Shown in pieces: positions 1-64,000 of a stretch of 64,000 bases of DNA. Every line of letters starts with the position of its first letter. Within the stretch, counting starts at the first letter, position 1. Both the position numbers and the translations under genes were made by a program. The stretch lies in the NCBI RefSeq assembly GCF_000237825.1, contig NZ_CM001377.1:1550001-1614000 (forward strand). Direction: 5' to 3'. Origin of the DNA: Thermanaerovibrio velox DSM 12556. GTDB taxonomy: Bacteria > Synergistota > Synergistia > Synergistales > Synergistaceae. The notes below the pieces were generated by a model. That model saw only the letters and a list, made by a program, of their open reading frames with translations, was not told the DNA's origin and searched no databases.

Positions 1-1439
1 TCCGCTCCGAGGCGTCCTCCTCTATCTGGAACCGGTTGACTCCAACCACCACCCGGTCCCCGGACTCCACCGCCTTCTGGTACTCGTAGGCGGCGTCCTG
101 GATCTGCTGCTGCACGTAGCCCTTCTCTATGGCCGCGAGCATGCCGCCCATCTCGTCGATCTTCCGGATGTACTCCCTGGCGCCCTCCTCTATCTGGTTG
201 GTGAGGGCCTCGATGACGTAGCTGCCCGCCAAGGGGTCTATGGTCTGAGTGACCCCGGACTCGTAGGCCACGATCTGCTGTGTCCTGAGGGCTATGCGGA
301 CCGACTTCTCGGTGGGAAGCGCCAAGGCCTCGTCGAGGCTGTTGGTGTGGAGCGACTGGGTGCCTCCCAGCACCGCCGCCAGCGTCTGAATGGCCACCCG
401 GACGATGTTGTTCTCCGGCTGCTGGGCCGTGAGGGTGCTTCCGGCGGTCTGGGTGTGGAAACGCAGCATCTGGGCGCTCTTGTCGGTGACGCCAAAGCGC
501 TCCTTCATTATGTGGGCCCAAAGCCGCCGCGCCGCCCGGAACTTGGCTATCTCCTCCAGGAAGTCGTTGTGGGCGTTGAAGAAGAAGGAAAGCCGCTTGC
601 CGAACACGTTGGGGTCCTGGCCCTTCTTGACCGCCGCCTCCACGTAGGCTATGCCGTCCGCCAGGGTGAACGCCACCTCCTGGATCGCGGTGGATCCCGC
701 CTCACGGATGTGGTAGCCCGATATGGATATGGTGTTCCACTTGGGGACGTGGGTGCTGCAGAACTCGAATATGTCGGTGATGAGCCTCATGGAGGGCTTG
801 GGGGGGAAGGATGTAGGTGCCCCGAGCGATGTACTCCTTGAGGATGTCGTTCTGTATGGTACCGGAGAGCTCCGTGGAGGGAACCCCCTGCTTCTCCCCC
901 ACCGCTATGTACATGGCGAGCAGCACGGAAGCGGGGGCGTTGATTGTCATGGAGGTGGAAACCTTGTCCAGCGGGATCTGGTCGAAGAGGATCTCCATGT
1001 CCGCCAAGCTGTCTATCGCCACGCCCACCTTGCCGACCTCGCCCTGGGCCATGGGGTGATCCGAGTCGTAGCCTATCTGGGTCGGAAGGTCGAAGGCCAC
1101 CGAAAGCCCCGTGGTCCCCTGGCTCAAAAGGTAACGGTACCGGGCGTTGGACTCCTCCGCAGTGGCGAAACCGGCGTACTGGCGCATGGTCCAGAACCGG
1201 CCCCGGTACATGGTGGGCTGCACCCCCCTGGTGTAAGGGAACATCCCGGGGAATCCAAGATCCCTGTTGTAATCCAGGTCCTTCACGTCCTCCGGGGTGT
1301 AAACCCTATTGAGAGGAATACCCCCGCCGGTGGTAAACTCCTTGCGCATCTCCGGGTTCTTGGCAAGGGTCTTCTCCACCGACGCCTCATACTGCCCCCT
1401 CTTCTCCGCTATGGCCTGAAGTTCCTTCTCATCAAACAC
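1..1439 (-). CDS. Methylmalonyl-CoA mutase large (catalytic) subunit, 3' part off window, frameshifted
   Basis: Catalytic barrel subunit that interconverts methylmalonyl-CoA and succinyl-CoA with adenosylcobalamin. The N-terminus carries family sequences such as [19 protein letters not shown], followed by [39 protein letters not shown] and [17 protein letters not shown]. It starts with GTG behind a good AGGAGG site and runs off the left edge after about 479 codons, so the cobalamin-binding part is not seen. The frame breaks at a G7 run (800-806). Dropping one base there restores [17 protein letters not shown] and all the downstream mutase sequence ([37 protein letters not shown]). The break is therefore either a sequencing insertion or a very recent frameshift. 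Family identity is certain. Confidence 0.93.
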
Positions 1440-1821
1440 GCGCTCCGCCTCCTCTTTTTTGAAAGGGAAAATCGGGGCTGCCCAATCCCCGCGGACCCAT
1501 CGTCAGCCTGGTCCGGCTCGCAACTTATTATTCAACAGTTGACAAGCATACGCAAGGCGTTATCTGTTTTTTCAAGAAAATTACAAACAACTGTTCAGGC
1601 TGGGCGAATCACCCATCCCCTGCGACACCCATCGGGGCCACATGGGATATTACCCCCCAACTCCCCACACAAGGATGTGCAACTGTAACTTTTTAAGGAT
1701 CAACCGATGCCAGTTTTAACGTTACAAGCGAACCTTCCAAGCCCAAAGGACCGCAGCAAACCGGGGGGAGACCACCAACGGGGGCTCGGAGGCGTGGAGG
1801 AGCCTCCCCGGTTCCATGTGT
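1440..1821. other. Divergent intergenic region
   Basis: About 380 bases without a convincing gene, between the divergently transcribed mutase and MarR genes. The only notable features are an AT-rich stretch around 1525-1590 and a TTGACA at 1539-1544 without a good -10 partner. Short open frames here lack Shine-Dalgarno sites and look like shadows. The mutase promoter presumably lies here but could not be placed. Confidence 0.4.
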
Positions 1822-1870
1822 TTGCGGCTGCCAACCTTGGGTGGTACAATACAAAAGGTTGCATATGCAA
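1822..1870 (+). promoter_or_regulatory. MarR gene promoter with palindromic operator
   Basis: A sigma-70-like promoter is visible: -35 TTGCGG (1822-1827), 17-base spacer, -10 TACAAT (1845-1850). The perfect 12-base palindrome TTGCATATGCAA (1859-1870) lies over the expected transcription start. Its TTGC-N4-GCAA form is typical of MarR-family operators, so autoregulation of the gene that follows is inferred. Confidence 0.6.
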
Positions 1871-1893
1871 GCATTTACGTCTGGAGGCGGCGG

Positions 1894-2332
1894 ATGAGCA
1901 CACAGGAGAGATCCCTTGGAAGGCGGATAGCCACTCTATTCCGGCGCAGCCGGTTGTACTTGGACAGGGCATTTGAGCCCCTGGGGCTCGGTGGGGGACT
2001 TTACCTCTACCTGGCCCTGATCTCCCGAAGGGATGGGATAACCCAGCGCCAGATGGCGGAGGAGCTGGCCTTGGACGAAGGGACTGTGGCGCGAGCGGTT
2101 GACAAGCTGGTCCAAGAGGGCTGGCTCAAGCGGGAGAAGGACCCAAGGGATCGCCGGGCCTTTCGGATATACCTGGGACCTAAGGGGGTGGAGCGGATGC
2201 CCTCTATACTGGCGGGACTGCAAAGCTGGGACGAAAGGCTGGCGAGGGGATTATCCCCCCGCGGAGAGGGAGGCGGCACTTGACCTGTTGATCCGGATGG
2301 AGAGGAACGCGGGAGAGGGGATTGAATCATAA
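1894..2332 (+). CDS. MarR-family transcriptional regulator (frameshifted near the 3' end)
   Basis: Winged-helix regulator of about 145 residues. The sequence RRSRLYLDRAFEPLGLGGGLYLYLALISRRDGITQRQMAEELALDEGTVARAVDKLVQEGWLKREKDPRDRRAFRIYLGPKG is the classic MarR layout of dimerisation helix, recognition helix and a wing with DPRDRRAFRIYL. The ATG at 1894 is chosen because GGAGGCGGCGG lies just upstream; an in-frame ATG at 1816 lies upstream of the promoter -10 and is rejected. A C6 run (2255-2260) shifts the frame. With one C removed the protein ends in LSPAEREAALDLLIRMERNAGEGIES, a natural MarR C-terminal helix. It may have controlled the adjacent kynureninase gene, now a relic. Effector unknown. 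Confidence 0.85.
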
Positions 2333-2361
2333 ACGTCTAGGTGGACAGGAGGGGGAAGCAG

Positions 2362-2714
2362 ATGATGCGTTTAGAGGACATGGTGGACAGGGCTCGGACC
2401 ATGGACATGGAAGACCCATTAAAGGTATTTCGCGAGCTGTTTCTCATACCCCAGGATGTCATATACATGGACGGGAACTCCTTGGGTCTTCCTCCCCGGG
2501 AGTCGGTGGAAGGGGTCATGCGGGTCCTGAAGGAGTGGGAAAATCTGGGGGTCGACGGATGGCTGAAGGGGGAGATACCGTGGTTCACCATGCCGGAGGA
2601 GATGGGAAGGCGGATGGCCCCGTGAGGTCCTGGAGGTGGCAAAGGGCCCTCAGGGATATAGTGGACAACCAGGAGTACCTCAATTTCCCCAAGGAACCCA
2701 GCAAGGTCTCCTAG
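2362..2714 (+). pseudogene. kynU: Kynureninase relic (internal deletion)
   Basis: Remnant of a PLP-dependent kynureninase (tryptophan breakdown to anthranilate). The first about 85 codons carry the family N-terminus, with FRELFLIPQDVIYMDGNSLGLPPRES and a GVDGWLKGEIPWFTMPEEMG segment. A stop follows at 2623-2625. In another frame, ending at 2714, RDIVDNQEYLNFPKEPSKVS resembles the C-terminus of bacterial kynureninases. The central part, including the PLP lysine, is missing, so an internal out-of-frame deletion joined the two ends near 2610-2645. A good Shine-Dalgarno (AGGAGGGGG) precedes ATG 2362. A terminator-like hairpin follows at 2740-2764. Confidence 0.72.
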
Positions 2715-2739
2715 GATCACCGGCATCCAAATGTAGTTC

Positions 2740-2764
2740 GAGGCCCCGGAGTTCCTGGGGCCTC
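2740..2764 (+). terminator. Stem-loop after the kynureninase relic
   Basis: GAGGCCCC, a nine-base loop and GGGGCCTC form an 8-bp stem followed by TAATTAAT. It is plausibly the old kynU terminator, retained after the gene was lost. The U-tract is weak. Confidence 0.5.
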
Positions 2765-2883
2765 TAATTAATGGCGCTTGGCAATCAACCGATGCCCTAG
2801 ATGGCCATGTCTCTGGATGAAGGGACGGCAATGTAATATCATCTTTAAGATAGATATATAACCGTGATCTGGAGGTGTAACCC

Positions 2884-3258
2884 ATGGAGATGCACCAGTG
2901 TCAGGTCTGCGGCAAGCTCTTCGCCTCCTCGGGGCCGAGGATATGCCCTGCCTGCATAAAGCGGCTCGACCGAGTTTACGAGAAGGCCCGAGGGTACTTA
3001 AGGGACAACCCCAACGCGAACCTGAACGCCAAGGAGCTGGCGGAGGCCATAGACGAGGACGTGCTGGACATAGAGGTCCTCATCGCGGAAGGCCGCTTTG
3101 AGCGGGACCTTTCCAGCGACCTGGAGGACATCCGTCGGCAGCAGCTGCTGAGCGAGTTTCAGAAGTCCTTGAGCAAGACCGAGGCGGCCCTCAAGGCCCA
3201 GCAGGAGCAGAAACGCACCACCTACGGGAAGGACCGTCACGGCAAAGGCATAGCCTAG
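2884..3258 (+). CDS. YvyF-like small zinc-ribbon protein (flagellar operon protein family)
   Basis: A 124-residue protein with an N-terminal zinc ribbon (CQVCGKLF...RICPACIKRL) and then a helix-turn-helix-like stretch (YLRDNPNANLNAKELAEAIDEDVLDIEVLIAEGRFERD). The C-terminus is a charged helix. This matches the layout of the Firmicutes YvyF/TIGR03826 proteins encoded in flagellar operons. ATG 2884 has GGAGGTG eight bases upstream. No flagellar gene is adjacent here, so the role is inferred only from family resemblance. Confidence 0.6.
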   Translation: MEMHQCQVCGKLFASSGPRICPACIKRLDRVYEKARGYLRDNPNANLNAKELAEAIDEDVLDIEVLIAEGRFERDLSSDLEDIRRQQLLSEFQKSLSKTEAALKAQQEQKRTTYGKDRHGKGIA

Positions 3259-3361
3259 GGGTTGACGGAACCCTGGAGGGCAATACACAATAAAACTGAT
3301 TTTAAATAACCCGCCGGTCATCCGCCGTGGGTGGCCGGTCCAGGAGAAGGAGGGGAAGGGA

Positions 3362-4559
3362 TTGCACAAGGCCATACCCATAAAGGACGGGGTATTCTGG
3401 ATAGGGGCCAACGACCGGGAGACCGACCTTTTCGAGGCCCTTTGGACTTTGCCCCGAGGGGTCTCCTACAACTCGTACCTGGTATGCGACGACAAGGTAG
3501 CGGTGGTGGACACGGTGAAGAGCTCCTTCATGCAGGACTACCTGCAGCGTCTTTCATCGGTGCTCAAGGACTGCAAGCCCGTGGACTACCTCATCGTGAA
3601 CCACATGGAGCCGGACCACTCGGGCTCCATAGCGGTGATGCGCCAGGTATACCCGGACCTCAAGATCGTGGGCAACAAGAAGACCCTGGAGATGATAAAG
3701 GCCTTCTACGGCATAGAGGACGGCCTTCTCGAGGTGTCCGAGGGGGATGTGCTGGACCTTGGGGAACACAAGCTCTCGTTTCACATGATACCCATGGTCC
3801 ACTGGCCGGAGACCATGGTCACCTACGACTCCACCACCAAGGTGCTCTTCACCTGCGACGCCTTCGGGGGCTTCAGCGCCCTTGAGGGGGGGGTCGTTCG
3901 ACGATGAGGTGGACATGGACTATTACGAGGACGAGATCCTCCGGTACTTCGCAAACATCGTGGGGCGCTACAGCTCCTTCGTCCAGAAGGCCATAGCCAA
4001 GGTCCGCACCCTGGAGATATCCGTCATATGCCCCTCCCACGGGCCCATACTGCGCTCCAACCCCTGGCGGGTGGTGGACCTTTACGACCGCTGGAGCCGA
4101 CATGAGACCGAGGAGGGCTGCGTCATCGTCTACGGTTCCATGTACGGGAACACGAAGAAGATGACCGATGCCATAGCCCGGTCCCTCACGGAGGCGGGGA
4201 TCCAGAAGATAATCGTTCACGACGTATCAAGGTCCAACATGTCCTTCATGGTGCGGGACATATGGAAGTTCCGGGGGCTCGTGATGGGGAGCTGCACCTA
4301 CAACACCGAGCTCTTCCCCCCAATGGCCTACCTGGCCAGGACCTTGGCCAACAAGATGATGAAGAACCGGGTCTTAGGGCTCTGCGGTTCCTACAGCTGG
4401 AGCAAGGGGGCACTCTCGGAGCTCCTGTCCTTCGCCGAAAAGGGTGAGTGGGAGCTGGTGGAGCCCACCGTGGAGGTCAAGTCCTCCCCCAACGAGGAGG
4501 ACCTCAAGGCCTGCTGGCTCCTGGGGCAGAACATGGCCAAGTCCATAAAGAGGGAGTGA
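3362..4559 (+). CDS. FprA-type A flavoprotein (flavo-diiron protein), frameshifted
   Basis: Soluble O2/NO-reducing flavo-diiron protein of about 398 residues. The metallo-beta-lactamase-like half carries the diiron ligands HMEPDH, the histidine in MIPMVHWPETM, the aspartate in FTCDAFGGF and the histidine in CPSHGPI. The C-terminal flavodoxin domain starts at VIVYGSMYGNTKKMTDAIA and contains the FMN loop. There is no rubredoxin extension. TTG 3362 follows a GGAGG-rich site. A G8 run (3886-3893) shifts the frame; seven Gs would give the contiguous sequence SALEGGSFDDEVDMDYYEDEI. Likely protects an anaerobe from oxygen. Confidence 0.93.
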
Positions 4560-4640
4560 TAGCCCAGCAGTCCCGCCAACAGCCCCTTGCACAGGACGAA
4601 CGGGCTCCACGATTCCGTCTTAGCCTCGGAACATTAGCAG

Positions 4641-4668
4641 CGGAAGGCCCCGCGCCAGGGGCCTTCCG
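4641..4668 (+). terminator. Stem-loop after fprA
   Basis: CGGAAGGCCCC and GGGGCCTTCCG form an 11-bp stem with a 6-base loop, about 80 bases after the flavoprotein stop. It is followed by an AT-rich CATTATTAA, not a strong U-tract. It may work in both directions, because the convergent chemoreceptor gene ends at 4768. Confidence 0.55.
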
Positions 4669-4767
4669 CATTATTAACGCATTACCACATCACCGCATTC
4701 CCGCCGCCCTTCGCATCATCACGGCATACTCGGCATCCTCGTCCGCATGGGACCACCGCTAAACCTT

Positions 4768-6027
4768 CTACCCCCTGAGCGCCGGGGCGCCGGGCTGGGA
4801 TATCTTGAAGGCCCCGATGCTGCGCCTTAGATCCTCCGACGAAGACCGCAGATCCCGCATCGACGCCTCCATGCCCTTCACGGCCCCCTTAAGCTCCTCC
4901 GCGGCCCCCACGAAGACGTCAAAGGACCTGTCCACCTCGGCCACCATGTCCGCCGCCCCCTGCACGGACTCCGCTATCTCCTGGCTTGAGGCCGCCTGCT
5001 CCTGGGCCACCGCCGCCATGTCCTGGGTGGCCATGCCGATGCTCTTCAGCGACTCCTGAATGGACCTTATGGACTCCTCCACGGAAACCGCCCTGCTCCG
5101 GGCCACCTCCGCCTCCGACGAGGTCCTGTCCACCGACCGGACCACACCCTCCAGGTCTTTGACGATGGTCTCCGCCAGGTCCGCGATGTTCCTCGCCGCC
5201 TGGTTGGACTCCTCCGCGAGCTTCCGGACCTCCTCCGCCACCACCGCAAAGCCCCGCCCCGCCTCTCCGGCTCTGGCTGCCTCGATGGCGGCGTTCAACG
5301 CCAAAAGGTTGGTCTGATCCGCTATCTGAGAGATGCTGCCCACTATGGACTGTATCTGGTGAGCCCGGTCCGCCAGCTCCCGGACCATCCTGGCGGAGCT
5401 CACCGCCTCCTCCGCCAACGTCCTTATGACCTCCGTGGCCTCCCGAACCGACGCAAGACCCGCCTCCCCGGCCTTGGCGGCCTCCGAAGCCCGCTCCGCC
5501 ATGTCGCTGCTCCGCTGGGCCACCGTCTGAGCCCCCGCGGCCACCTCCTCCACCCCGGCGTTTATCTGCTCTATGGCAGAAGCCGCACGGCTAACCTTGG
5601 ACCGGGACTCCGATGCAGAACGCTCCATATCCATGGCCAGCTTGGCCACCCTCCCGGAGGCCTCCCCAAGCCCAGACACCGCGGAGGCGTTCCTCTGGTT
5701 CGCCTGGCTCACCCTTCCCATGGCCTCGTCAAGGGAGGTTAGGAACGAGTTCACCGACCGGCTCACATCCCCAACCTCGTCCCCCGCCCAAGTGAAGGTC
5801 CTGAACGTAAGATCCAAATGGGAACTTATCTCCCTCATGCCCCCCTCCATGTCCCCAAGGGGCCGGTACACCGAACGAGCCACCACCCAGCCCAGCACCA
5901 GGTACAGCACCGCCAAACCCGCAGCCCAGCGGAGACCAAGCCATCCAGAGAGCAGGACCACCGCCACCCCGGAGACAAGCAAAGCCAAAAGCCTAACCGA
6001 AGACCGTAGGGACCTAAGAAAACGCAT
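4768..6027 (-). CDS. Methyl-accepting chemotaxis protein without periplasmic sensor domain
   Basis: A 419-residue chemoreceptor. Two hydrophobic segments (about residues 14-50, [20 protein letters not shown] and [16 protein letters not shown]) are separated by only a few residues, so no periplasmic ligand domain exists. A HAMP-like region and the cytoplasmic signalling hairpin follow, with the conserved tip [20 protein letters not shown] and [21 protein letters not shown] 6027 is chosen because GAGAGGGG lies upstream; the open frame extends 64 codons further but without a ribosome site. It would couple to CheA/CheW and probably senses membrane or cytosolic conditions. No che genes lie nearby. 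Confidence 0.88.
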
Positions 6028-6111
6028 GAGCAATTCCCCTCTCTCTCTTTTGTATTTCAACTTTTGCCCAGATGCTATCACAAGTAAAAGGAACGCTCCA
6101 AACGCCATTCC

Positions 6112-6140
6112 TTGACCCCAGGTCCAGCTAAATGTATAAC
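6112..6140 (+). promoter_or_regulatory. Promoter of the arn operon
   Basis: TTGACC (6112-6117), 17-base spacer, TATAAC (6135-6140), about 60 bases before the first arn gene and on the same strand. It is a close sigma-70 match and the only good one in this gap. No PmrA-like direct repeat was seen next to it. Confidence 0.65.
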
Positions 6141-6198
6141 CTCCTAGTCCCACCTGATAAAATAAAACAATTGATCCGTAATTAAGGGGGTTTTGAGC

Positions 6199-7878
6199 TT
6201 GGAGATATTCCGAACCCACAGGGCCGCCCTGGCGGTCCTCATAGCGTCTCTCTGCCTTATCTACTTCCTGGGGCTCGGCGGATGGGGCCTCATAGAGCCC
6301 GACGAGGGGCGCTACAGCGAGATACCAAGGGAGATGCTCGCATCCGGAGACTGGGTCACCCCAAGGCTCAACGGGGTCAAGTACTTCGAGAAGCCCGTGA
6401 TGTACTACTGGATGGCCGCCAGCTCGTTCAAGCTGTTCGGGGAGTCCGAGTTCACAGCCCGGATACCCTGCGCCGCCTCGGCCCTCACCGGAGCCCTTGC
6501 CACCTACGCCATGGGGGCCCCCTACGGCCCATCCGCCGCGTTCTTAGGGGCCTTCATCACCGGCACCGGGTTCCTTTGGTTCGCCCTCTCTCAGATAACC
6601 TTGACCGACATGGCGCTGGGGGCCTTCATGACCCTCTCCATCCTCTGCATCTTCAAGGGGCTAACCGGATCTCGGCCGCTACTTTGGCTCGGCTACGCCT
6701 TCATGGGGCTTTCGGTGCTCACCAAGGGCCTCATAGGCATCGTGCTCCCGGGGGGCATATTCCTGATCTGGATACTGCTCACCCGGAGGACCTGGCTCCT
6801 CCTCAAGGGCATATCCCCGGTGGGCATACTGGCCTTCCTCGGGGTTACGGCCCCTTGGTTCTACAAGGTGATCAAGGCAAACCCGGACTTCGCGTGGTTC
6901 TTCTTCGTCCACGAACACTTCCTGCGCTACTCCACGATGGTATCCAACCGATACCAGCCCTGGTGGTTCTTCCTGGCGCTGCTGCCGGTGGCCCTGCTGC
7001 CCTGGACCGGCACGGTGCTTCAGGGGGTCCTCGCCTCCCTAGGGGAGCTTAGATATCTCAGGAAAGACACGGCCCTCAGGGACTCCTGCCAGGACCCCGC
7101 ATCCGAGTCCGAAGAGGCCCTGCTCCTGCTCATATGGAGCTTCTTCATCCTGGCCTTCTTCTCCGCCTCAAAGTCCAAGCTCATACCCTACATGGTGCCC
7201 GCCATGCCCCCCTTGGGGCTCATGGGAGGCATATACATGGCCCGGTGCATAGAGGACCGGCAGTACAGATCCCTGCTGCCCGGGTTCGCCGTGACCGCCC
7301 TCATCATGATCACCCTTGGAGCCGCCTTGATCTTGTACCCCAACCACCAGGATCGCTTCGACCCCGCCACCCTCAAGGCCGTGGCACTAATCGCCGGGGG
7401 GATGACGATCGCAGCGGGGCTCATCCCCCTACTTGCCGCCTGGGCCCGCAAAAACCCCTGGATCGTGTCCGCCGTATGCGCAGCGGCGTTCCTTTTGGGG
7501 ATGAAGCAGATCTTCCCCGTGGTGGCCCAGGCGAGATCCCCCAAGGCTCTGGCGCTCATGGTCCAAAAGGAGCTAACCGACGACTCCAAGGTGATAATCT
7601 ACAAGGACTACGACCAAGCGGTGCCCTTCTATCTCAAACGCCTGGTCGTGATAGTCCAGGACGGCGGGGACTACGGGGAACTGTCGTTCGGCTACAACGC
7701 GGAGAAGCCCAGCTGGTTCATATCGACCCAGGACCTCAAGGCCTTGTGGGAGTCATCCAGAGCCATAATGATCGTCCGGCCGGAACACCTGAAGGAGATA
7801 GAGCAGCTCGGGATAAAATACCGTACGGCAGGCCAAGATCCCGCCTACTACGGGAAAATGATATTGGTGAACCGTTAA
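6199..7878 (+). CDS. arnT: ArnT-like lipid A 4-amino-4-deoxy-L-arabinose transferase
   Basis: Polytopic inner-membrane glycosyltransferase of about 559 residues of the PMT/ArnT (GT83) fold, which moves L-Ara4N from undecaprenyl phosphate to lipid A on the periplasmic side. The N-terminal loop has the family signature [20 protein letters not shown] then [21 protein letters not shown], with the acidic catalytic pair, followed by about a dozen hydrophobic segments and a soluble C-terminal domain. TTG 6199 sits 8 bases after AAGGGGG; the in-frame TTG at 6193 is too close to that site. It is the first gene of an operon that contains the rest of the Arn pathway, which supports Ara4N over other sugar donors. 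Confidence 0.85.
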
Positions 7879-7898
7879 TCGATTGGAGGAACCGTTAT

Positions 7899-9044
7899 AT
7901 GAGAGATGACTTCCTTCCCTTCTCCAAGCCCTTCATAGGGGAGGAGGAGGTGCAGGCGGTGCGGGAGGTGCTGTTGTCCGGATGGATAACCACCGGTCCC
8001 GTGACCGCCAAGTTCGAAGAGGCCTTCAGCAAGCTGGTAGGAGCCCGCTTCGCCGCGGCGGTGTCCTCCGCCACCGCGGGGCTCCAGATAGCCCTAATGG
8101 CATTAGGGGTGGGGCCCGGTGACGAGGTGATAACCACCCCCATGACCTTCGCCGCCACGGTAAACGCCATAATATACAACGGCGCAAGGCCCGTGCTTGT
8201 GGACGTTGAGATGGGGACCATGAACATAGACCCCAAGAGGATCCGGGAGAAGCTCTCCCCAAGGACCAAGGCGGTGATGCCGGTACACTTCGCGGGGCTT
8301 CCAGCGGACATGGACGCCATAAAGGAGGTGGCACCGGGGATACCCATCGTGGAGGACGCGGCCCACGCCATAGGCGCCTCCTACAAGGGCTCTCCCATCG
8401 GCTACGGCCCATCCCCCCTGGCGGTCTTCAGCTTCCACCCCGCAAAGAACATCACCACCGCCGAGGGAGGGATGATCGTCACCGACGACCCGGAACTGGC
8501 GGACTCATGCAAGGTCATGCGGCAGCACGGCATGTCAAAGGGGGCCTGGAACCGGTTCGCCAAGTCCGGCCGTCCGGACTACGAGATAGTATCCCCGGGC
8601 ATAAAGGCGAACCTCACGGACCTTCAGTCCGCCATAGGGCTCGAACAGCTCAAGCGCCTCGAGGGCTTCCAGTCAGAGCGGCACCGAATAGCTGGCATAT
8701 ACGACCGGGAGCTTAAGGGGGTAAGGGGCATCATGCTCCCGGAGTACCCCCAGTACCCCCACGTGCACGGGCGCCACATATACTGGGTGATCCTCAAGAC
8801 CGAGGAGCTTGGGATTACCAGGGAGGAGTTCATGGGGCGCCTCAAGGAGATGAACATAGGCACCGGGGTCCACTACAAAGCGGTCCACCACCACAAGCGC
8901 TACGAAGGCTTCGGGTGGAGTGACCTGGATCTCCCCAACGCCTCCTACGCCTCCAGCAGGATAGTGTCACTGCCCCTTTTCCCCGGCATGACCGACCACG
9001 ACGCCATGGACGTGGTCAACGCGGTGAAGGAGATATGCGGATGA
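7899..9044 (+). CDS. arnB: UDP-4-amino-4-deoxy-L-arabinose aminotransferase ArnB
   Basis: PLP-dependent DegT/DnrJ/EryC1-family aminotransferase of 381 residues that converts UDP-4-keto-pentose to UDP-L-Ara4N with glutamate. It carries the family blocks WITTGPVTAKFEEAFSKLVG, FAAAVSSATAGLQIAL, PVHFAGLPADMD, VEDAAHAIGA and the PLP-lysine motif FSFHPAKNITTAEGGMIV. ATG 7899 follows TTGGAGGA. The stop overlaps the next gene start as ATGA. The neighbours arnT, arnC and arnA make the substrate assignment strong. Confidence 0.93.
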   Translation: MRDDFLPFSKPFIGEEEVQAVREVLLSGWITTGPVTAKFEEAFSKLVGARFAAAVSSATAGLQIALMALGVGPGDEVITTPMTFAATVNAIIYNGARPVLVDVEMGTMNIDPKRIREKLSPRTKAVMPVHFAGLPADMDAIKEVAPGIPIVEDAAHAIGASYKGSPIGYGPSPLAVFSFHPAKNITTAEGGMIVTDDPELADSCKVMRQHGMSKGAWNRFAKSGRPDYEIVSPGIKANLTDLQSAIGLEQLKRLEGFQSERHRIAGIYDRELKGVRGIMLPEYPQYPHVHGRHIYWVILKTEELGITREEFMGRLKEMNIGTGVHYKAVHHHKRYEGFGWSDLDLPNASYASSRIVSLPLFPGMTDHDAMDVVNAVKEICG

Positions 9045-9994
9045 ACCCCGAGGTGTCCATCGTAATACCGGTCTACAACGAAGAGGAGTCCCTGCCAGAC
9101 CTCTTCCGCCGGCTGTTCCCGGTGGTGGAGTCCCTGGGCCGTGACTGCGAGGTCATCTTGGTAAACGACGGCAGCCGGGACAGATCCCTTGTCCTCCTCC
9201 TGGAGGCCGCACGGAACAAGCCCTACGTGCGGGTGGTGGACTTCAACGGCAACTTCGGGCAGCACATGGCCATAATGGCGGGGTTCTCAAAGGCCAGGGG
9301 GGACAAGATAATCACCATGGACGCGGACCTTCAGAACCCGCCGGAGGAGATACCCAGGATCCTCGAGCAGATGGACCTGGGGCACGACATGGTGGGCACC
9401 TACCGGGTGATGAGAAAGGACCCGGTGTTCACCCGGAAACTGCCCTCCAAGCTCATAAACTGGATAACCAACCGCATAACCGGCCTCAACATAAGGGACT
9501 ACGGGTGCATGCTCCGGGGCTACCACCGACGGGTGGTGGACCTCATCAACATGTGCCGGGAGACCACCACGTTCCTGCCCGCCCTGGGGAAGAAGTTCGC
9601 CCAGAACCCGGTGGAGATACCGGTGTCCCATGAGGAACGCCACAAGGGGACCTCTAAGTACGGGCTGTACAGGCTGATCCGCCTCAACTTCGACCTCATG
9701 ACCGGCTTCTCCATGGTCCCCCTGCAGGGGGTCACCATCACCGGCCTCTTCGTGTCCGCCGCCAGCCTGCTGTTCGCCCTGTTCCTCATCGTAAGGCGCC
9801 TCTTGGTGGGCTCCGAGGCGGAGGGGATGTTCACCCTCATGGCCATAAACTTCTTCCTAATGGGGATACTGCTCTTCGGGGTCGGCATAGCGGGGGAGTA
9901 CGTGGGACGGATATACATGGAGGTCCGGCAGCGCCCCAGGTACCTCATAAAGATGACATACCCGGATGACCAGGAGGCGGGAGAGAAACCATGA
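9041..9994 (+). CDS. arnC: Undecaprenyl-phosphate Ara4FN transferase ArnC
   Basis: Membrane-anchored GT2 glycosyltransferase of 317 residues that transfers 4-formamido-arabinose from UDP to undecaprenyl phosphate. The N-terminal GT-A domain starts VSIVIPVYNEEESLPDLF and has VNDGSRDRS and the metal-binding DAD in ITMDADLQNPPEEI. Two C-terminal transmembrane segments follow (around 225-250 and 265-290). ATG 9041 overlaps the arnB stop (ATGA) and is 8 bases from AAGGAG; the in-frame ATG at 9035 is too close to that site. The C-terminus overlaps the next gene by 4 bases. Confidence 0.92.
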   Translation: MNPEVSIVIPVYNEEESLPDLFRRLFPVVESLGRDCEVILVNDGSRDRSLVLLLEAARNKPYVRVVDFNGNFGQHMAIMAGFSKARGDKIITMDADLQNPPEEIPRILEQMDLGHDMVGTYRVMRKDPVFTRKLPSKLINWITNRITGLNIRDYGCMLRGYHRRVVDLINMCRETTTFLPALGKKFAQNPVEIPVSHEERHKGTSKYGLYRLIRLNFDLMTGFSMVPLQGVTITGLFVSAASLLFALFLIVRRLLVGSEAEGMFTLMAINFFLMGILLFGVGIAGEYVGRIYMEVRQRPRYLIKMTYPDDQEAGEKP

Positions 9995-10938
9995 GGCCCT
10001 CCATAGCGGTGTGCGCCTACAGCCAGGTGGGGACCCGGTGCCTTGAGGCGCTGCTCGAATGCGGGGCCCACGTGGCGGCGCTCTTCACCCACCAGGACAA
10101 CCCCTCGGAGAACCTGTGGTTCCGAACCCCCGACAGGGTGGCCCAGGGGGCGGGGATACCTATCATAAGGCACAGCCTCAGGTCCCGGGAGGGCATCGAG
10201 GAGTTCCGGCGGTTAAGCCCCGACATGCTCCTGTCCTTCTACTACCGGGACATGATACCCGGGGAGCTCATTAAAGACCTCCCCTGGGGGGCGTTCAACC
10301 TCCACGGCTCCCTGCTGCCCCGCTACAGGGGAAGGGTGTCGGTCCACTGGGCGATCATCATGGGGGAGTCCAGGACCGGGGCCACCCTGCACGTGATGAC
10401 CCCACGCCCCGACGACGGCCCCATAGTGGACCAAGAGGAGATCCCCATCCACTTCCACGACACCTCGAAGGACGTGATGGAGCGCCTGGCGGAAGGGGCC
10501 TACAGGCTCGTAAAACGGGCCCTCCCGTCCCTGGAAAACCGGTCCTTCCAGGCGAAGGAACAGGACCACTCCAAGGCCACCTACTTCAGCGGCAGATCCC
10601 CCAAGGACGGGATAATACGCTGGCAGGAAGAGGACTCCCTGGGGGCCTATCACATGGTTCGAGCCCTCACGGACCCCTACCCCGGGGCCTTCTCCCTCAC
10701 CCCCGGCGGGGAGAAACTCATGATTTGGCGGGCCTACCCGGTCCCGGAGAAGGCTTCCCCCAAATGCCCCCCCGGGACGGTCACCGAAGACCCCGAGGGG
10801 TACCTGCTGATCCGCTGCGCCTTTGGGGCCCTGCGGGTCATCGAGGCGGAGCTGTCCGGACATCGGGGCCACCCGCTGGACACCCCGATGAGAACCCTGG
10901 TGGGGCTCCGGTTGCGGGATACGGCAAATAGTGATTAA
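9991..10938 (+). CDS. arnA: UDP-L-Ara4N formyltransferase (ArnA N-terminal half as a separate gene)
   Basis: A 315-residue 10-formyl-THF-dependent formyltransferase equal to the N-terminal domain of enterobacterial ArnA. It contains FNLHGSLLPRYRGRVSVHWA, holding the catalytic Asn and His, and MTPRPDDGPIVDQEEI with the catalytic Asp. A formyltransferase C-terminal domain follows from about residue 205. The gene stops at 10938, so the usual decarboxylase half is not fused but encoded by the next gene, 38 bases on. The ATG overlaps the arnC stop. Confidence 0.92.
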   Translation: MRPSIAVCAYSQVGTRCLEALLECGAHVAALFTHQDNPSENLWFRTPDRVAQGAGIPIIRHSLRSREGIEEFRRLSPDMLLSFYYRDMIPGELIKDLPWGAFNLHGSLLPRYRGRVSVHWAIIMGESRTGATLHVMTPRPDDGPIVDQEEIPIHFHDTSKDVMERLAEGAYRLVKRALPSLENRSFQAKEQDHSKATYFSGRSPKDGIIRWQEEDSLGAYHMVRALTDPYPGAFSLTPGGEKLMIWRAYPVPEKASPKCPPGTVTEDPEGYLLIRCAFGALRVIEAELSGHRGHPLDTPMRTLVGLRLRDTANSD

Positions 10939-10976
10939 AATAACTATATCTGATTCGGAAAGGATATGATGTCTTA

Positions 10977-11979
10977 GTGACTAACCTGTTGATCCTCGGC
11001 GCCAACGGCTTCATCGGCAGCCACCTGTGCGAGAAAGTGCTGGAGCACACCGACTGGGGGATACTGGCCCTGGACATAAGGCATGACAACCTGGAGCATC
11101 TGATGGGCAACCCCCGTTTCCGTTTTCAAGAGGCCCCCATGTCCAAGGCCTGGGATTGGATACAAGAGGGCATAAAGGACAGCTTTGCGGTGGTCCCCCT
11201 GGCAGGCATAGCAAGGCCCGCCATGTACATAGAGGATCCCCTCTTCACCTACGAGCTGGACTTCGAGGAGAACCTCAAGGTGGTAAGGGCCTGTGCGGAG
11301 GCAAAGCGGTGGGTCGTGTTCCCCTCCACCTCGGAGGTGTACGGCATGTCCCCGGACCCGGAGCTGAATGAGGACGAGAGCCCCCTGGTCCTGGGTCCCA
11401 TACGGAACGTGCGTTGGATATACAGCTGCAGCAAGCAGATGATGGACCGGGTGATCTGGGCGCTCGGGCAGTCCAAGGGGCTTCCGTTCACCCTGTTCAG
11501 GCCCTTCAACTGGATAGGCCCAAGGCAGGACGATCCTCGCACCCCCAACGGGCAACCGGCTGGTGCCCCAGCTCCTGGGCAACCTCATGCGCCGGGAACC
11601 CTTGAGGCTGGTGAACGGAGGCACCCAGCGCAGGAGCTTCACCGACATCGAGGAAGGGGTAATGGGGATAATGGCCATACTGAAGCAGCCGGAGGCCTCG
11701 GTGGGGGAGATATTCAACCTGGGCAACCCCAAGAACAACCACTCGGTGCGGGAGGTGGCGGAGGCCCTGCGGCAGGAGGTCTCAAGGGTCAAGGGCTACG
11801 AGGACGTCCTGGAGGTGCCGATAGTGGAGGTTTCCGGGGAGGAGCACTACGGCAAGGGCTACGAGGACGTCAAGGACCGCCTCCCCAGCATAGCCAAGGC
11901 GGTGAACAAACTCCACTGGGAGCCCAAGCTCTCCCTTAGGGACACCCTGAGGAAGACGGTGGACTACTACCTGAGGTGA
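10977..11979 (+). CDS. UDP-glucuronate decarboxylase (ArnA C-terminal half as a separate gene), frameshifted
   Basis: Short-chain dehydrogenase/epimerase of about 333 residues that oxidises and decarboxylates UDP-GlcA to UDP-4-keto-pentose, equal to the C-terminal domain of ArnA. It has the Rossmann motif LLILGANGFIGSHL, the Ser-Glu pair in VFPSTSEVYG, the YxxxK in RWIYSCSKQMMDR and FRPFNWIGPRQDD. The frame breaks at GGG (11550-11552). Removing one G gives TPNGNRLVPQLLGNLMRREP and continues to LVNGGTQRRSFTDIEEG and the stop at 11979. GTG 10977 is the best available start; its AAAGGA site is rather far upstream. Confidence 0.9.
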
Positions 11980-11986
11980 TGCGCCG

Positions 11987-12877
11987 ATGAAGGTACTGGC
12001 CCTAAAGGTGGACGTGGACACCCTCCGGGGTCACCGGGAGGGGGTTTTGAACCTCCTCAACCTGTTCGACAGGCTGTCCGTGAAGGCCAGCTTCTTCTTC
12101 AGCATGGGACCGGACAACTCCGGGAAGGCCATAGTGAGGATCTTCCGCAAGGGTTTCATATCCAAGATGCTGAGGACCAAGGCCCCTTCCACCTACGGCC
12201 TCAAAACCCTGTTCTACGGAACCCTCATAAAGGCCCCCATGATCGCCCAGTCGTTCCCGGGACTCCTCAAGGAGACGGTGGTAAGGGGGCATGACTTCGG
12301 CATCCACGCCTGGGACCACGTGAAGTGGCAGGACGGGCTAAACAAGATGCCGGTTACCACCATAGAGGCGGAGCTCAAGAGGGCCTTCGATCTCTTCTAC
12401 CAGTACACGGGCCGGCGCCCCAAGGCCTTCGCCGCCCCGGGGTGGCAGATCAACATCGATGCGATGATGGTGCTGGACTCCTTGGGACTGGACTACACCA
12501 GCAACACCCGGGGGCTTTTCCCCTACATACCCCGGTTCGGCAGGAAACTGTTCAGCACCGTGGAGATCCCCACCACCATGCCCACCATGGACGAGATAAT
12601 GGGGACCAACGGCCTTAGGGGCAGCGCCATGGCCCAGCACCTGCTGGGCTGTCTAAAGGAAGGGCTCAACGTGTTCACCCTGCACGCGGAGATGGAGGGG
12701 CTGTCCCAGATACATGTGTTCGAGGAGTTCTTGAGGGGTGCCTTGGATCAGGGGGTGCGGTGTGTTCCCCTGTCGTTCGTATCGAAGATGACCCGGGACG
12801 AGCTTCCCCGGTGCCAGGTGGCGGATGGTACAGTGGAGGGCCGAGCGGGGACCCTGGCGGTTCAGAAGACCGATTAA
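11987..12877 (+). CDS. arnD: Undecaprenyl-phosphate Ara4FN deformylase ArnD
   Basis: A 296-residue NodB-type polysaccharide deacetylase that deformylates undecaprenyl-P-Ara4FN so that Ara4N can be flipped. It resembles enterobacterial ArnD along its length: LKVDVDTLRGHREGV, ASFFFSMGPDNSGKAI, KMLRTKAPSTYGLKTL, FGIHAWDHVKWQ, FAAPGWQIN, TMPTMDEIMG and FTLHAEMEG. The metal-binding Asp and the HxxxH-type histidines (HAWDH) are present. It lies 7 bases after the decarboxylase gene in the arn operon. Confidence 0.93.
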   Translation: MKVLALKVDVDTLRGHREGVLNLLNLFDRLSVKASFFFSMGPDNSGKAIVRIFRKGFISKMLRTKAPSTYGLKTLFYGTLIKAPMIAQSFPGLLKETVVRGHDFGIHAWDHVKWQDGLNKMPVTTIEAELKRAFDLFYQYTGRRPKAFAAPGWQINIDAMMVLDSLGLDYTSNTRGLFPYIPRFGRKLFSTVEIPTTMPTMDEIMGTNGLRGSAMAQHLLGCLKEGLNVFTLHAEMEGLSQIHVFEEFLRGALDQGVRCVPLSFVSKMTRDELPRCQVADGTVEGRAGTLAVQKTD

Positions 12878-12983
12878 CCAGCTCCCCACTCCCAAGACCC
12901 GGCAGCGGCGAAGGGACCGGGATCAGGCTTAAAATCAAAAGGCTTGGGGCGCAAGGCCCCGGCCACACGGAGGTAAGCAGCTC

Positions 12984-14306
12984 ATGAGGATATCTGTTAT
13001 AGGCACCGGCTACGTGGGGCTGGTGACCGGAGCGTGCCTTGCGGGGTACGGCAACCACGTGACCTGCGTGGACGTGGATCAGGAGAAGATAGCATCCCTA
13101 AACCAGGACCGGGTTCCCTTCTTCGAGCCCGGGCTGGAGGAGATAATAAAGAGCAACCGCACCGCCGGCAGGCTTCACTTCACCACCAGCCTTGAGGAGG
13201 GCATAAAGGGCTCCAAGGTTTGCTTCATAACCGTGGGGACCCCGTCGGACGTGGACGGCAGCGCGGACCTGCAGTACGTCCTTCAGGTGGCAAGGGAGAT
13301 AGGCAGGCACATGGAGGATCCCATGGTGGTGGTCACCAAGTCCACCGTTCCGGTGGGGACCGCCGACAAGGTGAGGTCCGCGGTGGCGGAGGAGCTGAAG
13401 GCCCGGGGGGGGCAGATAAATTTCTTCGTGGCCTCCAACCCGGAGTTCCTGCGCGAAGGAGCGGCGGTATCGGACTTCATGAACCCCGACAGGGTGGTCA
13501 TAGGCACCGATTCGAAAGAGGCGGAGGAGATCCTAAAGGAGTTGTACTCCTTCCTTCCCCCCGAGAAGGTGCTCTGCATGGACATAAGGTCCTCGGAGAT
13601 GACCAAGTACGCCGCCAACGCCCTGCTGGCCACCAAGATATCCTTCATGAACGAGATGGCCCGCATATGCGAGCTCGTGGGGGCGGACGTGGAGCGGGTT
13701 CGTCTCGGCATAGGCTCCGACTCCCGCATAGGCTACGCCTTCATATCCCCCGGCTGCGGCTACGGGGGATCCTGCTTCCCCAAGGACGTGAGGGCCTTAA
13801 GACACACCGCGTTGAGGCACGGATACTCCCCCAGGATACTACAGGCGGTGGAGGACGTTAACGAGGCCCAGAAGCACCTGATCTTCCAAAAGGTGCTTCG
13901 CCACTTCGGGCAGGACATATCGGGGCTCACCTTCGCCATCTGGGGACTGTCCTTCAAACCCAACACGTCGGACATGAGGGAGGCTTCCTCGCTGGTGCTC
14001 ATACAGGACCTGCTCGGCGCCGGGGCCTCCGTAAGGGTCCACGACCCCAAGGCCATGGAGGAGGCCAAGCACATCCTGGCGGGCCGAAACGGGGTCACCT
14101 TCGTGGAGGATCAGTACGAGGCCCTCAAAGGGACATCCGCGTTGGCCCTGGTCACCGAATGGGACATGTACAAGCAGCCGGACTTCCAGCGAATCAAGGA
14201 GGAGATGCTGAGCCCCGTCATCTTCGACGGCCGCAACCAGTACTCCCCTAACGAGATGAGGCGTCTGGGCTTCACTTACTACGGTATAGGACGCCCCAAC
14301 GCTTGA
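12984..14306 (+). CDS. ugd: UDP-glucose 6-dehydrogenase
   Basis: A 440-residue NAD-dependent enzyme that makes UDP-glucuronate, the entry substrate of the Ara4N pathway. The N-terminal motif is MRISVIGTGYVGLVTGACLA. The catalytic cysteine lies in ISPGCGYGGSCFPKDVRAL, and the substrate-binding segment is FVASNPEFLREGAAVSDFMNPDR. ATG 12984 follows ACGGAGGTAAGC. It is the last gene of the arn cluster, 106 bases after arnD. Confidence 0.95.
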   Translation: MRISVIGTGYVGLVTGACLAGYGNHVTCVDVDQEKIASLNQDRVPFFEPGLEEIIKSNRTAGRLHFTTSLEEGIKGSKVCFITVGTPSDVDGSADLQYVLQVAREIGRHMEDPMVVVTKSTVPVGTADKVRSAVAEELKARGGQINFFVASNPEFLREGAAVSDFMNPDRVVIGTDSKEAEEILKELYSFLPPEKVLCMDIRSSEMTKYAANALLATKISFMNEMARICELVGADVERVRLGIGSDSRIGYAFISPGCGYGGSCFPKDVRALRHTALRHGYSPRILQAVEDVNEAQKHLIFQKVLRHFGQDISGLTFAIWGLSFKPNTSDMREASSLVLIQDLLGAGASVRVHDPKAMEEAKHILAGRNGVTFVEDQYEALKGTSALALVTEWDMYKQPDFQRIKEEMLSPVIFDGRNQYSPNEMRRLGFTYYGIGRPNA

Positions 14307-14350
14307 AACCCTTGACCAAAGGGGTCCTATGGGTTTAAATCTTCTACGAA

Positions 14351-14443
14351 GCATCGGGGGAGCCAAAGGGCTGAGAGGGGGGCTGAAGGGTCCCCGACCC
14401 CTAGAACCTGACCCGGGTAATGCCGGCGAAGGGAAGGTGCCGA
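14351..14443 (+). ncRNA. TPP riboswitch (THI element)
   Basis: The conserved thi-box blocks are present in order: GGGGGAGCC, GGGCTGAGAGG, an internal variable stem, CCCCTAGAACCTGACCCGGG, TAATGCCGGCGAAGGGAA and a closing strand. A strong intrinsic terminator follows at 14470-14498 and the next gene is a thiamine transporter, so transcriptional attenuation by thiamine pyrophosphate is the likely mode. Confidence 0.95.
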
Positions 14444-14469
14444 ACCCTTGAAAACCCCAAGGAGCTGAC

Positions 14470-14498
14470 GCCGTCCCCGATGCGGGGACGGCTTTTTT
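14470..14498 (+). terminator. Intrinsic terminator of the TPP riboswitch
   Basis: GCCGTCCCC and GGGGACGGC form a 9-bp stem with a 5-base loop followed directly by six Ts. It lies between the aptamer and thiT and fits the expression platform of an attenuating riboswitch. Confidence 0.9.
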
Positions 14499-14557
14499 CC
14501 GTCCCCGGGGCAGTACCGGTTCTGGTATGAGCTTGAAAGGACAGGAGGAGATGTGCT

Positions 14558-15067
14558 TTGGAAAGCCGTGCTGTTAAGGTCATCACGGAGGGGGCGTTGG
14601 CGGCGGGGATGTCGGTGGCCCTGTCGTTCCTCAAGGTGTTCCAGATGCCCCAGGGGGGCTCCATAACCCTTGAGATGGTGCCCATACTGGCCTTCGCGGC
14701 CCTGAGGGGGGTGAGGGCCGGAGCCCTATGCGGCGCCGCTTCGGGGCTGCTCCAGATGATGCTGCAGGGATACGTGGTGAACCCCTTGCAAGCGGTGCTG
14801 GACTATCCCCTGGCCTTCGGGATCCTAGGAGCCGCGGGGCTCAAGGACCGGGGCTTGGGGCTTATCCTCTCCATGGCCCTGGCGGGGCTCCTGAGGCTCG
14901 GGTGCCACGTGCTGTCCGGGGTGCTGTTCTTCGCCTCCTTCGCGCCCAAGGGGGCCAACGTGTGGGCCTATTCGCTCACCTACAACGCCACCTTCCTGGT
15001 GCCATCCCTTGCCATATCCATGGCCCTGGCAATACCGCTCGCGAGAAGGCTGAAGAACAGGGTTTAG
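14558..15067 (+). CDS. thiT: ThiT, thiamine-specific ECF transporter S component
   Basis: A 169-residue membrane protein with about six hydrophobic segments, the substrate-binding subunit of an energy-coupling-factor thiamine importer. Family-like stretches include ALSFLKVFQMPQGGSITLEM, QAVLDYPLAFGILGAAGL and HVLSGVLFFASFAPKG followed by NVWAYSLTYNATFL. The start is TTG 14558, seven bases after AGGAGG. The ECF ATPases and T subunit are not in the window and are presumably shared. The upstream TPP riboswitch confirms the substrate. Confidence 0.9.
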   Translation: MESRAVKVITEGALAAGMSVALSFLKVFQMPQGGSITLEMVPILAFAALRGVRAGALCGAASGLLQMMLQGYVVNPLQAVLDYPLAFGILGAAGLKDRGLGLILSMALAGLLRLGCHVLSGVLFFASFAPKGANVWAYSLTYNATFLVPSLAISMALAIPLARRLKNRV

Positions 15068-15121
15068 GGGATCAAAACGAGGACCCGGTTCATACGGGAG
15101 GGCCTACAGTTCCACGCCACG

Positions 15122-15153
15122 AAAGAGGGGCGCCCGCAGGGGCGCCCCTCTTT
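15122..15153. terminator. Bidirectional terminator between thiT and pssA
   Basis: AAAGAGGGGCGCCC and GGGCGCCCCTCTTT form a 14-bp stem with a 4-base loop. Both flanks carry A/T runs, so it can end both the thiT transcript and the convergent gyrA-psd-pssA transcript. Confidence 0.85.
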
Positions 15154-15167
15154 GACGTATCTCGCAA

Positions 15168-15890
15168 TCAAATCTCGTTCTTCGCCGTCCTGGAACCGGT
15201 GAGCCAAGCCCCCCAGTCGAACCGCAAGAGCCCGCTCAGCACGTACGTAAGGCACATTCCCAAGGGGGCCTTCTCCCTCAGAACCAACGCCATGCCCCCC
15301 AGGAGGCCCAGCAGCAAAAGGGCCCTCACCCTGTTGAGGTTCCCCCGGTGGACCTTCTTGAGGTTGCCGTAGGGTACGCTGGATATCATGAGCCCCCCAA
15401 GGGCCGCCATGGCCAAGGAGGCAGACCACCAGGGCAGGTTCACTCCCCCCATTATGAAGGACACCAACGTAAGCCCCGCGGCGGGGATCGGAAGCCCCTG
15501 AAAGGGCCCCACCACGTGGGTCACGTTAAACCTGGCGAGCCTCAAAACCCCGCAGAGGGTGAAGAAGGCGCCGCTAAGCACCCCCAAGAGCCCCCCCTCA
15601 AGACCAACGTAGGCCCCGTAGGCCATGAAGGCCGGGACCGCTCCAAAGCTTATGGCGTCCGCCAGGCTGTCCAGCTCAACCCCGAAGTCGCTGCTGCCCC
15701 CAAGCATGCGGGCAACCCGCCCGTCCATGTAGTCGAACACCACCGCAGCGCACACCAGCCAGGCGGCAGGCAGGAACCTGTCGTAGTAGGTGAGCGCCAA
15801 GGCCATGAAGCCGCAGAGCACGCTGCCGCTGGTTATCATGTTCGGCACTATCTTGCGGAACGGAAGGTCCTTCCTCAACCTGCGTTTCAT
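15168..15890 (-). CDS. pssA: CDP-diacylglycerol-serine O-phosphatidyltransferase
   Basis: Membrane CDP-alcohol phosphatidyltransferase of 240 residues that makes phosphatidylserine. The core motif DYMDGRVARMLGGSSDFGVELDSLAD matches the DGx2ARx8Gx3Dx3D signature. About seven hydrophobic segments are visible. ATG 15890 overlaps the psd stop (ATGA) and has GGTGAGAAG upstream; the longer open frame reading into psd has no ribosome site. Encoded directly downstream of psd, which uses its product. Confidence 0.93.
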   Translation of the reverse strand: MKRRLRKDLPFRKIVPNMITSGSVLCGFMALALTYYDRFLPAAWLVCAAVVFDYMDGRVARMLGGSSDFGVELDSLADAISFGAVPAFMAYGAYVGLEGGLLGVLSGAFFTLCGVLRLARFNVTHVVGPFQGLPIPAAGLTLVSFIMGGVNLPWWSASLAMAALGGLMISSVPYGNLKKVHRGNLNRVRALLLLGLLGGMALVLREKAPLGMCLTYVLSGLLRFDWGAWLTGSRTAKNEI

Positions 15891-16504
15891 CTTCTCACCA
15901 CTCCCACCGGGGTCTCTCCGGCCTTCACCCTCTGCCCCAGCTTCACCAAAGGCTCCACCGAGGGCGGCAGGTAAAGGTCCACCTTGCTCCCCAACTTTAT
16001 CATACCATAACGATCCCCCCGGGAGAAACGAGAGCCAACGGGTGCCCATGCCACTATGCGCCTTGCCAGCAGACCCGCTATCTGCACCAGCATGGCATCC
16101 CCGTGGGGGGTCCTCACCCCCACGTAAAGCCTCTCGTTGTTCTCAGAGGCCTTGGGCTCGAAGGCCAGCCACTTCCGCCCCGGCACGTAGCGAAGGTGGA
16201 ACACCTCCCCCTCAAAGGGCATCCGGTTCACGTGGACGTCCAGGGGGCTCATGAATATGCCCACCTTGGTGGAAGGCCCCACCACGGGGTCGTTAACCTG
16301 TTCCAGCTCCACCACCTTCCCGTCCGCGGGGCTCACCCAGAGGGCGGGGTCCTCCGGGGGACGCCTTTCCGGGTCCCGGTAGAACCAGAGCAGGAACAAC
16401 AGCGGAAGGGCCAGGGCGAAGGACAGGGGCCTGGATATCAGCCAGGCGCCGGCCATCATGAAGACCACCGCTCCCACCGAGGGAAGACCGTGCCGGTTTA
16501 TCAT
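15887..16504 (-). CDS. psd: Phosphatidylserine decarboxylase proenzyme
   Basis: A 205-residue short-form (PssD-II type) decarboxylase that makes phosphatidylethanolamine. Two N-terminal hydrophobic segments are followed by WVSPADGKVV, VGIFMSPLDVHVNRMPFEG, and the self-cleavage motif LGSKVDLYLP near the C-terminus, where the Gly-Ser bond yields the pyruvoyl group. ATG 16504 overlaps the gyrA stop (TGATG) and is 7 bases from AGGAGG; GTG 16507 is the alternative. Forms an overlapping gyrA-psd-pssA operon. Confidence 0.93.
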   Translation of the reverse strand: MINRHGLPSVGAVVFMMAGAWLISRPLSFALALPLLFLLWFYRDPERRPPEDPALWVSPADGKVVELEQVNDPVVGPSTKVGIFMSPLDVHVNRMPFEGEVFHLRYVPGRKWLAFEPKASENNERLYVGVRTPHGDAMLVQIAGLLARRIVAWAPVGSRFSRGDRYGMIKLGSKVDLYLPPSVEPLVKLGQRVKAGETPVGVVRR

Positions 16505-18954
16505 CACCCTTCCTCCTCCACAGAACAGCGGATGACGGTGACGTCCGCCACGGAGTCCCCCTCGTCCAGGCGCACCACCGTGGAACCGGTGGCCATCCTG
16601 CTCAAGGTGGATATCTCCCGGGCGGCCATGCGGATCACCCTTCCCCGGGAGGTTACCACCATGAGCTCGTCATCCTCCGCCACACCCCAGGCACCAACCA
16701 GGTCCCCGGTCTTATCGTTGAGCCTCATGGCCCTGACCCCCATGCCTCCCCGGTGATGGGTGGTGAACTCCTCGTAGGGGGTCCTCTTGCCGAGCCCCAG
16801 CTGGCTTATGAAGAGCACCTGGCGGCCCGGGATTATCACGTCGCAGCCCACCACCGCGTCCCCTTCCTCAAGCTTTATGGCCTTGACGCCCTTCGCAGCC
16901 CTACCCTGGGGACGGAACTCCTCCTCGCTGACCCTCAAGGTCTGCCCCTTGGCGGTGGTAAGCAGCAGCTCGTCGTCGCCGCCGGTGAACCGTACCCTGG
17001 CTATGGTGTCCCCGTCCTCGAGCCCAAGTATCCGGCGCCCCGCCCTCGTTATACCCTCCAGCTCCGCGACGGGAAGCCGCTTGGCAAGCCCCATGCGAGT
17101 CAAGAGGAACACGAACTTAGCTCTCTCCATCACGCTGTCCCGGAAGGTCACGACCGACTCACCCTCGTCAAGGGAGATGAAGCTTCCCACGTGCTTGCCC
17201 CGGCCGCTCTTGGGCTCCGGCAGGGCAAGACACTTGAGGGCGAAGACCCTGCCACGGTCGGTAAAGAGGTACAACGTGCGGTGGGTAGTGGTGACCGCCA
17301 CCAGGGAAACCTCATCGTCCCCCTTGGTGGAAGCTCCCTTCACCCCCTTGCCTCCCCTGGACTGACAGCGGTAGTCCTGCAGTGGCATCCTTCGAATGAA
17401 GCCGTCCCTGGTCATGGCCACCACGATCTCGGTCTCGGGGATCAGGTCCTCGGCGGACACGTCGTCCACCGAGTCCTCTATCACGGTGCGCCGCTCATCC
17501 CCGTAGGCTGCCTTGACCTCCAGAAGCTCCTTCCGAACCACCCCGTCCAGCTCCGAGGAGTCCTCCAGTATCCTGCGGTACCAGGCGATCTGGCCCCTGA
17601 GCTCATCGAGCTCCTCCTGAAGCTTGTGGATCTCCAGGCTGGTGAGCCGCTGAAGCCTCATGTCCAGGATGGCCTGGGCCTGGGCCTCCGAGAAGGAGAG
17701 CTCCTCCACCAACCTCCCCTTGGCCACCGCGGGGTCCGAGGAAGACCTTATGAGGGCTATCACCCGGTCTATGATCCCCAGGGCCTTGACCAGCCCCTCC
17801 AATATGTGGGCCCGCTCCTCCGCCTTCCTAAGCCTGTACTCCGTGCGCCGCCGGACCACCGTCCTGCGGTGGTCTATGAATATCTGGAGGAGCCCCTTGA
17901 GGTCCAGCTCCACGGGACGTCCGTCCACGAGCGCCAAGTTGATCACCCCGAAGGTGGTCTGCAGCTGGGTCCTGGAGTAAAGCTGCCGCAAGACCAGATG
18001 GGGATCGCTGTCCCTGTGGAGCTCCAGCACCAACCTTATGCCCTCCCGGTTGGACTCGTCCCTCACGTCGGTTATGCCGTCCAGCTGTCCCTTCTGAACC
18101 CCGTCCACTATGGTCTCGATGAGGGTAGACTTGTTGACCATGTATGGGATCTGGGTTATCACGATGGCCTTCTTGCCCCGCTTGGCGTCCTCTATCTCGG
18201 CGCATCCTCTAACCGTTATCTTCCCCCGGCCGGTTGCATAGGCGTCCACGATGCCGTCCCTTCCCAGGATGACACCGCCGGTGGGGAAGTCCGGGCCGGG
18301 CATCAGGGACATGAGCTCCCCTATCTCCACCTCCGGGTTGTCAAGCATGGCGCAGCATGCGTCAACCACCTCCCGGAGGTTGTGGGGAGGCATGTTGGTG
18401 GCCATGCCCACCGCGATGCCGGTGCTGCCGTTCACCAGAAGGTTAGGTATGCGGCTGGGGAGCACCGCCGGCTCCTCCAGGGACTCATCGAAGTTCGGGA
18501 GCCAATCAACCGTGTCCTCGTCTATGTCCGCCAGCATCTCCTCCCCCAGGGCGTGGAGGCGGGCCTCGGTGTACCTCATGGCCGCCGGGGGATCCCCGTC
18601 TATGGAACCAAAGTTCCCCTGCCCGTCCACCAGCGGATATCTCATGCTGAAGTCCTGGCTCATCCTAACCATGGTCTCGTATATGGCGGCGTCGCCGTGG
18701 GGGTGATACTTACCCATGGTCTCCCCCACCACCCTGGCGGACTTCTTGAAGGGCTGGTTGTGCCTCAGCCCCAGCTCCCTCATGGCGTACAGAATCCGCC
18801 GCTGCACCGGCTTAAGACCGTCCCTGGCGTCCGGCAGGGCCCTGCCGACTATGACGCTCATGGCGTAGTCTATGTAGCTGTGCTTTATCTCCTCCTCCAG
18901 AGAAAGGGGGATCACCTTCTGGAAGAGGTCGGAACCTTCCTTGCCCTTTTCCAT
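16504..18954 (-). CDS. gyrA: DNA gyrase subunit A
   Basis: An 816-residue type II topoisomerase subunit. The catalytic tyrosine is Y128 in [10 protein letters not shown]. The GyrA box is present as QSRGGKG, which supports GyrA over ParC, and six beta-pinwheel blades can be followed in the C-terminal half. In the quinolone-resistance region [10 protein letters not shown], the residues equivalent to E. coli Ser83 and Asp87 are Ala89 and Glu93. ATG 18954 has GGAGGCAAG upstream. gyrB is not in the window. Confidence 0.96.
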
Positions 18955-19062
18955 GACTTGCCTCCGAACAAAAAGAAATGGAACACCCACCCGGTGGATC
19001 ACCGAGGGGTGAACCTAGATTTTACCATCTAATGGATGTCCTTAGATTAAAGGCTAAAGCCC

Positions 19063-19578
19063 TTACCAGCGGTTCCTGTGAACCACCCCGTCGTCTATGC
19101 CCCTGTGGGGCTCTTTGCTCTCCCCCGGCCAGCCTATGGCGGCTATGCCCATTATCGCCACGTGATCGGGGACCGAGAGGATGGCCCTCATGGCGACCTC
19201 CCTCTCCGGGGAGTGCTTCACCCCGAGCCACACGGAGCCAAGCCCCAGGGAAGTGGCGGCGATCAGGATGTTCTCCATGGCGGCGGAGCAGTCCTCCTCC
19301 CAGTACCGGGCGGCGTAATCGCTCTTGGTGGGGTCTGCGCACACCACTATGGCAAGCGGGGCCTCGAACAGCATCTTGCCGTACGGGTGGGCCTCCCCCA
19401 TGCGGTCCAGCAGTCCCCGATCGGTCACCACCACGAAGTGCCAGGGCCTCGAGTTGGCCGCGCTGGGGGCGGCGCAGGCACACTCAAGAAGGAGCTTTAT
19501 CTCCTCCTCCCCCACCTCCTGGTCGGTGAAACGCCTTATGCTGCGCCTTGAAAGTATCGCCTGTATGGCCTGGTTCAT
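19063..19578 (-). CDS. Nitroreductase-family flavoprotein
   Basis: A 171-residue FMN-dependent oxidoreductase. It starts MNQAIQAILSRRSIRRFTDQEV, with the Arg-Ser-Ile-Arg FMN phosphate motif, then APSAANSRPWHFVVVTD, and ends with LGLGSVWLGVKHSPEREVAMR and IGWPGES. The typical partner reductant is NAD(P)H; the physiological substrate cannot be told. It lies 15 bases downstream of an Lrp-type regulator on the same strand, so the two probably share a transcript. Confidence 0.88.
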   Translation of the reverse strand: MNQAIQAILSRRSIRRFTDQEVGEEEIKLLLECACAAPSAANSRPWHFVVVTDRGLLDRMGEAHPYGKMLFEAPLAIVVCADPTKSDYAARYWEEDCSAAMENILIAATSLGLGSVWLGVKHSPEREVAMRAILSVPDHVAIMGIAAIGWPGESKEPHRGIDDGVVHRNRW

Positions 19579-19593
19579 AGTAGATCCTCCTCC

Positions 19594-20067
19594 TCAATCT
19601 TCCTCCTTCTGGGATATGGCGGGCTCCACCACCCGGTTGGCTATGGGGGTGGAGAGGACCACCGAAGTGGTGGTCTGACCGTAGAAACCCATCTGGTTAA
19701 CCACTTCCTCCAAGTGCCCCACCGAGGACACCACCACCTTCAAGATTATGCCGTCCGTGCCGGTCACGTGATGGCACTCCAGCACCTCCGGGATGCGCTC
19801 CGCTATCTGATCTGCCTCGTGAATGCGGCTTGCGGGGATGGCTATCCTTATGAAGGCGGTTATGGGAAAACCCAGCTTCTCATGGCTCACGATGGCCTTG
19901 TAGCCCTTTATTATCCCCGCGCTCTCCATTCGTCTTATCCTCTCCGCTATGGCGGGCGATGAAAGACCCACCTTACGGCCGAGCTCGCTGTATGATATCC
20001 TGGCGTCCTCCTGAAGAGCCCTAAGTATCTTGCGGCCTATCTCGTCAAGGCACTTCTCCACCTGCAT
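19594..20067 (-). CDS. Lrp/AsnC-family transcriptional regulator
   Basis: A 157-residue feast/famine regulator. The N-terminal helix-turn-helix is LDEIGRKILRALQEDARISYSELGRKVGLSSPAIAERIRRMESAGIIKGY, followed by the RAM ligand-binding domain (TAFIRIAIPASRIHEADQIAERIPEVLECHHVTGTDGIILKV). It is divergent from the carbamate kinase gene and may control it or the downstream nitroreductase; amino acids are the usual effectors. Confidence 0.92.
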   Translation of the reverse strand: MQVEKCLDEIGRKILRALQEDARISYSELGRKVGLSSPAIAERIRRMESAGIIKGYKAIVSHEKLGFPITAFIRIAIPASRIHEADQIAERIPEVLECHHVTGTDGIILKVVVSSVGHLEEVVNQMGFYGQTTTSVVLSTPIANRVVEPAISQKEED

Positions 20068-20212
20068 GTCCCTTCCCCCGCTTCCTTAATTTTTCACAGC
20101 CCTCCGGCCACGCCGGCACTCCCACTTAAAATAATACAGTATTTCCCGGTTTTGCCAAATCTCTTTTATCAAATCATGGCAACCCTAAACCCCAGGTTGT
20201 TGTAAGATCATA

Positions 20213-20242
20213 TTGAACTTAAATGCCCTTTGGGTTTAGAAT
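20213..20242 (+). promoter_or_regulatory. Candidate carbamate kinase promoter
   Basis: TTGAAC (20213-20218), 18-base spacer and TAGAAT (20237-20242), about 36 bases before the arcC start codon. It lies in the divergent gap with the Lrp-type regulator. Confidence 0.5.
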
Positions 20243-20277
20243 AGCCCATATCCTAAGGTAATGAGGAGTGATACGTA

Positions 20278-21234
20278 ATGGCCGCCACTAAGGTAGTAGT
20301 AGCTTTGGGGGGCAACGCCCTCCAGGAGGCAGGCACCCCGCCCACCGCGGAGGCCCAGCTTGAAGTGGTGAAGAAGACCGCCACTTACCTGGCGGAGATA
20401 AGCAAGAGGGGGTACGAGATGGCGGTGGTGCACGGCAACGGTCCCCAGGTGGGCCGCATAGTGCTGGGACAGGAGATCGCCGCCCAGATGAACCCGGAGA
20501 CCCCCGCCATGCCCTTTGACGTGTGCGGCGCCATGAGCCAGGGCTACATAGGCTATCAGATTCAGCAGGCCCTCCGTGACGCCCTGAGGAACCGGAACCT
20601 CAACATCCCGGTGGTCACCCTGGTGACCCAGGTGGTCGTGGATGCCAACGACCCGGCGTTCAAGAACCCAACGAAGCCCATAGGCCCCTTCTACACCGAG
20701 GAGGAGGCCAAGAAGCTCATGGCCGAGAAGGGCTACGTCATGAAGGAGGACGCGGGCCGGGGCTGGAGACGGGTCGTGGCCTCTCCGGAGCCCAAGAAGA
20801 TCGCCGAGATATCCGCGGTCAAGAGGCTGTGGGACACCACCATCGTGGTGACCGCCGGCGGCGGCGGCATACCGGTGATTGAGAACATGGACGGCTCCCT
20901 CTCCGGCGTGGCGGCGGTGATCGACAAGGACCTGGCGGCGGAGAAGCTGGCGGAGGAGATCGAGGCGGACATCCTCCTCATCCTCACCGAGGTGGACAAG
21001 GTCTGCATAAACTTCAAGAAGCCCAACCAGCAGGACCTCTCCCACATGACCGTGGCGGAGGCCATCAAGTACATGGAGGAGGGGCACTTCGCCCCCGGGA
21101 GCATGCTCCCCAAGGTCTTGGCGGCGGTCAAGTTCGCCAGGACCTTCCCTGGCAAGAAGGCCATCATCACCTCTCTCTACAAGGCGGTGGACGCCCTGGA
21201 GGGCCGGGAGGGCACCGTCATAACCATGGCGTAA
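20278..21234 (+). CDS. arcC: Carbamate kinase
   Basis: A 318-residue amino-acid-kinase-fold enzyme that makes ATP from carbamoyl phosphate, the last step of arginine/citrulline fermentation. Motifs: VVALGGNALQEAGTPPTAEAQ, VVHGNGPQVGRI, GAMSQGYIGYQIQQAL, GWRRVVASPEPKKIAE, TAGGGGIPVIE and ADILLILTEVDKV. ATG 20278 follows GAGGAGTGATACGTA. arcA/arcB are not adjacent. A strong terminator follows. Confidence 0.96.
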   Translation: MAATKVVVALGGNALQEAGTPPTAEAQLEVVKKTATYLAEISKRGYEMAVVHGNGPQVGRIVLGQEIAAQMNPETPAMPFDVCGAMSQGYIGYQIQQALRDALRNRNLNIPVVTLVTQVVVDANDPAFKNPTKPIGPFYTEEEAKKLMAEKGYVMKEDAGRGWRRVVASPEPKKIAEISAVKRLWDTTIVVTAGGGGIPVIENMDGSLSGVAAVIDKDLAAEKLAEEIEADILLILTEVDKVCINFKKPNQQDLSHMTVAEAIKYMEEGHFAPGSMLPKVLAAVKFARTFPGKKAIITSLYKAVDALEGREGTVITMA

Positions 21235-21279
21235 GCCAGAAAATCGATCCCAAGCACCACCAAAGGGACCTAATCAGCA

Positions 21280-21303
21280 GGGGGCCGGCCGCCGGCCCCC
21301 TTT
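21280..21303 (+). terminator. Terminator after arcC
   Basis: GGGGGCCGG and CCGGCCCCC form a 9-bp G/C stem followed by TTTCCCTTATAAA. Confidence 0.8.
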
Positions 21304-21375
21304 CCCTTATAAATCCCATCGATAAGGTAAAATTAGGAACGTAATCCCAACTTCCAAGGAGATATAAAGATCCCG

Positions 21376-22542
21376 ATGGGGCTTTGTAAACCAAGCTACC
21401 CCATAAAATTCAGCGAGCTGGGAAACCCGGCCCCGGTGGAGGGCAGGTTCTTACGGCGCCTAAACCGCTTCGTGGCGGAGGTCATGGTGGACGGTGAAAC
21501 CGCAGAGGCCCACCTGCCAAACCCAGGAAGGCTCCTGGAACTGCTCTTCCCGGGACAGACCGTGTACCTGCTCCCATCCCAGGGGGCCAAGCGCTACAAG
21601 ATACACGGCACACTGCGAAACGGGGACTTCGTCCACCTGGACACGGTGAGGATGAACCGGGTGGCGGAAGCCCTGATAGACCGGGGCTTGATACCCCAGC
21701 TGGAGGGTTTCAGGGTGACCGCCCGGGAGGTCCGTTACCACCACAGCCGCTTCGACCTCCTGCTGGAGGGCCCCTCCTCCCCCATGGTCCTGGAGGTCAA
21801 GTGCTGCACCCTGTTCAACTCCCTTGCGGCGTTCTTCCCGGACGCCCCCTCCGAAAGGGGCACGAAACACCTACGGCACCTGGCTGAGATGGACCACATG
21901 GAAAAGGGGGTCCTGTTCCTTGTTCAGTCCACCGCCCCCAAGGCGTTCCTGCCGGACTGGCACACGGACCCGGACTTCGCCGGGGCCTTCGTGGAGGCCT
22001 CCAAAAGGGGGGTAAGGCTGATGGCGGCGGGCATATCCATGTCCCCATCCCTTGAGCTCCTGGCAGAACCGGTGGAGATCCCGATACCCATCGAACCCGC
22101 AATACCCCATATGGCGGACCGGGGAAGCTACTGCGTGATAATGAAACTGGAGGAGGACACCGATGCGGAGGTGGGGGCCCTAGGGGTCATCCGCTTCGAA
22201 AGGGGATACTACGTATACGTGGGATCCGGCATGGGGGGGCTTACTAGCAGGATGGCAAGGCACCTAAGGGGGCACAAGACCATGAGATGGCACGTGGACT
22301 ACCTGTCGTCCCTGTGCACCGCAAAGCGGGCCTTCCCCATAAGGGCCGACCTAAGGCTGGAGTGCCTGCTTGCGGACCGGATGGCCAGGCTGGGGGGACG
22401 AGGTATAGCCAGGTTCGGGTCATCCGACTGCGGCTGCGAAAGCCACCTCTTCCACTTCCAAGAGGATCCGTCAACCCAGGTCTTTGAGGCAGTGCTCCAC
22501 ATAAGATCCCTAATAGGCCTGGGGTGTCCGGTCAAACCCTGA
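21376..22542 (+). CDS. SfsA-like protein fused to a DUF123 (GIY-YIG-like) domain
   Basis: A 388-residue two-domain protein. Residues 1-235 are SfsA-like (RRLNRFVAEVMVDGETAEAH, LPNPGRLLELLFPG, SRFDLLLEG, MVLEVKCCTL, RGTKHLRHLAEM). Residues 245-388 match DUF123, with GSYCVIMKLEED, VGALGVIRFERGYYVYVGSG, MARHLRGHKTMRWHVDYLSS and a C-terminal cysteine-rich FGSSDCGCESHLFHF. SfsA was named for sugar fermentation stimulation and has a nuclease-like fold; DUF123 resembles GIY-YIG nucleases. ATG 21376 is chosen although the nearest AAGGAG site is 13 bases away. Confidence 0.85.
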   Translation: MGLCKPSYPIKFSELGNPAPVEGRFLRRLNRFVAEVMVDGETAEAHLPNPGRLLELLFPGQTVYLLPSQGAKRYKIHGTLRNGDFVHLDTVRMNRVAEALIDRGLIPQLEGFRVTAREVRYHHSRFDLLLEGPSSPMVLEVKCCTLFNSLAAFFPDAPSERGTKHLRHLAEMDHMEKGVLFLVQSTAPKAFLPDWHTDPDFAGAFVEASKRGVRLMAAGISMSPSLELLAEPVEIPIPIEPAIPHMADRGSYCVIMKLEEDTDAEVGALGVIRFERGYYVYVGSGMGGLTSRMARHLRGHKTMRWHVDYLSSLCTAKRAFPIRADLRLECLLADRMARLGGRGIARFGSSDCGCESHLFHFQEDPSTQVFEAVLHIRSLIGLGCPVKP

Positions 22543-22612
22543 CACCCCAGGCCTCGCCGGCTCCCTTATCCTTTCTTTTTCACAAGCGGTCCCTCAGGAC
22601 CTCTATCAATTC

Positions 22613-23485
22613 TCAATCGAGCCTCGGGGCCTCCGCCAGCAGCTGTCTTGCTATGCGCTGCCCCGTCGGGGTGGCCGCAAGGCCTCCCTCCGAGGTCTCC
22701 CGAAGGGCAGAGGGAAGGGCCCGGCCCACCGCCGCCATGGCGTCGACCACCTCGTCCGGCGGTATGGTGGATCTGATCCCCGCCAAGGCCATGTCGGCGC
22801 ACAGGGCCGCTACCCCCACCATGGTGCCGTTTCTCACCACGCAGGGGACCTCCACAAGGCCCGCCACGGGGTCGCACACCATGCCCATTATGGACTGGAG
22901 GACCAAGGCGGCGCCGTGGAAGACCGCCTCCGGGGACCCCCCCCTGAGCTGGATCAGGGCGGCACAGGCCATGGCAGCGGCGGCACCGCACTCCGCCTGG
23001 CACCCTCCCTCCGCCCCGGCCAGCGTGGCCCGCTCGGCTATGACAGCCCCCACCGCGCCGGCCACCAAGAGCCCGTTGAGAAGCTCCTCCTCGGACACCT
23101 CGTTGGTCCTGGAGTAAGCCCCCAGGACCCCCGGCACTATTCCGCAGCTGCCGGCGGTCGGGCAGGCCACTATCCGCCTCATGGAGGCGTTCCCCACCGC
23201 CACCTTCATCGATATGGAGCAGGCGAGGCTCACGAAATCCCCCGACAGGGGGGAACAGGAGCGCTTGAAGCTCTCCAGCAGCTCCCCTTCCCCCCCCACC
23301 AGCTTGGCCCTCGGGGGACGCTGCTCCACCGACACCACCGAGGCCTTCATTTCCCGAAGGCGGGAGAGCATGCGCTCCAACACCACATCCCTGGGTACAC
23401 CCCGCTCCTCCTCCTCCATGGAAAGCACGGCCTCCGGGAGCGGAAGGCTCCTCGCCCTCTCCAGGATCGCCTCGAAGGACCTCAT
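22613..23485 (-). CDS. sdaAA: L-serine dehydratase, alpha subunit ([4Fe-4S])
   Basis: A 290-residue catalytic subunit that deaminates L-serine to pyruvate using an oxygen-sensitive [4Fe-4S] cluster. Family motifs include MRRIVACPTAGSCGIVPGVLG, GGCQAECGAAAAMACAALIQL and MGMVCDPVAGLVEVPCVVRN, which carry the cluster cysteines. ATG 23485 overlaps the beta subunit stop (ATGA), so the two subunits are translationally coupled. A split two-subunit form is typical of Gram-positives and Synergistota. Confidence 0.94.
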   Translation of the reverse strand: MRSFEAILERARSLPLPEAVLSMEEEERGVPRDVVLERMLSRLREMKASVVSVEQRPPRAKLVGGEGELLESFKRSCSPLSGDFVSLACSISMKVAVGNASMRRIVACPTAGSCGIVPGVLGAYSRTNEVSEEELLNGLLVAGAVGAVIAERATLAGAEGGCQAECGAAAAMACAALIQLRGGSPEAVFHGAALVLQSIMGMVCDPVAGLVEVPCVVRNGTMVGVAALCADMALAGIRSTIPPDEVVDAMAAVGRALPSALRETSEGGLAATPTGQRIARQLLAEAPRLD

Positions 23486-24159
23486 CTTGCGGCCTCCTCT
23501 CCGAGGGAAGGTATCAGGAGCAGCCGCCTTATGGCCCCGTGACATCTGCTTATCCGCTCCACCACTCCCTCCGAAGGCAGGGCATCCAACTCCAGCACCA
23601 TGGCAGCCCCCTTGCCGCGCCCCTGCCGGTGAACGTTCATGGACGCCACGTTTATACCCGCCTCCGCCAGGATGGCGCTCACCGCCGCTATGACCCCCGG
23701 CTCGTCCCGGTGAAAGGTGATCATGGTGGGAAGCTCTCCGGAGGCCCTGAGGCTGAAGCCGTCCACCTCCTGCAGCTCCACCGCCCCGCCGCCCAGGGAG
23801 GCCCCCACAACCTCCATGACCTTGTCGTCATCCCTCATGACAAAACGAACCGAGTTGGGATGGGCTCCATCCACCTTCTCCGCGTGAAACCGGTATTTGA
23901 GACCCCGCTCCGCGGCTATCCTGAACGAGTCCTTAAGGGATTCATCGCTGGGGGAGAACCCCATGATCCCCGCCAGCAGGGCCTTGTCCGTGCCGTGTCC
24001 CCAGAAGGTGGCAGCAAAGCTGCCCCTGAGGAATAGGTCAACCTCTCGTACCTCCCCGCCCCAGCAGAGCCTGGCGAGGTTGCCAAGCCTCACCGCCCCA
24101 GCGGTGTGGCTCGAAGAGGGCCCCACCATCACGGGACCCACTATCTCCTCCAAAGCCAT
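23482..24159 (-). CDS. sdaAB: L-serine dehydratase, beta subunit
   Basis: A 225-residue partner subunit. It has the N-terminal GPVMVGPSSSHTAGAVRLG motif (substrate or allosteric site) and a C-terminal ACT domain beginning TMITFHRDEPGVIAAVSAILAEAGINVASMNVHR. Overlaps the alpha subunit start by 4 bases. Confidence 0.94.
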   Translation of the reverse strand: MALEEIVGPVMVGPSSSHTAGAVRLGNLARLCWGGEVREVDLFLRGSFAATFWGHGTDKALLAGIMGFSPSDESLKDSFRIAAERGLKYRFHAEKVDGAHPNSVRFVMRDDDKVMEVVGASLGGGAVELQEVDGFSLRASGELPTMITFHRDEPGVIAAVSAILAEAGINVASMNVHRQGRGKGAAMVLELDALPSEGVVERISRCHGAIRRLLLIPSLGEEAAR

Positions 24160-24203
24160 TAGAACACCTCCAACGGGATGCGATAACTCATCAACCCCTA
24201 CGG

Positions 24204-24599
24204 CTAAGAACCTCCGGGGGAACCTAAGAGCCTATCCAGCGCCTCCTTGAGGGTACCCCTGGAAACCGGCTTGCGCACCACCGCCACAAGGGGATCCCCT
24301 TCCACCGCCCCAAGCACATCCTCTTCCCCGAGGGCGGAGAGGAAGACCACCGGCGTGGGAGCCAAACCCAACCGGGCCTCCATTGAACGGACGCGGCTGA
24401 AAACGTCCACCCCGTCCATCTGAGGCATGAGGACGTCCAAAAGGACCGCGTCAAAGGGATCTCCGCCGTTCACCGCCTCCTCGAACAGCTTAAGGGCCTC
24501 CGCGCCGTCAAGGGCGCTGCGGCACTCCCCCAGTTCAGAAAGGTAGATCTGAAAAAGGCGGTTGCTGCTCACGTCATCTTCCGCTACCAGAAAACGCAC
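24204..24599 (-). CDS. Single-domain response regulator (CheY-like receiver)
   Basis: A 131-residue receiver domain without output domain. Acidic pocket residues are in LVAEDDVSSN, the phospho-acceptor Asp is in DAVLLDVLMPQMDG, the Ser/Thr-like switch in VVFLSALGEED and the Lys in VVRKPVSRG. GTG start behind CGGAGGAGGGGG. Divergent from a CHASE4 sensor protein; a functional link is possible but that sensor has no kinase domain. Confidence 0.88.
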   Translation of the reverse strand: MRFLVAEDDVSSNRLFQIYLSELGECRSALDGAEALKLFEEAVNGGDPFDAVLLDVLMPQMDGVDVFSRVRSMEARLGLAPTPVVFLSALGEEDVLGAVEGDPLVAVVRKPVSRGTLKEALDRLLGSPGGS

Positions 24600-24698
24600 C
24601 GTCCCCCTCCTCCGAAAACCCTGTTAACCCTTTGATTTTACCATCCAACCCACCGGCATAATCACCCGGGGCATGGAAACTTAGGATTACACCGGTGA

Positions 24699-24704
24699 TA
24701 TAAT
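24699..24704 (+). promoter_or_regulatory. Consensus -10 element before the CHASE4 gene
   Basis: TATAAT at 24699-24704, without a clear -35. Transcription would start near 24711, inside the 5' end of the open frame. This is one reason for choosing a later start codon for the following gene. Confidence 0.45.
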
Positions 24705-24744
24705 CCGCTTGAAGCGTTCACGCATGTCGACGGGGGGGAGCTCC

Positions 24745-26127
24745 TTGGAAAACAACTGGTGGAAGATGCCTTTGGGGTTCGCCCTTATGTTCATGGTTCT
24801 GTCCGGCATGCTCTTTCTGGCTCTCATGGAGCACGCGGATCGGGCCCTTTTCAGGCTTGAAGTGGAGGAGGCGAGGGCCAGGGGAAGGGAGCTCCAAGGC
24901 TTTCTGGATCACCAGTCCGCCCAGCTGGACCTGCTGTGCATAGATTGGGCCAACTGGGACCAGGCATATCGATTCCTTCAGGAAGACGACCCTTCATTCG
25001 AGAAGGAAAACCTGAACCTCATGTCCTTCGATAACGCCGACCTGAGCCACGTGGTTTTCTTCAAGAAGGACCTGTCCGTCCGATGGCATGGGAGGTACGT
25101 CCAGGGGACCAAAGCCCTTACGGGCTGCTCCGGGGAAGAGCTGTCTATCCTAAAGGACATCCTGGCAAGGAATTACAAGACCGGCTACTCCAGGGGGATC
25201 ATATCCTTAGGCCACCAGGTATACCTGGTGGCCGCAAGACAGGTTAGGGACAGCGACTCCAAACGGCCCATGGAAGGCTGGCTCGTCATGACCCGCCCCT
25301 TGCCGAACCTCAAGGAGTTGCAGAGGGTGATACCGGGCCTTATCGAGATATCCCCGGCACCTCCGGAGGGCGCAACCCATTCCACCAAGAACGGGAAGGA
25401 ACCGGTGATAGTACCGGTCAACTCATCGACCATTGACGGGGTGGTACCGCTGACGGACCCCTCAGACAAGCCCATAGCGGAGGGACGTATAAGGATCAAC
25501 CGCTGGATCGCGAGGGAGGTACGAGCACTCATGGGCCGGGTGCTTTTGGGGATTGCCCTGCTCGGTCTAGGCACCTTCGTCTCCCTAATGACATGGCATC
25601 AAACCCACATAAGCAAACCCCTTAAGGAAGTGTACGATAAGCTGGCCCATATGACCTCAACGGGCAGCCTGGAGGTCCTGGATCTGGAAGCCGGGGAGCT
25701 CAGCGGGATAGCCAAGGCCATGAACGGCCTTATCAACTACGCGAAAGGGGTGGAGAGGAGGGCGGTGATGGAGGCAAGACGCACCACGGACATCCTGGAC
25801 CGCATGGACCTGATGGTGGCCCTCTGCTCCCCCTACGGGGCCATAAGCTTCGCCAACAGGTCGATGACATCCCTCTTCGGGGACCTGCCCCAGCTGGAAG
25901 GCATGAAGATCTGGGACCTAATGGACAGCGAGGACCGGGAGAGGGTCCGGGACCAGTTCCTGGCCGCCGGAGAGGGCAAGAAGCCCATCCTCCGGGTTCA
26001 CCTAAGGTCCCGGAGGACGTCGCTGGTGATCAACATGTCCGCCATAAGGGATCCAAAGGCAAAGGGGGAGGTGATGGTGCTCTGCAGGGCCACCACCGCT
26101 TCCCTTCCCCCTGGGGTCTTCGCCTGA
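24745..26127 (+). CDS. Membrane sensor with CHASE4, HAMP and PAS domains, no output domain
   Basis: About 460 residues. One transmembrane segment (WWKMPLGFALMFMVLSGMLF) is followed by a periplasmic CHASE4-like domain with its hallmarks LLCIDWANWDQAYRFLQED and NADLSHVVFFKKDLSVRW. A second membrane segment (VLLGIALLGLGTFVSLMTW), a HAMP-like linker and a PAS-like domain follow (ILDRMDLMVALCSPYGAISFANRSM). It ends without a kinase, GGDEF or MCP domain. TTG 24745 is preferred because GGGGGGGAG lies 5 bases upstream and the likely transcript begins near 24711; ATG 24724 and TTG 24709 are alternatives. Ligand and partner unknown. Confidence 0.72.
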   Translation: MENNWWKMPLGFALMFMVLSGMLFLALMEHADRALFRLEVEEARARGRELQGFLDHQSAQLDLLCIDWANWDQAYRFLQEDDPSFEKENLNLMSFDNADLSHVVFFKKDLSVRWHGRYVQGTKALTGCSGEELSILKDILARNYKTGYSRGIISLGHQVYLVAARQVRDSDSKRPMEGWLVMTRPLPNLKELQRVIPGLIEISPAPPEGATHSTKNGKEPVIVPVNSSTIDGVVPLTDPSDKPIAEGRIRINRWIAREVRALMGRVLLGIALLGLGTFVSLMTWHQTHISKPLKEVYDKLAHMTSTGSLEVLDLEAGELSGIAKAMNGLINYAKGVERRAVMEARRTTDILDRMDLMVALCSPYGAISFANRSMTSLFGDLPQLEGMKIWDLMDSEDRERVRDQFLAAGEGKKPILRVHLRSRRTSLVINMSAIRDPKAKGEVMVLCRATTASLPPGVFA

Positions 26128-26163
26128 TACCAGCGGCTACAGCGGGAGGGGCTGGCACCGGCG

Positions 26164-26433
26164 TCAGGGGCCGTACCTTCGCTCCAGGGCATCCATGAAC
26201 CCCTGGGTGAGCCAACCGGCAACCTTAAAGGCCGCCCACAGTCCTGCCATGGCCACCCCCGCCTTGAGGGGATTGACGGGTCTCACGTCAAGCGACAGCT
26301 GCGGAGCTAAACGTTTAAGCGCCAGGCTGAACCCCAGGAAGATCACCCAAAGGAACACCACCCGGGCCACCGCCTCGGCGCACCCCATCCTTTCCCTAAA
26401 GGACCTGTCGGAGCTTCCGTTCTCCACGGTCAT
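26164..26433 (-). CDS. Small membrane protein of unknown function
   Basis: An 89-residue protein with two hydrophobic helices (EAVARVVFLWVIFLGFSLAL and AGVAMAGLWAAFKVAGWLT) separated by a short polar loop. It lies 28 bases downstream of the LysM/TPR gene on the same strand, so it probably belongs to that transcript. ATG 26433 has only a weak AGGA site; GTG 26451 is possible. Not recognised. Confidence 0.5.
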   Translation of the reverse strand: MTVENGSSDRSFRERMGCAEAVARVVFLWVIFLGFSLALKRLAPQLSLDVRPVNPLKAGVAMAGLWAAFKVAGWLTQGFMDALERRYGP

Positions 26434-26461
26434 GTGCTTCGGTCCTGTCACCCGCGGGAGA

Positions 26462-27422
26462 TCATCTACGATCCGGTACGAGTTCCTCGTCCCCCAAGGG
26501 CAGGTTCAGGGTCTGACCCACCTTGAGCCTAGAGGGGTCCTCCAACCCGTTGTGCCTGGAAAGCACGGTCCAGGCCTGCCCCTCCCCGTAGAGCCTTCGG
26601 GATATGAGCCACAGGCTGTCGCCCCGCTGAACCCGGTAGCTGCGCTGTACCTCGAGGCCCCTCAGGTCCACGTGTTTGACCCCGTCCATGGCGTAAACCG
26701 CCATCTCCACCTGATACCGGGTGAGAAGGCTGGGCACCTTGCCAAAAACCCTGACGGAGTCCCCCTCCTGCTCCACCAGCACCTCCACCCGGCCCCTCGA
26801 GATGGATGTACCCTGTTTCACCCGGGTGAACCCAAGTGGGTAGGTCCCCTTAACCGGCTGGGACAGTTTGGACACGTCGTAGTAGTAGTGGGCCTCCAGC
26901 GCCGCGGGCTCCGGCCCCTTGAGCCACCTTTCCAAGTGCTTGGCTCCAACGAAAACCCCGAAGAGTACCGAGCAGATCCCCCCAACTTGCCAACGCCCCC
27001 TTTAGGGCAAGGCCGATCCGGTGGGCCGCCAGTATGGCAGACCTCTTGCCCTCCTCCAGGCTCTTGGCAAGGCTCAAGGTCCGCTTGAGGTGGATGTTCC
27101 AGGGCTGCAGCTCCAGGGCCCGCCTCCAGATCTCCACCGCCTTAAGATCCTGGCCCCGGTGGAAGTATATGCGGCCCAGGAGGTCCATGGCCTCCGGGTT
27201 CCTGGAGCCCTCCTTGAAGATCAGGCGGAAGAGGATGTCCTCCGCCTCCTGCATGGCCCCGCGCTTCAAGAGCCACTGGGCCCGCCATATGATCACCGAC
27301 TCCACCAGGGCGGCTATGGCCTCCACCCGCTGGTACCCCTCCAAAACGGCCTTAGCCCCCGAGCTGTTGGGAAGTCCCTCCAGCTTAGGGGCCCCGTGAT
27401 GTCTCCTATGCGGTATCGCCAT
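26462..27422 (-). CDS. TPR and LysM-domain membrane protein (frameshifted)
   Basis: About 319 residues when the frame is repaired. The N-terminal half has TPR-like helices (AEDILFRLIFKEGSRNPEAM, LLGRIYFHRGQDLKAVEIWRRALELQPWN). A hydrophobic segment follows (GGICSVLFGVFVGAKHL), then a soluble region and a C-terminal LysM domain (YRVQRGDSLWLISRRLYGEGQAW, NGLEDPSRLKVGQTLNLP). The frame changes at a C5 run (26996-27000); one C fewer joins the TPR half to the membrane segment as ALKGRWQVGGICSV. ATG 27422 overlaps the preceding gene and has GGAGGTGA 8 bases upstream. A peptidoglycan-linked role is inferred from LysM. Confidence 0.72.
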
Positions 27423-27927
27423 CTCTGGCCTCACCTCCGGGGCGCCCAAGCACCACTTCCCCAACCTGTATTACCTCGCCCTTGAGCATGATGGTGGGCT
27501 TGAGGGCCTCAACTATCATCTCCCTCTCAAGGCCTGGCACCTCAATCACCTTTACCACCTTGGGGACCATGCCCAACGGAACCTCCCCCACGTGGTCTAT
27601 GACCTGCACCCCGTCCTGGGCCATGGACTCCCAGGTGCTCTCCAGGGCGTATATGGCCTCTTTTATCTCCCTAGGCACCCGCTTCATGGACTCCACCTTC
27701 TTCTTCACCCGCCACACCCCGGTGCCAAGCTCCGCCATGAAGCGGGCCAGCTCCCGCCTGTCCCGCCGGTGAAGGTCCTCGGCGGAGATGAGGGCGGGCT
27801 GTATGAGCTGCACCAGGTCCTCCAGGGTGTCCAGCTGATCTCCGTCGAACTCTGGCTCCGGAAGGCGGAACTCCTCGGGGTAGCTAAGCTGTTTAAGCCG
27901 CCAGGACAGGTTGGAAAGCCAGCTCAT
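27406..27927 (-). CDS. GrpE-like protein
   Basis: A 173-residue protein. An N-terminal polar region is followed by a long helix (DRRELARFMAELGTGVWRVKKKVESMK) and a beta-rich end (DGVQVIDHVGEVPLGMVPKVVKVIEVPGLEREM followed by IVEALKPTIMLKGEVIQVGEVVLGR). This recalls the coiled-coil and C-terminal wing of GrpE, the DnaK nucleotide-exchange factor, but the canonical GrpE signature is not clear. No dnaK or dnaJ is adjacent. It overlaps the TPR/LysM gene by 17 bases, so the two products may work together. Function is not established. Confidence 0.55.
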   Translation of the reverse strand: MSWLSNLSWRLKQLSYPEEFRLPEPEFDGDQLDTLEDLVQLIQPALISAEDLHRRDRRELARFMAELGTGVWRVKKKVESMKRVPREIKEAIYALESTWESMAQDGVQVIDHVGEVPLGMVPKVVKVIEVPGLEREMIVEALKPTIMLKGEVIQVGEVVLGRPGGEARDGDTA

Positions 27928-27942
27928 CCGGTCAACCCCTCC

Positions 27943-28434
27943 TCACCGGTCCCTGCCTTTCAGCACCCCGAGCCGTCCCTCCGGAAGCCGCATGAGGGCC
28001 TTCACGAGGGGCACCCCAAGGCCGAAACACACCCCCGCCTCCCCCAAGGCCACGTAGGCCATAGAGAGGTGCCAGGGCATGTTGAGCAGCACCGATAGAT
28101 ACCCACCCACGATGACCCCGTTAACCAGCACCGGCCAAAGGGCCCCCATGAGGACGCTCTTGGACTTCATCGTGAGGTATCCCGCCATGACCGTGGCAAG
28201 GGTTCCGAACACCACGTCCACCCAGCCGAATCCCCCCGCAAGGTTGGATATGAGGCACCCTATGCCCAACCCCGCCAGGGCCTCGGGCCACAGGAAGGGG
28301 AACAGGGTGAGCACCTCGGAGACCCTGAACTGAACGGGCCCGTAGGATATGGGGGCAAAGGCCATGGTGAGGGCCACGTAAAGAGCTCCCACCAGGGCAG
28401 ACCTGGTAAGCTTCAGCTTGTCAAAATGGGGCAT
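27943..28434 (-). CDS. queT: QueT-family transporter (queuosine precursor ECF S component)
   Basis: A 163-residue membrane protein with about five hydrophobic segments. It resembles QueT: LTRSALVGALYVALTMAFAPISYGPVQFRVSEVL, LFPFLWPEALAGLGIGCLISN, and GWVDVVFGTLATVMAGYLT. QueT proteins are predicted to import queuosine precursors using shared ECF energising subunits. It is the first gene of a minus-strand group with the GrpE-like and LysM genes. A TATAAT lies upstream on the minus strand (28506-28511 region); no preQ1 aptamer could be recognised. Confidence 0.85.
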   Translation of the reverse strand: MPHFDKLKLTRSALVGALYVALTMAFAPISYGPVQFRVSEVLTLFPFLWPEALAGLGIGCLISNLAGGFGWVDVVFGTLATVMAGYLTMKSKSVLMGALWPVLVNGVIVGGYLSVLLNMPWHLSMAYVALGEAGVCFGLGVPLVKALMRLPEGRLGVLKGRDR

Positions 28435-28579
28435 GAAAAAAAGTCCCTCCTCAAAAGGATGATGGGTATAATTACCGTGTCCCCAAGGGGACTGCTGTCT
28501 TTGAATTATAAACCATAGGCCCGGTTACTGCAGCGGTACCATGCAGGAAGGGACTTGGGACCCAGGGGGGTTGTGAGGT

Positions 28580-29587
28580 TTGAGCGAAGCGATGACTATC
28601 TCGGTGCTGGGGGCCGGGAGCTGGGGGACCGCGGTGGCGGATCTATTGGGCAGGAACGGGCACGGGGTGGTCCTTTGGTGCAGGGACCCGGGGATGGCCC
28701 GCCACATGGAGTCCTCCGGCAGGAACCCCAGGTACCTGAGGGATCTCCTGCTTTCCCCCAACGTAAGGGTTACGTCCGACCTGTCGGAGGCCTTGGGGGC
28801 GTCGGACCTCACGGTGGTGGCGGTGCCAGCCCAAGGGGTTAGGGAGCTCCTGCGTTCCTCCAGGTCTGCCTGTGCCTCTCCTCGCCGGTGGCTCAACCTG
28901 GCGAAGGGCATAGAGATATCGACGGGGCACCTGCTGCACCGGGTCTTTGAGGAGGAATCTCCGGGGAACAGGTACTCCGTGCTGTCCGGCCCGAGCCACG
29001 CGGAGGAGGTGGCCCTTGGGCTTCCCACCGCGGTGGTCATCGCCTCCGAAGATCCGCAGGAGGCGGTGCTCTGGCAGGGGCTGGTCAACAGCAGCCGTTT
29101 CAGGGTCTACGGAAGCTCCGACGTGACCGGGGTGGAGCTGGGGGGAGCGGTGAAGAACGTGATCGCCATAGCCTGCGGCATGGCGAGGGCCATGCGCATG
29201 GGGGACAACAGCGTCTCCGCCCTGGCCACCAGGGGCCTTGCGGAGATATCCCGGCTGGCCTTGAGGATGGGGGCGGACCCGCTCACCCTGTCGGGTCTTG
29301 CGGGCATAGGGGATCTAATGGCCACCTGCTTCAGCTCCAACTCCAGGAACTTGAAGCTGGGGATGCTCATAGGCTCCGGCATGGGGCTTGACCAGGCCAA
29401 GGCGGAGCTTGGACAGGTGGCGGAGGGGGCTTTTACCGCCCAGGCCATAAGGAGCCACGCGGCCTGGTGGGGGATTGACATGCCCATATGCGAAGGGGTT
29501 TACCGGGTCCTCTTCGAGGGTGAGGTGCCCCGCAGGCTCATGGAAGAGCTCCTATGCCGGGAGCCCAAGATGGAATCGTTAACCTAA
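28580..29587 (+). CDS. gpsA: Glycerol-3-phosphate dehydrogenase (NAD(P)+)
   Basis: A 335-residue soluble enzyme that makes sn-glycerol-3-phosphate for phospholipids. Motifs: nucleotide-binding ISVLGAGSWGTAVADLL, NLAKGIE, SGPSHAEEVALGLPTAVVIAS, the catalytic lysine in ELGGAVKNVIAIACGMA, and ALATRGLAEISRLALRMGAD. TTG 28580 is chosen; ATG 28592 is an alternative. Convergent with the butyrate-kinase-like gene, overlapping it by 4 bases. Confidence 0.95.
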   Translation: MSEAMTISVLGAGSWGTAVADLLGRNGHGVVLWCRDPGMARHMESSGRNPRYLRDLLLSPNVRVTSDLSEALGASDLTVVAVPAQGVRELLRSSRSACASPRRWLNLAKGIEISTGHLLHRVFEEESPGNRYSVLSGPSHAEEVALGLPTAVVIASEDPQEAVLWQGLVNSSRFRVYGSSDVTGVELGGAVKNVIAIACGMARAMRMGDNSVSALATRGLAEISRLALRMGADPLTLSGLAGIGDLMATCFSSNSRNLKLGMLIGSGMGLDQAKAELGQVAEGAFTAQAIRSHAAWWGIDMPICEGVYRVLFEGEVPRRLMEELLCREPKMESLT

Positions 29588-30606
29588 AGGGGGCCTATCT
29601 CCGCCGGCGGGGTGTACCTGCCGTCCAGGGACCTCAAGGCCAGCTCAGACACCGCCTGGAGGCCGGTTATCCTGGGGTACCTGAAGACCGGGGCTATCCA
29701 CTGGACTCGGCGGGATATGAGGTCCGACAGATCGGAGAAGGCGGCACACCCGCCGCAGAGGGCTATGAAGTCCACAGCGCCGTCAAGCGCTCCCGCCATG
29801 GCCCATAGGGACTGAGAGACCTGGTGGGCCATGGCCCTTACCACCTCCGCCGCCCTTTGGCTGCCTCTTTGGTACGACGCCTCCACCTCGGTCATCAGGT
29901 ACGTTCCAAGGTACCCCGCCACCCCGCCGCCCCCCGCCAGGAGCCTCACCAGTTCCTCCCGGCTCCTTCGGCCGCTCAAGGCCTCCCTTATGAGGTCCAT
30001 GGCGGGGACCGACCCGGAAAAGGCCACGGAGAAAGGCCCGGTCTCCTCCGGGTTGTTGGAGTCCAGGACCCTGTCCCCCTTCAAGGCGCACACTGAGAAA
30101 CCCCTGCCGAGGTACGCCACCACCGATGACGCGTCCTGGGGGAACAGCCCCTCTTCCCGGGCAAGCATGTTGCACCACTTTACCTGGGGGGCGTGTCTCA
30201 AAGGGCGAACCGGCAGCTCCGGCAGGCCGGTGATGAGCCCATGGGGGAGCAGCTCCGAGGACGTCATGGGCTCCACCAAGAGGGCCCGCAGGCCAAGGAG
30301 CCTTGCGGTTAAAAGGGCCACCAGGGGGGCGAAGCCGATGGCCCCCGCGGAGGCCAGGCGGCCCTCCAGGTCATCGTTTAGAAAGTAAACCCCTCCGTTC
30401 AGGGGAGCATCCAGCCCTCCGCTGGCGGCCAGCAGGTCCACCGGCTCCCCCTTCAAGGAAGCCGCCAGCCTCTCAGAGACCGTGCGGGCCTCGGACTCGT
30501 CAAAGGATCTAAGCGGCACCATCCCCTTGATCCACTCCCCCCCGCCGGGCCTAGCCGAGGCGAACTCAAGCCCCCCGGAGGATAGGTTAAGGGCCATAAC
30601 CTTCAT
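29584..30606 (-). CDS. Butyrate kinase-like (acetokinase-family) protein, divergent
   Basis: A 340-residue protein of the acetate/butyrate kinase fold. Recognisable blocks are VRPLRHAPQVKWCNMLAREEGL, SVVAYLGRGFSVCALKGDRVLDSNNPEETGPFS and FIALCGGCAAFSDL. The N-terminal phosphate loop, normally N-P-G-S-T-S-T-K, reads ALNLSSGGLEFA, so a residue that binds phosphate is changed. It may be inactive or use another substrate. No phosphotransbutyrylase gene is adjacent. ATG 30606 follows an AAAAGGGGGGGG stretch. Confidence 0.72.
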   Translation of the reverse strand: MKVMALNLSSGGLEFASARPGGGEWIKGMVPLRSFDESEARTVSERLAASLKGEPVDLLAASGGLDAPLNGGVYFLNDDLEGRLASAGAIGFAPLVALLTARLLGLRALLVEPMTSSELLPHGLITGLPELPVRPLRHAPQVKWCNMLAREEGLFPQDASSVVAYLGRGFSVCALKGDRVLDSNNPEETGPFSVAFSGSVPAMDLIREALSGRRSREELVRLLAGGGGVAGYLGTYLMTEVEASYQRGSQRAAEVVRAMAHQVSQSLWAMAGALDGAVDFIALCGGCAAFSDLSDLISRRVQWIAPVFRYPRITGLQAVSELALRSLDGRYTPPAEIGPL

Positions 30607-30787
30607 GCGGGACCCCCCCCTTTTCAAAACCCGATTTTACCATGCTGCAGCATATCCCAATCCCACGGCGAATCCCAGGGGGTGTGACAGATCAAATATA
30701 CAACCTGGGGCTCCCGTCGTCATGGCGCATTTTGATTTTTGGATTATACTTATGGCTTGACCACCACTAGGGAAAGAAGGGTTTGTG

Positions 30788-31621
30788 ATGATGTTCTGTT
30801 ATCACGACGGTGAGTTCACCCCGCTTGAAAAGGCATACGTACCCTTGTCGGACTACGCCATACAGAGGGGGATAGGGGTATTCGAGTCCATAAGGACCTA
30901 CGACCGGCGGCCGTTCGCCCCGGGACCGCATCTGGAGCGGCTTTTAAGGAGTGCGGAACAGGCGGGGATCGAGGCCCGGGACATGGTGGCCCGGATACCC
31001 CGGATATTCAAGGAGATCCTGGCCCGTCCGGAGCTTCCGGAGGGGGAGGTCATAATGAAGCCCTACATAACCGGAGGGGACGTGATGGAGAACAAGCGTT
31101 TTCCAAGGCCCAGGCTCTACGTGCTGGTGGAGCCCTTGGAGCTGCCGGATCCGGAGCTGTACAGGACCGGCATAGCCCTTCAGCCGGTGGCCATGGAGCG
31201 GCCGTTCCCGCTGATCAAGAGCATAAACTACATGTTCGGCTACATACCGGTTGCGGGGATGGGGGACGTGTTCGAGTCCCTGTTCTGCCCCAACGGGGAG
31301 ATAACCGAGGCCTCTTCCAGCAACTTCTTCCTCTGCGCCGGGGGGAAGCTAATAACCGCCCCGGTGGGAAGGGTGTTGGCGGGGATAACCCGGGGGATAG
31401 TGCTGCACCTGGCGAAGGAGGCGGGGTTCAGGATAGAGGAGCGCTGCCCAAGGGTCAACGAGCTGGAGACCGCCGACGAGGCCTTCATAACCGGTTCAAT
31501 CAAGGAAATCCTGCCGGTGGTGCGCATAGGTGGGCGACGCATAGGGAACGGGAAGCCGGGACCGGTCACCCAACACCTTCACAGGCTTTACAAGGCCTCC
31601 ATCCACAAGTGGCTTGGATAA
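30788..31621 (+). CDS. Class IV PLP-dependent aminotransferase
   Basis: A 277-residue fold-type IV enzyme related to branched-chain aminotransferases, D-alanine transaminase and aminodeoxychorismate lyase. Seen are YVPLSDYAIQRGIGVFESIRTYDRRPF, the PLP lysine in LIKSINYMFGYI, NGEITEASSSNFFLCAGG (phosphate cup) and TRGIVLHLAKEAGF. The length is shorter than the large BCATs and nearer to DAAT or lyase types; substrate not assigned. GTG 30785, ATG 30788 and ATG 30791 are all possible; 30788 has the best spacing to AGAAGGG. Confidence 0.85.
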   Translation: MMFCYHDGEFTPLEKAYVPLSDYAIQRGIGVFESIRTYDRRPFAPGPHLERLLRSAEQAGIEARDMVARIPRIFKEILARPELPEGEVIMKPYITGGDVMENKRFPRPRLYVLVEPLELPDPELYRTGIALQPVAMERPFPLIKSINYMFGYIPVAGMGDVFESLFCPNGEITEASSSNFFLCAGGKLITAPVGRVLAGITRGIVLHLAKEAGFRIEERCPRVNELETADEAFITGSIKEILPVVRIGGRRIGNGKPGPVTQHLHRLYKASIHKWLG

Positions 31622-31643
31622 GCTAAAACGCACAGGACCTAAG

Positions 31644-31685
31644 GACGGAGGTCCCATGGAGCACGGGATCTCCGTCTCGTTTTTA
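31644..31685 (+). terminator. Terminator after the class IV aminotransferase
   Basis: GACGGAGGTCCC and GGGATCTCCGTC form an imperfect 12-bp stem with a 9-base loop, followed by TCGTTTTTAT. Confidence 0.75.
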
Positions 31686-31739
31686 TGGTTCTTTAGCCCT
31701 TGATTAATTATACATTTTTGATACCATTGACCTGAGAGT

Positions 31740-31759
31740 CTGCGACCTCATGGGGTCGC
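31740..31759. repeat. Inverted repeat upstream of the GGDEF-EAL gene
   Basis: TGCGACC and GGTCGCA flank TCATGG, a 7-bp perfect stem about 85 bases before the GGDEF-EAL start codon. A TTGACC lies just upstream. It could be a regulator site or a leader hairpin; which one cannot be told. Confidence 0.4.
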
Positions 31760-31841
31760 AAGGTTGTAAAATATCTAATGACAGCTATCTACAGCGGAAC
31801 CCTCAAGGGAAAATCACTCCCCCAGCAAAGGAGACTCGGCC

Positions 31842-33821
31842 ATGCGATCAAAATCACCCAGCCTCAAAGACGTCTTCACTCCGAACACTTTGAAGCAGCA
31901 GGGCTGGGCTATCTTCCTCGCGTCTCCCACGGGGGATCTGCTGGATCAAAACGAAGAGGGGCTAGAGCTGGCCCGGGAGCTTGGGATCCCGGACGATAGG
32001 AGAGGTTGCGGTGGGCAACCCCCCAGGGCCTTGAGAAAGGCGTTCCTATGGGCCCTGAGGGGAAGGATTTCGAGGCTCCATCTTCCCTTGGGGGACCGGA
32101 GCGTGATGGCCTTTGTGACCCCAGTCCCCTCCGGGGTGGCGGTGATGGCCTCCTTGGGGAGGAGCTCCCTGTGGGAGGAGCTCCTGTTGGAGCATTTGGA
32201 CCGGATCGGGGCGGTGCTCGATCACGAGGGCCGGGTTATGGCGGCCACCAGGGCCATGAGGGAGCACCTGAAGGCCCCCATGAACCGCCTGCTGGGCAAG
32301 CGGTTCTCCCGTTTCCTCCAGAGTCCCGCCACGGCCTCCAGCGTGGCCTGGATAGTCAAGAACAAGGGTCAGTGGGAGGGAGAGGTAAACCTGCGCCGCA
32401 TGGACGGGGCGGCGCTGCCCCTCAAGGTTTTGGTGAGATCCATAAACGACCCTCGATTCGGCAGGGTGGGATTTCTTGTGCTGGCGGAGACGCCGCCTCA
32501 TGAGACACCCCCCACTTGGATCTGCACCCACGACCCGGTGACCGCCCTGCCAAACCGCTCATACCTATTGAGCAGGTTATCGGAGATGATCCCCAGCGCC
32601 GAAAAGCCCGTAGGGCTCCTATTGGCGGACATGGACCGCTTCAGGGATGTGAACGTGCTCTTAGGACACGACGGAGGAGACCGGATGCTTCATCTGGCCC
32701 TTCGCCGGATAAAGGACGCGGTGGGCAAGAACGAAGGGGTCTTCAGGCTGGAGGGTAACACGTTCGCGGTGATCCTCCCTCACGACGAGATTGAAACCCT
32801 GTCGCTGGGGAACCGGGTTGTGGAGGCCTTCAAGGCTCCTCTATCCGAGACCCATCCGGTGATAAACGTGAGCTGCAGCGTGGGGATATCGGTGTCCCCA
32901 TGTGACGGCACCAGGCCAGACGAGCTCCTGGACAAGGCCTTTCACGCCCTGCGGAGGGCAAAGGAGCTCGGGGGCGGCCGGTGCGTAAGGTACGACAGGG
33001 ATATAAGAAGGGACTTCACCATGAGGATGGTGTTGGAGAACGGCATCAGGCGGGCCATTAGGGAGGGACACTTTCAGCTGCATTACCAGCCCCTGGTAAA
33101 CCCGTTGAACTGCAAGGTGGTGGCCATGGAGGCGCTGCTCCGTTGGCCCACCGGCAAGGGTACCTATGTGCCCCCCTCCAAGTTCATACCCATAGCGGAG
33201 AGCACGGGCCTTATACTGGAGATAGGCGAGTGGGTGCTCAATCAAGCCTGCATGGACGCCAAGAAGTGGTCCCAGGGCCCCATAGGGGAGGTTCCCGTCT
33301 CGGTGAACCTATCGGGCACGGAGCTCCGGCTCGGCAACCCGGAGGAGAAGATACGGCTGGCCCTGGAGCGGTCCAATCTGGACCCACGGCTTCTCATAGT
33401 TGAGATATCCGAGAACGCCATCCTTGAGGAGCGGCGAAGGGCTGAAAAGGTGTTCCTGGACTTGAGGAGAACCGGGGTAAAGGTTTACATAGACGATTTC
33501 GGAACCGGGTACTCCTCATTGAGCTACCTCAGGGACTTCACCCTTGACGGGCTCAAGGTGGACAAGTCCTTCGTGAACCAGGTCCCGCGAAACGAGAGGG
33601 ACATGGCCCTCATCTCCGCCATACTGGGAATGGCCAAGGCACTTAAGCTAGAGACCGTGGTGGAAGGGGTGGAGACCAAAGAGCAGTGCTCCGCCGTGAC
33701 TGACATGGGCATAGGCTGCATACAGGGCTTTCTGTTCAGCCCCCCAAGACCCCTGGCGGTGCTGGAGGCCCTGGTGTCCGACGCGGGGGTTCTCCTACCG
33801 TCCCGAAAGTCCCCTGGATGA
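31842..33821 (+). CDS. Cytosolic PAS-GGDEF-EAL protein; degenerate GGDEF, intact EAL
   Basis: A 659-residue c-di-GMP protein without membrane segments. An N-terminal region and PAS-like domain (about 110-230) precede a GGDEF domain starting at HDPVTALPNRSYLLSRL. There the catalytic loop reads RLEGNTFAV in place of GGDEF, so cyclase activity is not expected. The EAL domain (about 395-650) keeps EALLRWP, VNLSG, VEISENAI, DDFGTGYSSLSYL, LKVDKSF and VEGVET, all residues known to be needed for phosphodiesterase activity. ATG 31842 has AAGGAG upstream. Its 3' end overlaps the convergent MATE gene by 27 bases. Confidence 0.9.
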   Translation: MRSKSPSLKDVFTPNTLKQQGWAIFLASPTGDLLDQNEEGLELARELGIPDDRRGCGGQPPRALRKAFLWALRGRISRLHLPLGDRSVMAFVTPVPSGVAVMASLGRSSLWEELLLEHLDRIGAVLDHEGRVMAATRAMREHLKAPMNRLLGKRFSRFLQSPATASSVAWIVKNKGQWEGEVNLRRMDGAALPLKVLVRSINDPRFGRVGFLVLAETPPHETPPTWICTHDPVTALPNRSYLLSRLSEMIPSAEKPVGLLLADMDRFRDVNVLLGHDGGDRMLHLALRRIKDAVGKNEGVFRLEGNTFAVILPHDEIETLSLGNRVVEAFKAPLSETHPVINVSCSVGISVSPCDGTRPDELLDKAFHALRRAKELGGGRCVRYDRDIRRDFTMRMVLENGIRRAIREGHFQLHYQPLVNPLNCKVVAMEALLRWPTGKGTYVPPSKFIPIAESTGLILEIGEWVLNQACMDAKKWSQGPIGEVPVSVNLSGTELRLGNPEEKIRLALERSNLDPRLLIVEISENAILEERRRAEKVFLDLRRTGVKVYIDDFGTGYSSLSYLRDFTLDGLKVDKSFVNQVPRNERDMALISAILGMAKALKLETVVEGVETKEQCSAVTDMGIGCIQGFLFSPPRPLAVLEALVSDAGVLLPSRKSPG

Positions 33822-35138
33822 TATGGACCTAAGGCTTTTGCTCACCAGGTAGAAGCCCAACAGGCACCCCCCAAGGTCTGCCACGGGCAGCGCCATCCAT
33901 ACGCCGGTTATACCGAATATGGGAGGCAGCACCATAAGGGGGACCAGAACGAACAGCACCACCCGGCACAGGGCGGACAGAAGCCCCGCCCTCCAGTTGC
34001 CGATGCCCTGGAAGTAGTATCCCGCGGTTATGGACATCCCCGCCATTGGGGCCCCGGCGTAGGAAACCCTGAGTCCCCAGGCGGCCATCTTGAGGAGCTC
34101 CGGGTCGTCCTTTACGAAGAGCCCCGCCAGCTCCTGGGCGAAAACCTGCACCACAATAAGGCTTATGCAAAAGTATCCAACCGCGTAGGCCACCGCGGTC
34201 CAGGTGGTTTTCCTAACCCTCTCAAGGTTTCCCGCCCCGTAGTTGTAGCCTATTATCGGCTGGGCCCCCTCCCCCACCCCTATAGCGGGGAGGAAGAAGA
34301 GCGCGTCCAGGCCAAAGAATATCCCAAGGGCGGACAAACCCGCGTCGCCCCCGTAGAACTTAACCTGCCGGTTCATGAGGGCTATTACTATGGTGAACCC
34401 CATCTCCGTGAGCCCCGATGGAAGCCCCACGGATACTATGCGCCTTATCAAAGCGGGGTCCGGCAAAAAGTGCCTCGGGGCAACCCTGGAGGTCCTAAAG
34501 ACCATAACCGCACCGCACAGGGCCATGAAGGCCTGGGATACCAGGGTAGCCCAGGCGGCCCCCTTGACCCCCGCCCCAAGCCCCATGACCCACCACCAGT
34601 CGAGCCCCACGTTGAGCAGCGCCCCCGCCAGCTGCACCCCCATGGCGGCGTTGGGCCTGTTAAGGGCCCTCAAAACCGGCGTCATGGTCATCCCAACCAC
34701 GGAGAAGATGGACCCCGGCAGCACTATCCTCATGTAGTCCCGGGACAAGGACAGGACCCTTCCCTCACCGCCCTGGGTGGAAGCGAAGAAGTCCATCCCC
34801 GCAACGGAGGCGGCTACGAAAACCCCTCCGCCTATGAGCGCCAGGAGAACCCCGTTGCCCAGGGCTCTCAATGCCCCATCCCGGTCGGAGGCCCCAAGGC
34901 ATATGGCCATCCGGGAAGAGGTTCCCACCCCGGTCACAAGCCCAAGGGCGATGAAGGCCAGCATCAAGGGGAACGCCAGGGAGAGGGCCGCAAGCCCCTC
35001 GGACCCCACCGCCCGGCCCACGAACACCCGGTCGGTTATGTTGTAAAGCGCGTGGGCTATAAGAGCCCCTATGGCGGGGCCCGAGAACTTTACGATCAAA
35101 GACGATATTGGGTCCTTGCCCAGACGATCTTCGCTCAA
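33795..35138 (-). CDS. MATE-family multidrug efflux transporter
   Basis: A 447-residue 12-helix membrane antiporter. It shows the two internal MatE repeats: KFSGPAIGALIAHALYNITDRVFVGRAVG and, after the middle, LPSGLTEMGFTIVIALMNRQV with GEGAQPIIGYNYGAG. It resembles the MepA/DinF-like Gram-positive branch more than NorM. TTG 35138 is preferred because AGGAGGA lies 8 bases upstream; ATG 35159 puts that ribosome site inside the gene. A minus-strand TATAAT is at 35178-35183. Substrate unknown. Confidence 0.9.
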   Translation of the reverse strand: MSEDRLGKDPISSLIVKFSGPAIGALIAHALYNITDRVFVGRAVGSEGLAALSLAFPLMLAFIALGLVTGVGTSSRMAICLGASDRDGALRALGNGVLLALIGGGVFVAASVAGMDFFASTQGGEGRVLSLSRDYMRIVLPGSIFSVVGMTMTPVLRALNRPNAAMGVQLAGALLNVGLDWWWVMGLGAGVKGAAWATLVSQAFMALCGAVMVFRTSRVAPRHFLPDPALIRRIVSVGLPSGLTEMGFTIVIALMNRQVKFYGGDAGLSALGIFFGLDALFFLPAIGVGEGAQPIIGYNYGAGNLERVRKTTWTAVAYAVGYFCISLIVVQVFAQELAGLFVKDDPELLKMAAWGLRVSYAGAPMAGMSITAGYYFQGIGNWRAGLLSALCRVVLFVLVPLMVLPPIFGITGVWMALPVADLGGCLLGFYLVSKSLRSISSRGLSGR

Positions 35139-35534
35139 AGGACTATATCCTCCTAACATGCAATTGGTTATGATATGATTATAGCAGGTTGCGTGGATTA
35201 CCTAATATAAGTTTCTATTTTGAAACCTTGTGCTATCATACATCGTGATCTCTTAGACCACCGGCAGAGGAGGGGTAGACATGCGCATCCTTTGAGGCCA
35301 CGACTTGCCGCATGGCATGCGCGCCAACCCCATGAAAACCGGAAGCCGGTGGGTTCGGCCCTCCCCTGTATAAATCTCAAGCGCCGGGGGCCTGGCATTA
35401 GACGGCCCTCGTCAGGCTCCCGCAGAAAACCGTCCCCATCGGTTTCCGGTTCTTAATTCAAAAAGCCCTTGGTTTTACACCTAGGGGTTGTATATCCCGT
35501 TGTAGAACGGGAGAACCGGAAGGAGGAGTGTCCC
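35139..35534 (+). ncRNA. Long structured leader or candidate cis-regulatory RNA before the double-cubane operon
   Basis: About 390 bases with no supported gene. An extended -10 (TGCTATCAT, 35231-35239) would start transcription near 35246 and leave about 290 untranslated bases. Visible hairpins are ACCGG-AAG-CCGGT near 35338-35352 and AAACCG-TCCCCAT-CGGTTT near 35427-35446, plus G/C-rich segments around 35260-35310 with possible long-range pairing to CCTCCCCT near 35363. No known riboswitch consensus was recognised. Confidence 0.35.
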
Positions 35535-36806
35535 TTGGCGGACTACCGTGAGATGTGGAGCGAACTTGGACTCGACCTGGCACTGCATGACAAGCTTTGT
35601 GCCGCCCTGCCCCCCTTGTTCGAGGAGGCCTTCCTTCATCAGAAGGACAGGCCCTCCGGAATGGACTACTTCAATATGGTCATAGCGGAGGTTCACGGGC
35701 TCAGGATAAAGGAGCTGGTGGACCACAAGAGGAACGGTGGGTTCGTAGTCGGGTCCTTCTGCGTTTACGTGCCGGAGGAGATAGTCCTGGCTCTTGGGGG
35801 GCTTATGGTGGGGTTGTGCGCGGGATCCCAGTTCTGGGTTCCCGAGGGGGAGAAGGTACTGCCCAGAAACCTGTGCCCCCTCATAAAAGCCGCCATAGGA
35901 GCCAAGCTCTCCAAGACGTGCCCCTACTTCCAGTCCGTGGACCTGGTGGTGGCGGAGAACACCTGCGACGGTAAGAAGAAGGCCTGGGAGGAGATGGGGC
36001 GGCTGGTGCCAACCCACGTGATGGACCTGCCCAACCGCAAGTCCAAGGAGGGCATGGACCTCTGGAGGTCCCAGGTGAGGGAGCTAATCAAAAGGCTGGA
36101 GGACCTTTCCGGCAGGAAGCTCACCTACGAGGGTCTAATGGAGGGCATCCGGAAGGTGGAGGCCAAGAGGGAGGCCCTTAGGGGCCTTTACGAGACCCGC
36201 AAGGCCGACCCGGTTCCGATCTCCGGCATAGATTCCCTGGTGGTGTCCCAGATAGCTTTTTACGACGATCCAGAAAGGTTCACCTCCATGACGAACCAGC
36301 TGGTTCAAGAGTGCAGGGACCGGGTGAGCTCCGGCTTCGGGGTGTTCCCCAAGGGAACCAAGCGGATACTCTTAACCGGCAGCCCCATAGTGGTGCCCAA
36401 CTGGAAGGTTCATCACATCCTGGAGACCAGCGGCGCTTCGGTGGTGGTGGAGGAGAACTGCACCGGCACCAGGTATTTCAAAGGCTCCGTCGACACTTCC
36501 CCTAAGGATCTGGAGGGGCTGATAGACGCCCTGGCGGACCGTTACATGAACGGCATAAACTGCGCGTGCTTCTCCCCCAACCAGGGCCGGTTGGATGATG
36601 TGGTGGAGCTGGCCAGGGAGTACAAGGTCCACGGGGTGGTGGACGTTACTTTGAGCTTCTGCTCCACCTACCAGGTGGAGGAAGGGGCCCTTAAGAGGCG
36701 GCTCAAGGAGGAGGGCATACCCCTTCTGTGCCTTGAGACCGACTACGCCCCGGGGGACGAGGGGCAGCTAAGGACCCGGGTTGAGGCGTTCCTGGAGAGC
36801 CTCTAG
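35535..36806 (+). CDS. 2-hydroxyacyl-CoA dehydratase/double-cubane cluster protein homologue
   Basis: A 423-residue HgdB/BcrC-type iron-sulfur protein. Cysteines 22, 76, 95, 114, 129 and 144 lie in GSFCVYVPEEIVLALGG, VGLCAGSQFW, LPRNLCPLIKAA, KTCPYFQ and ENTCDGKKKAWE. This pattern fits the single-polypeptide double-cubane ([8Fe-9S]) branch more than the two-subunit dehydratases, since no second subunit gene is present. TTG 35535 follows AGGAGGAG. The activator ATPase gene is 32 bases downstream. Substrate unknown; the downstream yedF, yedE and tusA point to selenium or sulfur chemistry. Confidence 0.82.
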   Translation: MADYREMWSELGLDLALHDKLCAALPPLFEEAFLHQKDRPSGMDYFNMVIAEVHGLRIKELVDHKRNGGFVVGSFCVYVPEEIVLALGGLMVGLCAGSQFWVPEGEKVLPRNLCPLIKAAIGAKLSKTCPYFQSVDLVVAENTCDGKKKAWEEMGRLVPTHVMDLPNRKSKEGMDLWRSQVRELIKRLEDLSGRKLTYEGLMEGIRKVEAKREALRGLYETRKADPVPISGIDSLVVSQIAFYDDPERFTSMTNQLVQECRDRVSSGFGVFPKGTKRILLTGSPIVVPNWKVHHILETSGASVVVEENCTGTRYFKGSVDTSPKDLEGLIDALADRYMNGINCACFSPNQGRLDDVVELAREYKVHGVVDVTLSFCSTYQVEEGALKRRLKEEGIPLLCLETDYAPGDEGQLRTRVEAFLESL

Positions 36807-36838
36807 GGGTCCTTATAAACGAATGGAAGGCGGTTACG

Positions 36839-37591
36839 ATGACTGCACTGGGCATAGACGCGGGAAGCCGGTTCATAAAGTGGGTCCTGTTAGACGGACG
36901 CCGCATAGCGGACATGGGAAGGATATCCTCCGAGGGTGCGGACTTACGATCCCTCCCCTCCCGTCTTCCCCGGGCACCCCTTGCGGGGCTCACCGGTTAC
37001 GGGCGTCATCTGCTCAGGGATGTCTTTGATAACTTTTGCGTGGTGTCCGAGATATCCGCTCACGCCATGGGGGCCAGGATGCTGGAGCCTGGGGAGCGGT
37101 TATTGATGGATGTGGGCGGTCAGGACAGCAAGGCCTTGGAGATGGACGCATCGGGGAAGGTGCTGGATTTCAGGGTCAACGATCGGTGCGCCGCCGGCAC
37201 CGGCCGGTTCCTGGAGAACATGGCTCGGGTCATGGGGTGTGACATCCGGGAGATGATCGGGGAAGCCATGGGATCCGGCGAATCCGTTGAGGTCAGCTCC
37301 ATGTGCGCGGTGTTCGCGGAGAGCGAGGTCATATCCCTTTTAAACAGGGGGGTGGGAAGGGGCGCGGTGGCCAAGGGGATGTTCCGTTCCCTTGCCCGAC
37401 GGCTGGAGGCCCTGGGGAGTTTCCTGAGCCCTGGGGGGGTTTTCGCGTTCACCGGCGGCCTGTCCGAGCTGGACGGGGCCTGGGAGCTCCTCTCCACCGA
37501 CAGGATGAGGCTAAAGCCGGTTAAGGACGGGGCCTACGCCGGGGCCTTGGGGGCCGCCCTGTCCGCCCTTAGGGGGTCTTCGAGTGGCTGA
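36839..37591 (+). CDS. ATPase activator (archerase) of 2-hydroxyacyl-CoA dehydratase type
   Basis: A 250-residue ASKHA-fold ATPase of the BcrA/BadF/HgdC family, which hydrolyses ATP to push an electron from its interface [4Fe-4S] cluster into the partner protein. Seen are GIDAGSRFIKWVLLDG, LMDVGGQDSKAL, NDRCAAGTGRFLENMA and SSMCAVFAESEVISLL, which hold the two cluster cysteines, plus FTGGLSEL. Forms a pair with the preceding gene. Overlaps the next gene by 8 bases. Confidence 0.92.
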   Translation: MTALGIDAGSRFIKWVLLDGRRIADMGRISSEGADLRSLPSRLPRAPLAGLTGYGRHLLRDVFDNFCVVSEISAHAMGARMLEPGERLLMDVGGQDSKALEMDASGKVLDFRVNDRCAAGTGRFLENMARVMGCDIREMIGEAMGSGESVEVSSMCAVFAESEVISLLNRGVGRGAVAKGMFRSLARRLEALGSFLSPGGVFAFTGGLSELDGAWELLSTDRMRLKPVKDGAYAGALGAALSALRGSSSG

Positions 37592-37826
37592 ACTGTACTG
37601 CCTTTTCGAAGGGGCATCGGAGGGTATGATGCTCCACAAGAGGCTTAAGGAGCTGGGGGTTCCTCATCACATATGTCCATCCCCCAGGCACCTCACTGAG
37701 AGCTGCGGCATAGCCTTGAAGTTCCACGAGGGGGAATTGGGTGTTTTGGTCCGAAGCGCCCGGGAGATTAACGTGGCGATCAAGGTGATAAACGGGGAGG
37801 GCAGGGCGCTCGAGCACGAGGGATAG
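37584..37826 (+). CDS. DUF3343-family small protein
   Basis: An 80-residue protein (LYCLFEGASEGMMLHKRLKEL, VPHHICPSPRHLTESCGIAL) matching DUF3343 proteins, which commonly sit beside yedF and selenium genes and have a putative Se/S-carrier role. Two cysteines are visible in the CPSPRHLTESCG segment. GTG 37584 overlaps the activator gene. Function unproven. Confidence 0.78.
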   Translation: MAELYCLFEGASEGMMLHKRLKELGVPHHICPSPRHLTESCGIALKFHEGELGVLVRSAREINVAIKVINGEGRALEHEG

Positions 37827-38037
37827 GCATGTTATCCTGTGCTCCTGCAAGGGCCCAGGGGTTCTCATGGGGTCGCTGGGTTCAGTTATCCGTGAAAGGG
37901 AGGACCAGGTGATGTTCTTCTCATCCTCTTAGGCGGTTTCGATGAGGCATCCCAGGGGGGCGGAAGGGGCATTGAATTCCGCCCTCCTTACGGGGGTACA
38001 AACGAGGGTAAATTAATTAAATGAGGAGGCGACTTTC

Positions 38038-38673
38038 TTGATCAGGATAGACGCCAGGGGTAAGAGCTGCCCCAAACCGGTGATGATGACCAAGGAGGCG
38101 GTGGATCAAGGGGCGGCGGAGGTGGAGGTGCTGGTGGACAACCCGGTGGCGGCGGGGAACGTCACCAGGTTCCTGGAGGGCAGGGGGTTCCGGGTTACGA
38201 GAGAGGATACCCCTGAGGGAACCCTCATATCGGGCATCGCCGCTGGGTCCGTCAGCGGGGGCGCCGGTTCGGCTCCTAAGGGGGTCCACGACGCCAGCGT
38301 TTCGTCCGCCCCGGGGGAACAGTGCTGCTGCACCGCGAGCGACACGGGGCTTCTCATACTATCCCGGACCATGGGGACCGAGTCGCTGGAGCTTGGGGAG
38401 GCCCTCATGAAGGCGTTTCTAGACACCATGAGGCAATCCGGGAGTATCGGGGTCTTGGCGCTGATGAACGGCGGGGTCTTCCTTGCCCTCCCGGAGTCCT
38501 CCGCCAGCGACACCATCCGGGAGATGGAAGCCCAGGGCACCCAGGTGTTGGTATGCGGAACCTGCACCAAGCACTTTGGGATAACCGATCAAGTGGCGGT
38601 GGGCACCATATCCAACATGTTCGAGATAACCGAGCAGGTGTTCCGGATGCCCAAGACCGTGACCATAGGCTGA
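38038..38673 (+). CDS. yedF: YedF-type selenium metabolism sulfurtransferase-like protein
   Basis: A 211-residue protein. The N-terminal TusA-like domain has the persulfide cysteine in GKSCPKPVMMTKEAVDQG. A linker with a CCC stretch and a C-terminal DsrE-like domain follow (LLILSRTMGTESLELGEALMKAFLDTM, VLVCGTCTKHFGITDQ). This two-domain form is the one co-occurring with SelD and YedE. TTG 38038 has GAGGAGGCG upstream. It presumably carries selenium or sulfur as a per-selenide or persulfide (inference). Confidence 0.88.
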   Translation: MIRIDARGKSCPKPVMMTKEAVDQGAAEVEVLVDNPVAAGNVTRFLEGRGFRVTREDTPEGTLISGIAAGSVSGGAGSAPKGVHDASVSSAPGEQCCCTASDTGLLILSRTMGTESLELGEALMKAFLDTMRQSGSIGVLALMNGGVFLALPESSASDTIREMEAQGTQVLVCGTCTKHFGITDQVAVGTISNMFEITEQVFRMPKTVTIG

Positions 38674-38685
38674 GGGTTTTAAGGG

Positions 38686-39856
38686 ATGAATCCCAGGGGA
38701 GTTTACCTCAACAACGCTGCCACCACGTGGCCCAAGCCGCCGGAGGTGGCGGAGGCCATGTACCGTTTCATGACCCAAGGGGGGGCCAACCTGGCGAGGG
38801 GTTCCGCGTCGTCCAGGGACCTGAGCACCATGGACATGGTCCTCAGCTGTAGGGAGGAGCTGGCCAAGCTGTTTGGGGGTTATTCCCACGGGGACCCCCG
38901 GTACGTGACGTTCACCTCCAACGTCACGGAATCGCTCAACTTGGTCTTAAAGGGCTATCTTAAGCCCGGCATGACCGTGGTCACCACCTCCATGGAGCAC
39001 AACGCGGTGATCCGTCCCTTAAGGCGGCTGGAGGGGCAAGGCGTGACCGTACGGGTAGTGACTTGCAGTCAGGACGGCACCCTTCCGCTGGACAGCTTCC
39101 GGGACGCCTTAAGCGGGGGGGACCTGGCGGTAGTGTGCCACGGAAGCAACGTGTGCGGCACCCTGCAGGACCTTGAGGCGGTGGCAGAGACGTGCCACAG
39201 GAGGTCCGTGCCGTTGGTGCTGGACTCCGCCCAGACCGGAGGCTTGGAGGAGATATCCGTCTCGGACCTATCCATAGGTGCTCTTTGCTTTACCGGCCAC
39301 AAGGGGCTCATGGGCCCCCAGGGTATAGGGGGGGTAGTTTGGAGCCCTTGGATGGCAGAGGCATGTTCAAGCCTCATCGAGGGGGGGACCGGGAGCTTCT
39401 CCCATGAGGAGACCCAGCCCTCGGCGATGCCGGACAAGTTCGAGTCGGGCACCCCAAACCTTCCAGGCATAGCGGGGCTCCTGGCGGCGGTGAGATGGAT
39501 CAATTCCGTGGGGAGTCAGGGCCATAAGGGACAAGGAGGGGGAGCTCAAGGAGCTGTTACTCCAGGGTTTGCGGGAGATACCGGGGATCGAGGTATACGG
39601 CGTGACGGATCCCAAGGGATCCCTTGGGGTGGTGGCGATGAACCACCCGTCGGTGGACAACGGGACCTTGGCCATGGAGCTGTCAGAGCGGGGCATAGAG
39701 ACCAGGCCGGGGCTTCACTGTGCCCCCCTGGCCCACAGGACCCTGGGTACCTACCCCGGCGGGGCATTGAGGTTCTCGGTGGGGTATTTCAACACCCGGG
39801 AGGACATACTCAGCGCCTTGGAGGCCCTCCGGGAGGTCTTAGGGGGTAGAATCTAG
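38686..39856 (+). CDS. Class V aminotransferase, cysteine desulfurase/selenocysteine lyase-like (frameshifted)
   Basis: A PLP enzyme of about 389 residues. Motifs include [59 protein letters not shown], the PLP lysine in [17 protein letters not shown] and the C-terminal catalytic Cys in [17 protein letters not shown]. The frame changes at G4 (39510-39513); one G fewer gives [20 protein letters not shown] and restores the whole C-terminus. Lies 12 bases after yedF and before yedE, so it probably delivers sulfur or selenium to YedF/TusA. Confidence 0.9.
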
Positions 39857-39885
39857 ATTTTGTGCTGGAGAGGAGGACACCTTAA

Positions 39886-40980
39886 TTGCGCTGCTTTCTT
39901 ACTTCTAAGTGGGGACCGGTGGCAACAGGGGTCGTAGTGGGTATACTGGCTCCTATTTTGGTACACCTTGGCAACCCGGGCAACATGGGGATGTGCGTGG
40001 CCTGTTTCACCAGGGACATCGCAGGGGCCCTAGGGTTACACCGGGCCGCCATCGTGCAGTATCTAAGGCCCGAGATACCGGGTCTCCTGCTGGGGGCTTT
40101 TGGGGCCTCCATGGTTTTCGGGGAGATGAGGCCCCGTGGGGGATCCTCACCGATAACCCGTTTCTTCCTCGGGGTGTTCGCCATGGTGGGGGCACTGATA
40201 TTCCTGGGCTGTCCTTGGAGGGCCTACCTCCGGCTTGCGGGAGGGGACCTCACGGCGGTGGCGGGGATACTGGGTTTGATATCCGGCATAGGCATCGGGA
40301 TAGGCTTCCTCTGGAAGGGCTTCAATCTGGGCAGGTCGAGGCCTACTTCGAAGGCCTCCGGCTACGTGATGCCGGTGGTGATGCTTGGGCTGCTGGCACT
40401 CCTGGCGGCATCTCCCCTGATGGGGCGCACCCCCGAGGGGGATCCTACGGGGCCCATCTTCTTCTCCGCCAAGGGACCGGGCTCCATGCACGCTTCCGTG
40501 GCGGTATCCCTTGCGGTTGGGGCGATCATAGGCTGGATGGCCCAGCGGAGCCGTTTCTGCACCGTAGGGGCATTCAGGGACCTCATAATGCTTAAGGACC
40601 CGCACCTCTTCTGGGGGATAGCGGCCCTGGTGGTCTCCGCGGCGGTGACGAACGCGGCGCTGGGGCAGTTCAAGCTTGGAGTTGAGGGGCAGCCGGTGGC
40701 ACAGCCATCACACCTTTGGAACTTCCTGGGCATGATGCTCTCAGGCCTGGCCTTCACGCTGGCCGGGGGGTGTCCTGGGCGGCAGGTGATAATGTCCGGT
40801 GAGGGGGACTCCGACGCAGGGGTGTTCGTCTTGGGGATGCTGGTAGGTGCCGCGGTGGCCCATAACTTCACCCTGGCTAGCTCTGTCAAGGGACCGTCCC
40901 CCTACGTCATGGGGGCGTGGGCCTTGGGCATGCTTTTCTGCCTTGCAGTGGGATTCCTGAGCAGGAACGAGAACGTCTAG
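39886..40980 (+). CDS. yedE: YedE-type putative selenium/sulfur membrane transporter
   Basis: A 364-residue polytopic protein of the YeeE/YedE family. It shows GNMGMCVACFTRDIAGALGLH, GCPWRAYLRLAGGDLT, AQRSRFCTVGAFRDLIML and GGCPGRQVIMSGEGDSD, with several conserved cysteines within membrane segments that are thought to relay chalcogen. TTG 39886 follows AGGAGG. Within the YedF/TusA neighbourhood a selenium transport role is commonly predicted but not proven. Confidence 0.88.
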   Translation: MRCFLTSKWGPVATGVVVGILAPILVHLGNPGNMGMCVACFTRDIAGALGLHRAAIVQYLRPEIPGLLLGAFGASMVFGEMRPRGGSSPITRFFLGVFAMVGALIFLGCPWRAYLRLAGGDLTAVAGILGLISGIGIGIGFLWKGFNLGRSRPTSKASGYVMPVVMLGLLALLAASPLMGRTPEGDPTGPIFFSAKGPGSMHASVAVSLAVGAIIGWMAQRSRFCTVGAFRDLIMLKDPHLFWGIAALVVSAAVTNAALGQFKLGVEGQPVAQPSHLWNFLGMMLSGLAFTLAGGCPGRQVIMSGEGDSDAGVFVLGMLVGAAVAHNFTLASSVKGPSPYVMGAWALGMLFCLAVGFLSRNENV

Positions 40981-41020
40981 GCCCGGTCTCAACAGGTCTG
41001 GAAAGGAGGTATCTTTAACC

Positions 41021-41242
41021 ATGTCTTCCAGCGTAACCGTTGACGCCAGGGGGTTATCCTGTCCCCAGCCGGTACTGTTAACCAAGAAGGCCCTGGACTC
41101 ATCACCGGAGCTTCCAATAACAATACTGGTAAGCACCGCAACGTCCCGGGAAAACGTCATCCGGTTCTGCTCCTCGAGGGGCCTCAAGGCCTCCTGGGAG
41201 GAGACCCCCGACGGGGACTTCCTGATAACAGCCGAATCTTAA
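41021..41242 (+). CDS. TusA/SirA-family sulfur carrier
   Basis: A 73-residue protein with the CPxP motif: DARGLSCPQPVLLTKKAL, active cysteine C14. It follows yedE after 40 bases and has AAAGGAGG before its ATG. A small sulfur- or selenium-carrier partner for the class V aminotransferase and YedE is likely. A terminator closes the operon. Confidence 0.9.
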   Translation: MSSSVTVDARGLSCPQPVLLTKKALDSSPELPITILVSTATSRENVIRFCSSRGLKASWEETPDGDFLITAES

Positions 41243-41281
41243 AACTTAAACACCACAAGGTTACCAAAGCATAACAAACCC

Positions 41282-41310
41282 GGGAGGCCCAAGGGCCTCC
41301 CTATTGTTTT
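41282..41310 (+). terminator. Terminator of the selenium-type operon
   Basis: GGGAGGCCC and GGGCCTCCC form a 9-bp stem with a 2-base minimal loop, then TATTGTTTT. Confidence 0.8.
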
Positions 41311-41416
41311 AAGGCATTTGTTGACAATAAAACTGTCACCCCGTCCATATCCCTCGGCACTGGGATTTGCCATAATGGTTTAAAAGTATAGCAAAAAGAC
41401 AAGGGGGAATCAGACC

Positions 41417-42994
41417 ATGGAGAGATTGCCGGTTCCCATGGCCGGGGATGATAGACTGGACGTAGCGGAGCTTTTGGAGGTTCTGGCGGAGGCGGATGGT
41501 CTTTTACGGTCCTTCGTGCGGGAACAGCGTCTCTCGGTGAAGCTCGCCAGCGCGGACTCCGCGGGGCTGCTCAAGGAGCTTGACGAGGGCAGGAGGTCCC
41601 TGGACAGGGCCTGCGCGGACATGGAGTCAAGCCAAAGGCGCATGATGGAGGTCATAAGGGACGTGGACTCCCTCAAGGACATACTGGAGAGGGCGGTCCA
41701 GGAGGGGAACCGGAGCGCGGAGCTCATGGGCAAGGCCACGGAGTCCCTGGACAGGATGAACCGATCCTTTGAGGACGTACAGGGGCTGGTGGGATCTTTG
41801 GCATCGGTGGCCCGGGACGTGGCGGACATGTTAAACGGCATAGAGCGGGTGGCGAAGCAGACGAACCTCTTGGCACTTAACGCTGCGATAGAGGCCGCCC
41901 GGGCGGGGGAACACGGCAAGGGCTTTGCGGTGGTGGCGGACGAGGTGCGGAAGCTCGCGGCGGAGAGCACCGGCATAACCAAGAAGATCGCGGCCCTGAT
42001 GGAAATGCTATCCCGGAAGACCCAGGAGACCCAGGAGGGGATAGAGACCTTCCGGGAGCTCAAGGAGGCCACGGTCAGGGAGATCCTCGGGGGCACCAGG
42101 ACCCTTAGGGACTCAATGGACAGCTTGAAGTCCTCGTCCGCCAAGCTGGAGGACATATCCAAGCGGGTGGAGGAACAGGGAAGCCTGGAGGAAGAGGTGC
42201 TTAAGGGCTCCTGCGAGATAAACGCCAAGATAACGGAGACCGTGGAGGTCTCGGAGGCCCAGGCTAGAAAGCGGGATGTCCTTTTCTCCGGGCTTGAGAG
42301 GTACGCCAGGGAGGCGAAGCGCACCTTCGAACGGTTCCTGTCCTTCCGCTCCAAGGTGAAGCCCGAGAACACCATAACCTTCGGGCACGATGACTCCTAC
42401 GCCCCCTGGGTATACCTCTCCGAGGGGGCATCAAAGGGCATAAGCGTTGAGAGGGCCAAGAAGGCAGCGTCAGGGCTTTCCAAGCGGGCGTCGTTCATCG
42501 GGGCCCCCTGGGACCAGGTGTTCCCCCTCCTCATGGAAGGCAAGGTGGACGTGATACTGAACGCCGGCTGGCCCAACCCCTACTTCAACAGCTTCCCCGT
42601 GGAGGCAACCAAGACCTACGGTACCTTCAGGACCCGGGTGTACGCCTCCCGGAAGGACGGACTCGGGAGGACCAGGGACATGGCATCCCTGAGGGACCTC
42701 CAGGGTAAGACCGTGGGGGTGCAGCGGGGGGGCACCGGCAACCTCATCAACATCTTGAAGTCCCGGGGGGCCAAGGTGGTGGAGTTCGATAACGACCCCT
42801 TGAGCTTCGCGGAGCACATGTGGAACCGGGTAGACCTGGTGGCATGCGAGGAACAGGTGGCAAAACACCTTAACCAAACCATTTACGACGGTCTGTTCGA
42901 ACCGATAGGAGATCCCCTTGAGACCGTTCAGGTGGTCATGCTGGTCCACAAGGACCACAAGGAACTGCTCAGCGCGTTGAACTCCCAAATATGA
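41417..42994 (+). CDS. Soluble chemoreceptor with C-terminal solute-binding (SBP_bac_3-like) domain
   Basis: A 525-residue protein with no transmembrane segment or signal peptide. Residues about 20-310 are a chemoreceptor signalling helical hairpin with the conserved tip [20 protein letters not shown] and [18 protein letters not shown]. Residues about 325-525 resemble a family 3 periplasmic binding protein: [71 protein letters not shown] and [20 protein letters not shown] binding-protein fold in the cytosol, at the C-terminus of a receptor, is unusual. It would sense an intracellular amino acid or similar solute (inference). Confidence 0.85.
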
Positions 42995-43032
42995 TATAGC
43001 ATGTTAAACGTTTAAATTTTTCGCAGGCCCCC

Positions 43033-43060
43033 TTGTAAAATTTGCAAAATAGTATAGAAT
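43033..43060 (+). promoter_or_regulatory. Promoter of the small secreted protein gene
   Basis: TTGTAA (43033-43038), 16-base spacer, TAGAAT (43055-43060), about 35 bases upstream of ATG 43095. The region is AT-rich and only one gene follows before a strong terminator. Confidence 0.55.
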
Positions 43061-43094
43061 GTTCTCAGCAAATCCACTCAAGGGGGGTTGCGAA

Positions 43095-43460
43095 ATGAAA
43101 AAGCACTGGATACTGGCGCTGGCGGCGCTTTTGGTGCTATCCCTTGCGGCTTCCGCCATGGCGGGAACCGCCTCGGGAAGCGGAACTCAGATCAGGGGCA
43201 ATCCGGGCAGGAACGCGGAGCTTAGGGCCACGCCGTTCGACGTGCCCAGGGGCGTGGTGGCCACCATAACAAACGCCAGCTGCGACGGGGACGGTTTCTG
43301 GATCGAGAGGGACGGGAACGTGATAGGCACGTTCAAATCCGCCGGTGATGCCATAGGGTTCACCCTGTCCGGCGGGACCTACAGGGTTTACCCCAACCTG
43401 AAGGAGGGGCAGTTCAAGCAGGAGACCGCGAGGGTGCAGGTGACGGTCACGTGGCCATAG
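43095..43460 (+). CDS. Small secreted protein of unknown function
   Basis: A 121-residue protein with a typical Sec signal peptide (MKKHWILALAALLVLSLAASAMA), probably cleaved after AMA. The mature part is beta-rich and Gly/Asn-rich, with GVVATITNASCDGDGFWIERDGNVIG and one cysteine. It has its own promoter and terminator and no operon partners. ATG 43095 follows AAGGGGGG. Not recognised; a structural or surface-exposed protein is possible. Confidence 0.75.
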   Translation: MKKHWILALAALLVLSLAASAMAGTASGSGTQIRGNPGRNAELRATPFDVPRGVVATITNASCDGDGFWIERDGNVIGTFKSAGDAIGFTLSGGTYRVYPNLKEGQFKQETARVQVTVTWP

Positions 43461-43504
43461 GAGCCTGAGGGATCGATCTCCCGGATCCTTAGCTTGTAAG
43501 TCCC

Positions 43505-43542
43505 AGCGGGGAGGAGCCAAGCCACCGCTCCTCCCCGCTTTT
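43505..43542 (+). terminator. Terminator of the small secreted protein gene
   Basis: AGCGGGGAGGAG and CTCCTCCCCGCT form a 12-bp stem with an 11-base loop, followed by TTTT. Confidence 0.85.
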
Positions 43543-43696
43543 GCAGCCTTCATCCCTTATCCGGCCATGGCGGGAGAACACGGCCCTTCTTCACCCAAAG
43601 CGGGGCCGTTGGAGCGAGCCTCGGCGAGGCTGCGCGCAAGCCCGGGGTCCTACACCCCCCTTGTGAAACCAAAGGCTAAAGCGAGCCCGGGGCCTA

Positions 43697-45046
43697 TCAA
43701 GAGATGCCCAAGGACTGGAGCACATGGATGGAGGCTTCCGCGGCGGTTTTAACCATGAACTCCAGTTCCTCCTGCCCCATCACATAGGGGGGCAGGAAGT
43801 ACACCACGTCCCCCAGGGGCCTTATCAGGACCCCCCGTCTCATGCACTCCCGACCCACCCTGCGGCCCACCATCATATCCGCTGGCAGGGCAGATCCATC
43901 GGGCCTTCTAAGGTCCAAGGCCCCCACAAGACCTATGCGCCTTAGATCCCAGGTGAAGGGAAGTCCGCCGAAGTGGCGCCTCATGAAGTCCTCAAGGGCC
44001 TCACCCAAGATCCTTACCCTCTCTAGGACTCCCTCATCATCGAAGATGCGCAGCACCTCTATCCCCAGGGCACAGCCCAACGGGTTCCCGCAGTAGCTGT
44101 GGCTGTGGAGAAAAGCCCTCTCCACACCGCCACCGTAGAAAGTCCGGTATACCTCCTCCGAGGCCAGCACTGCTGAAAAGGGCATCATCCCCCCGGTTAT
44201 ACCCTTGGACAGACACACCAGGTCCGGGGGGCTCTCCAGTTCACAGTGTTGGAAGGCCAGGAACTGTCCGGTCCTGCCGAAGCCCATGGCGATCTCGTCG
44301 TCTATGAACAGGATCCCAAGCTCCGATGCGGCCCTTCTAAGCCCCTCGAAGTAACCCTTGGGGTAGATCCTCATGCCCGCCGCCCCCTGAACCAAGGGTT
44401 CCACTATGACCGCACAGACCTGGGAGGCCTGATCCCGCAAGACCTTTAGGTCCCTGTCAAGGCACCCCAGGGAACACCGGTCCCTGGACTCCCCAAAGGG
44501 ACAGTCCGAGCAGCTGGGTCCCTGGAGCCTAAGGTTCCTCAGCGTGATATCCCGGTAGGGCTCCCCGTAGAGCCCCAGATCCCCCACCGAAAGGGCCCCC
44601 AGGGTCTCCCCGTGATAGCTGCCCCCGAGGTGGGCAAAGAGACGTCTTTCGGGACGTCCAAGGTTAACCTGGTGGTGATAAGCCATCTTCATGGCGATCT
44701 CCACCGCGGAGGAACCGTTGTCCCCGTAAAAGACCCTTTGGAGCCCCGCAAGGCCCGTGAGCCTTTCGGAGAGCTCCACCGCCCAAGGGTGGGTGAGCCC
44801 TGCGAACATGCAGTGGTCCAAGGTGCGGGCCTGCCTGACAAGGACATCCGTCAGCCGGGGGTTGCAGTGGCCGAAAAGGTTGGTCCACCAGGAGGATATG
44901 CCGTCCAACAGGCGGGATCCGTTCTCCAGGTGGAGCCACACCCCCTGGGCGGAAACCACAGGCAGGGGTGGGAACTCCTCATGGTCCGCCATCTGGGTAC
45001 AGGGGTGCCAATTGACCTTGAGGTCTCGGTCAGCAAGAGAGCCCAA
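43697..45046 (-). CDS. bioA: Adenosylmethionine-8-amino-7-oxononanoate aminotransferase
   Basis: A 449-residue PLP enzyme of biotin synthesis. Motifs: HPCTQMADHEEFPPLPV, DGISSWWTNLFGHCNPRL, VFYGDNGSSAVEIAMKMAYHH, GSYHGETLGALS, VIVEPLVQGAAGM, IDDEIAMGFGRTGQFLAFQH, and the PLP lysine in LVCLSKGITGGMMPF. TTG 45046 lies inside the bioD 3' end and has GGAGGTGA upstream. Last gene of the bioY-B-D-A operon. Confidence 0.95.
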   Translation of the reverse strand: MGSLADRDLKVNWHPCTQMADHEEFPPLPVVSAQGVWLHLENGSRLLDGISSWWTNLFGHCNPRLTDVLVRQARTLDHCMFAGLTHPWAVELSERLTGLAGLQRVFYGDNGSSAVEIAMKMAYHHQVNLGRPERRLFAHLGGSYHGETLGALSVGDLGLYGEPYRDITLRNLRLQGPSCSDCPFGESRDRCSLGCLDRDLKVLRDQASQVCAVIVEPLVQGAAGMRIYPKGYFEGLRRAASELGILFIDDEIAMGFGRTGQFLAFQHCELESPPDLVCLSKGITGGMMPFSAVLASEEVYRTFYGGGVERAFLHSHSYCGNPLGCALGIEVLRIFDDEGVLERVRILGEALEDFMRRHFGGLPFTWDLRRIGLVGALDLRRPDGSALPADMMVGRRVGRECMRRGVLIRPLGDVVYFLPPYVMGQEELEFMVKTAAEASIHVLQSLGIS

Positions 45047-45764
45047 ATCCCATCACCTCCGCGAACGTGAGCAGCTGTTCCCGTCCAAGTAGGACGGGAC
45101 CGTCGGGACAATCCGGCACCGTCATGACCTCAACCCCACAGTTCCTGCGCACCCAGTCCCGGTTATCCCGGTGGATTAATGAGGACTGGTCGAACCGGTT
45201 GAGTATAACCAAGGGGACTGGAACTCCCAGGGAGCGCAGGAAGAACAGGGCGGTCCAAAGGTGACTCAAGGCTCCAAGGCCGCTTGGAGATACCAGAACC
45301 GCGGGCATGCCCCACCGGGCCACCCAGTGGGAGATGAAGGTCCCGTCCCCCAGGGGAACCGCCACCCCGCCGGCCCCCTCCAGCAACACGGGCCGGTAAC
45401 GCCCAAGGAGGACCCACAGTTTCTCCAGCGCTAACCGTTCCTCCGCCTCCCCTATGGACCGTCCCTCCTGAGCCGCCGCGAGGTGAGGAGATGCGGGGAG
45501 CTTGAAAAGAAGCCCCGTAAGGTCCGATGGGGCATCCTCAAGGCCCGCCGCGGAGACCACCGTCTCCGGGTCCTCCCCAACAAGGGTCCCCATTCGGTCC
45601 ACCGCGCCGGTGGCCACGGGTTTGAAGTAGCCGCAGGGAAGATCGAGTTCCCGGAGCCCCCTGACCAGGGCGGAGCTAACCGCGGTCTTCCCCACGTCGG
45701 TGCCGGTGCCCAACACCCAAAAACCATCGGCCCCCGAGAATGGAGGTGACGACAGGCGGCTCAT
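45030..45764 (-). CDS. bioD: Dethiobiotin synthetase
   Basis: A 244-residue P-loop enzyme. ATP loop FWVLGTGTDVGKTAVSSALVRG, substrate residues in GYFKPVATGAVD, and LLEGAGGVAVPLGDG. Overlaps bioA by 17 bases and the bioB stop by 4 bases, so the operon is translationally coupled. Confidence 0.94.
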   Translation of the reverse strand: MSRLSSPPFSGADGFWVLGTGTDVGKTAVSSALVRGLRELDLPCGYFKPVATGAVDRMGTLVGEDPETVVSAAGLEDAPSDLTGLLFKLPASPHLAAAQEGRSIGEAEERLALEKLWVLLGRYRPVLLEGAGGVAVPLGDGTFISHWVARWGMPAVLVSPSGLGALSHLWTALFFLRSLGVPVPLVILNRFDQSSLIHRDNRDWVRRNCGVEVMTVPDCPDGPVLLGREQLLTFAEVMGFGLSC

Positions 45765-46733
45765 ATGATCCTCCCCAAGGGCTTTAACCCAAGTTCACCG
45801 AGCATAGCCGCATCATCCTCAAAGGACATGCCCTGGGTGGTGAGGTAGTCCCCGGTCATGAGGGAGTCCACGGGGCCCGACAGGGCGGTCCTGTCAAAGG
45901 GCCTTATGAGGGGCCTTCCCCCCGCCAACCTTATCCTTCCAGTGGGGATCAGATACCGCAGGACGCAGGAGAACCTGAGGAACTCCTCCCCAGAGGTCAC
46001 GGGGCGCCCCTCCATGGGGGTGCCCTTTATCGGAGAAAGGACGTTGAGGGGGAACGACACCGCCCCCAGCTTGGAGCTCCAAAGCCCGAGGCTCACAAGG
46101 TCCTCATGGGACTCCCCCATGCCCATGATCCCGCCGGAGCATACCTCAAACCCCATGGCCGCCGCTTCCCTTATGAACTCCAGCTTCCTGGACCACCGGT
46201 GGGTTGAACATATGGAGGGGAAGAACGACGGGGAGGCCTCCAGGTTGCAGTGGATCCTCTCCACCCCCGCGTCCCTGAGGGCCTTGAGCTCCTCCCGGGA
46301 GAGGAATCCCAGGGACACGCAGGGGGAAAGCCCCATGCCGCGGATGGCCGGGGCAAGCCGCACCGCCATCCCCAGGACCCGTTTCGGGGCCTTGAAACCC
46401 GATGAGACCAGGGAGAAGCGGCTCACCTTGAAGGAAGCGGCCCTTTGGGCCATGGATAAGACCTCTTGATCCTCCATCACTCCCCCCCGGCATCTGGGTC
46501 CCCACAGGCCCCCTTGTGGACTGGGCGCAGAAACCACAGTCCTCGGAGCAGGAGCCCGTATGGACCGAGCAGATGGCGCAGAGCTCAATCCCGGCGGGCA
46601 AAAGGGCCTCCCTTATGACGGCACTTCCCTCCATAAGCTCCTCCAGGGGCGCACTAAAAAGCGAGAGCCCCTCCTCAGGGGACAGGCTCCCGCCGTTCAG
46701 AACCCGCCGGGCAAGGGCAAGCGGCAGGCTCAT
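45761..46733 (-). CDS. bioB: Biotin synthase (frameshifted)
   Basis: A radical SAM enzyme of about 323 residues that inserts sulfur into dethiobiotin. The [4Fe-4S] motif is CSVHTGSCSEDCGFCAQST, and further on SRFSLVSSGFKAP, VERIHCNLEASPSFFPSIC, EVCSGGIMGMGES, FPLNVLSPIKGTP and the C-terminal GDYLTTQGM. A C7 run (46482-46488) shifts the frame; one base fewer gives TQMPGGVMEDQEVLSMAQRA and rejoins the two parts. ATG 46733 overlaps the bioY stop. Confidence 0.93.
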
Positions 46734-47311
46734 CTGAGGAAGCCCCAGTTGTGCTTCCTGATCCGCAGGGCCACCATGGCGATGAGGGCGCAAAGCACCA
46801 GGTCACCGCCGATGGGCACCAGGAATCCCGCCTTCACCGCCCAGCCCCAGCCCTTGGCCTTGCCTAGGTAAAGGTCCATTATCACCCAAAGGTAAGGGAC
46901 CCCCATGAGGTATATCACCGCAAGCCCCGACAGGGCGGACAGGTAGGCCCAGATAAAGGTCCCGGCCTTGCTCCCCCAGCGCTCCCACAGGAAGCCGGTG
47001 ACGTAAGCACCGGCGCAGAAGCCCACAAGGTAGCCAAAGGTGGGCTGGAAGACGTAGGACGGGCCGCCGCCGGCGGTGAACACCGGGAGCCCCGACAGCC
47101 CCATAAGGACGTAGATCACCTGAGACACGAAACCCCAGCGGGCCCCCAAGAGGATGCCGGACAGGGCGCAGAAGAAGAACTGCAGGGTGAAGGGCACGTA
47201 GGGGATGGGGATCCTTATGAAGGCACCCACCGCGGTGAGGGCGGCAAAGAGGCCGGCCATGACCCAGCTTTTCGTGGCTCCTGAGCTCTGAGAACCGCTT
47301 AAAACGTTCAA
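46730..47311 (-). CDS. bioY: BioY, biotin ECF transporter S component
   Basis: A 193-residue membrane protein with about six hydrophobic segments. BioY signatures are IRIPIPYVPFTLQFFFCALSG, LLGARWGFVSQVIYVLMGLSGLPVF, GGGPSYVFQPTFGYLVGFCAGAY and the C-terminal VPIGGDLVLCALIAM. TTG 47311 follows GGAGGTG; TTG 47326 is an alternative. It opens the biotin operon, so import and synthesis are made from one transcript. Confidence 0.92.
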   Translation of the reverse strand: MNVLSGSQSSGATKSWVMAGLFAALTAVGAFIRIPIPYVPFTLQFFFCALSGILLGARWGFVSQVIYVLMGLSGLPVFTAGGGPSYVFQPTFGYLVGFCAGAYVTGFLWERWGSKAGTFIWAYLSALSGLAVIYLMGVPYLWVIMDLYLGKAKGWGWAVKAGFLVPIGGDLVLCALIAMVALRIRKHNWGFLR

Positions 47312-47353
47312 AGGCGACACCTCCAAGATGTAGTACTTCCAAGAGATGTCGCC

Positions 47354-47406
47354 AGTTTAAGCAAATCCCTGAGATATGTCAACCTATTTTATTGTATAGT
47401 TGACAT
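47354..47406 (-). promoter_or_regulatory. bioY promoter with overlapping palindromic operator
   Basis: On the minus strand, TTGACA (47377-47382) and TAAACT (47354-47359) are 17 bases apart. An inverted repeat of ATGTCAACC (47376-47384) and AGTTGACAT (47398-47406) covers the -35 and extends into the last codons of the upstream gene. Biotin operators of BirA are also long-spaced inverted repeats with an AACC core, so a biotin repressor site is a reasonable inference, though the 13-base spacer is shorter than in E. coli. Confidence 0.6.
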
Positions 47407-48855
47407 ACCTCCCCTAACCGCCGCAGCCCCCATGGAGTTGTGGATGGCCCCCCAAACCTCCGGCCGCTCGAAGCCCCGCCGCCAGGCGGCCACTCCGGCA
47501 AGCCCGTATCGGGGAACCAGCGAGGCCTTAAGGCCGAGGGACCGCTCCTCCTCGAGCCATATGCGGTAGCGCTTGCCGTCCCTTAGGTATTCCGCGTAGA
47601 ACTGCCCCGCCTCCTCAAGCCACCTCACCTGGGCTTGGTTCTCCTGGACCTTTGACTCCGCGGTCCCCATGGAAAGGGCCTTGGACCTGACCTTCACTCC
47701 CCCGCCAGAGGGGCTCTCCTCCCACACCCGGGTGTAGAACGGGAGGCCAAGCAGCAGCTTATCCCCAGGCACACTCCTCAGAAGCCCCTCCAGCCCCCTC
47801 TGCACCCAGGGCAGGGAGGCCACGGATCCCGCCACGGGGCTCTTGCCCCAGTGTTCGTCGTAGGTCATCACCATAACGTAGTCCGCCGCCTCCCCAAGGG
47901 CCCGCCGGTCGTAGCAGCGGGACCAGAAGGCGCTGGTGGACTCAACGGTCACGTCCACGGAGGTCTTAAGCCCCAGGGGCCTCAAGCGCTCCGCCACGGC
48001 CCTCACGAAGGCGCTGTAGGCGTCCTTGTCCGCGGGGTCCATGTTCTCGAAGTCCAGGTTGATCCCGTCCAGCCCCAGCAGGGAGCAGTAGGCAACTATC
48101 CGGCCCACCGCCCGGTTGACCGCGGTGGGATCGTTGAGGAACGCCTTGGTGGCTCCGGGGTCGAAGCCGTTGTGGACCAGGGGCCAGACCCTTACCCCAA
48201 GCCGGTGGGCCCCTTCCACGTAGGAGAGACGGCCGGTGAACTCAACCTCCCCGTCCGGCCTCACCTTAAACCACGAAGGGGACACCACCGATACCGATGG
48301 GAACGAGGGGTCCAGGTGCGGGTCGGTCCTGTAGAGGGGGTCCCACACCAAGGAGAACGGGTGCTCCAGGGGGGAGTTCAACGGGGAAGGAAGGTCCTTA
48401 AGCTCCCCAAGGGAGTTGAGGCGGTACAACATAACCCCATCGTCAACGGCCGCCATGGCTATCCCGAGCACCGGCTCGAAGCCCCGGATGTCCATGAACA
48501 CATCGCCGCTAACCGGATTTCCCCGGGCGGTGAGGCGAAGCCCCTCCAGGGGGACGTCAAAGGACACCATGGGGTTGCCGCGCCGGAGCTCCATCACCAC
48601 CAGCTTGGAGCCTCCGTCAAAGGCCACGTCCGCCCCAAGGCGTCTTAAAGCCCCAAGGGGAACTAGCAGCGACTCCCCCCGTCTTATGGCAGTGCCCGCC
48701 ATGACAGGCCGGTCCCCTACGGCGTTAAGGTACAATGGAACCTGATCGTCCGCCGCCCCGGGTCCTACCCAAATACCAAAGATTAAAAACGGCAAGGCCG
48801 CCACAAGCCCCCCCGCCATCCTGAGAACCCTGCCGAAACCTCCGAAAATCCGCAA
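47389..48855 (-). CDS. Secreted or lipid-face GH18-family glycoside hydrolase-like protein
   Basis: A 488-residue protein. An N-terminal signal or anchor (MAGGLVAALPFLIFGIWVG) is followed by a copper-amine-oxidase-N-like domain (GTAIRRGESLLVPLGALRRLGADVAFDGGSK) and a GH18 domain. The catalytic motif is LLGLDGINLDFENMD with the acid Glu present; other blocks are ADYVMVMTYDEHWG and LLLGLPFYTRVWEE. This architecture resembles spore/cell-wall GH18 proteins (YaaH/YdhD type) that act on peptidoglycan N-acetylglucosamine. TTG 48855 has GGGAGGTAG upstream. Confidence 0.85.
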   Translation of the reverse strand: MRIFGGFGRVLRMAGGLVAALPFLIFGIWVGPGAADDQVPLYLNAVGDRPVMAGTAIRRGESLLVPLGALRRLGADVAFDGGSKLVVMELRRGNPMVSFDVPLEGLRLTARGNPVSGDVFMDIRGFEPVLGIAMAAVDDGVMLYRLNSLGELKDLPSPLNSPLEHPFSLVWDPLYRTDPHLDPSFPSVSVVSPSWFKVRPDGEVEFTGRLSYVEGAHRLGVRVWPLVHNGFDPGATKAFLNDPTAVNRAVGRIVAYCSLLGLDGINLDFENMDPADKDAYSAFVRAVAERLRPLGLKTSVDVTVESTSAFWSRCYDRRALGEAADYVMVMTYDEHWGKSPVAGSVASLPWVQRGLEGLLRSVPGDKLLLGLPFYTRVWEESPSGGGVKVRSKALSMGTAESKVQENQAQVRWLEEAGQFYAEYLRDGKRYRIWLEEERSLGLKASLVPRYGLAGVAAWRRGFERPEVWGAIHNSMGAAAVRGGMSTIQ

Positions 48856-49142
48856 CGGAAACTACCTCCCCAAGCAACTTGAAGTTAACCGGCTTAAACC
48901 GCCCCAAGGATGTGGAGCGGGAAAAAGCAAGCCTTCCTAGGGATCTCCCCACGGTCTTATTATGCAGCCACGGGACCAGACGTACAACCCAAGGGGCAGA
49001 AAAAACGGGATCCTCAGGGGATAACCGCCAAAGGCCGAAAAGTCAATCGCCCCAAAGGGCTTTACACGGCTTTAGCGAAGAGGCAAAATTGGCGGATGAC
49101 CGCCAGGCGGAGAGATTTGAAACATATGAAAAGGGAGGATCG
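48856..49142 (+). other. Long leader before the decarboxylase beta-subunit gene
   Basis: About 287 bases. The same frame as the downstream gene stays open from 48879 but is charged and low in hydrophobic residues, unlike the family, so it is read as leader. A GGCGG-ATGA-CCGCC hairpin lies near 49092-49105, and a TATTAT at 48958-48963 may be a -10. No known riboswitch consensus was recognised. Confidence 0.35.
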
Positions 49143-50285
49143 ATGTTGGAAGAACTACTGCGTTTTCTAGGTCATACCGTAAGCGCCTTCACCTACAAGG
49201 AAGCGGTGATGATCGCGGTGGGGATGGGTCTTATGTACCTTGCGATAGCCAAGGAGTTCGAGCCCAACCTCCTGCTGTCCATGGGATTCGGCACTATTCT
49301 GGTGAACATCCCCTTCACATCCGCGTTGGATCAAATATCCGGCGGCAAGCTCACCGAGGGAGCCCTGTCGCTGCTGTTCAAGGCGGGCATATCAACCGAG
49401 CTGTTCCCCCTGCTCATATTCATCGCCGTGGGGGCCATGTGCGACTTCTCCCCCCTCATATCGAACCCCCGGATGTTCATCTTCGGCCTTGCCGCCCAGG
49501 GGGGCATATTCATGACCATGGGGCTGGCGCTGCTGCTTGGCTTCAACGTCAACGAGGCGGCCTCCATAGGGATAATAGGCGCCGCCGACGGCCCCACCTC
49601 CATATACGTGGCAAACCGGTTCGCCCCGCACCTTTTGGGCCCCATATCGGTGGCGGCGTACACGTACATGGCCCTGGTGCCCATAATCCAGCCGCCGGTG
49701 ATAAAGCTCCTCACCACTAAGTCCGAGAGGGCCATGAGGATGCCCTACGCCCAGAAGGAGGTGTCCCGAACGAAGCTCATCGCCTTCCCGGTGATAGTTA
49801 CCCTGGTGGCGGGCATCGTGGCCCCTCCGTCCGCGGCCCTCATAGGGTTTCTCATGTTCGGCAACCTCCTGCGGGTGAGCGGCGTGACCGAGCGGCTCTC
49901 CCAGGCGGCTCAGAACGAGCTGGCAAACATCGTCACCATACTGCTGGGCTTCACCATCTCCGCCACCATGACGGGGTCCAGGTTCGTCAACCTCTCCACC
50001 CTGATCATAATAGCCATGGGGCTCGTGGCCTTCGTGCTCGACACCGCCGCGGGGGTGGTGATGGCCAAGCTCCTCAACCTCTTCCTGCCCAAACACCTCA
50101 AGGTGAACCCCATGGTGGGGGCGGCGGGCATCTCCGCGTTCCCCATGTCCGCCAGGACCATACAGAAGCTGGGGCAGGAGGCGGACCCGGGCAACTTCCT
50201 CCTCATGCACGCCGTGGGGGCCAACGTATCAGGTCAGATAGGCTCCGTGCTGGCCGGGGGCCTGCTGCTGGCGCTGCTGGGCTAA
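49143..50285 (+). CDS. Sodium-ion-translocating decarboxylase beta subunit (OadB/MmdB/GcdB family)
   Basis: A 380-residue, about 9-11-helix Na+ pump subunit that couples decarboxylation of a carboxybiotin carrier to sodium export. The family signature IGIIGAADGPTSIYVANRF contains the conserved intramembrane Asp; NPMVGAAGISAFPMSARTIQK and LMHAVGANVSGQIGSVLAGG follow. ATG 49143 has GGGAGG upstream. No alpha, gamma/delta or biotin-carrier genes are next to it, so whether it serves methylmalonyl-CoA, glutaconyl-CoA or oxaloacetate cannot be said. Confidence 0.92.
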   Translation: MLEELLRFLGHTVSAFTYKEAVMIAVGMGLMYLAIAKEFEPNLLLSMGFGTILVNIPFTSALDQISGGKLTEGALSLLFKAGISTELFPLLIFIAVGAMCDFSPLISNPRMFIFGLAAQGGIFMTMGLALLLGFNVNEAASIGIIGAADGPTSIYVANRFAPHLLGPISVAAYTYMALVPIIQPPVIKLLTTKSERAMRMPYAQKEVSRTKLIAFPVIVTLVAGIVAPPSAALIGFLMFGNLLRVSGVTERLSQAAQNELANIVTILLGFTISATMTGSRFVNLSTLIIIAMGLVAFVLDTAAGVVMAKLLNLFLPKHLKVNPMVGAAGISAFPMSARTIQKLGQEADPGNFLLMHAVGANVSGQIGSVLAGGLLLALLG

Positions 50286-50331
50286 CCCGCAGCGGCCCCT
50301 CACGTTACCCAAAGGCCCAAGGGTCTACAAG

Positions 50332-51633
50332 CTAAAAGTACTCCGGCTCCGGAGCTCCCTGGTCGTAGACCCTCTGCTTCGACCCCGCAGCTCCGGAGCC
50401 GCCGTCCGTCTTCTTGTCCTTCTTATCCTTCTTGGCACCTTCCCCGGCCTTCCCTGCCGCAGACCCGGCCCTTTGGTCCCCGCCGAGGGCCCCAGCATCC
50501 GAAGCAGCACCGTATCCGTCGGAGACGGCGGGATCGGTCCTACCAGGGGATCCGGTCTCCACCGTGGATGAGAGGGGCCCCGAAAACCGGGGGTAAAGTA
50601 TCCTTATGTGGGTCACGTCCTTGAGGAACACCCCCTCCGCCTCGCTGGAGGCCTTGGGCATGTCCTCCCAGTCACCGCCGGAACGCCTCACCTTCACCGA
50701 GGCCACCGACAGGGCTTCCAAGGGCCCCACCCTTTGATCCCTATCGGAAGGACCGGGCATCAGGTAGCCGCTGAAGAGGGGCTTGGTCCCCGGGGCAGCC
50801 CCACCACCCAGAGAGCGGACTATGAGCCATTGGGGCTCGTACCAGGCGGGCTTCATCTCATGGGACCTGGCGTGCTCCTCCGGCACTATCTGGAAGCCCC
50901 CCATCTCCCCGGGAGGCGAGGTGGAAACGCAAACCACCCCTGGGTGGTTCGCCCTTATCCGCCCCACCCCCTGGTAGTGGCTCCCCTCGAAAAAACCTAT
51001 GCCGCTCACCGGATGCACCACCTCCCCTATGACCTTTGCCCCGGAGGGGTACACCGCCTCCACCCTGCCGCCCAAGCGGTTCTCAAGGTCCACCCACAAG
51101 GGGGCCCCCGAGGGAGGCATTACCCTGTAGCGGATCTCCACGACCTCCTTCAGAACCCCCTCGTCCAGGGGGACCTCGGAACCGTCTTTCAAAACCCCGG
51201 TCACGGGGGTGCCCACGGGAGGGCAGTAGGCGCCGAAGAGGCCGCTGCCCCCCACCCCGTCCACCACCACCGCGCTGAAGGGTCTGGAGGCAGGGGCCAT
51301 GGTGTAGGACGGGATGAGGCTCACCACCGCCCCTCGTCCCCCCTTAAGCCCCACCAGCACGTGAACAGCGTTCACCGCGGAGGCCACCACGGTACCCACC
51401 TTGCCCCACCGGGAGGCCCCGAAGGCGGGGTACAAGGGTCTTATGGGGGTGGAGAGCACCTGCCCCATCTGAATCGACATGCCCCCCTCCTCAACCCTCA
51501 CCTGCCTGCCCCGCTCAAGGGGTATCCTTACGGTGAAAAGCTCCCCCTGGGCGAAGGCCCCGGAAGGGAAGCCCAAAACCCACGCAAAACACAAAACCCA
51601 AGCACATACCCGGAATAAAACACCACATATCAA
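50332..51633 (-). CDS. Secreted protein of unknown function with low-complexity C-terminus
   Basis: About 433 residues. A hydrophobic signal peptide (VCAWVLCFAWVLGFPSGAFA) is followed by repeated beta-rich stretches (GELFTVRIPLERGRQVRVE, VVSLIPSYTMAPASRPFSAV, VDLENRLGGRVEAVYPSG) and a C-terminal Ala/Gly/Lys/Asp-rich tail (AGEGAKKDKKDKKTDGG). TTG 51633 is chosen because AGGGGG lies about 9 bases upstream; the longer frame has no start with a ribosome site. Divergent from nagR. Not recognised. Confidence 0.65.
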   Translation of the reverse strand: MICGVLFRVCAWVLCFAWVLGFPSGAFAQGELFTVRIPLERGRQVRVEEGGMSIQMGQVLSTPIRPLYPAFGASRWGKVGTVVASAVNAVHVLVGLKGGRGAVVSLIPSYTMAPASRPFSAVVVDGVGGSGLFGAYCPPVGTPVTGVLKDGSEVPLDEGVLKEVVEIRYRVMPPSGAPLWVDLENRLGGRVEAVYPSGAKVIGEVVHPVSGIGFFEGSHYQGVGRIRANHPGVVCVSTSPPGEMGGFQIVPEEHARSHEMKPAWYEPQWLIVRSLGGGAAPGTKPLFSGYLMPGPSDRDQRVGPLEALSVASVKVRRSGGDWEDMPKASSEAEGVFLKDVTHIRILYPRFSGPLSSTVETGSPGRTDPAVSDGYGAASDAGALGGDQRAGSAAGKAGEGAKKDKKDKKTDGGSGAAGSKQRVYDQGAPEPEYF

Positions 51634-51681
51634 AGCCCAACACCCCCTGATGACCCGCCAATCATACCACCACGGCGGGCG

Positions 51682-51732
51682 TTGCGAGAAAAGACCGCTG
51701 GTGATATAGTCCACATGACAACATGATGACAT
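51682..51732 (+). promoter_or_regulatory. nagR promoter with near-palindromic operator
   Basis: TTGCGA (51682-51687), 17-base spacer, TATAGT (51705-51710). The 18-base ATGACAACATGATGACAT (51715-51732) matches its reverse complement at 14 of 18 positions and covers the expected transcription start, as expected for autoregulation by the GntR-family protein encoded next. Confidence 0.6.
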
Positions 51733-51746
51733 TTGGGGGGATTCCC

Positions 51747-52475
51747 ATGACGCTTAGGAAGGAGAGCCCGGTGCCCCTGTACTATCAGCTCAAGGAGAAG
51801 CTGTTGAGGAAGATAGAGCAGGGGGAGCTCAAGCCCGGGGATCCCATACCGTCCGAGCGGGAGCTCTGCGACAGGTACAAGATAAGCCGGATGACCGCCG
51901 CCAAGGCGGTGACCGCCCTGGTGAACGAAGGGGTGCTGTTCCGCCAGCGGGGGGTGGGGACCTTCGTGGCCCATCCCAAGCCCCCTTGCAGCTCCTCCAC
52001 CCTGGGGGGCTTCACGGACAACATAAGGGAGGCGGGACTCTCATGCAGAACCGAGATCATCTCCTTCTCCGAGGAGCCCGCGGAGGGCAGCATGCCCTCA
52101 AGGCTTCAAATTCCCGATGGGGCCTTGGTCTTCAGCATACTCCGGCTCAGGTTCGTGGAGGACGAACCGTTCTCCCTGGAGCACGCCTGGATACCCAAGG
52201 ACCGATTCCCGGACCTAACACCGGATCTGCTGAACGGGGACTCCCTGTACCGGCTCTTCCGGGAGCACCTCAAGAAGCCCCCGGTGCTTGCAAGGCAGAC
52301 CATCGAGGCGGTGCTGGCCAGCGAGTACGAGGCCAAGATGCTCCAGGAGGAGCCCAAGACCCCGATGCTCCTCTTCAGGCGGGTGGCGCTGGATTCCGAA
52401 GGGCTGCCCCTGGAGTTCTCAAAGTGCATATACCGGGGAAGGAAGTTCCTCTATGAGATAACCTTCTCCATCTAG
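51747..52475 (+). CDS. nagR: GntR/HutC-family regulator, NagR-like
   Basis: A 242-residue regulator. The N-terminal winged helix is PLYYQLKEKLLRKIEQGELKPGDPIPSERELCDRYKISRMTAAKAVTALVNEGVLFRQRGVGTFVA, and the C-terminal UTRA effector domain includes FSILRLRFVEDEPFSLEHAWIP and TIEAVLASEYEAKMLQ. HutC-type regulators of this branch (NagR/DasR) bind GlcN-6-P or GlcNAc-6-P. It precedes nagE-nagA-nagB on the same strand, which supports the name. ATG 51747 has TTGGGGGG upstream. Confidence 0.88.
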   Translation: MTLRKESPVPLYYQLKEKLLRKIEQGELKPGDPIPSERELCDRYKISRMTAAKAVTALVNEGVLFRQRGVGTFVAHPKPPCSSSTLGGFTDNIREAGLSCRTEIISFSEEPAEGSMPSRLQIPDGALVFSILRLRFVEDEPFSLEHAWIPKDRFPDLTPDLLNGDSLYRLFREHLKKPPVLARQTIEAVLASEYEAKMLQEEPKTPMLLFRRVALDSEGLPLEFSKCIYRGRKFLYEITFSI

Positions 52476-52571
52476 CGTTCAGCGGCTGACGAAGCCAGGC
52501 AACGAAAGGGCATAGAGGGGCGCCGATCCCCTTTAAGCTGCAGAAATATCACCATAAGGAGGTAGGAAGAG

Positions 52572-53954
52572 ATGTTTGGAGGTCTTCAGAAGCTTGGCAA
52601 GGCCTTGATGCTGCCGGTGGCGGTGCTGCCCGCGGCGGCGCTGCTGCTCCGCCTTGGGGCATCGGACGTGCTCGACATCCCCTTCATAATGCAGGCCGGA
52701 GGGGCCATATTCGACAACCTGCCCCTCGTCTTCGCCATCGGGGTTGCGGTGGGCTTCGCGTTCGACGGCGGCGGCGCCGCAGCCCTGGCCGGGGCGGTGG
52801 GGTACCTCACCCTCACCAAGGCCATGGTGACCATCAACAAGGACATCAACATGGGGGTTCTAGCGGGCATCATCTCCGGGATCCTGGCGGGACAGCTCTA
52901 CAACCGCTTCCACAACGTAAAGCTCCCGGACTTCCTGGGCTTCTTCGGGGGCAAACGGTTCGTCCCCATCGCCTCCGCGGGCTGCAGCATAGCTCTGGCC
53001 CTCATCTTCGGTTTCATATGGCCCCCCATCCAGCAGGCCATCCACGGGGTGGGCAACTGGATCGTGGGAGCCGGGCTGGTGGGGGCCTTCGCCTTTGGAG
53101 CCCTTAACCGGCTGCTGCTGCCCCTGGGGCTTCACCACGTGATCAACAGCCTCGTCTGGTTCGTCTTCGGTTCCTTCACCGACAAGGCGGGCAAGGTGGT
53201 CACCGGCGACCTCTCCCGGTTCTTCGCCGGAGACCCCACCGCAGGTACCTTCATGACCGGCTTCTACCCCATAATGATGTTCGCCCTGCCCGCCGCGGCG
53301 CTTGCCATGTACACCACCGCAAGGCCCGAGAACCGAAAGGCGGTGAGCGGCATCTTGCTGAGCGTGGCATTGACGTCGTTCCTCACCGGCATAACGGAAC
53401 CGATAGAGTTCGCCTTCATGTTCCTGGCCCCGGCCCTCTACGTGGCCCATGCGATCCTCACCGGCGCGGCGTTGGCCGTATGCGAAGCCCTTGGGATCCA
53501 CCACGGCTTCGGCTTCTCCGCGGGGGCCATAGACTACGTGCTCAACTACGGCCTGGCCACCAAGCCCCTCCTGCTCATACCCATCGGGCTTGGGTTCGGC
53601 GCGGTCTACTACTTCCTGTTCGTGGCGATGATCAAGGCCCTGGACCTGCCCACCCCCGGCAGGGAGTTAGCCCCCCGGGGGATGACCGCCTCGGCCTCCA
53701 CCGACGAGGAGCTGATGAAGCTGGCCGCGGCCTACATAGCAAGCCTAGGAGGTGCTGGGAACATATCCTCCCTGGACTCCTGCATAACCCGTCTCAGGCT
53801 GTCCGTTAAGGACGGCAAGCTGGTCATGGAGGAGGAGATCCGCAGGCTAGGGGCCACCGGCATAATAAGGCCCAACTCCACGGACATGCAGATAGTGGTG
53901 GGCACCAAGGCGGACCTCATAGCCGGGGCCATCAAGAGACAGCTGAAGGGTTAA
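52572..53954 (+). CDS. nagE: PTS N-acetylglucosamine-specific EIIC-EIIB
   Basis: A 460-residue permease. The EIIC domain (about 1-360, roughly 10 helices) shows LMLPVAVLPAAALLLRLGA, GVAVGFAFDGGGAAALAG, GLHHVINSLVWFVFG and TEPIEFAFMFLAPALY, typical of the glucose/GlcNAc superfamily. The C-terminal EIIB domain carries the phosphocysteine in NISSLDSCITRLRLSVKD. No EIIA is attached; a separate EIIA lies at the end of the operon. The neighbours nagA and nagB identify GlcNAc as substrate. ATG follows AAGGAGG. Confidence 0.93.
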   Translation: MFGGLQKLGKALMLPVAVLPAAALLLRLGASDVLDIPFIMQAGGAIFDNLPLVFAIGVAVGFAFDGGGAAALAGAVGYLTLTKAMVTINKDINMGVLAGIISGILAGQLYNRFHNVKLPDFLGFFGGKRFVPIASAGCSIALALIFGFIWPPIQQAIHGVGNWIVGAGLVGAFAFGALNRLLLPLGLHHVINSLVWFVFGSFTDKAGKVVTGDLSRFFAGDPTAGTFMTGFYPIMMFALPAAALAMYTTARPENRKAVSGILLSVALTSFLTGITEPIEFAFMFLAPALYVAHAILTGAALAVCEALGIHHGFGFSAGAIDYVLNYGLATKPLLLIPIGLGFGAVYYFLFVAMIKALDLPTPGRELAPRGMTASASTDEELMKLAAAYIASLGGAGNISSLDSCITRLRLSVKDGKLVMEEEIRRLGATGIIRPNSTDMQIVVGTKADLIAGAIKRQLKG

Positions 53955-53969
53955 GAAGGGGGAAGGACG

Positions 53970-55103
53970 GTGAACGCGCTTCTGGGCCCCTTGGTGGTCC
54001 TGCCATCCGGGGAGGCCATGGAGGGAACGGTGGTTTTCGACCACGTGATAAGGGAGGTAATCCCGGGCACTCGGCCCCTCAAGGGGCACCGGGTCATGGA
54101 CTGCCGGGGACTTTGGCTCACCCCGGGGCTCATGGACCTGCACATCCACGGCATAGGGGGCCACGACGCCTGCGACGGCACGCCGGAGGCCCTGGAGGCC
54201 ATGTCATGCCGCCTGGCGTCCCACGGGGTGACCGCCTTCTGCCCCGCCACGATGACGCTACCGGAGGGGGAGATACGAAGGGTCCTGGGCAGCATAAGGT
54301 CCCGCATGGGGCGTCCCATGCCGGGCGCCAGGCTCATAGGAGCCCACCTGGAGGGCCCCTTCATCAGCCCCGAGCGCCCCGGGGCCCAGGACAGGTCCTT
54401 CATCACAGGTCCCAAGCCGGAGCTGCTGGAGGACTTCAAGGACGTGATAAGGATCGTGACCTTCGCCCCCGAAAGGGATCCGGACTGGGTGCTCCTGGAC
54501 ACGGCGCTTCGGCTTGGCATCACCGCCTCGGCGGGACATTCAAACGCCTCTTACGAGGAGGCCCAAAGGGCGTTCATGAGGGGGGTCATGTCGGTGGCCC
54601 ATCTCTTCAACGGCATGGCCCCCTATCACCACAGGACCCCGGGGCTTGTGGGGGCCGCATTGGACTACCCGTCGGTCTTCTGCGAGGTGATCGTCGACGG
54701 GGTCCACTGCCACCCCTCAGCGGTGCGGCTGGCGCTGAAGGCCAAGGGGGAGGACAAGCTGGTGCTCATATCGGACTCCATGCGGGGTGCGGGGCTCGGG
54801 GACGGCACCTTCTCCCTTGGGGGCCAGGAGGTGACGGTATCGCAAGGGGTGGCCCGTCTCAAGGAAGGTGCCATAGCGGGGAGCGTCATAACCCTGGACC
54901 AGGCGGTCAGGAACTACGGGGCCTACACGGGCCTCCGCTTTGAGCGGGCGGTTAAGGGGGCCACGCTGAACCCCGCGAACCTCCTGGGGGACAAGACATC
55001 GGGGGCCATAGCTCCGGGCAGGAGGGCCGACATGGTCCTGTGGGGGCCCGGCGGAGAGGTGGTAAGGACTTACGTGAACGGGATGGAGGTCTTCTGCAGA
55101 TGA
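53970..55103 (+). CDS. nagA: N-acetylglucosamine-6-phosphate deacetylase
   Basis: A 377-residue amidohydrolase. Metal/substrate motifs are GLMDLHIHGIGGHDACDG, GAHLEGPFISPERPGAQD, SAGHSNASYEEA, HLFNGMAPYHHRTPG, VDGVHCHPSA, and the catalytic Asp in LVLISDSMRGAG. GTG 53970 follows AAGGACG. Overlaps nagB by 4 bases. Confidence 0.95.
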   Translation: MNALLGPLVVLPSGEAMEGTVVFDHVIREVIPGTRPLKGHRVMDCRGLWLTPGLMDLHIHGIGGHDACDGTPEALEAMSCRLASHGVTAFCPATMTLPEGEIRRVLGSIRSRMGRPMPGARLIGAHLEGPFISPERPGAQDRSFITGPKPELLEDFKDVIRIVTFAPERDPDWVLLDTALRLGITASAGHSNASYEEAQRAFMRGVMSVAHLFNGMAPYHHRTPGLVGAALDYPSVFCEVIVDGVHCHPSAVRLALKAKGEDKLVLISDSMRGAGLGDGTFSLGGQEVTVSQGVARLKEGAIAGSVITLDQAVRNYGAYTGLRFERAVKGATLNPANLLGDKTSGAIAPGRRADMVLWGPGGEVVRTYVNGMEVFCR

Positions 55104-55840
55104 GGATAGTGGTGGCCAAGGACTACGATCAGATGAGCCGGATGGCCGCGATAGTGGTGGCGAGCCGGGTTATATTGCAGCCCGACTGCGTGCTCGGGCT
55201 CGCCACCGGCCAGACGCCGCTGGGGCTTTATCGGAACCTGGTGGAGTTCTACAGACACGGGGACCTGGACTTCTCCAGGGTGACCACGTTCAACCTGGAT
55301 GAGTACGTGGGGCTCGCGCCGGATCATCCCTGCAGCTACCACCGGTACATGGAGGACAACCTTTTCTCCCACGTGAACATACCCCGGGAGAACTGCCACA
55401 TCCCGAGGGGTGATGCGGAGGACCTGGAGGAGGAGTGCAGGAGGTACGAGGAGGCCATATGCGCCGCCGGGGGCGTTGACCTGCAGATCCTGGGCCTTGG
55501 GGTGGACGGGCACATAGGGTTCAACGAGCCGGACGTGAAGTTCGAGGGGAGCACCCACGTGGTGCGGCTGGCCCAGAGCACCCTAGAGGCGAACAGCCGG
55601 TTCTTCCCATCCCCGGAGCAGATGCCCCGATTCGCCATAAGCATGGGGATAAAGACCATAATGAGGGCCCGCCGGGTTCTCCTCCTGGCCTCCGGGGAGG
55701 AGAAGGCCCGGGCGGTCCGAGGGGCGGTGCTGGGGGAGGTGACGCCGGATCTTCCGGCATCGATACTGCAGCTGCACCCCAATGCCACCATAATAGTTGA
55801 CGAGAAGGCAGCCTCCCTCATAAGGGAGGCCATAAGATGA
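55100..55840 (+). CDS. nagB: Glucosamine-6-phosphate deaminase
   Basis: A 246-residue isomerase/deaminase that sends GlcN-6-P to fructose-6-P. Motifs: LGLATGQTPLGLYRNLVEF, TTFNLDEYVGLAPDHPCSYH, LGLGVDGHIGFNEP (catalytic Asp/His) and AISMGIKTIMRARRVLLLASGEEKA. Length is near the short, non-allosteric Gram-positive type. ATG 55100 overlaps the nagA stop. Confidence 0.95.
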   Translation: MRIVVAKDYDQMSRMAAIVVASRVILQPDCVLGLATGQTPLGLYRNLVEFYRHGDLDFSRVTTFNLDEYVGLAPDHPCSYHRYMEDNLFSHVNIPRENCHIPRGDAEDLEEECRRYEEAICAAGGVDLQILGLGVDGHIGFNEPDVKFEGSTHVVRLAQSTLEANSRFFPSPEQMPRFAISMGIKTIMRARRVLLLASGEEKARAVRGAVLGEVTPDLPASILQLHPNATIIVDEKAASLIREAIR

Positions 55841-55858
55841 CGATAGGAGGCTGGGACC

Positions 55859-56803
55859 TTGAGGCGGATGTTGGATCTTCATGCAAGCCATGTTAGAAGG
55901 CTCACCGGTCGGGACCTGGTTCAGAGCATACGGCTTGCGGAGGGCAGGACCGTGGCCTGCGAGGTCATAGCCCCCGCCCAGCCGCTGCTGGGGGACATAA
56001 GCAATCCGGAGCTGGCCAAGGCCATGGGGGCGGACTTGGTGATACTTAACCTTCTGGACCTTCAGAACCCGGTTCTAGGGGGGCTTTCCAACGACGACGG
56101 TCTGGAGGAGCTCTTCCGGTGGTCGTTCCACCAGGGACATGGCAAAGCCGGCCAGAACCGCAACCCCATAGCTGCGGCGGGGGACCTTACGGGCTGTCCC
56201 ATAGGGGTCAACCTGGAACCCAAGGGTGACGGGGCGGTGAAGGTGCCGCCTGGGAGGACCGCCACGGCGGAGAACGCCAAAAGGGCGGTGGAGATGGGGG
56301 CAAGCCTATTGGTGATCACCGCCAACCCCTACACCGGGGTGGGGATGGAGGACATAGTCCGCAGCGTGAGCTCCATGAGGGAAGAGCTGGGGGACGTGGT
56401 GATAGGGGCGGGCAAGATGCACGCCGCAGGCTCTGACTCCCCCTGGAGGGACATGCCCAGGGCCGCCTCGGAGCTCGTGAGGGCCGGTGCGGACATGGTG
56501 CTCATACCATGTCCTGGGACCGTGCCGGGCATGTCGGAGGACCTCTTCGCCAGGGCGGCGGAGGCGGTTCACCAGGCGGGGGGGCTTGTGATGTCCACCA
56601 TAGGGACCTCCCAGGAGGGGGCGGACCGGGGAACCATAGCCCGGCTGGCTCTTATGGCCAAGATGGGCGGGGCGGACGTTCAGCACATAGGGGACTCCGG
56701 TTACTCGGGCATAGCGGTGCCGGAGAACATAATGGCCCTCTCCGTGGCCATACGGGGCAGGCGCCACACACTAAGAAGGATGGCGAGGTCGATAGCCCGA
56801 TGA
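55859..56803 (+). CDS. DUF7916-like protein (putative TIM-barrel) in the nag operon
   Basis: A 314-residue protein resembling family members often misannotated as haloacid dehalogenase or phosphonomutase. Visible are CEVIAPAQPLLGDISNPELAKAMGADLVILNLLDLQNP, GCPIGVNLEPKGDG, IPCPGTVPGMSED, MSTIGTSQEGADRGT and MAKMGGADVQHIGDSGYSGIAVPENI, repeated beta/alpha units that suggest a barrel. TTG 55859 has AGGAGGC upstream. Its place between nagB and the EIIA gene suggests a role in amino-sugar use, but the reaction is unknown. Confidence 0.65.
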   Translation: MRRMLDLHASHVRRLTGRDLVQSIRLAEGRTVACEVIAPAQPLLGDISNPELAKAMGADLVILNLLDLQNPVLGGLSNDDGLEELFRWSFHQGHGKAGQNRNPIAAAGDLTGCPIGVNLEPKGDGAVKVPPGRTATAENAKRAVEMGASLLVITANPYTGVGMEDIVRSVSSMREELGDVVIGAGKMHAAGSDSPWRDMPRAASELVRAGADMVLIPCPGTVPGMSEDLFARAAEAVHQAGGLVMSTIGTSQEGADRGTIARLALMAKMGGADVQHIGDSGYSGIAVPENIMALSVAIRGRRHTLRRMARSIAR

Positions 56804-57270
56804 TAACCGGGTGGTTCAAGCGGAAGGATTTTAAGGTTCTGTCCCCTTTCAGCGGCACCATATACCCGTTGGAGCGAGTGCCGGACCAGGTGTTCTCCTC
56901 CAGGCTGGCGGGGGACGGGGTGGCGGTGGAGCCTTCGGAGGGCATCGTATTAAGCCCCGCGGACGGGGTGATAGAGGTCCTTTTTCCCACCGCCCACGCC
57001 TTCGGGGTGCGCACCCCGGAGGGTGTGGAGATACTGGTTCACGTGGGGGTGGACACGGTGAACCTGCGGGGGGAGGGGTTCACGGCCCTGAAGGGGCAGG
57101 GGGATCGGGTGACCGCCGGCGAACCGGTCATAAGGTTTAACCTGGAGCTGGTGAGGTCCAAGGCGCCCTCCATGCTCTCCCCGGTGCTGATAACCACCGG
57201 GCAAGCCTTTCAGGTGTTGAAGGAGGGGGAGGTCAAGGGGGGAGACCCGATCCTGAGCTATCAGCCCTAG
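56800..57270 (+). CDS. PTS glucose-family EIIA component
   Basis: A 156-residue EIIA(Glc)-type phosphocarrier. The phosphohistidine lies in VEILVHVGVDTVNLRGEGF, and FSGTIYPLERVPDQVFSSRLAGDGVAVEPSEG and VIEVLFPTAHAFGVRTPEG are typical blocks. It overlaps the DUF7916-like gene by 4 bases. It presumably phosphorylates the NagE EIIB, which lacks its own EIIA. EI and HPr are outside the window. Confidence 0.93.
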   Translation: MITGWFKRKDFKVLSPFSGTIYPLERVPDQVFSSRLAGDGVAVEPSEGIVLSPADGVIEVLFPTAHAFGVRTPEGVEILVHVGVDTVNLRGEGFTALKGQGDRVTAGEPVIRFNLELVRSKAPSMLSPVLITTGQAFQVLKEGEVKGGDPILSYQP

Positions 57271-57301
57271 GGAGGGGGGCCCGCTGGGGGTCCCCCTCCC
57301 T
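57269..57301 (+). terminator. Terminator of the nag operon
   Basis: GGGAGGGGG and CCCCCTCCC form a 9-bp stem with a 13-base inner loop, then TAGGTATTGTTTC. It separates the operon from the CRISPR array. Confidence 0.65.
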
Positions 57302-57338
57302 AGGTATTGTTTCGATGTTTCAGTACACCGCGCTTCGA

Positions 57339-58633
57339 TGTCCGATCCACGCCCGCGCGCGGCGGGCGACGTTGAACAGTATTATGTCACGAGTAAGACG
57401 ACAGTTTCAATCCACGCCCGCGCGCGGCGGGCGACATCCATCTCATGCTGGAAGTAGTTGGCTATCGCCTTGTTTCAATCCACGCCCGCGCGCGGCGGGC
57501 GACTTCTTTACCAATGTCCAGCGTTGGAGGGGTAGCTGTTTCAATCCACGCCCGCGCGCGGCGGGCGACAGGCCCAGGTGTCCGGGGAGGCCATAGTGTC
57601 CGGGTTTCAATCCACGCCCGCGCGCGGCGGGCGACGGGCACTGGTGGTGGGCCTAGAGCAGTTTTTGAGCGGTTTCAATCCACGCCCGCGCGCGGCGGGC
57701 GACTGCCAAAACCCTCAAAAATCGGCAGATTGCACTACGTTTCAATCCACGCCCGCGCGCGGCGGGCGACGTGCCCACCACCAGTGCCCACCAAAGGTGT
57801 ACGGGTTTCAATCCACGCCCGCGCGCGGCGGGCGACGGAAGCTGGAGACTACATCCACTATAGGAGGAGGAGTTTCAATCCACGCCCGCGCGCGGCGGGC
57901 GACTCTGGCGTTGGCGTGCTATAACCGGATCACGACCGGTTTCAATCCACGCCCGCGCGCGGCGGGCGACCCCCTTCATTAGATGACTTAAAGGCGTATA
58001 TCAAGCTGTTTCAATCCACGCCCGCGCGCGGCGGGCGACCGGCGTATTGATGCGAATCGCACGATAACTATCGCGTTTCAATCCACGCCCGCGCGCGGCG
58101 GGCGACCAGATTCCCCTCGGCCTGACGCTATGCGTTTTAGGGTTTCAATCCACGCCCGCGCGCGGCGGGCGACGTAAACGTTGCAGGGGACTTTAGGGCG
58201 CTGATTTGTTTCAATCCACGCCCGCGCGCGGCGGGCGACTGGTGGTGGCATGCTATAACCAGGTCACGATCTGGGTTTCAATCCACGCCCGCGCGCGGCG
58301 GGCGACCCCAAGTGGGCCCTGGTGGTGGCCCAAAAAGAAGTTTCAATCCACGCCCGCGCGCGGCGGGCGACAAACTGCAGAATTCCCATAGCTTGAAGGT
58401 TTTCGGTTTCAATCCACGCCCGCGCGCGGCGGGCGACATGCCACCACCAGGCTGTCAATAGAGGCACCGCGTTTCAATCCACGCCCGCGCGCGGCGGGCG
58501 ACCTGGTGGTGGGCACTGGTGGTGGCCCAAAAAGAGTTTCAATCCACGCCCGCGCGCGGCGGGCGACGGATCACGGCCGGAAAGGAGGAGATACGCATGG
58601 CGTTTCAATCCACGCCCGCGCGCGGCGGGCGAC
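57339..58633 (-). CRISPR. Type I-C CRISPR array, 20 repeats and 19 spacers
   Basis: A 32-base repeat, read on the plus strand as GTTTCAATCC...GGCGGGCGAC, occurs 20 times. Nineteen copies are identical in sequence; the copy at 57339-57370 is degenerate in its first bases. Repeat starts: 57339, 57404, 57472, 57538, 57604, 57672, 57739, 57805, 57872, 57939, 58008, 58075, 58142, 58208, 58275, 58340, 58406, 58471, 58536, 58602. Spacers are 33-37 bases. The canonical type I-C orientation (GTCGC...ATTGAAAC) is on the minus strand, so transcription and newest spacers lie at the 58633 end next to cas2, and the degenerate repeat marks the old end. Several spacers share sequence (see findings). Confidence 0.98.
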
Positions 58634-58822
58634 GGTTACCACATCAAACCCTGCAACCACCTGGCTTTAGACAGGCCTTTTCGCGAACCCCTCATGAGAG
58701 ACCCCGTTTCGAGCAAGTCCACTACACCCATCCCTACCTAAACCCTTGGGGCTGAACAATTATACCACTTCGCGAACCCCCCAGGTTTTCATGAGCGCTT
58801 CTGGTCCGCGCGGATGATCGCC
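58634..58822 (-). promoter_or_regulatory. CRISPR leader
   Basis: About 190 bases between cas2 and the newest repeat. A minus-strand TATAAT at 58759-58764 could drive array transcription. Two direct copies of TTCGCGAACCCC (plus strand, 58680-58691 and 58769-58780), each followed shortly by CATGAG, lie about 89 bases apart and may be integration or regulation motifs. Confidence 0.6.
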
Positions 58823-59113
58823 TCAAATCACTAGGGGGCCTTCTGGGTCGTACGACGCCTTTGCCCCCTGGTGCTCAACCCGATTCTTCCACTTTGCGCC
58901 AAGGAAGTAGAACCTCAGGCTATCCTTCTCAGGGTCATAAACCTCTAAAAGTTGATGCCGCAAACTCGTCCATTGGGCAGGATCAACAAGGCATTCGAAC
59001 ACCGAATTCTGTACCCTCTGTCCATAGTTCTGGCATATCTTAGCCACCTGTCTCAAACGCCTGGCGCCCCCTTCGGAGGCCGTATTTACATCATAGGTCA
59101 CCAAAACCATCAT
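58823..59113 (-). CDS. cas2: Cas2
   Basis: A 96-residue ferredoxin-fold protein, part of the Cas1-Cas2 spacer integrase. The start MMVLVTYDVNTASEGGARRLRQVAKICQNYGQRVQNSVFECLVDPAQW is typical. ATG 59113 lies 12 bases into an open frame that also contains GTG 59125; the Cas2 N-terminus supports the ATG. Overlap or near-contact with cas1 indicates one operon. Confidence 0.95.
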   Translation of the reverse strand: MMVLVTYDVNTASEGGARRLRQVAKICQNYGQRVQNSVFECLVDPAQWTSLRHQLLEVYDPEKDSLRFYFLGAKWKNRVEHQGAKASYDPEGPLVI

Positions 59114-59125
59114 GAACTCCCACAC

Positions 59126-60154
59126 CTACTTCCAGCGAAATGGCGGATACGCATCCAGATCTCCCCGCAAGTGACGAGCGAGAAGAAGGGCTTGAACGTA
59201 TGGGATCAAACCTATGGGAATCTTCTCCCCAATAAAAGGATGTATTATCTCTTCCCGTTTCCTCTCCTGATAGGCCACCAGTACCTCCTTCCGCGTTTTG
59301 TCATCCATCAACACAGCCCCAGATTCTGTCCTCGTGAAACCGCTGCCTTTAACCTGCCGCCTGTTCACCAGGGATAAAGCCAAGCGGTCCGCTATAAAGG
59401 GCCTCAGCTCCTCCATGATGTCCAGCGCAAGGCTGGGCCTTCCTGGACGCACCGCGTGCAGATAACCCACGGCGGGATCGAGACCAACCGATTCCAGGGC
59501 CGAAGAAGTATCGTGAACCAAAAGAGTGTACAAAAACGATAGAAGGGCATTCATCGAATCCATTGGCGGCCGCCTACTCCTCTCGCGGAAGAAGAAATCA
59601 TCCTTCTGCGCACAGATAAAGGCATCAAAAACCGAAAAATAGATCCGGGCCGCCTCCCCTTCAACTCCCCTCAAGGTATCCAAATCAACAACCGATTCAA
59701 TCAAACGCAGGATCCCCGCCAGCCGGCTCGCCGCAAAAGAAAACCCCTCCGAACCACCGGACTTGTTCTCCCTTGCAGCCCGCAAAAGAGCCGTACGGCT
59801 GTTCACAATCTTCCCTATCACCATCGACCGGGCAATCAAAAGACTCTTGCCTGGATCATCTGCACGCCTGTATTGCTCCCTCCGCAAAAGGACATTCCCC
59901 GAGACTGGCCCATGCACCCGGGCAAGGAACCTGCCGCTTTCCGTCATGAAGGACAGGGTAATCCCCCGCTCCCCGCACAACCCCATCAGAAAGGGACTAC
60001 ATGAAACCTGACCAAAGCAAACGATTCCACACAGGGTATGGATCGGCACCCGGACCTTCGTCTCCTCCCCCACCCGCACGAGAACTGTTTCACCATCACG
60101 GGAAAGGTAAGATCCCTGGGTTAACACGTAAAGGGTGTTTAACAGGTGTTTCAT
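59126..60154 (-). CDS. cas1: Cas1 (type I-C)
   Basis: A 342-residue integrase nuclease. N-terminal LNTLYVLTQGSYLSRDGETVLV, catalytic Glu in LRGVEGEAARIYFSVFD, His in VGYLHAVRPGRPSLALDIMEELRPFIAD with the following acidic residues, and the C-terminal tail of the I-C subfamily. ATG 60154 overlaps the cas4 stop (ATGA). Confidence 0.96.
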   Translation of the reverse strand: MKHLLNTLYVLTQGSYLSRDGETVLVRVGEETKVRVPIHTLCGIVCFGQVSCSPFLMGLCGERGITLSFMTESGRFLARVHGPVSGNVLLRREQYRRADDPGKSLLIARSMVIGKIVNSRTALLRAARENKSGGSEGFSFAASRLAGILRLIESVVDLDTLRGVEGEAARIYFSVFDAFICAQKDDFFFRERSRRPPMDSMNALLSFLYTLLVHDTSSALESVGLDPAVGYLHAVRPGRPSLALDIMEELRPFIADRLALSLVNRRQVKGSGFTRTESGAVLMDDKTRKEVLVAYQERKREEIIHPFIGEKIPIGLIPYVQALLLARHLRGDLDAYPPFRWK

Positions 60155-60819
60155 AGCCCATCTCCCCCTTCAGCCAGGTCCTCCGCAAGTGATGAGCGGA
60201 TCAAGGAGTTGATATATCTTTGGGCACTCCTACCTCCCCGACTCATTTCAGGCAAGCAAACATCCCGCAAGGAACATAGCTCGCAACGCCTCCCACACAC
60301 GGCAGACGGGGTAACTGCGGCTTCGGTAAGATCATGCAGCCTTAAAGAGAGACGCTCGGTTCTTGCCCTAAGTGCCTCCGTCAGCTCCACCACATGACGC
60401 CGACGGGGCTTCCCATAAAAAAATTCAGCCTCCTCAATATGTAAGCCCGTCATCTCCTCAAGACACATCGCCTGGGCACAAAGCTGGACTTCGTCACAAT
60501 CAACAGCCTTAGGTTTACCGCTCTTATACTCAACTATCTTCGGCGGGCGACCAGCCAGACCGCCTGCCGGGAACTCTACCACATCCGCCTGACCCACAAG
60601 ACCGAGCCGGAAAGAATGAAGCCGGAGGGCTCTAACAATCCTAACATCCCCCCGGCTTTCACCATCCTCCTTGTGGGCCTTCTCGTGCAAAAACTTACCC
60701 TCCAAGGTTAGCACGTTCTCGCGCCACACCTGCTCCAAATAGATAAGCCCCCACTGCCTTTCACAAAAGGCCAGGTGCTGAAGCGCAGAGATCGGAAGAA
60801 GGTCCTCTTCGCTGTACAT
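60151..60819 (-). CDS. cas4: Cas4
   Basis: A 222-residue iron-sulfur nuclease that trims prespacers. The first cluster cysteine is in LQHLAFCERQWGLIYLEQ; RecB-like motifs are LHEKAH, GQADVVEF and PKIVEYKSGKPKAVDCDEVQLCAQAMCLEE; the last three cysteines are in CGRRCELCSLRDVC. Fourteen bases separate it from cas7. Confidence 0.95.
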   Translation of the reverse strand: MYSEEDLLPISALQHLAFCERQWGLIYLEQVWRENVLTLEGKFLHEKAHKEDGESRGDVRIVRALRLHSFRLGLVGQADVVEFPAGGLAGRPPKIVEYKSGKPKAVDCDEVQLCAQAMCLEEMTGLHIEEAEFFYGKPRRRHVVELTEALRARTERLSLRLHDLTEAAVTPSAVCGRRCELCSLRDVCLPEMSRGGRSAQRYINSLIRSSLAEDLAEGGDGL

Positions 60820-60832
60820 CTACCCTTCCACG

Positions 60833-61693
60833 TTATTTCACTGATACGAAATTCAAGGGACTCGTTATCGGGTTCCCGTCCAGGAACAACGCATAATCAG
60901 AAAAACTTCTCGCCGGTCCCTCTGTGGTCCTCTCCCACGTCACCCGCTCAAAAAGCTCGTGAGCCGGCTTGTTACCCAGAGCGGTCTCGTGTTCGAAAAC
61001 GATCAGCGCACGGGCGCTCATCAACCCCCGGGCAGCCGAACGATCGTGTTCGAACATAACCTGCAACGCCTCCCAAAAAAGGTCCAAGTCATCCTTGGAA
61101 AAACCAGTTTGTGCGGCAAGGTGGGCAGATACAAAACCATACGCCCTGTAAAGCCCGTAAGGAACCGTGTATTTACGACCCATCGTGCGGTTACCGCCAC
61201 TTTGTTCCTTCGCCTCGGCTTCCGTCGCAACCGCCATGCGGGTGATGCTGTGCTCAAGCGCCACTATCGGCTCCAGGGAACGGGCAAAGGTCAGCTGTAT
61301 GGGACCACGAACCTGCCCCGCATTCTTACCGGTGCTCATAACCGCACCGAAAGCACGCACATCGTAATATTTCCTGCACATCCAGTTTCTCGCCGCTTCA
61401 ACCATTTCGCCCTCCGTCTTTCTGGCTTTAACTTCTTCTTGTTCACGAGCTTCATCTATAAAATTATTAAGAACCGCCTTTTCTTTGACAAAAATACCGT
61501 ATCCCGGCCCTTCGTTTCTCGTAATATAAACATAGTTGCGAACTTTTCTTTTTATGCAGACATCCGTAACAAGGCCAATGCCAGTTTCAGCATCAATCCT
61601 AGGCATGTTAGCTGCATCAGGATCTCCATTTGGGTTACCATCCACAACATCAAAGAAATAAACAAAATCATACCTTCTGTCAACGCAGCTCAT
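60833..61693 (-). CDS. cas7: Cas7c (Csd2), Cascade backbone protein
   Basis: A 286-residue crRNA-binding backbone subunit of type I-C Cascade. The family N-terminus [33 protein letters not shown] is clear, followed by [41 protein letters not shown] and [25 protein letters not shown]. It is A+T-rich compared with the main chromosome. Three bases separate it from cas8c. Confidence 0.96.
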
Positions 61694-61696
61694 AAC

Positions 61697-63451
61697 CTAT
61701 TCCCCCTTATTTTTATTGTAAAAAGCTTGCATTTGGTGGTAATATCCAACAGCGAAATGCGCTTGCTGATCTAAGCTCATGGTCGACGGCATTGTCGCAA
61801 TACCATCCATAATTTCTCCTATTTCCTTCTCCAGATTTACCTTTCTGCCAGGGTTAGTCAATTTTGCCATATGGTAATTTTTTAATTTAAGAAGCTGAGG
61901 GAAAACCACCACGGGCATAGATGAAGCAGCTCCGTAATAACGATCCCGAATGGTAGCGTTTATTCCAGGGTTAGCCTCCTCCTGAATCTTTTCAAGAACC
62001 GCGAAAAGCCGTCCGAGCCGATAGGCCACATTTGGATTGGATCGATCTAGGGACACCTTCAAAACCTCCTTCTCCCTCGAATTGGCCTGCTGACGATTGA
62101 TGCATGCTTTTAAGATCCCCGCCCGCTCCCTGGTCACCTTCCTTTCAGCCCTAATCCGCCTTATACACTGCTGCAACAGCGACCTGGGGTAAGGCGTTCC
62201 ATCCAAGATGCTCGCTAAAACTGCCCCAGGTAAATTCGGAGGGACATTATCCATCGTGTAATCCAACGCAGTTGCCTTAAGAAGACGGCTCAACGGCAGA
62301 TGCTCTTTTTCGTTCGGACCATGGATAATCTGAACATCCTCAAAATGTTTGATAATCTTATCGGCGAAATCCCTCGCCTTCCCAGATCTCCATAAACGGA
62401 CGGAAATCCGCCCCGCGTTGGGGGAAAGCCCCAAGACGTAAAAACGGTCCTGTTCCGTGGCCGGGATCCTACCCGAAAACACCGATTCGTAAAGCGCCTT
62501 CACCGCAGCAACCGATCGGTCAGGATCATCCTTTGGGTCCTCCCCAACTAACCAACTGAAGCTTTGCTCAAGGTTGCAATAGGCCGGATCCTCCTTCTGT
62601 GCCCAAAACACAATGGTAGTTTCCCCAAGGTTCGTTTTGTTTTTAGATGCGGGATCAAGCAAGAGGTTCAGCGCCCTAGTATAGGCTAATGCAGCCCTTA
62701 CGCTCACCGGAGCATTAAACCCCTGCTGCTTGAGAAAAGACGCAAATGCAGGCGTAGGACCACCATTCCTACCGTTTTCAACCTTGTTGTTGACAGAAAC
62801 CAGACTCGCACCAGTTGAGTTAGCCCCCTTTACCCCTAGAATAGGGGGATGTAACTGCTTAATAGGAGCCTTCTCACCGGTGACAAGGCAGATACCCTCT
62901 GGGAGCCCCTTTTCATCAACAACCTGGGCCTTTCTAATCTCTGGCAGATCCGTAATAACCCCCAAACCCTCTATTTTGAAGGTCATCAGAGATTCAGGCT
63001 TTTTAAGATCATCCCAAACCGAACTCTTAGAAAGCTCATCCAGCAAATTCTTGCTAAATACATTGAGCACATTTTTTGCTGGCTCACCAATCTTTTCTTT
63101 TTCAAAAAAGCTTTTCATTCTCTCAATAAATGCTTGATGTTGCTTTTTTACCCTTTCAGGCTTGCTGTTCTCTTTGGTTGGAACACCCAGAAAATACTCA
63201 GCATTCTCCCAAAAGAGGTTTGCCTTAATCGCACTCCCCTTGGACTCACCCAGAGAAGGTACCAGGAATTTCTTGGCAACCAACTTCTTCCCCGACAACT
63301 CCCTAGTATCTTCAACACGGATAAAGTTGCCCTCGGTGTCCACCACAATCAAAAAATGGATCCCCTTCCACTCCCAACCCTCAGGTGGAACTTTCCTTTC
63401 CGGATCAGCAAGGCTGCGCTCATAGTATTCACAAAGCGCCTGCAGGATCAT
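61697..63451 (-). CDS. cas8c: Cas8c (Csd1), large subunit of type I-C Cascade
   Basis: A 584-residue protein with Csd1 features: MILQALCEYYERSLADPERKVPPEGWE, FIRVEDTRELSGKKL, AYCNLEQSFSWLVGED, FYVLGLSPNAGRISVRLW, GTPYPRSLLQQCIRRIRAER and the C-terminal RDRYYGAASSMPVVVFPQLL and AHFAVGYYHQMQAFYN. The C-terminal part also encodes the internal Cas11-like small subunit in this family. Marked A+T bias (23 G/C in the 60 bases from 63121). ATG 63451 overlaps the cas5 stop. Confidence 0.95.
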   Translation of the reverse strand: MILQALCEYYERSLADPERKVPPEGWEWKGIHFLIVVDTEGNFIRVEDTRELSGKKLVAKKFLVPSLGESKGSAIKANLFWENAEYFLGVPTKENSKPERVKKQHQAFIERMKSFFEKEKIGEPAKNVLNVFSKNLLDELSKSSVWDDLKKPESLMTFKIEGLGVITDLPEIRKAQVVDEKGLPEGICLVTGEKAPIKQLHPPILGVKGANSTGASLVSVNNKVENGRNGGPTPAFASFLKQQGFNAPVSVRAALAYTRALNLLLDPASKNKTNLGETTIVFWAQKEDPAYCNLEQSFSWLVGEDPKDDPDRSVAAVKALYESVFSGRIPATEQDRFYVLGLSPNAGRISVRLWRSGKARDFADKIIKHFEDVQIIHGPNEKEHLPLSRLLKATALDYTMDNVPPNLPGAVLASILDGTPYPRSLLQQCIRRIRAERKVTRERAGILKACINRQQANSREKEVLKVSLDRSNPNVAYRLGRLFAVLEKIQEEANPGINATIRDRYYGAASSMPVVVFPQLLKLKNYHMAKLTNPGRKVNLEKEIGEIMDGIATMPSTMSLDQQAHFAVGYYHQMQAFYNKNKGE

Positions 63452-64000
63452 CTTCTCACCTCATCACTATCCCAATCAGGAACGTTAACCACTCCCCTGT
63501 CAAGCCTAGCCCTGAAAAACGCCGGAGTCGGGTTCGCCGGGTCGGAAAAATCTATGTCGTAAAGCATGAACCCAAGATCCCGGGTTTCATCGATAGGCTT
63601 TGGTCCACTGTCATGGTCCTCAACAAGCCTAAAGTGTGCACTAAATTCGCGGCAACCCAGGTAAGGCCGGTTGAAACACTGCCCCTTAAGCGCCCTCCTC
63701 CTGAACATGGCGTTGTACTTCCCGGGATTTTCATCCCCACCCAGCTCCACGGATTCCACCGCATCAATCAACGCTTCTGGCGTCTTCAAAAAACCAGTCT
63801 TCCTTTGCGACGGCGGAATGAACTCCAACTCTGCGTGAAGCCTATAGCGAACGTCCTTCAGAAAAACCCCCGCCCGCTGCTGCCTTTTGTCCTCAACAAA
63901 AAAACCGTTACTCCGCTCCGTCATGACACAACTCACTTCGTTCCGACGAACCGACACCCAGCGAATAGGGTTGAGAACCTCTATCTTTCTCACCCTCCAT
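63448..64000 (-). CDS. cas5: Cas5c (Cas5d), 5' part off window
   Basis: The C-terminal about 184 residues of the type I-C Cas5, the pre-crRNA-processing endonuclease of this subtype. KIEVLNPIRWVSVRRNEVS is the family signature, followed by QRAGVFLKDVRYRLHAELEF, KYNAMFRRRALKGQCFNRPYLGCREFSAHF and FMLYDIDFSDPANPTPAFFRARL. The frame is open to the right edge, so the N-terminus and probably cas3 are beyond it. A GTG at 63993 could be read as a start but the protein would lack its N-terminal third. Confidence 0.93.
   Translation of the reverse strand, partial: WRVRKIEVLNPIRWVSVRRNEVSCVMTERSNGFFVEDKRQQRAGVFLKDVRYRLHAELEFIPPSQRKTGFLKTPEALIDAVESVELGGDENPGKYNAMFRRRALKGQCFNRPYLGCREFSAHFRLVEDHDSGPKPIDETRDLGFMLYDIDFSDPANPTPAFFRARLDRGVVNVPDWDSDEVRR

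Follow-up and report, generated by a model that had tools for sequence, protein, structure and literature searches.

The gene at positions 41417 to 42994 of the window (the whole 64,000-nucleotide stretch of Thermanaerovibrio velox DSM 12556 DNA that was analysed, positions 1,550,001 to 1,614,000 of the contig) encodes a chemoreceptor without a membrane anchor, P0001, in which a receptor hairpin with a canonical-looking tip sequence is followed by a conserved C-terminal domain of binding-protein fold. We consider it probable (about 0.6) that P0001 is a cytoplasmic chemoreceptor which senses an intracellular small molecule through this SBP_bac_3-derived Venus-flytrap domain. Cytoplasmic chemoreceptors as such are known. 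What is new is the sensor domain, which is undescribed in the literature searched.

Like P0001, cytoplasmic (topology IV) chemoreceptors such as TlpD and the cytoplasmic-array receptors of V. cholerae and R. sphaeroides have an anchorless MCP hairpin, and internal sensing is presumed for them (excerpts of PMC3964821 and PMC10613068). Cytoplasmic receptors mostly have a PAS domain or no identifiable domain (excerpt of PMC10613068, citing Collins 2014), whereas P0001 carries a C-terminal domain of the SBP fold. No description of an MCP with a C-terminal SBP_bac_3 domain was found in the literature searched, which does not establish its absence from print. In the excerpts available, PMC2536512 names both Pfam families, separately, and this architecture is absent from PMC6783814. 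According to PMC9602780 (excerpt), sensor domains of signalling proteins in the cytosol are hit by SBP profiles as well.

Domain order, fold and location of P0001

The gene and its domains were placed as follows.

41417 to 42994, forward strand: the whole gene, a 525-aa anchorless chemoreceptor with a C-terminal SBP_bac_3 domain (open reading frame from ATG, Pfam, hydropathy)
41462 to 42358, forward strand: chemoreceptor helical hairpin, residues 16-314 (AlphaFold2 model)
41729 to 42223, forward strand: MCPsignal match, residues 105-269, including the kinase-coupling tip (Pfam, alignment to receptors of the same genome)
42371 to 42991, forward strand: SBP_bac_3 (Venus-flytrap) domain, residues 319-525 (Pfam, AlphaFold2, VIA-align)

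In the Pfam search, the MCPsignal match exhibited an E-value of 4.8e-34 (118.1 bits; cut-off 34.6) and the SBP_bac_3 match, covering residues 320-524, an E-value of 2.3e-10 (40.8 bits; cut-off 26.4). Both domains also had matches in the PDB. The hairpin tip was aligned without gaps to the other receptors of the T. velox genome. When the full-length protein was modelled with AlphaFold2, two helices (residues 16-162 and 168-314) were obtained, followed from residue 319 by an alpha/beta domain. The relative placement of the domains in this model is unreliable because the mean pLDDT was 73.6 and the pTM 0.40. Residues 319-525 modelled alone from an 11-sequence alignment gave a pLDDT of 90.9 and a pTM of 0.79, and this domain model matched an engineered glutamine-binding protein over 195 residues at 1.8 Å (VIA-align, Z 23.1).

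The fold is common to the periplasmic SBP_bac_3 proteins (T. maritima ArgBP, GlnBP and LAO; Z 21-23 over approximately 195 residues). In contrast to these, the domain of P0001 has no signal peptide, is cytosolic and attached to a receptor, and differs at the position of the carboxylate-binding arginine (see below). Sensor kinases of the Venus-flytrap type (3h7m and BvgS VFT2; Z 22.9 and 23.0 to the domain model) likewise use an SBP_bac_3-type domain as a signalling sensor, but they carry it N-terminally in the periplasm, whereas P0001 carries it C-terminally in the cytosol. Pfam, AlphaFold2 and VIA-align therefore agree on the receptor hairpin and C-terminal SBP_bac_3-type domain that an earlier note had read from the letters of this DNA, and the absence of an SBP fold, which that note had held to be fatal to its reading, was not what structure prediction returned.

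By hydropathy alone, no transmembrane stretch was detected in P0001 (highest 19-residue Kyte-Doolittle mean 1.06; threshold 1.6), and no hydrophobic stretch of an export signal was seen at the N-terminus; the SBP domain sits C-terminally. The stop-to-stop frame encodes 536 aa against the 525 aa of the protein, which limits any extension ahead of the ATG to 11 residues. Because of the low hydropathy and the few upstream codons in the open frame, a missed N-terminal anchor was rejected. The same note had claimed that there is no membrane segment or signal peptide and had named such an anchor as its possible undoing, and the claim is borne out here. An assembly or annotation fusion was also rejected, because the domain order is identical in six full-length genes: the architecture is kept in three other Synergistota genomes and in two full-length relatives found in the class to which a Syntrophomonadaceae MAG belongs. 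Of five relatives whose hydropathy was read in the same way, four had no peak above 1.6, and the peak of the fifth (L024; 1.87, around residues 152-170) lies within the hairpin.

Distribution of the domain and of the receptor build

The domain belongs to a type with the signature motif NAGWPN (GWPN type). The GWPN-type receptor was found in 4 of 185 Synergistota genomes, namely three from the genus and a fourth from elsewhere in the family, and the SBP profile alone again gave four. The orthologues share 88, 74 and 53 % identity with P0001. When genome contigs were scanned with a single sequence, which is a search of low sensitivity, one relative only was obtained; L021, from the Syntrophomonadaceae MAG, has 34 % identity to P0001. 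The SBP profile matched 8 of 97 genomes in the class of this MAG. The eight matches consist of two full-length receptors (L021 and L033), four aminotransferase-like fusions (L030, L031, L032 and L034), a piece cut by a contig end (L035) and a broken remnant (L036). Among 398 genomes sampled from the phylum of the MAG (the second phylum), six matches below 1e-20 were observed, three of them already among the class matches. The other three are short proteins of the ordinary kind; their open frames measure 264 to 270 aa, and they carry the canonical Arg motif. No standalone GWPN-type protein was found below an E-value of 1e-20 in these 398 genomes, and no standalone periplasmic one at 1e-15 in the 185 Synergistota genomes. 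When a tree was drawn for ten GWPN domains and two ordinary ones, the ten grouped together with a support of 100/100; inside the group, the branching order of receptors and aminotransferase-like fusions was weakly supported.

The fusions, from four genomes of the MAG's class, each join a class-III aminotransferase-like protein to a GWPN-type SBP domain.

L030, 103 to 2208, forward strand: aminotransferase-like fusion
L031, 85 to 2205, forward strand: aminotransferase-like fusion
L032, 76 to 2211, forward strand: aminotransferase-like fusion
L034, 988 to 3087, reverse strand: aminotransferase-like fusion

Because it is also found on this protein, the GWPN domain is regarded as a portable cytosolic module. 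The first part of the fusions is closest to PigE and putrescine aminotransferase. The lysine of the CLAKALGGG motif of PDB 4uox, which we take to be the PLP-binding one, is replaced in L030 (CLPRFLGGG; compared via L042, the same gene), and Arg, Cys and Arg were read by eye at its position in L031, L032 and L034, respectively. Judged from these residues, the fusion without the catalytic lysine is a candidate pseudoenzyme sensor.

The neighbours of L042 are an NMT1-like ABC transporter and an aldehyde ferredoxin oxidoreductase. Those of L046 are an aldehyde ferredoxin oxidoreductase, a URO-D-family protein, a corrinoid protein, a creatininase-family protein (scoring best as IolN) and an Fe-alcohol dehydrogenase. 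L043 was similar to L042 and L044 to L046, as judged from the first residues of the ORFs only. The fusions adjoin aldehyde ferredoxin oxidoreductase genes or sit in methyl-transfer-like clusters, and these neighbourhoods are hints of amine or one-carbon metabolism, no more.

In the T. velox genome, 20 receptors were found over the cut-off. Five of them exhibited no hydropathy peak above 1.6 (P0001, P0002 as L052, P0003, and the two short receptors L007 and L017), and three are anchorless receptors of the P0001 build with three different C-terminal binding-protein domains. The two besides P0001 are located as follows.

L006, 1318 to 2970, forward strand: P0002, anchorless receptor with an SBP_bac_3 domain and canonical residues
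L020, 505 to 2226, reverse strand: P0003, anchorless receptor with a PtxB/PhnD-like domain

P0002 (551 aa) has MCPsignal followed by SBP_bac_3. Its Arg, Thr and Asp positions match those of AncQR, an ancestral arginine/glutamine-binding protein. P0003 (574 aa) has MCPsignal followed by Phosphonate-bd (E-value 2.4e-68) and is closest to the phosphite-binding PtxB; its order and location are those of P0001, and it differs in the binding-protein family. At an E-value of 1e-60, 11 of the 185 Synergistota genomes carry the P0002 type, at 13 places in all, and 15 carry the P0003 type. Ten of the 28 Synergistota loci of these two types were given Pfam, and the receptor-then-binding-protein order was seen in all ten. 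The P0003 type was also found in 20 of 378 second-phylum genomes, with the same order in all eight that were fetched. An N-terminal hydrophobic stretch was present in 4 of 27 Synergistota loci (L053 gave no reading) and in four of the eight second-phylum receptors. Even with such a stretch, the C-terminal domain would still be cytosolic because the receptor hairpin must be in the cytosol. L086, L087, L089 and L093 combine MCP and Phosphonate-bd with an N-terminal hydrophobic stretch and are probably membrane-held receptors with the binding protein on the cytosolic side. The reversed domain order and the location, which had been called unusual, are real but no one-off, as there are two more cases in T. 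velox and others in Synergistota and the second phylum. P0001 is one case of a recurring build, not a curiosity.

Binding pocket and candidate ligands

The pocket positions were mapped against AncQR by sequence alignment around a one-residue insertion and are given from the aligned letters.

42386 to 42394, forward strand: HDD, residues 324-326, invariant in all ten relatives covering it
42560 to 42577, forward strand: NAGWPN signature motif, residues 382-387, invariant in 11 of 11
42587 to 42589, forward strand: N391, position of the canonical carboxylate-binding Arg (Asn in 3 of 11, Asp in 8 of 11, never Arg or Lys)
42848 to 42850, forward strand: E478, position of the canonical amino-group-binding Asp (Glu in 11 of 11)

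The arginine of the AncQR motif TITEERKK, which in a canonical SBP_bac_3 pocket presumably grips the ligand alpha-carboxylate, aligns with residue 391 of P0001. In the seven relatives outside Synergistota, the Thr position of the carboxylate site is occupied by Leu, Ile or Val. E478 replaces the Asp which we take to bind the ligand amino group in canonical proteins, and D325 presumably aligns with LAO D11 (LAO numbering); LAO R77 and D161 are the mutated residues according to PDB titles. W331 is invariant in the ten sequences covering that position, and W365 is kept in eight of ten relatives (Arg or Lys in the other two).

An amino-acid binder is expected to have an arginine for the alpha-carboxylate, which is lacking in all 11 sequences, and an acidic residue for the amino group, which is kept in all 11. 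Judged by these residues, the P0001 subfamily is not a standard amino-acid binder, and an ordinary alpha-amino acid is an improbable ligand. The wording "amino-acid-binding-type domain" of the earlier note is thus supported for the fold but not for the function. Because the acidic and aromatic groups are kept and the carboxylate grip is dropped, a cation without a carboxylate is favoured. The pocket positions weakly suggest, at less than even odds, a cationic amine of this kind, e.g. a diamine or other amine.

We also considered that the domain is an ordinary amino-acid sensor in which another residue substitutes for the missing arginine. Its best solved relatives are arginine- and glutamine-binding proteins, and P0002, with its canonical residues, makes cytosolic amino-acid sensing by this build plausible in general. 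However, the replacements at the Arg position in every sequence and at the Thr position outside Synergistota make this unlikely. A little less likely still is that the domain has lost small-molecule binding and acts in a protein-protein contact, e.g. by docking a partner or by placing the receptor in an array. Such a role would fit the loss of the canonical carboxylate site and the face-to-face packing of presumed ligand-binding ends in cytoplasmic arrays (excerpt of PMC3964821), but HDD, W385 and E478 at cleft positions are among the most conserved residues, and the same domain is also carried by the unrelated aminotransferase-like protein.

The SBP domain is under purifying selection. When P0001 was compared to its three orthologues, the dN of the domain was 0.081, 0.149 and 0.378 and the dS 0.55, 0.66 and 0.87 (dN/dS approximately 0.15, 0.23 and 0.43). 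Against the closest orthologue (88 % identity), the domain was slightly less conserved than the two helical arms (dN 0.081 versus 0.064 and 0.068), and in the two more distant ones its dN was below that of both arms.

Genomic context and proposed function

The order yedF, csd-like, yedE, tusA-like and receptor gene is kept in T. velox and the three relatives examined (in two of the three, the tusA-like gene is only the second match of the yedF query), and the receptor gene faces bioA. One further feature lies upstream of the receptor gene.

41282 to 41301, forward strand: terminator-like hairpin with a T-rich tail, between the tusA-like gene and the receptor gene (terminator scan; five such sites in the region versus 2.4 expected in shuffles)

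Co-transcription with the selenium-type genes was not favoured, as this hairpin lies between them and the order of many other genes is kept too. No functional link between the receptor and the neighbouring genes was seen in T. velox and the three relatives. The neighbours (selenium-type yedF/yedE, biotin synthesis) give no pointer to amine metabolism, and no amino-acid ABC genes were found among those scanned.

Several other observations were made in the neighbourhood. The csd-like gene (cysteine desulfurase type; 38686-39856) and bioB (45761-46793) each read in two overlapping frames in a frameshift-like manner, due to either a sequence error or a true break. The small protein directly downstream of the receptor gene (43059-43460), near yedE/yedF, exhibits a weak match below the cut-off to ExtJ of selenite/tellurite reduction operons and is kept in the two other genus members examined.

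If P0001 works as a sensor, the intracellular ligand would close the two lobes of the Venus-flytrap domain, and this movement would reach the base of the hairpin, at the other end from the kinase-control tip, by way of the C-terminal helix. The activity of CheA would then be altered through the standard tip. The signal would enter from the C-terminal side, whereas in membrane receptors it enters from the N-terminal side. The best reading is that an internal metabolite level would be reported to the flagellar motor. T. velox Z-9701, a thermophilic anaerobe of Synergistota, is motile by lateral flagella (excerpt of PMC3910556). Cytoplasmic arrays form a two-layer sandwich with the presumed ligand-binding ends meeting at its centre (excerpt of PMC3964821), a layout that would suit P0001 if it formed such an array.

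P0001 could instead feed a non-flagellar chemosensory pathway, since the presence of CheW-family domains at six genomic places hints at more than one pathway and no chemotaxis family was found among the scanned neighbouring proteins. We regard this as improbable, because the tip of P0001 resembles those of the other receptors of the genome and orphan chemoreceptors commonly join the main array. It is highly improbable that the domain is an enzyme: the PDB matches include cyclohexadienyl dehydratase, of the same fold family, and its reconstructed ancestor, but the match to the enzyme is weak (5jos, E-value 1.5e-7, profile) and a site without Arg would hardly hold the dicarboxylic prephenate.

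Taking P0001 as a receptor for an intracellular small molecule, we tentatively suggest, as a rather speculative extension, that the GWPN Venus-flytrap could be a portable cytosolic sensor of cationic amines (e.g. diamines) which was passed between chemoreceptors and a pseudo-aminotransferase, and that it could be one branch of a wider uncharacterised class steering by intracellular metabolites. The fusion of the domain to the protein closest to PigE and putrescine aminotransferase speaks for the amine idea.

To our knowledge, many cytoplasmic chemoreceptors have no known ligand. Since P0001 ends in a high-confidence binding-protein fold, its ligand can be sought directly with nothing but the soluble domain, and one small genome offers three such receptors for comparison, each with a different pocket. 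If the proposed reading is true, the C-terminal end of a chemoreceptor can serve as the entry point of a ligand signal, and periplasmic-type binding proteins have been recruited to the cytosol as metabolite sensors on more than one occasion. If P0001 works in this way, the bacterium would steer by the internal rather than the external level of some compound.

Follow-up and report, generated by a model that had tools for sequence, protein, structure and literature searches.

Why do several spacers of a single CRISPR array in Thermanaerovibrio velox DSM 12556 resemble one another? The array belongs to a type I-C CRISPR-Cas locus in the window, by which we mean the whole 64,000-nucleotide stretch analysed here, corresponding to positions 1,550,001-1,614,000 of a genome that forms a single contig of 1,880,838 bp. 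The strain (Z-9701) grows at 60 °C, and one CRISPR is annotated in its genome (PMC3910556). Assignment to type I-C rests on a 32-nt repeat with the 3' end ATTGAAAC in crRNA sense, spacers of 33-37 nt (all 19), the position of the array next to cas2, and an operon cas3-cas5c-cas8c-cas7-cas4-cas1-cas2 for which gene order and models agree, with cas3 present as two ORFs (frameshift). Apart from cas3, these genes lie in or extend into the window at the high-coordinate side of the array, on the minus strand, where they match type I-C or general cas models:

57339..58633, minus strand: type I-C CRISPR array, 20 repeats and 19 spacers; repeat 32 nt, crRNA sense GTCGCCCGCCGCGCGCGGGCGTGGATTGAAAC
57371-57403, minus strand: spacer S19, numbered from the leader
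58634..58822, minus strand: putative leader region, array to cas2, placed by its position between the first repeat and cas2
58823..59125, minus strand: cas2 (TIGR01573, E 9.5e-20)
59126..60154, minus strand: cas1, type I-C (TIGR03640, E 4.2e-152)
60151..60819, minus strand: cas4 (TIGR00372, E 7.5e-32)
60833..61693, minus strand: cas7/csd2 (TIGR02589, E 9.6e-116)
61697..63451, minus strand: cas8c/csd1 (TIGR01863, E 8.8e-165)
63448..64000, minus strand: cas5c, running past the window end (TIGR01876, E 4.9e-74 on L090:949-1665; PF09704)

Both the array and the cas genes are oriented on the minus strand, the leader side faces cas2, and a degenerate terminal repeat (57339-57370) marks the low end of the array; the spacers are accordingly numbered from the leader, from S01 (newest) to S19. 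The related spacers fall into two clusters. Cluster A, comprising S02, S05, S13 and S15, is statistically solid; in cluster B this holds for S06 and S11, and S03 and S01 are probably also members:

58503..58535, minus strand: spacer S02, cluster A; 20 nt in common with S05, 19 nt with S13
58307..58339, minus strand: spacer S05, cluster A; 26/27 core bases identical to S02 (score 25)
57771..57804, minus strand: spacer S13, cluster A, on the strand opposite to the other A members; 19 nt in common with the reverse complement of S02, 17 nt with S15
57636..57671, minus strand: spacer S15, cluster A; 15 nt in common with S02, 17 nt with the reverse complement of S13
58240..58274, minus strand: spacer S06, cluster B; 26/33 identical to S11
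57904..57938, minus strand: spacer S11, cluster B; 26/33 identical to S06
58438..58470, minus strand: spacer S03, probable member of cluster B, opposite strand; 12/12 end overlap with S06, weak alone
58568..58601, minus strand: spacer S01, newest, at the leader side, probable member of cluster B; shares 11/12 bases with the end of S11 and then reads GAA, as expected of the S11 PAM

Within cluster A, the 20-base CTGGTGGTGGCCCAAAAAGA is common to S05 and S02, TGGTGGGCACTGGTGGTGG to S02 and the reverse complement of S13, and GGGCACTGGTGGTGG to S02 and S15, with overlap identities of 69-89%. Since all four members contradict each other in sequence, cluster A samples at least four diverged source variants. 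The likeness between S06 and S11 in cluster B (79%) spans 33 bases and continues past the CTGGTGGTGG run. The 12-base end overlap TGGTGGTGGCAT that links the reverse complement of S03 to S06, which a preliminary description of this DNA had pointed out, is exact but weak alone, scores of at least 12 arising in many random sets, and the same caution applies to S01, a spacer absent from that description: taken singly, S03 and S01 reach scores of 12-13 that also occur in a fair share of random sets. The members of cluster B likewise conflict in sequence, so that, if S01 is counted, this cluster would sample at least three diverged source variants. Like S13 in cluster A, S03 sits on the strand opposite to the rest of its own cluster. 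The coordinates given in the preliminary description are all correct, its shared strings are exact and its identity of 26/33 between S06 and S11 was reproduced. Of the two reading frames it proposed, the one for the second family (LVVACYNQVT) holds, frame 0 (LVVACYNQVTIWE / LALACYNRITTG) being clearly best, with conservative changes and no stop, whereas the one for the first (LVVGTGGGP) is not settled, as the GTGGGP and WALVV frames of cluster A fit about equally well.

Exact strings of at least 10 nt, on either strand, are shared by 14 of the 171 spacer pairs, whereas 100 dinucleotide-preserving shuffles gave 0.4 such pairs on average and never more than 2. As a stricter control, we drew, from elsewhere in the window, 150 sets of 19 TTC-adjacent protospacers matched in length to the spacers, so that codon bias was kept. 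Nine pairs score at least 12 in the array, compared with at most six in the random host sets, and the linked cluster reaches a size of seven, compared with at most four. The earlier proposal that the same coding sites were sampled repeatedly, on both strands and from diverged homologues, is supported, the robust members conflicting with each other such that several variants are needed. Six of the 19 spacers, probably eight, probably derive from one or two tiny coding stretches in related, differing invaders. If all eight are counted, five of the newest six spacers are cluster members (p 0.02); for the six robust members alone, clustering at the recent end is not significant (p 0.26).

The canonical type I-C PAM is TTC (PMC8482600), with GAA found downstream of the protospacer (PMC5071653). 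S01 covers the end of the S11 protospacer, and the next three bases in S01 are GAA, corresponding to TTC on the crRNA-like strand. The TTC PAM that the preliminary description had suggested looking for beside each match can thus be read at this one internal position of cluster B, but no full protospacer was found at which to read it. Aligned to S01, S11 retains its PAM and has one seed mismatch. Aligned to the source of S06, it meets CCC where its PAM should be and is mismatched at positions 1 and 3 of the seed, S06 using a TTC two bases further out than the S11 PAM position (a flank that assumes for S06 a TTC PAM of its own). Faced with targets altered in this way, a type I system fails to clear them yet primes new acquisition. 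Older spacers partly match newer sources, themselves known only through the spacers, in three comparisons: S11 with S06 (26/33), S11 with S01 (11/12) and S05 with S02 (26/27 of the core).

We hypothesise that spacers were taken repeatedly from two short coding sites, A and B, of related, diverged mobile elements. The older spacers S15, S13 and S11 would no longer have matched later variants well, the PAM and PAM-proximal bases having changed; partial recognition by Cascade-Cas3 would then have primed Cas4-Cas1-Cas2, and the new overlapping spacers S06, S05, S03, S02 and S01 would have been taken from nearby TTC PAMs on either strand. That the array reflects repeated encounters with such elements and gained its overlapping spacers by primed adaptation has, in our judgement, about an even chance of being correct. 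Primed adaptation against related invaders, as previously suggested, remains the best reading, but the mobile-element sources, the order of events and the priming itself are what we infer from the spacers, and none of the collections searched yielded a protospacer. Priming usually acquires spacers over hundreds to thousands of bases, and because it spreads so widely it does not by itself explain matches confined to some 50-80 bases.

The priming reading is also weakened by the fact that the source sequence was not found in the collections searched. The concatenated spacers have no match in 50,697 phages or in 72,556 plasmids, and this negative is real, since a 34-base lambda sequence planted as a control was picked up in the same BLAST format. 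Among 188 Synergistota genomes there is no protospacer, the only matches outside T. velox being two weak ones, a 20-nt piece in lon and 27 bases at 89%. Searching IMG/VR and GTDB contigs for the targeted DNA or for back-translated patterns gave nothing convincing; the composite peptides match no PHROG and only one sub-threshold Pfam model, and tblastn against phages found nothing. The comparison of spacers and peptides with phages and plasmids by BLASTN and TBLASTN, which the preliminary description had recommended, accordingly recovered no source.

Naive, unprimed acquisition from returning related invaders could also have produced the clusters, provided that the sites are conserved or prone to acquisition and that the spacers were kept by selection as broadly protective. 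It accommodates the sampling of different variants, PAM positions and both strands within the same short region, and it has no need for Cas3, which is frameshifted in the record. However, older spacers lying on altered versions of newer targets are precisely the trigger for priming, and under uniform sampling of a 10-40 kb element six spacers could not come to lie within about 82 bases (union bound 5e-5 to 6e-8, with A and B taken as one site). Uniform sampling being too improbable, this explanation must add a hot spot or strong selection, and we consider it rather unlikely.

Improbable, in turn, is a single invader in which a repeat or a paralogous gene is present in numerous diverged copies, the spacers of each cluster then coming from different copies within one element. 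Such an element would explain why one short site occurs in many variants with no need for a hot spot, and in one frame the peptides of cluster A are rich in Gly. Against it, nothing of the kind was found in the collections searched, the overlaps between the pieces do not assemble them into a tandem array, and the two clusters would each need such copies.

A still more doubtful possibility is that A and B are one and the same site, some 80 bases long and located in a conserved gene of the invader, from which spacers would have been taken eight times and from six or more variants. The CTG GTG GTG register recurs in all eight spacers, and of the six frames only frame 0 stays open throughout. If true, acquisition would have a site-specific hot spot much narrower than the known gradients of priming. 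Once the decamer common to both clusters is set aside, A and B spacers agree at about the chance level (15-30% identity), and the two clusters were kept separate.

Coincidence of GC-rich codon runs (CTG GTG GTG or GGT GGT GGC) is very improbable. The decamer CTGGTGGTGG is common in the genome, with 84 sites of which seven lie inside the array, and look-alikes of 18-20 nt turn up in unrelated genes. Two of these were considered as sources and set aside as chance: a soil virus ORF (GSGGGPKR), with a 20-nt match and no further similarity, and lon of Synergistota genome G173, a 20-nt match in a host gene. At the genomic rate of about one per 22 kb, however, the decamer is far too rare for seven copies in the 650 nt of all spacers, where about 0.03 would be expected. 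The likeness of S06 and S11 extends over 33 bases, beyond the codon run, and the random TTC-adjacent host protospacers described above never gave a cluster larger than four or nine linked pairs. As a Chi-like site the decamer was rejected, its 84 genomic sites comparing with 51 for the reversed control, without special enrichment. Finally, derivation of the spacers from host genes is barely credible: nothing favours it at the DNA level, the translation of S02 and S05 in one frame resembling LVVAQKD, a motif of Lon that T. velox Lon also contains, while the complete T. velox genome holds, outside the array, only chance pieces of 15-19 nt and no protospacer, so that self-targeting is excluded for the deposited genome, and low-complexity host repeats, the other finding that the preliminary description had named as contrary to its reading, do not match either.

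Returning to primed adaptation, the closest known case is that of Legionella pneumophila, whose type I-C arrays target the element LME-1 and include two spacer pairs on overlapping target stretches, the older spacer imperfect and the newer one perfect, an arrangement interpreted by the authors as possible natural priming (PMC5071653). The same system primes strongly in experiments, a PAM-less protospacer triggering the acquisition of many new spacers from the same molecule, most of them at GAA PAM sites (PMC5071653). The T. velox array shares with the LME-1 arrays the subtype and, to judge by the one internal reading, the GAA/TTC PAM; it also probably directs several spacers at a recurrent element, an older imperfect spacer overlapping a newer perfect one. 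It differs in that the Legionella element was recovered and immunity tested, whereas the T. velox sources are known only through the spacers, and in that more spacers overlap per site (four in A, two to four in B), from more diverged variants. With the priming experiments it shares the subtype, but those used a laboratory plasmid of known source, in contrast to a natural array. Resampling is a behaviour already known in the same CRISPR type, of which the T. velox array is a strong natural instance. Under the priming reading, the array would be a natural record of immune memory updated against diverging relatives of one invader as related viruses or plasmids came back, and one from Synergistota, a phylum with poor sampling of its phages. 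Recovery of the source elements would provide old and new spacers in order on one site, and such an ordered series would allow I-C priming to be tested at 20-30% divergence, together with the distance of new spacers from the old target.

Whether DSM 12556 could prime today depends on cas3, which lies just past the window end (L090:1693-3991; G000:C1:1614192-1616490) as two overlapping ORFs of 448 and 333 aa. The frameshift occurs at a run of seven C (genome positions 1615151-1615157), with the HD and DEAD domains in L090:2645-3991 and the C-terminal part of the helicase in the other frame, in L090:1693-2694. The break may be a homopolymer sequencing error, a pseudogene or a phase-variable tract. 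As priming needs Cas3 and the deposited gene is split, it is doubtful that the strain still primes today, unless the frameshift is a sequencing error. If the break is real, interference and priming would now be off and the array a frozen record.

Several peptide resemblances were noted in passing. A P27 small terminase was rejected as the cluster B gene, there being no PHROG match, only a sub-threshold Pfam model and no similar segment in 18 Synergistota P27 terminases. A phage structural protein of IMGVR_UViG_2517572151_000001 (L087:645-690) carries ANVACYNRITAGQDGW, which resembles ACYNRITAGK, the composite of S11 and S01; as a source, this prophage tail protein (VACYNRITAG) was discarded, having been found by a pattern for that very peptide and having flanks that differ from S01. 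In Synergistota genome G158 (contig C59; L029:1490-2100), the first spacer of an I-C array encodes CLACHNRKTA, which resembles the cluster B peptide LACYNRITT; part of this match is the repeat itself, and it may be due to chance. Spacer S10 (57971-58007) encodes PSLDDLKAYIKL in one open frame, a translation that presumably recalls the N-terminus of phage head-tail connector proteins.
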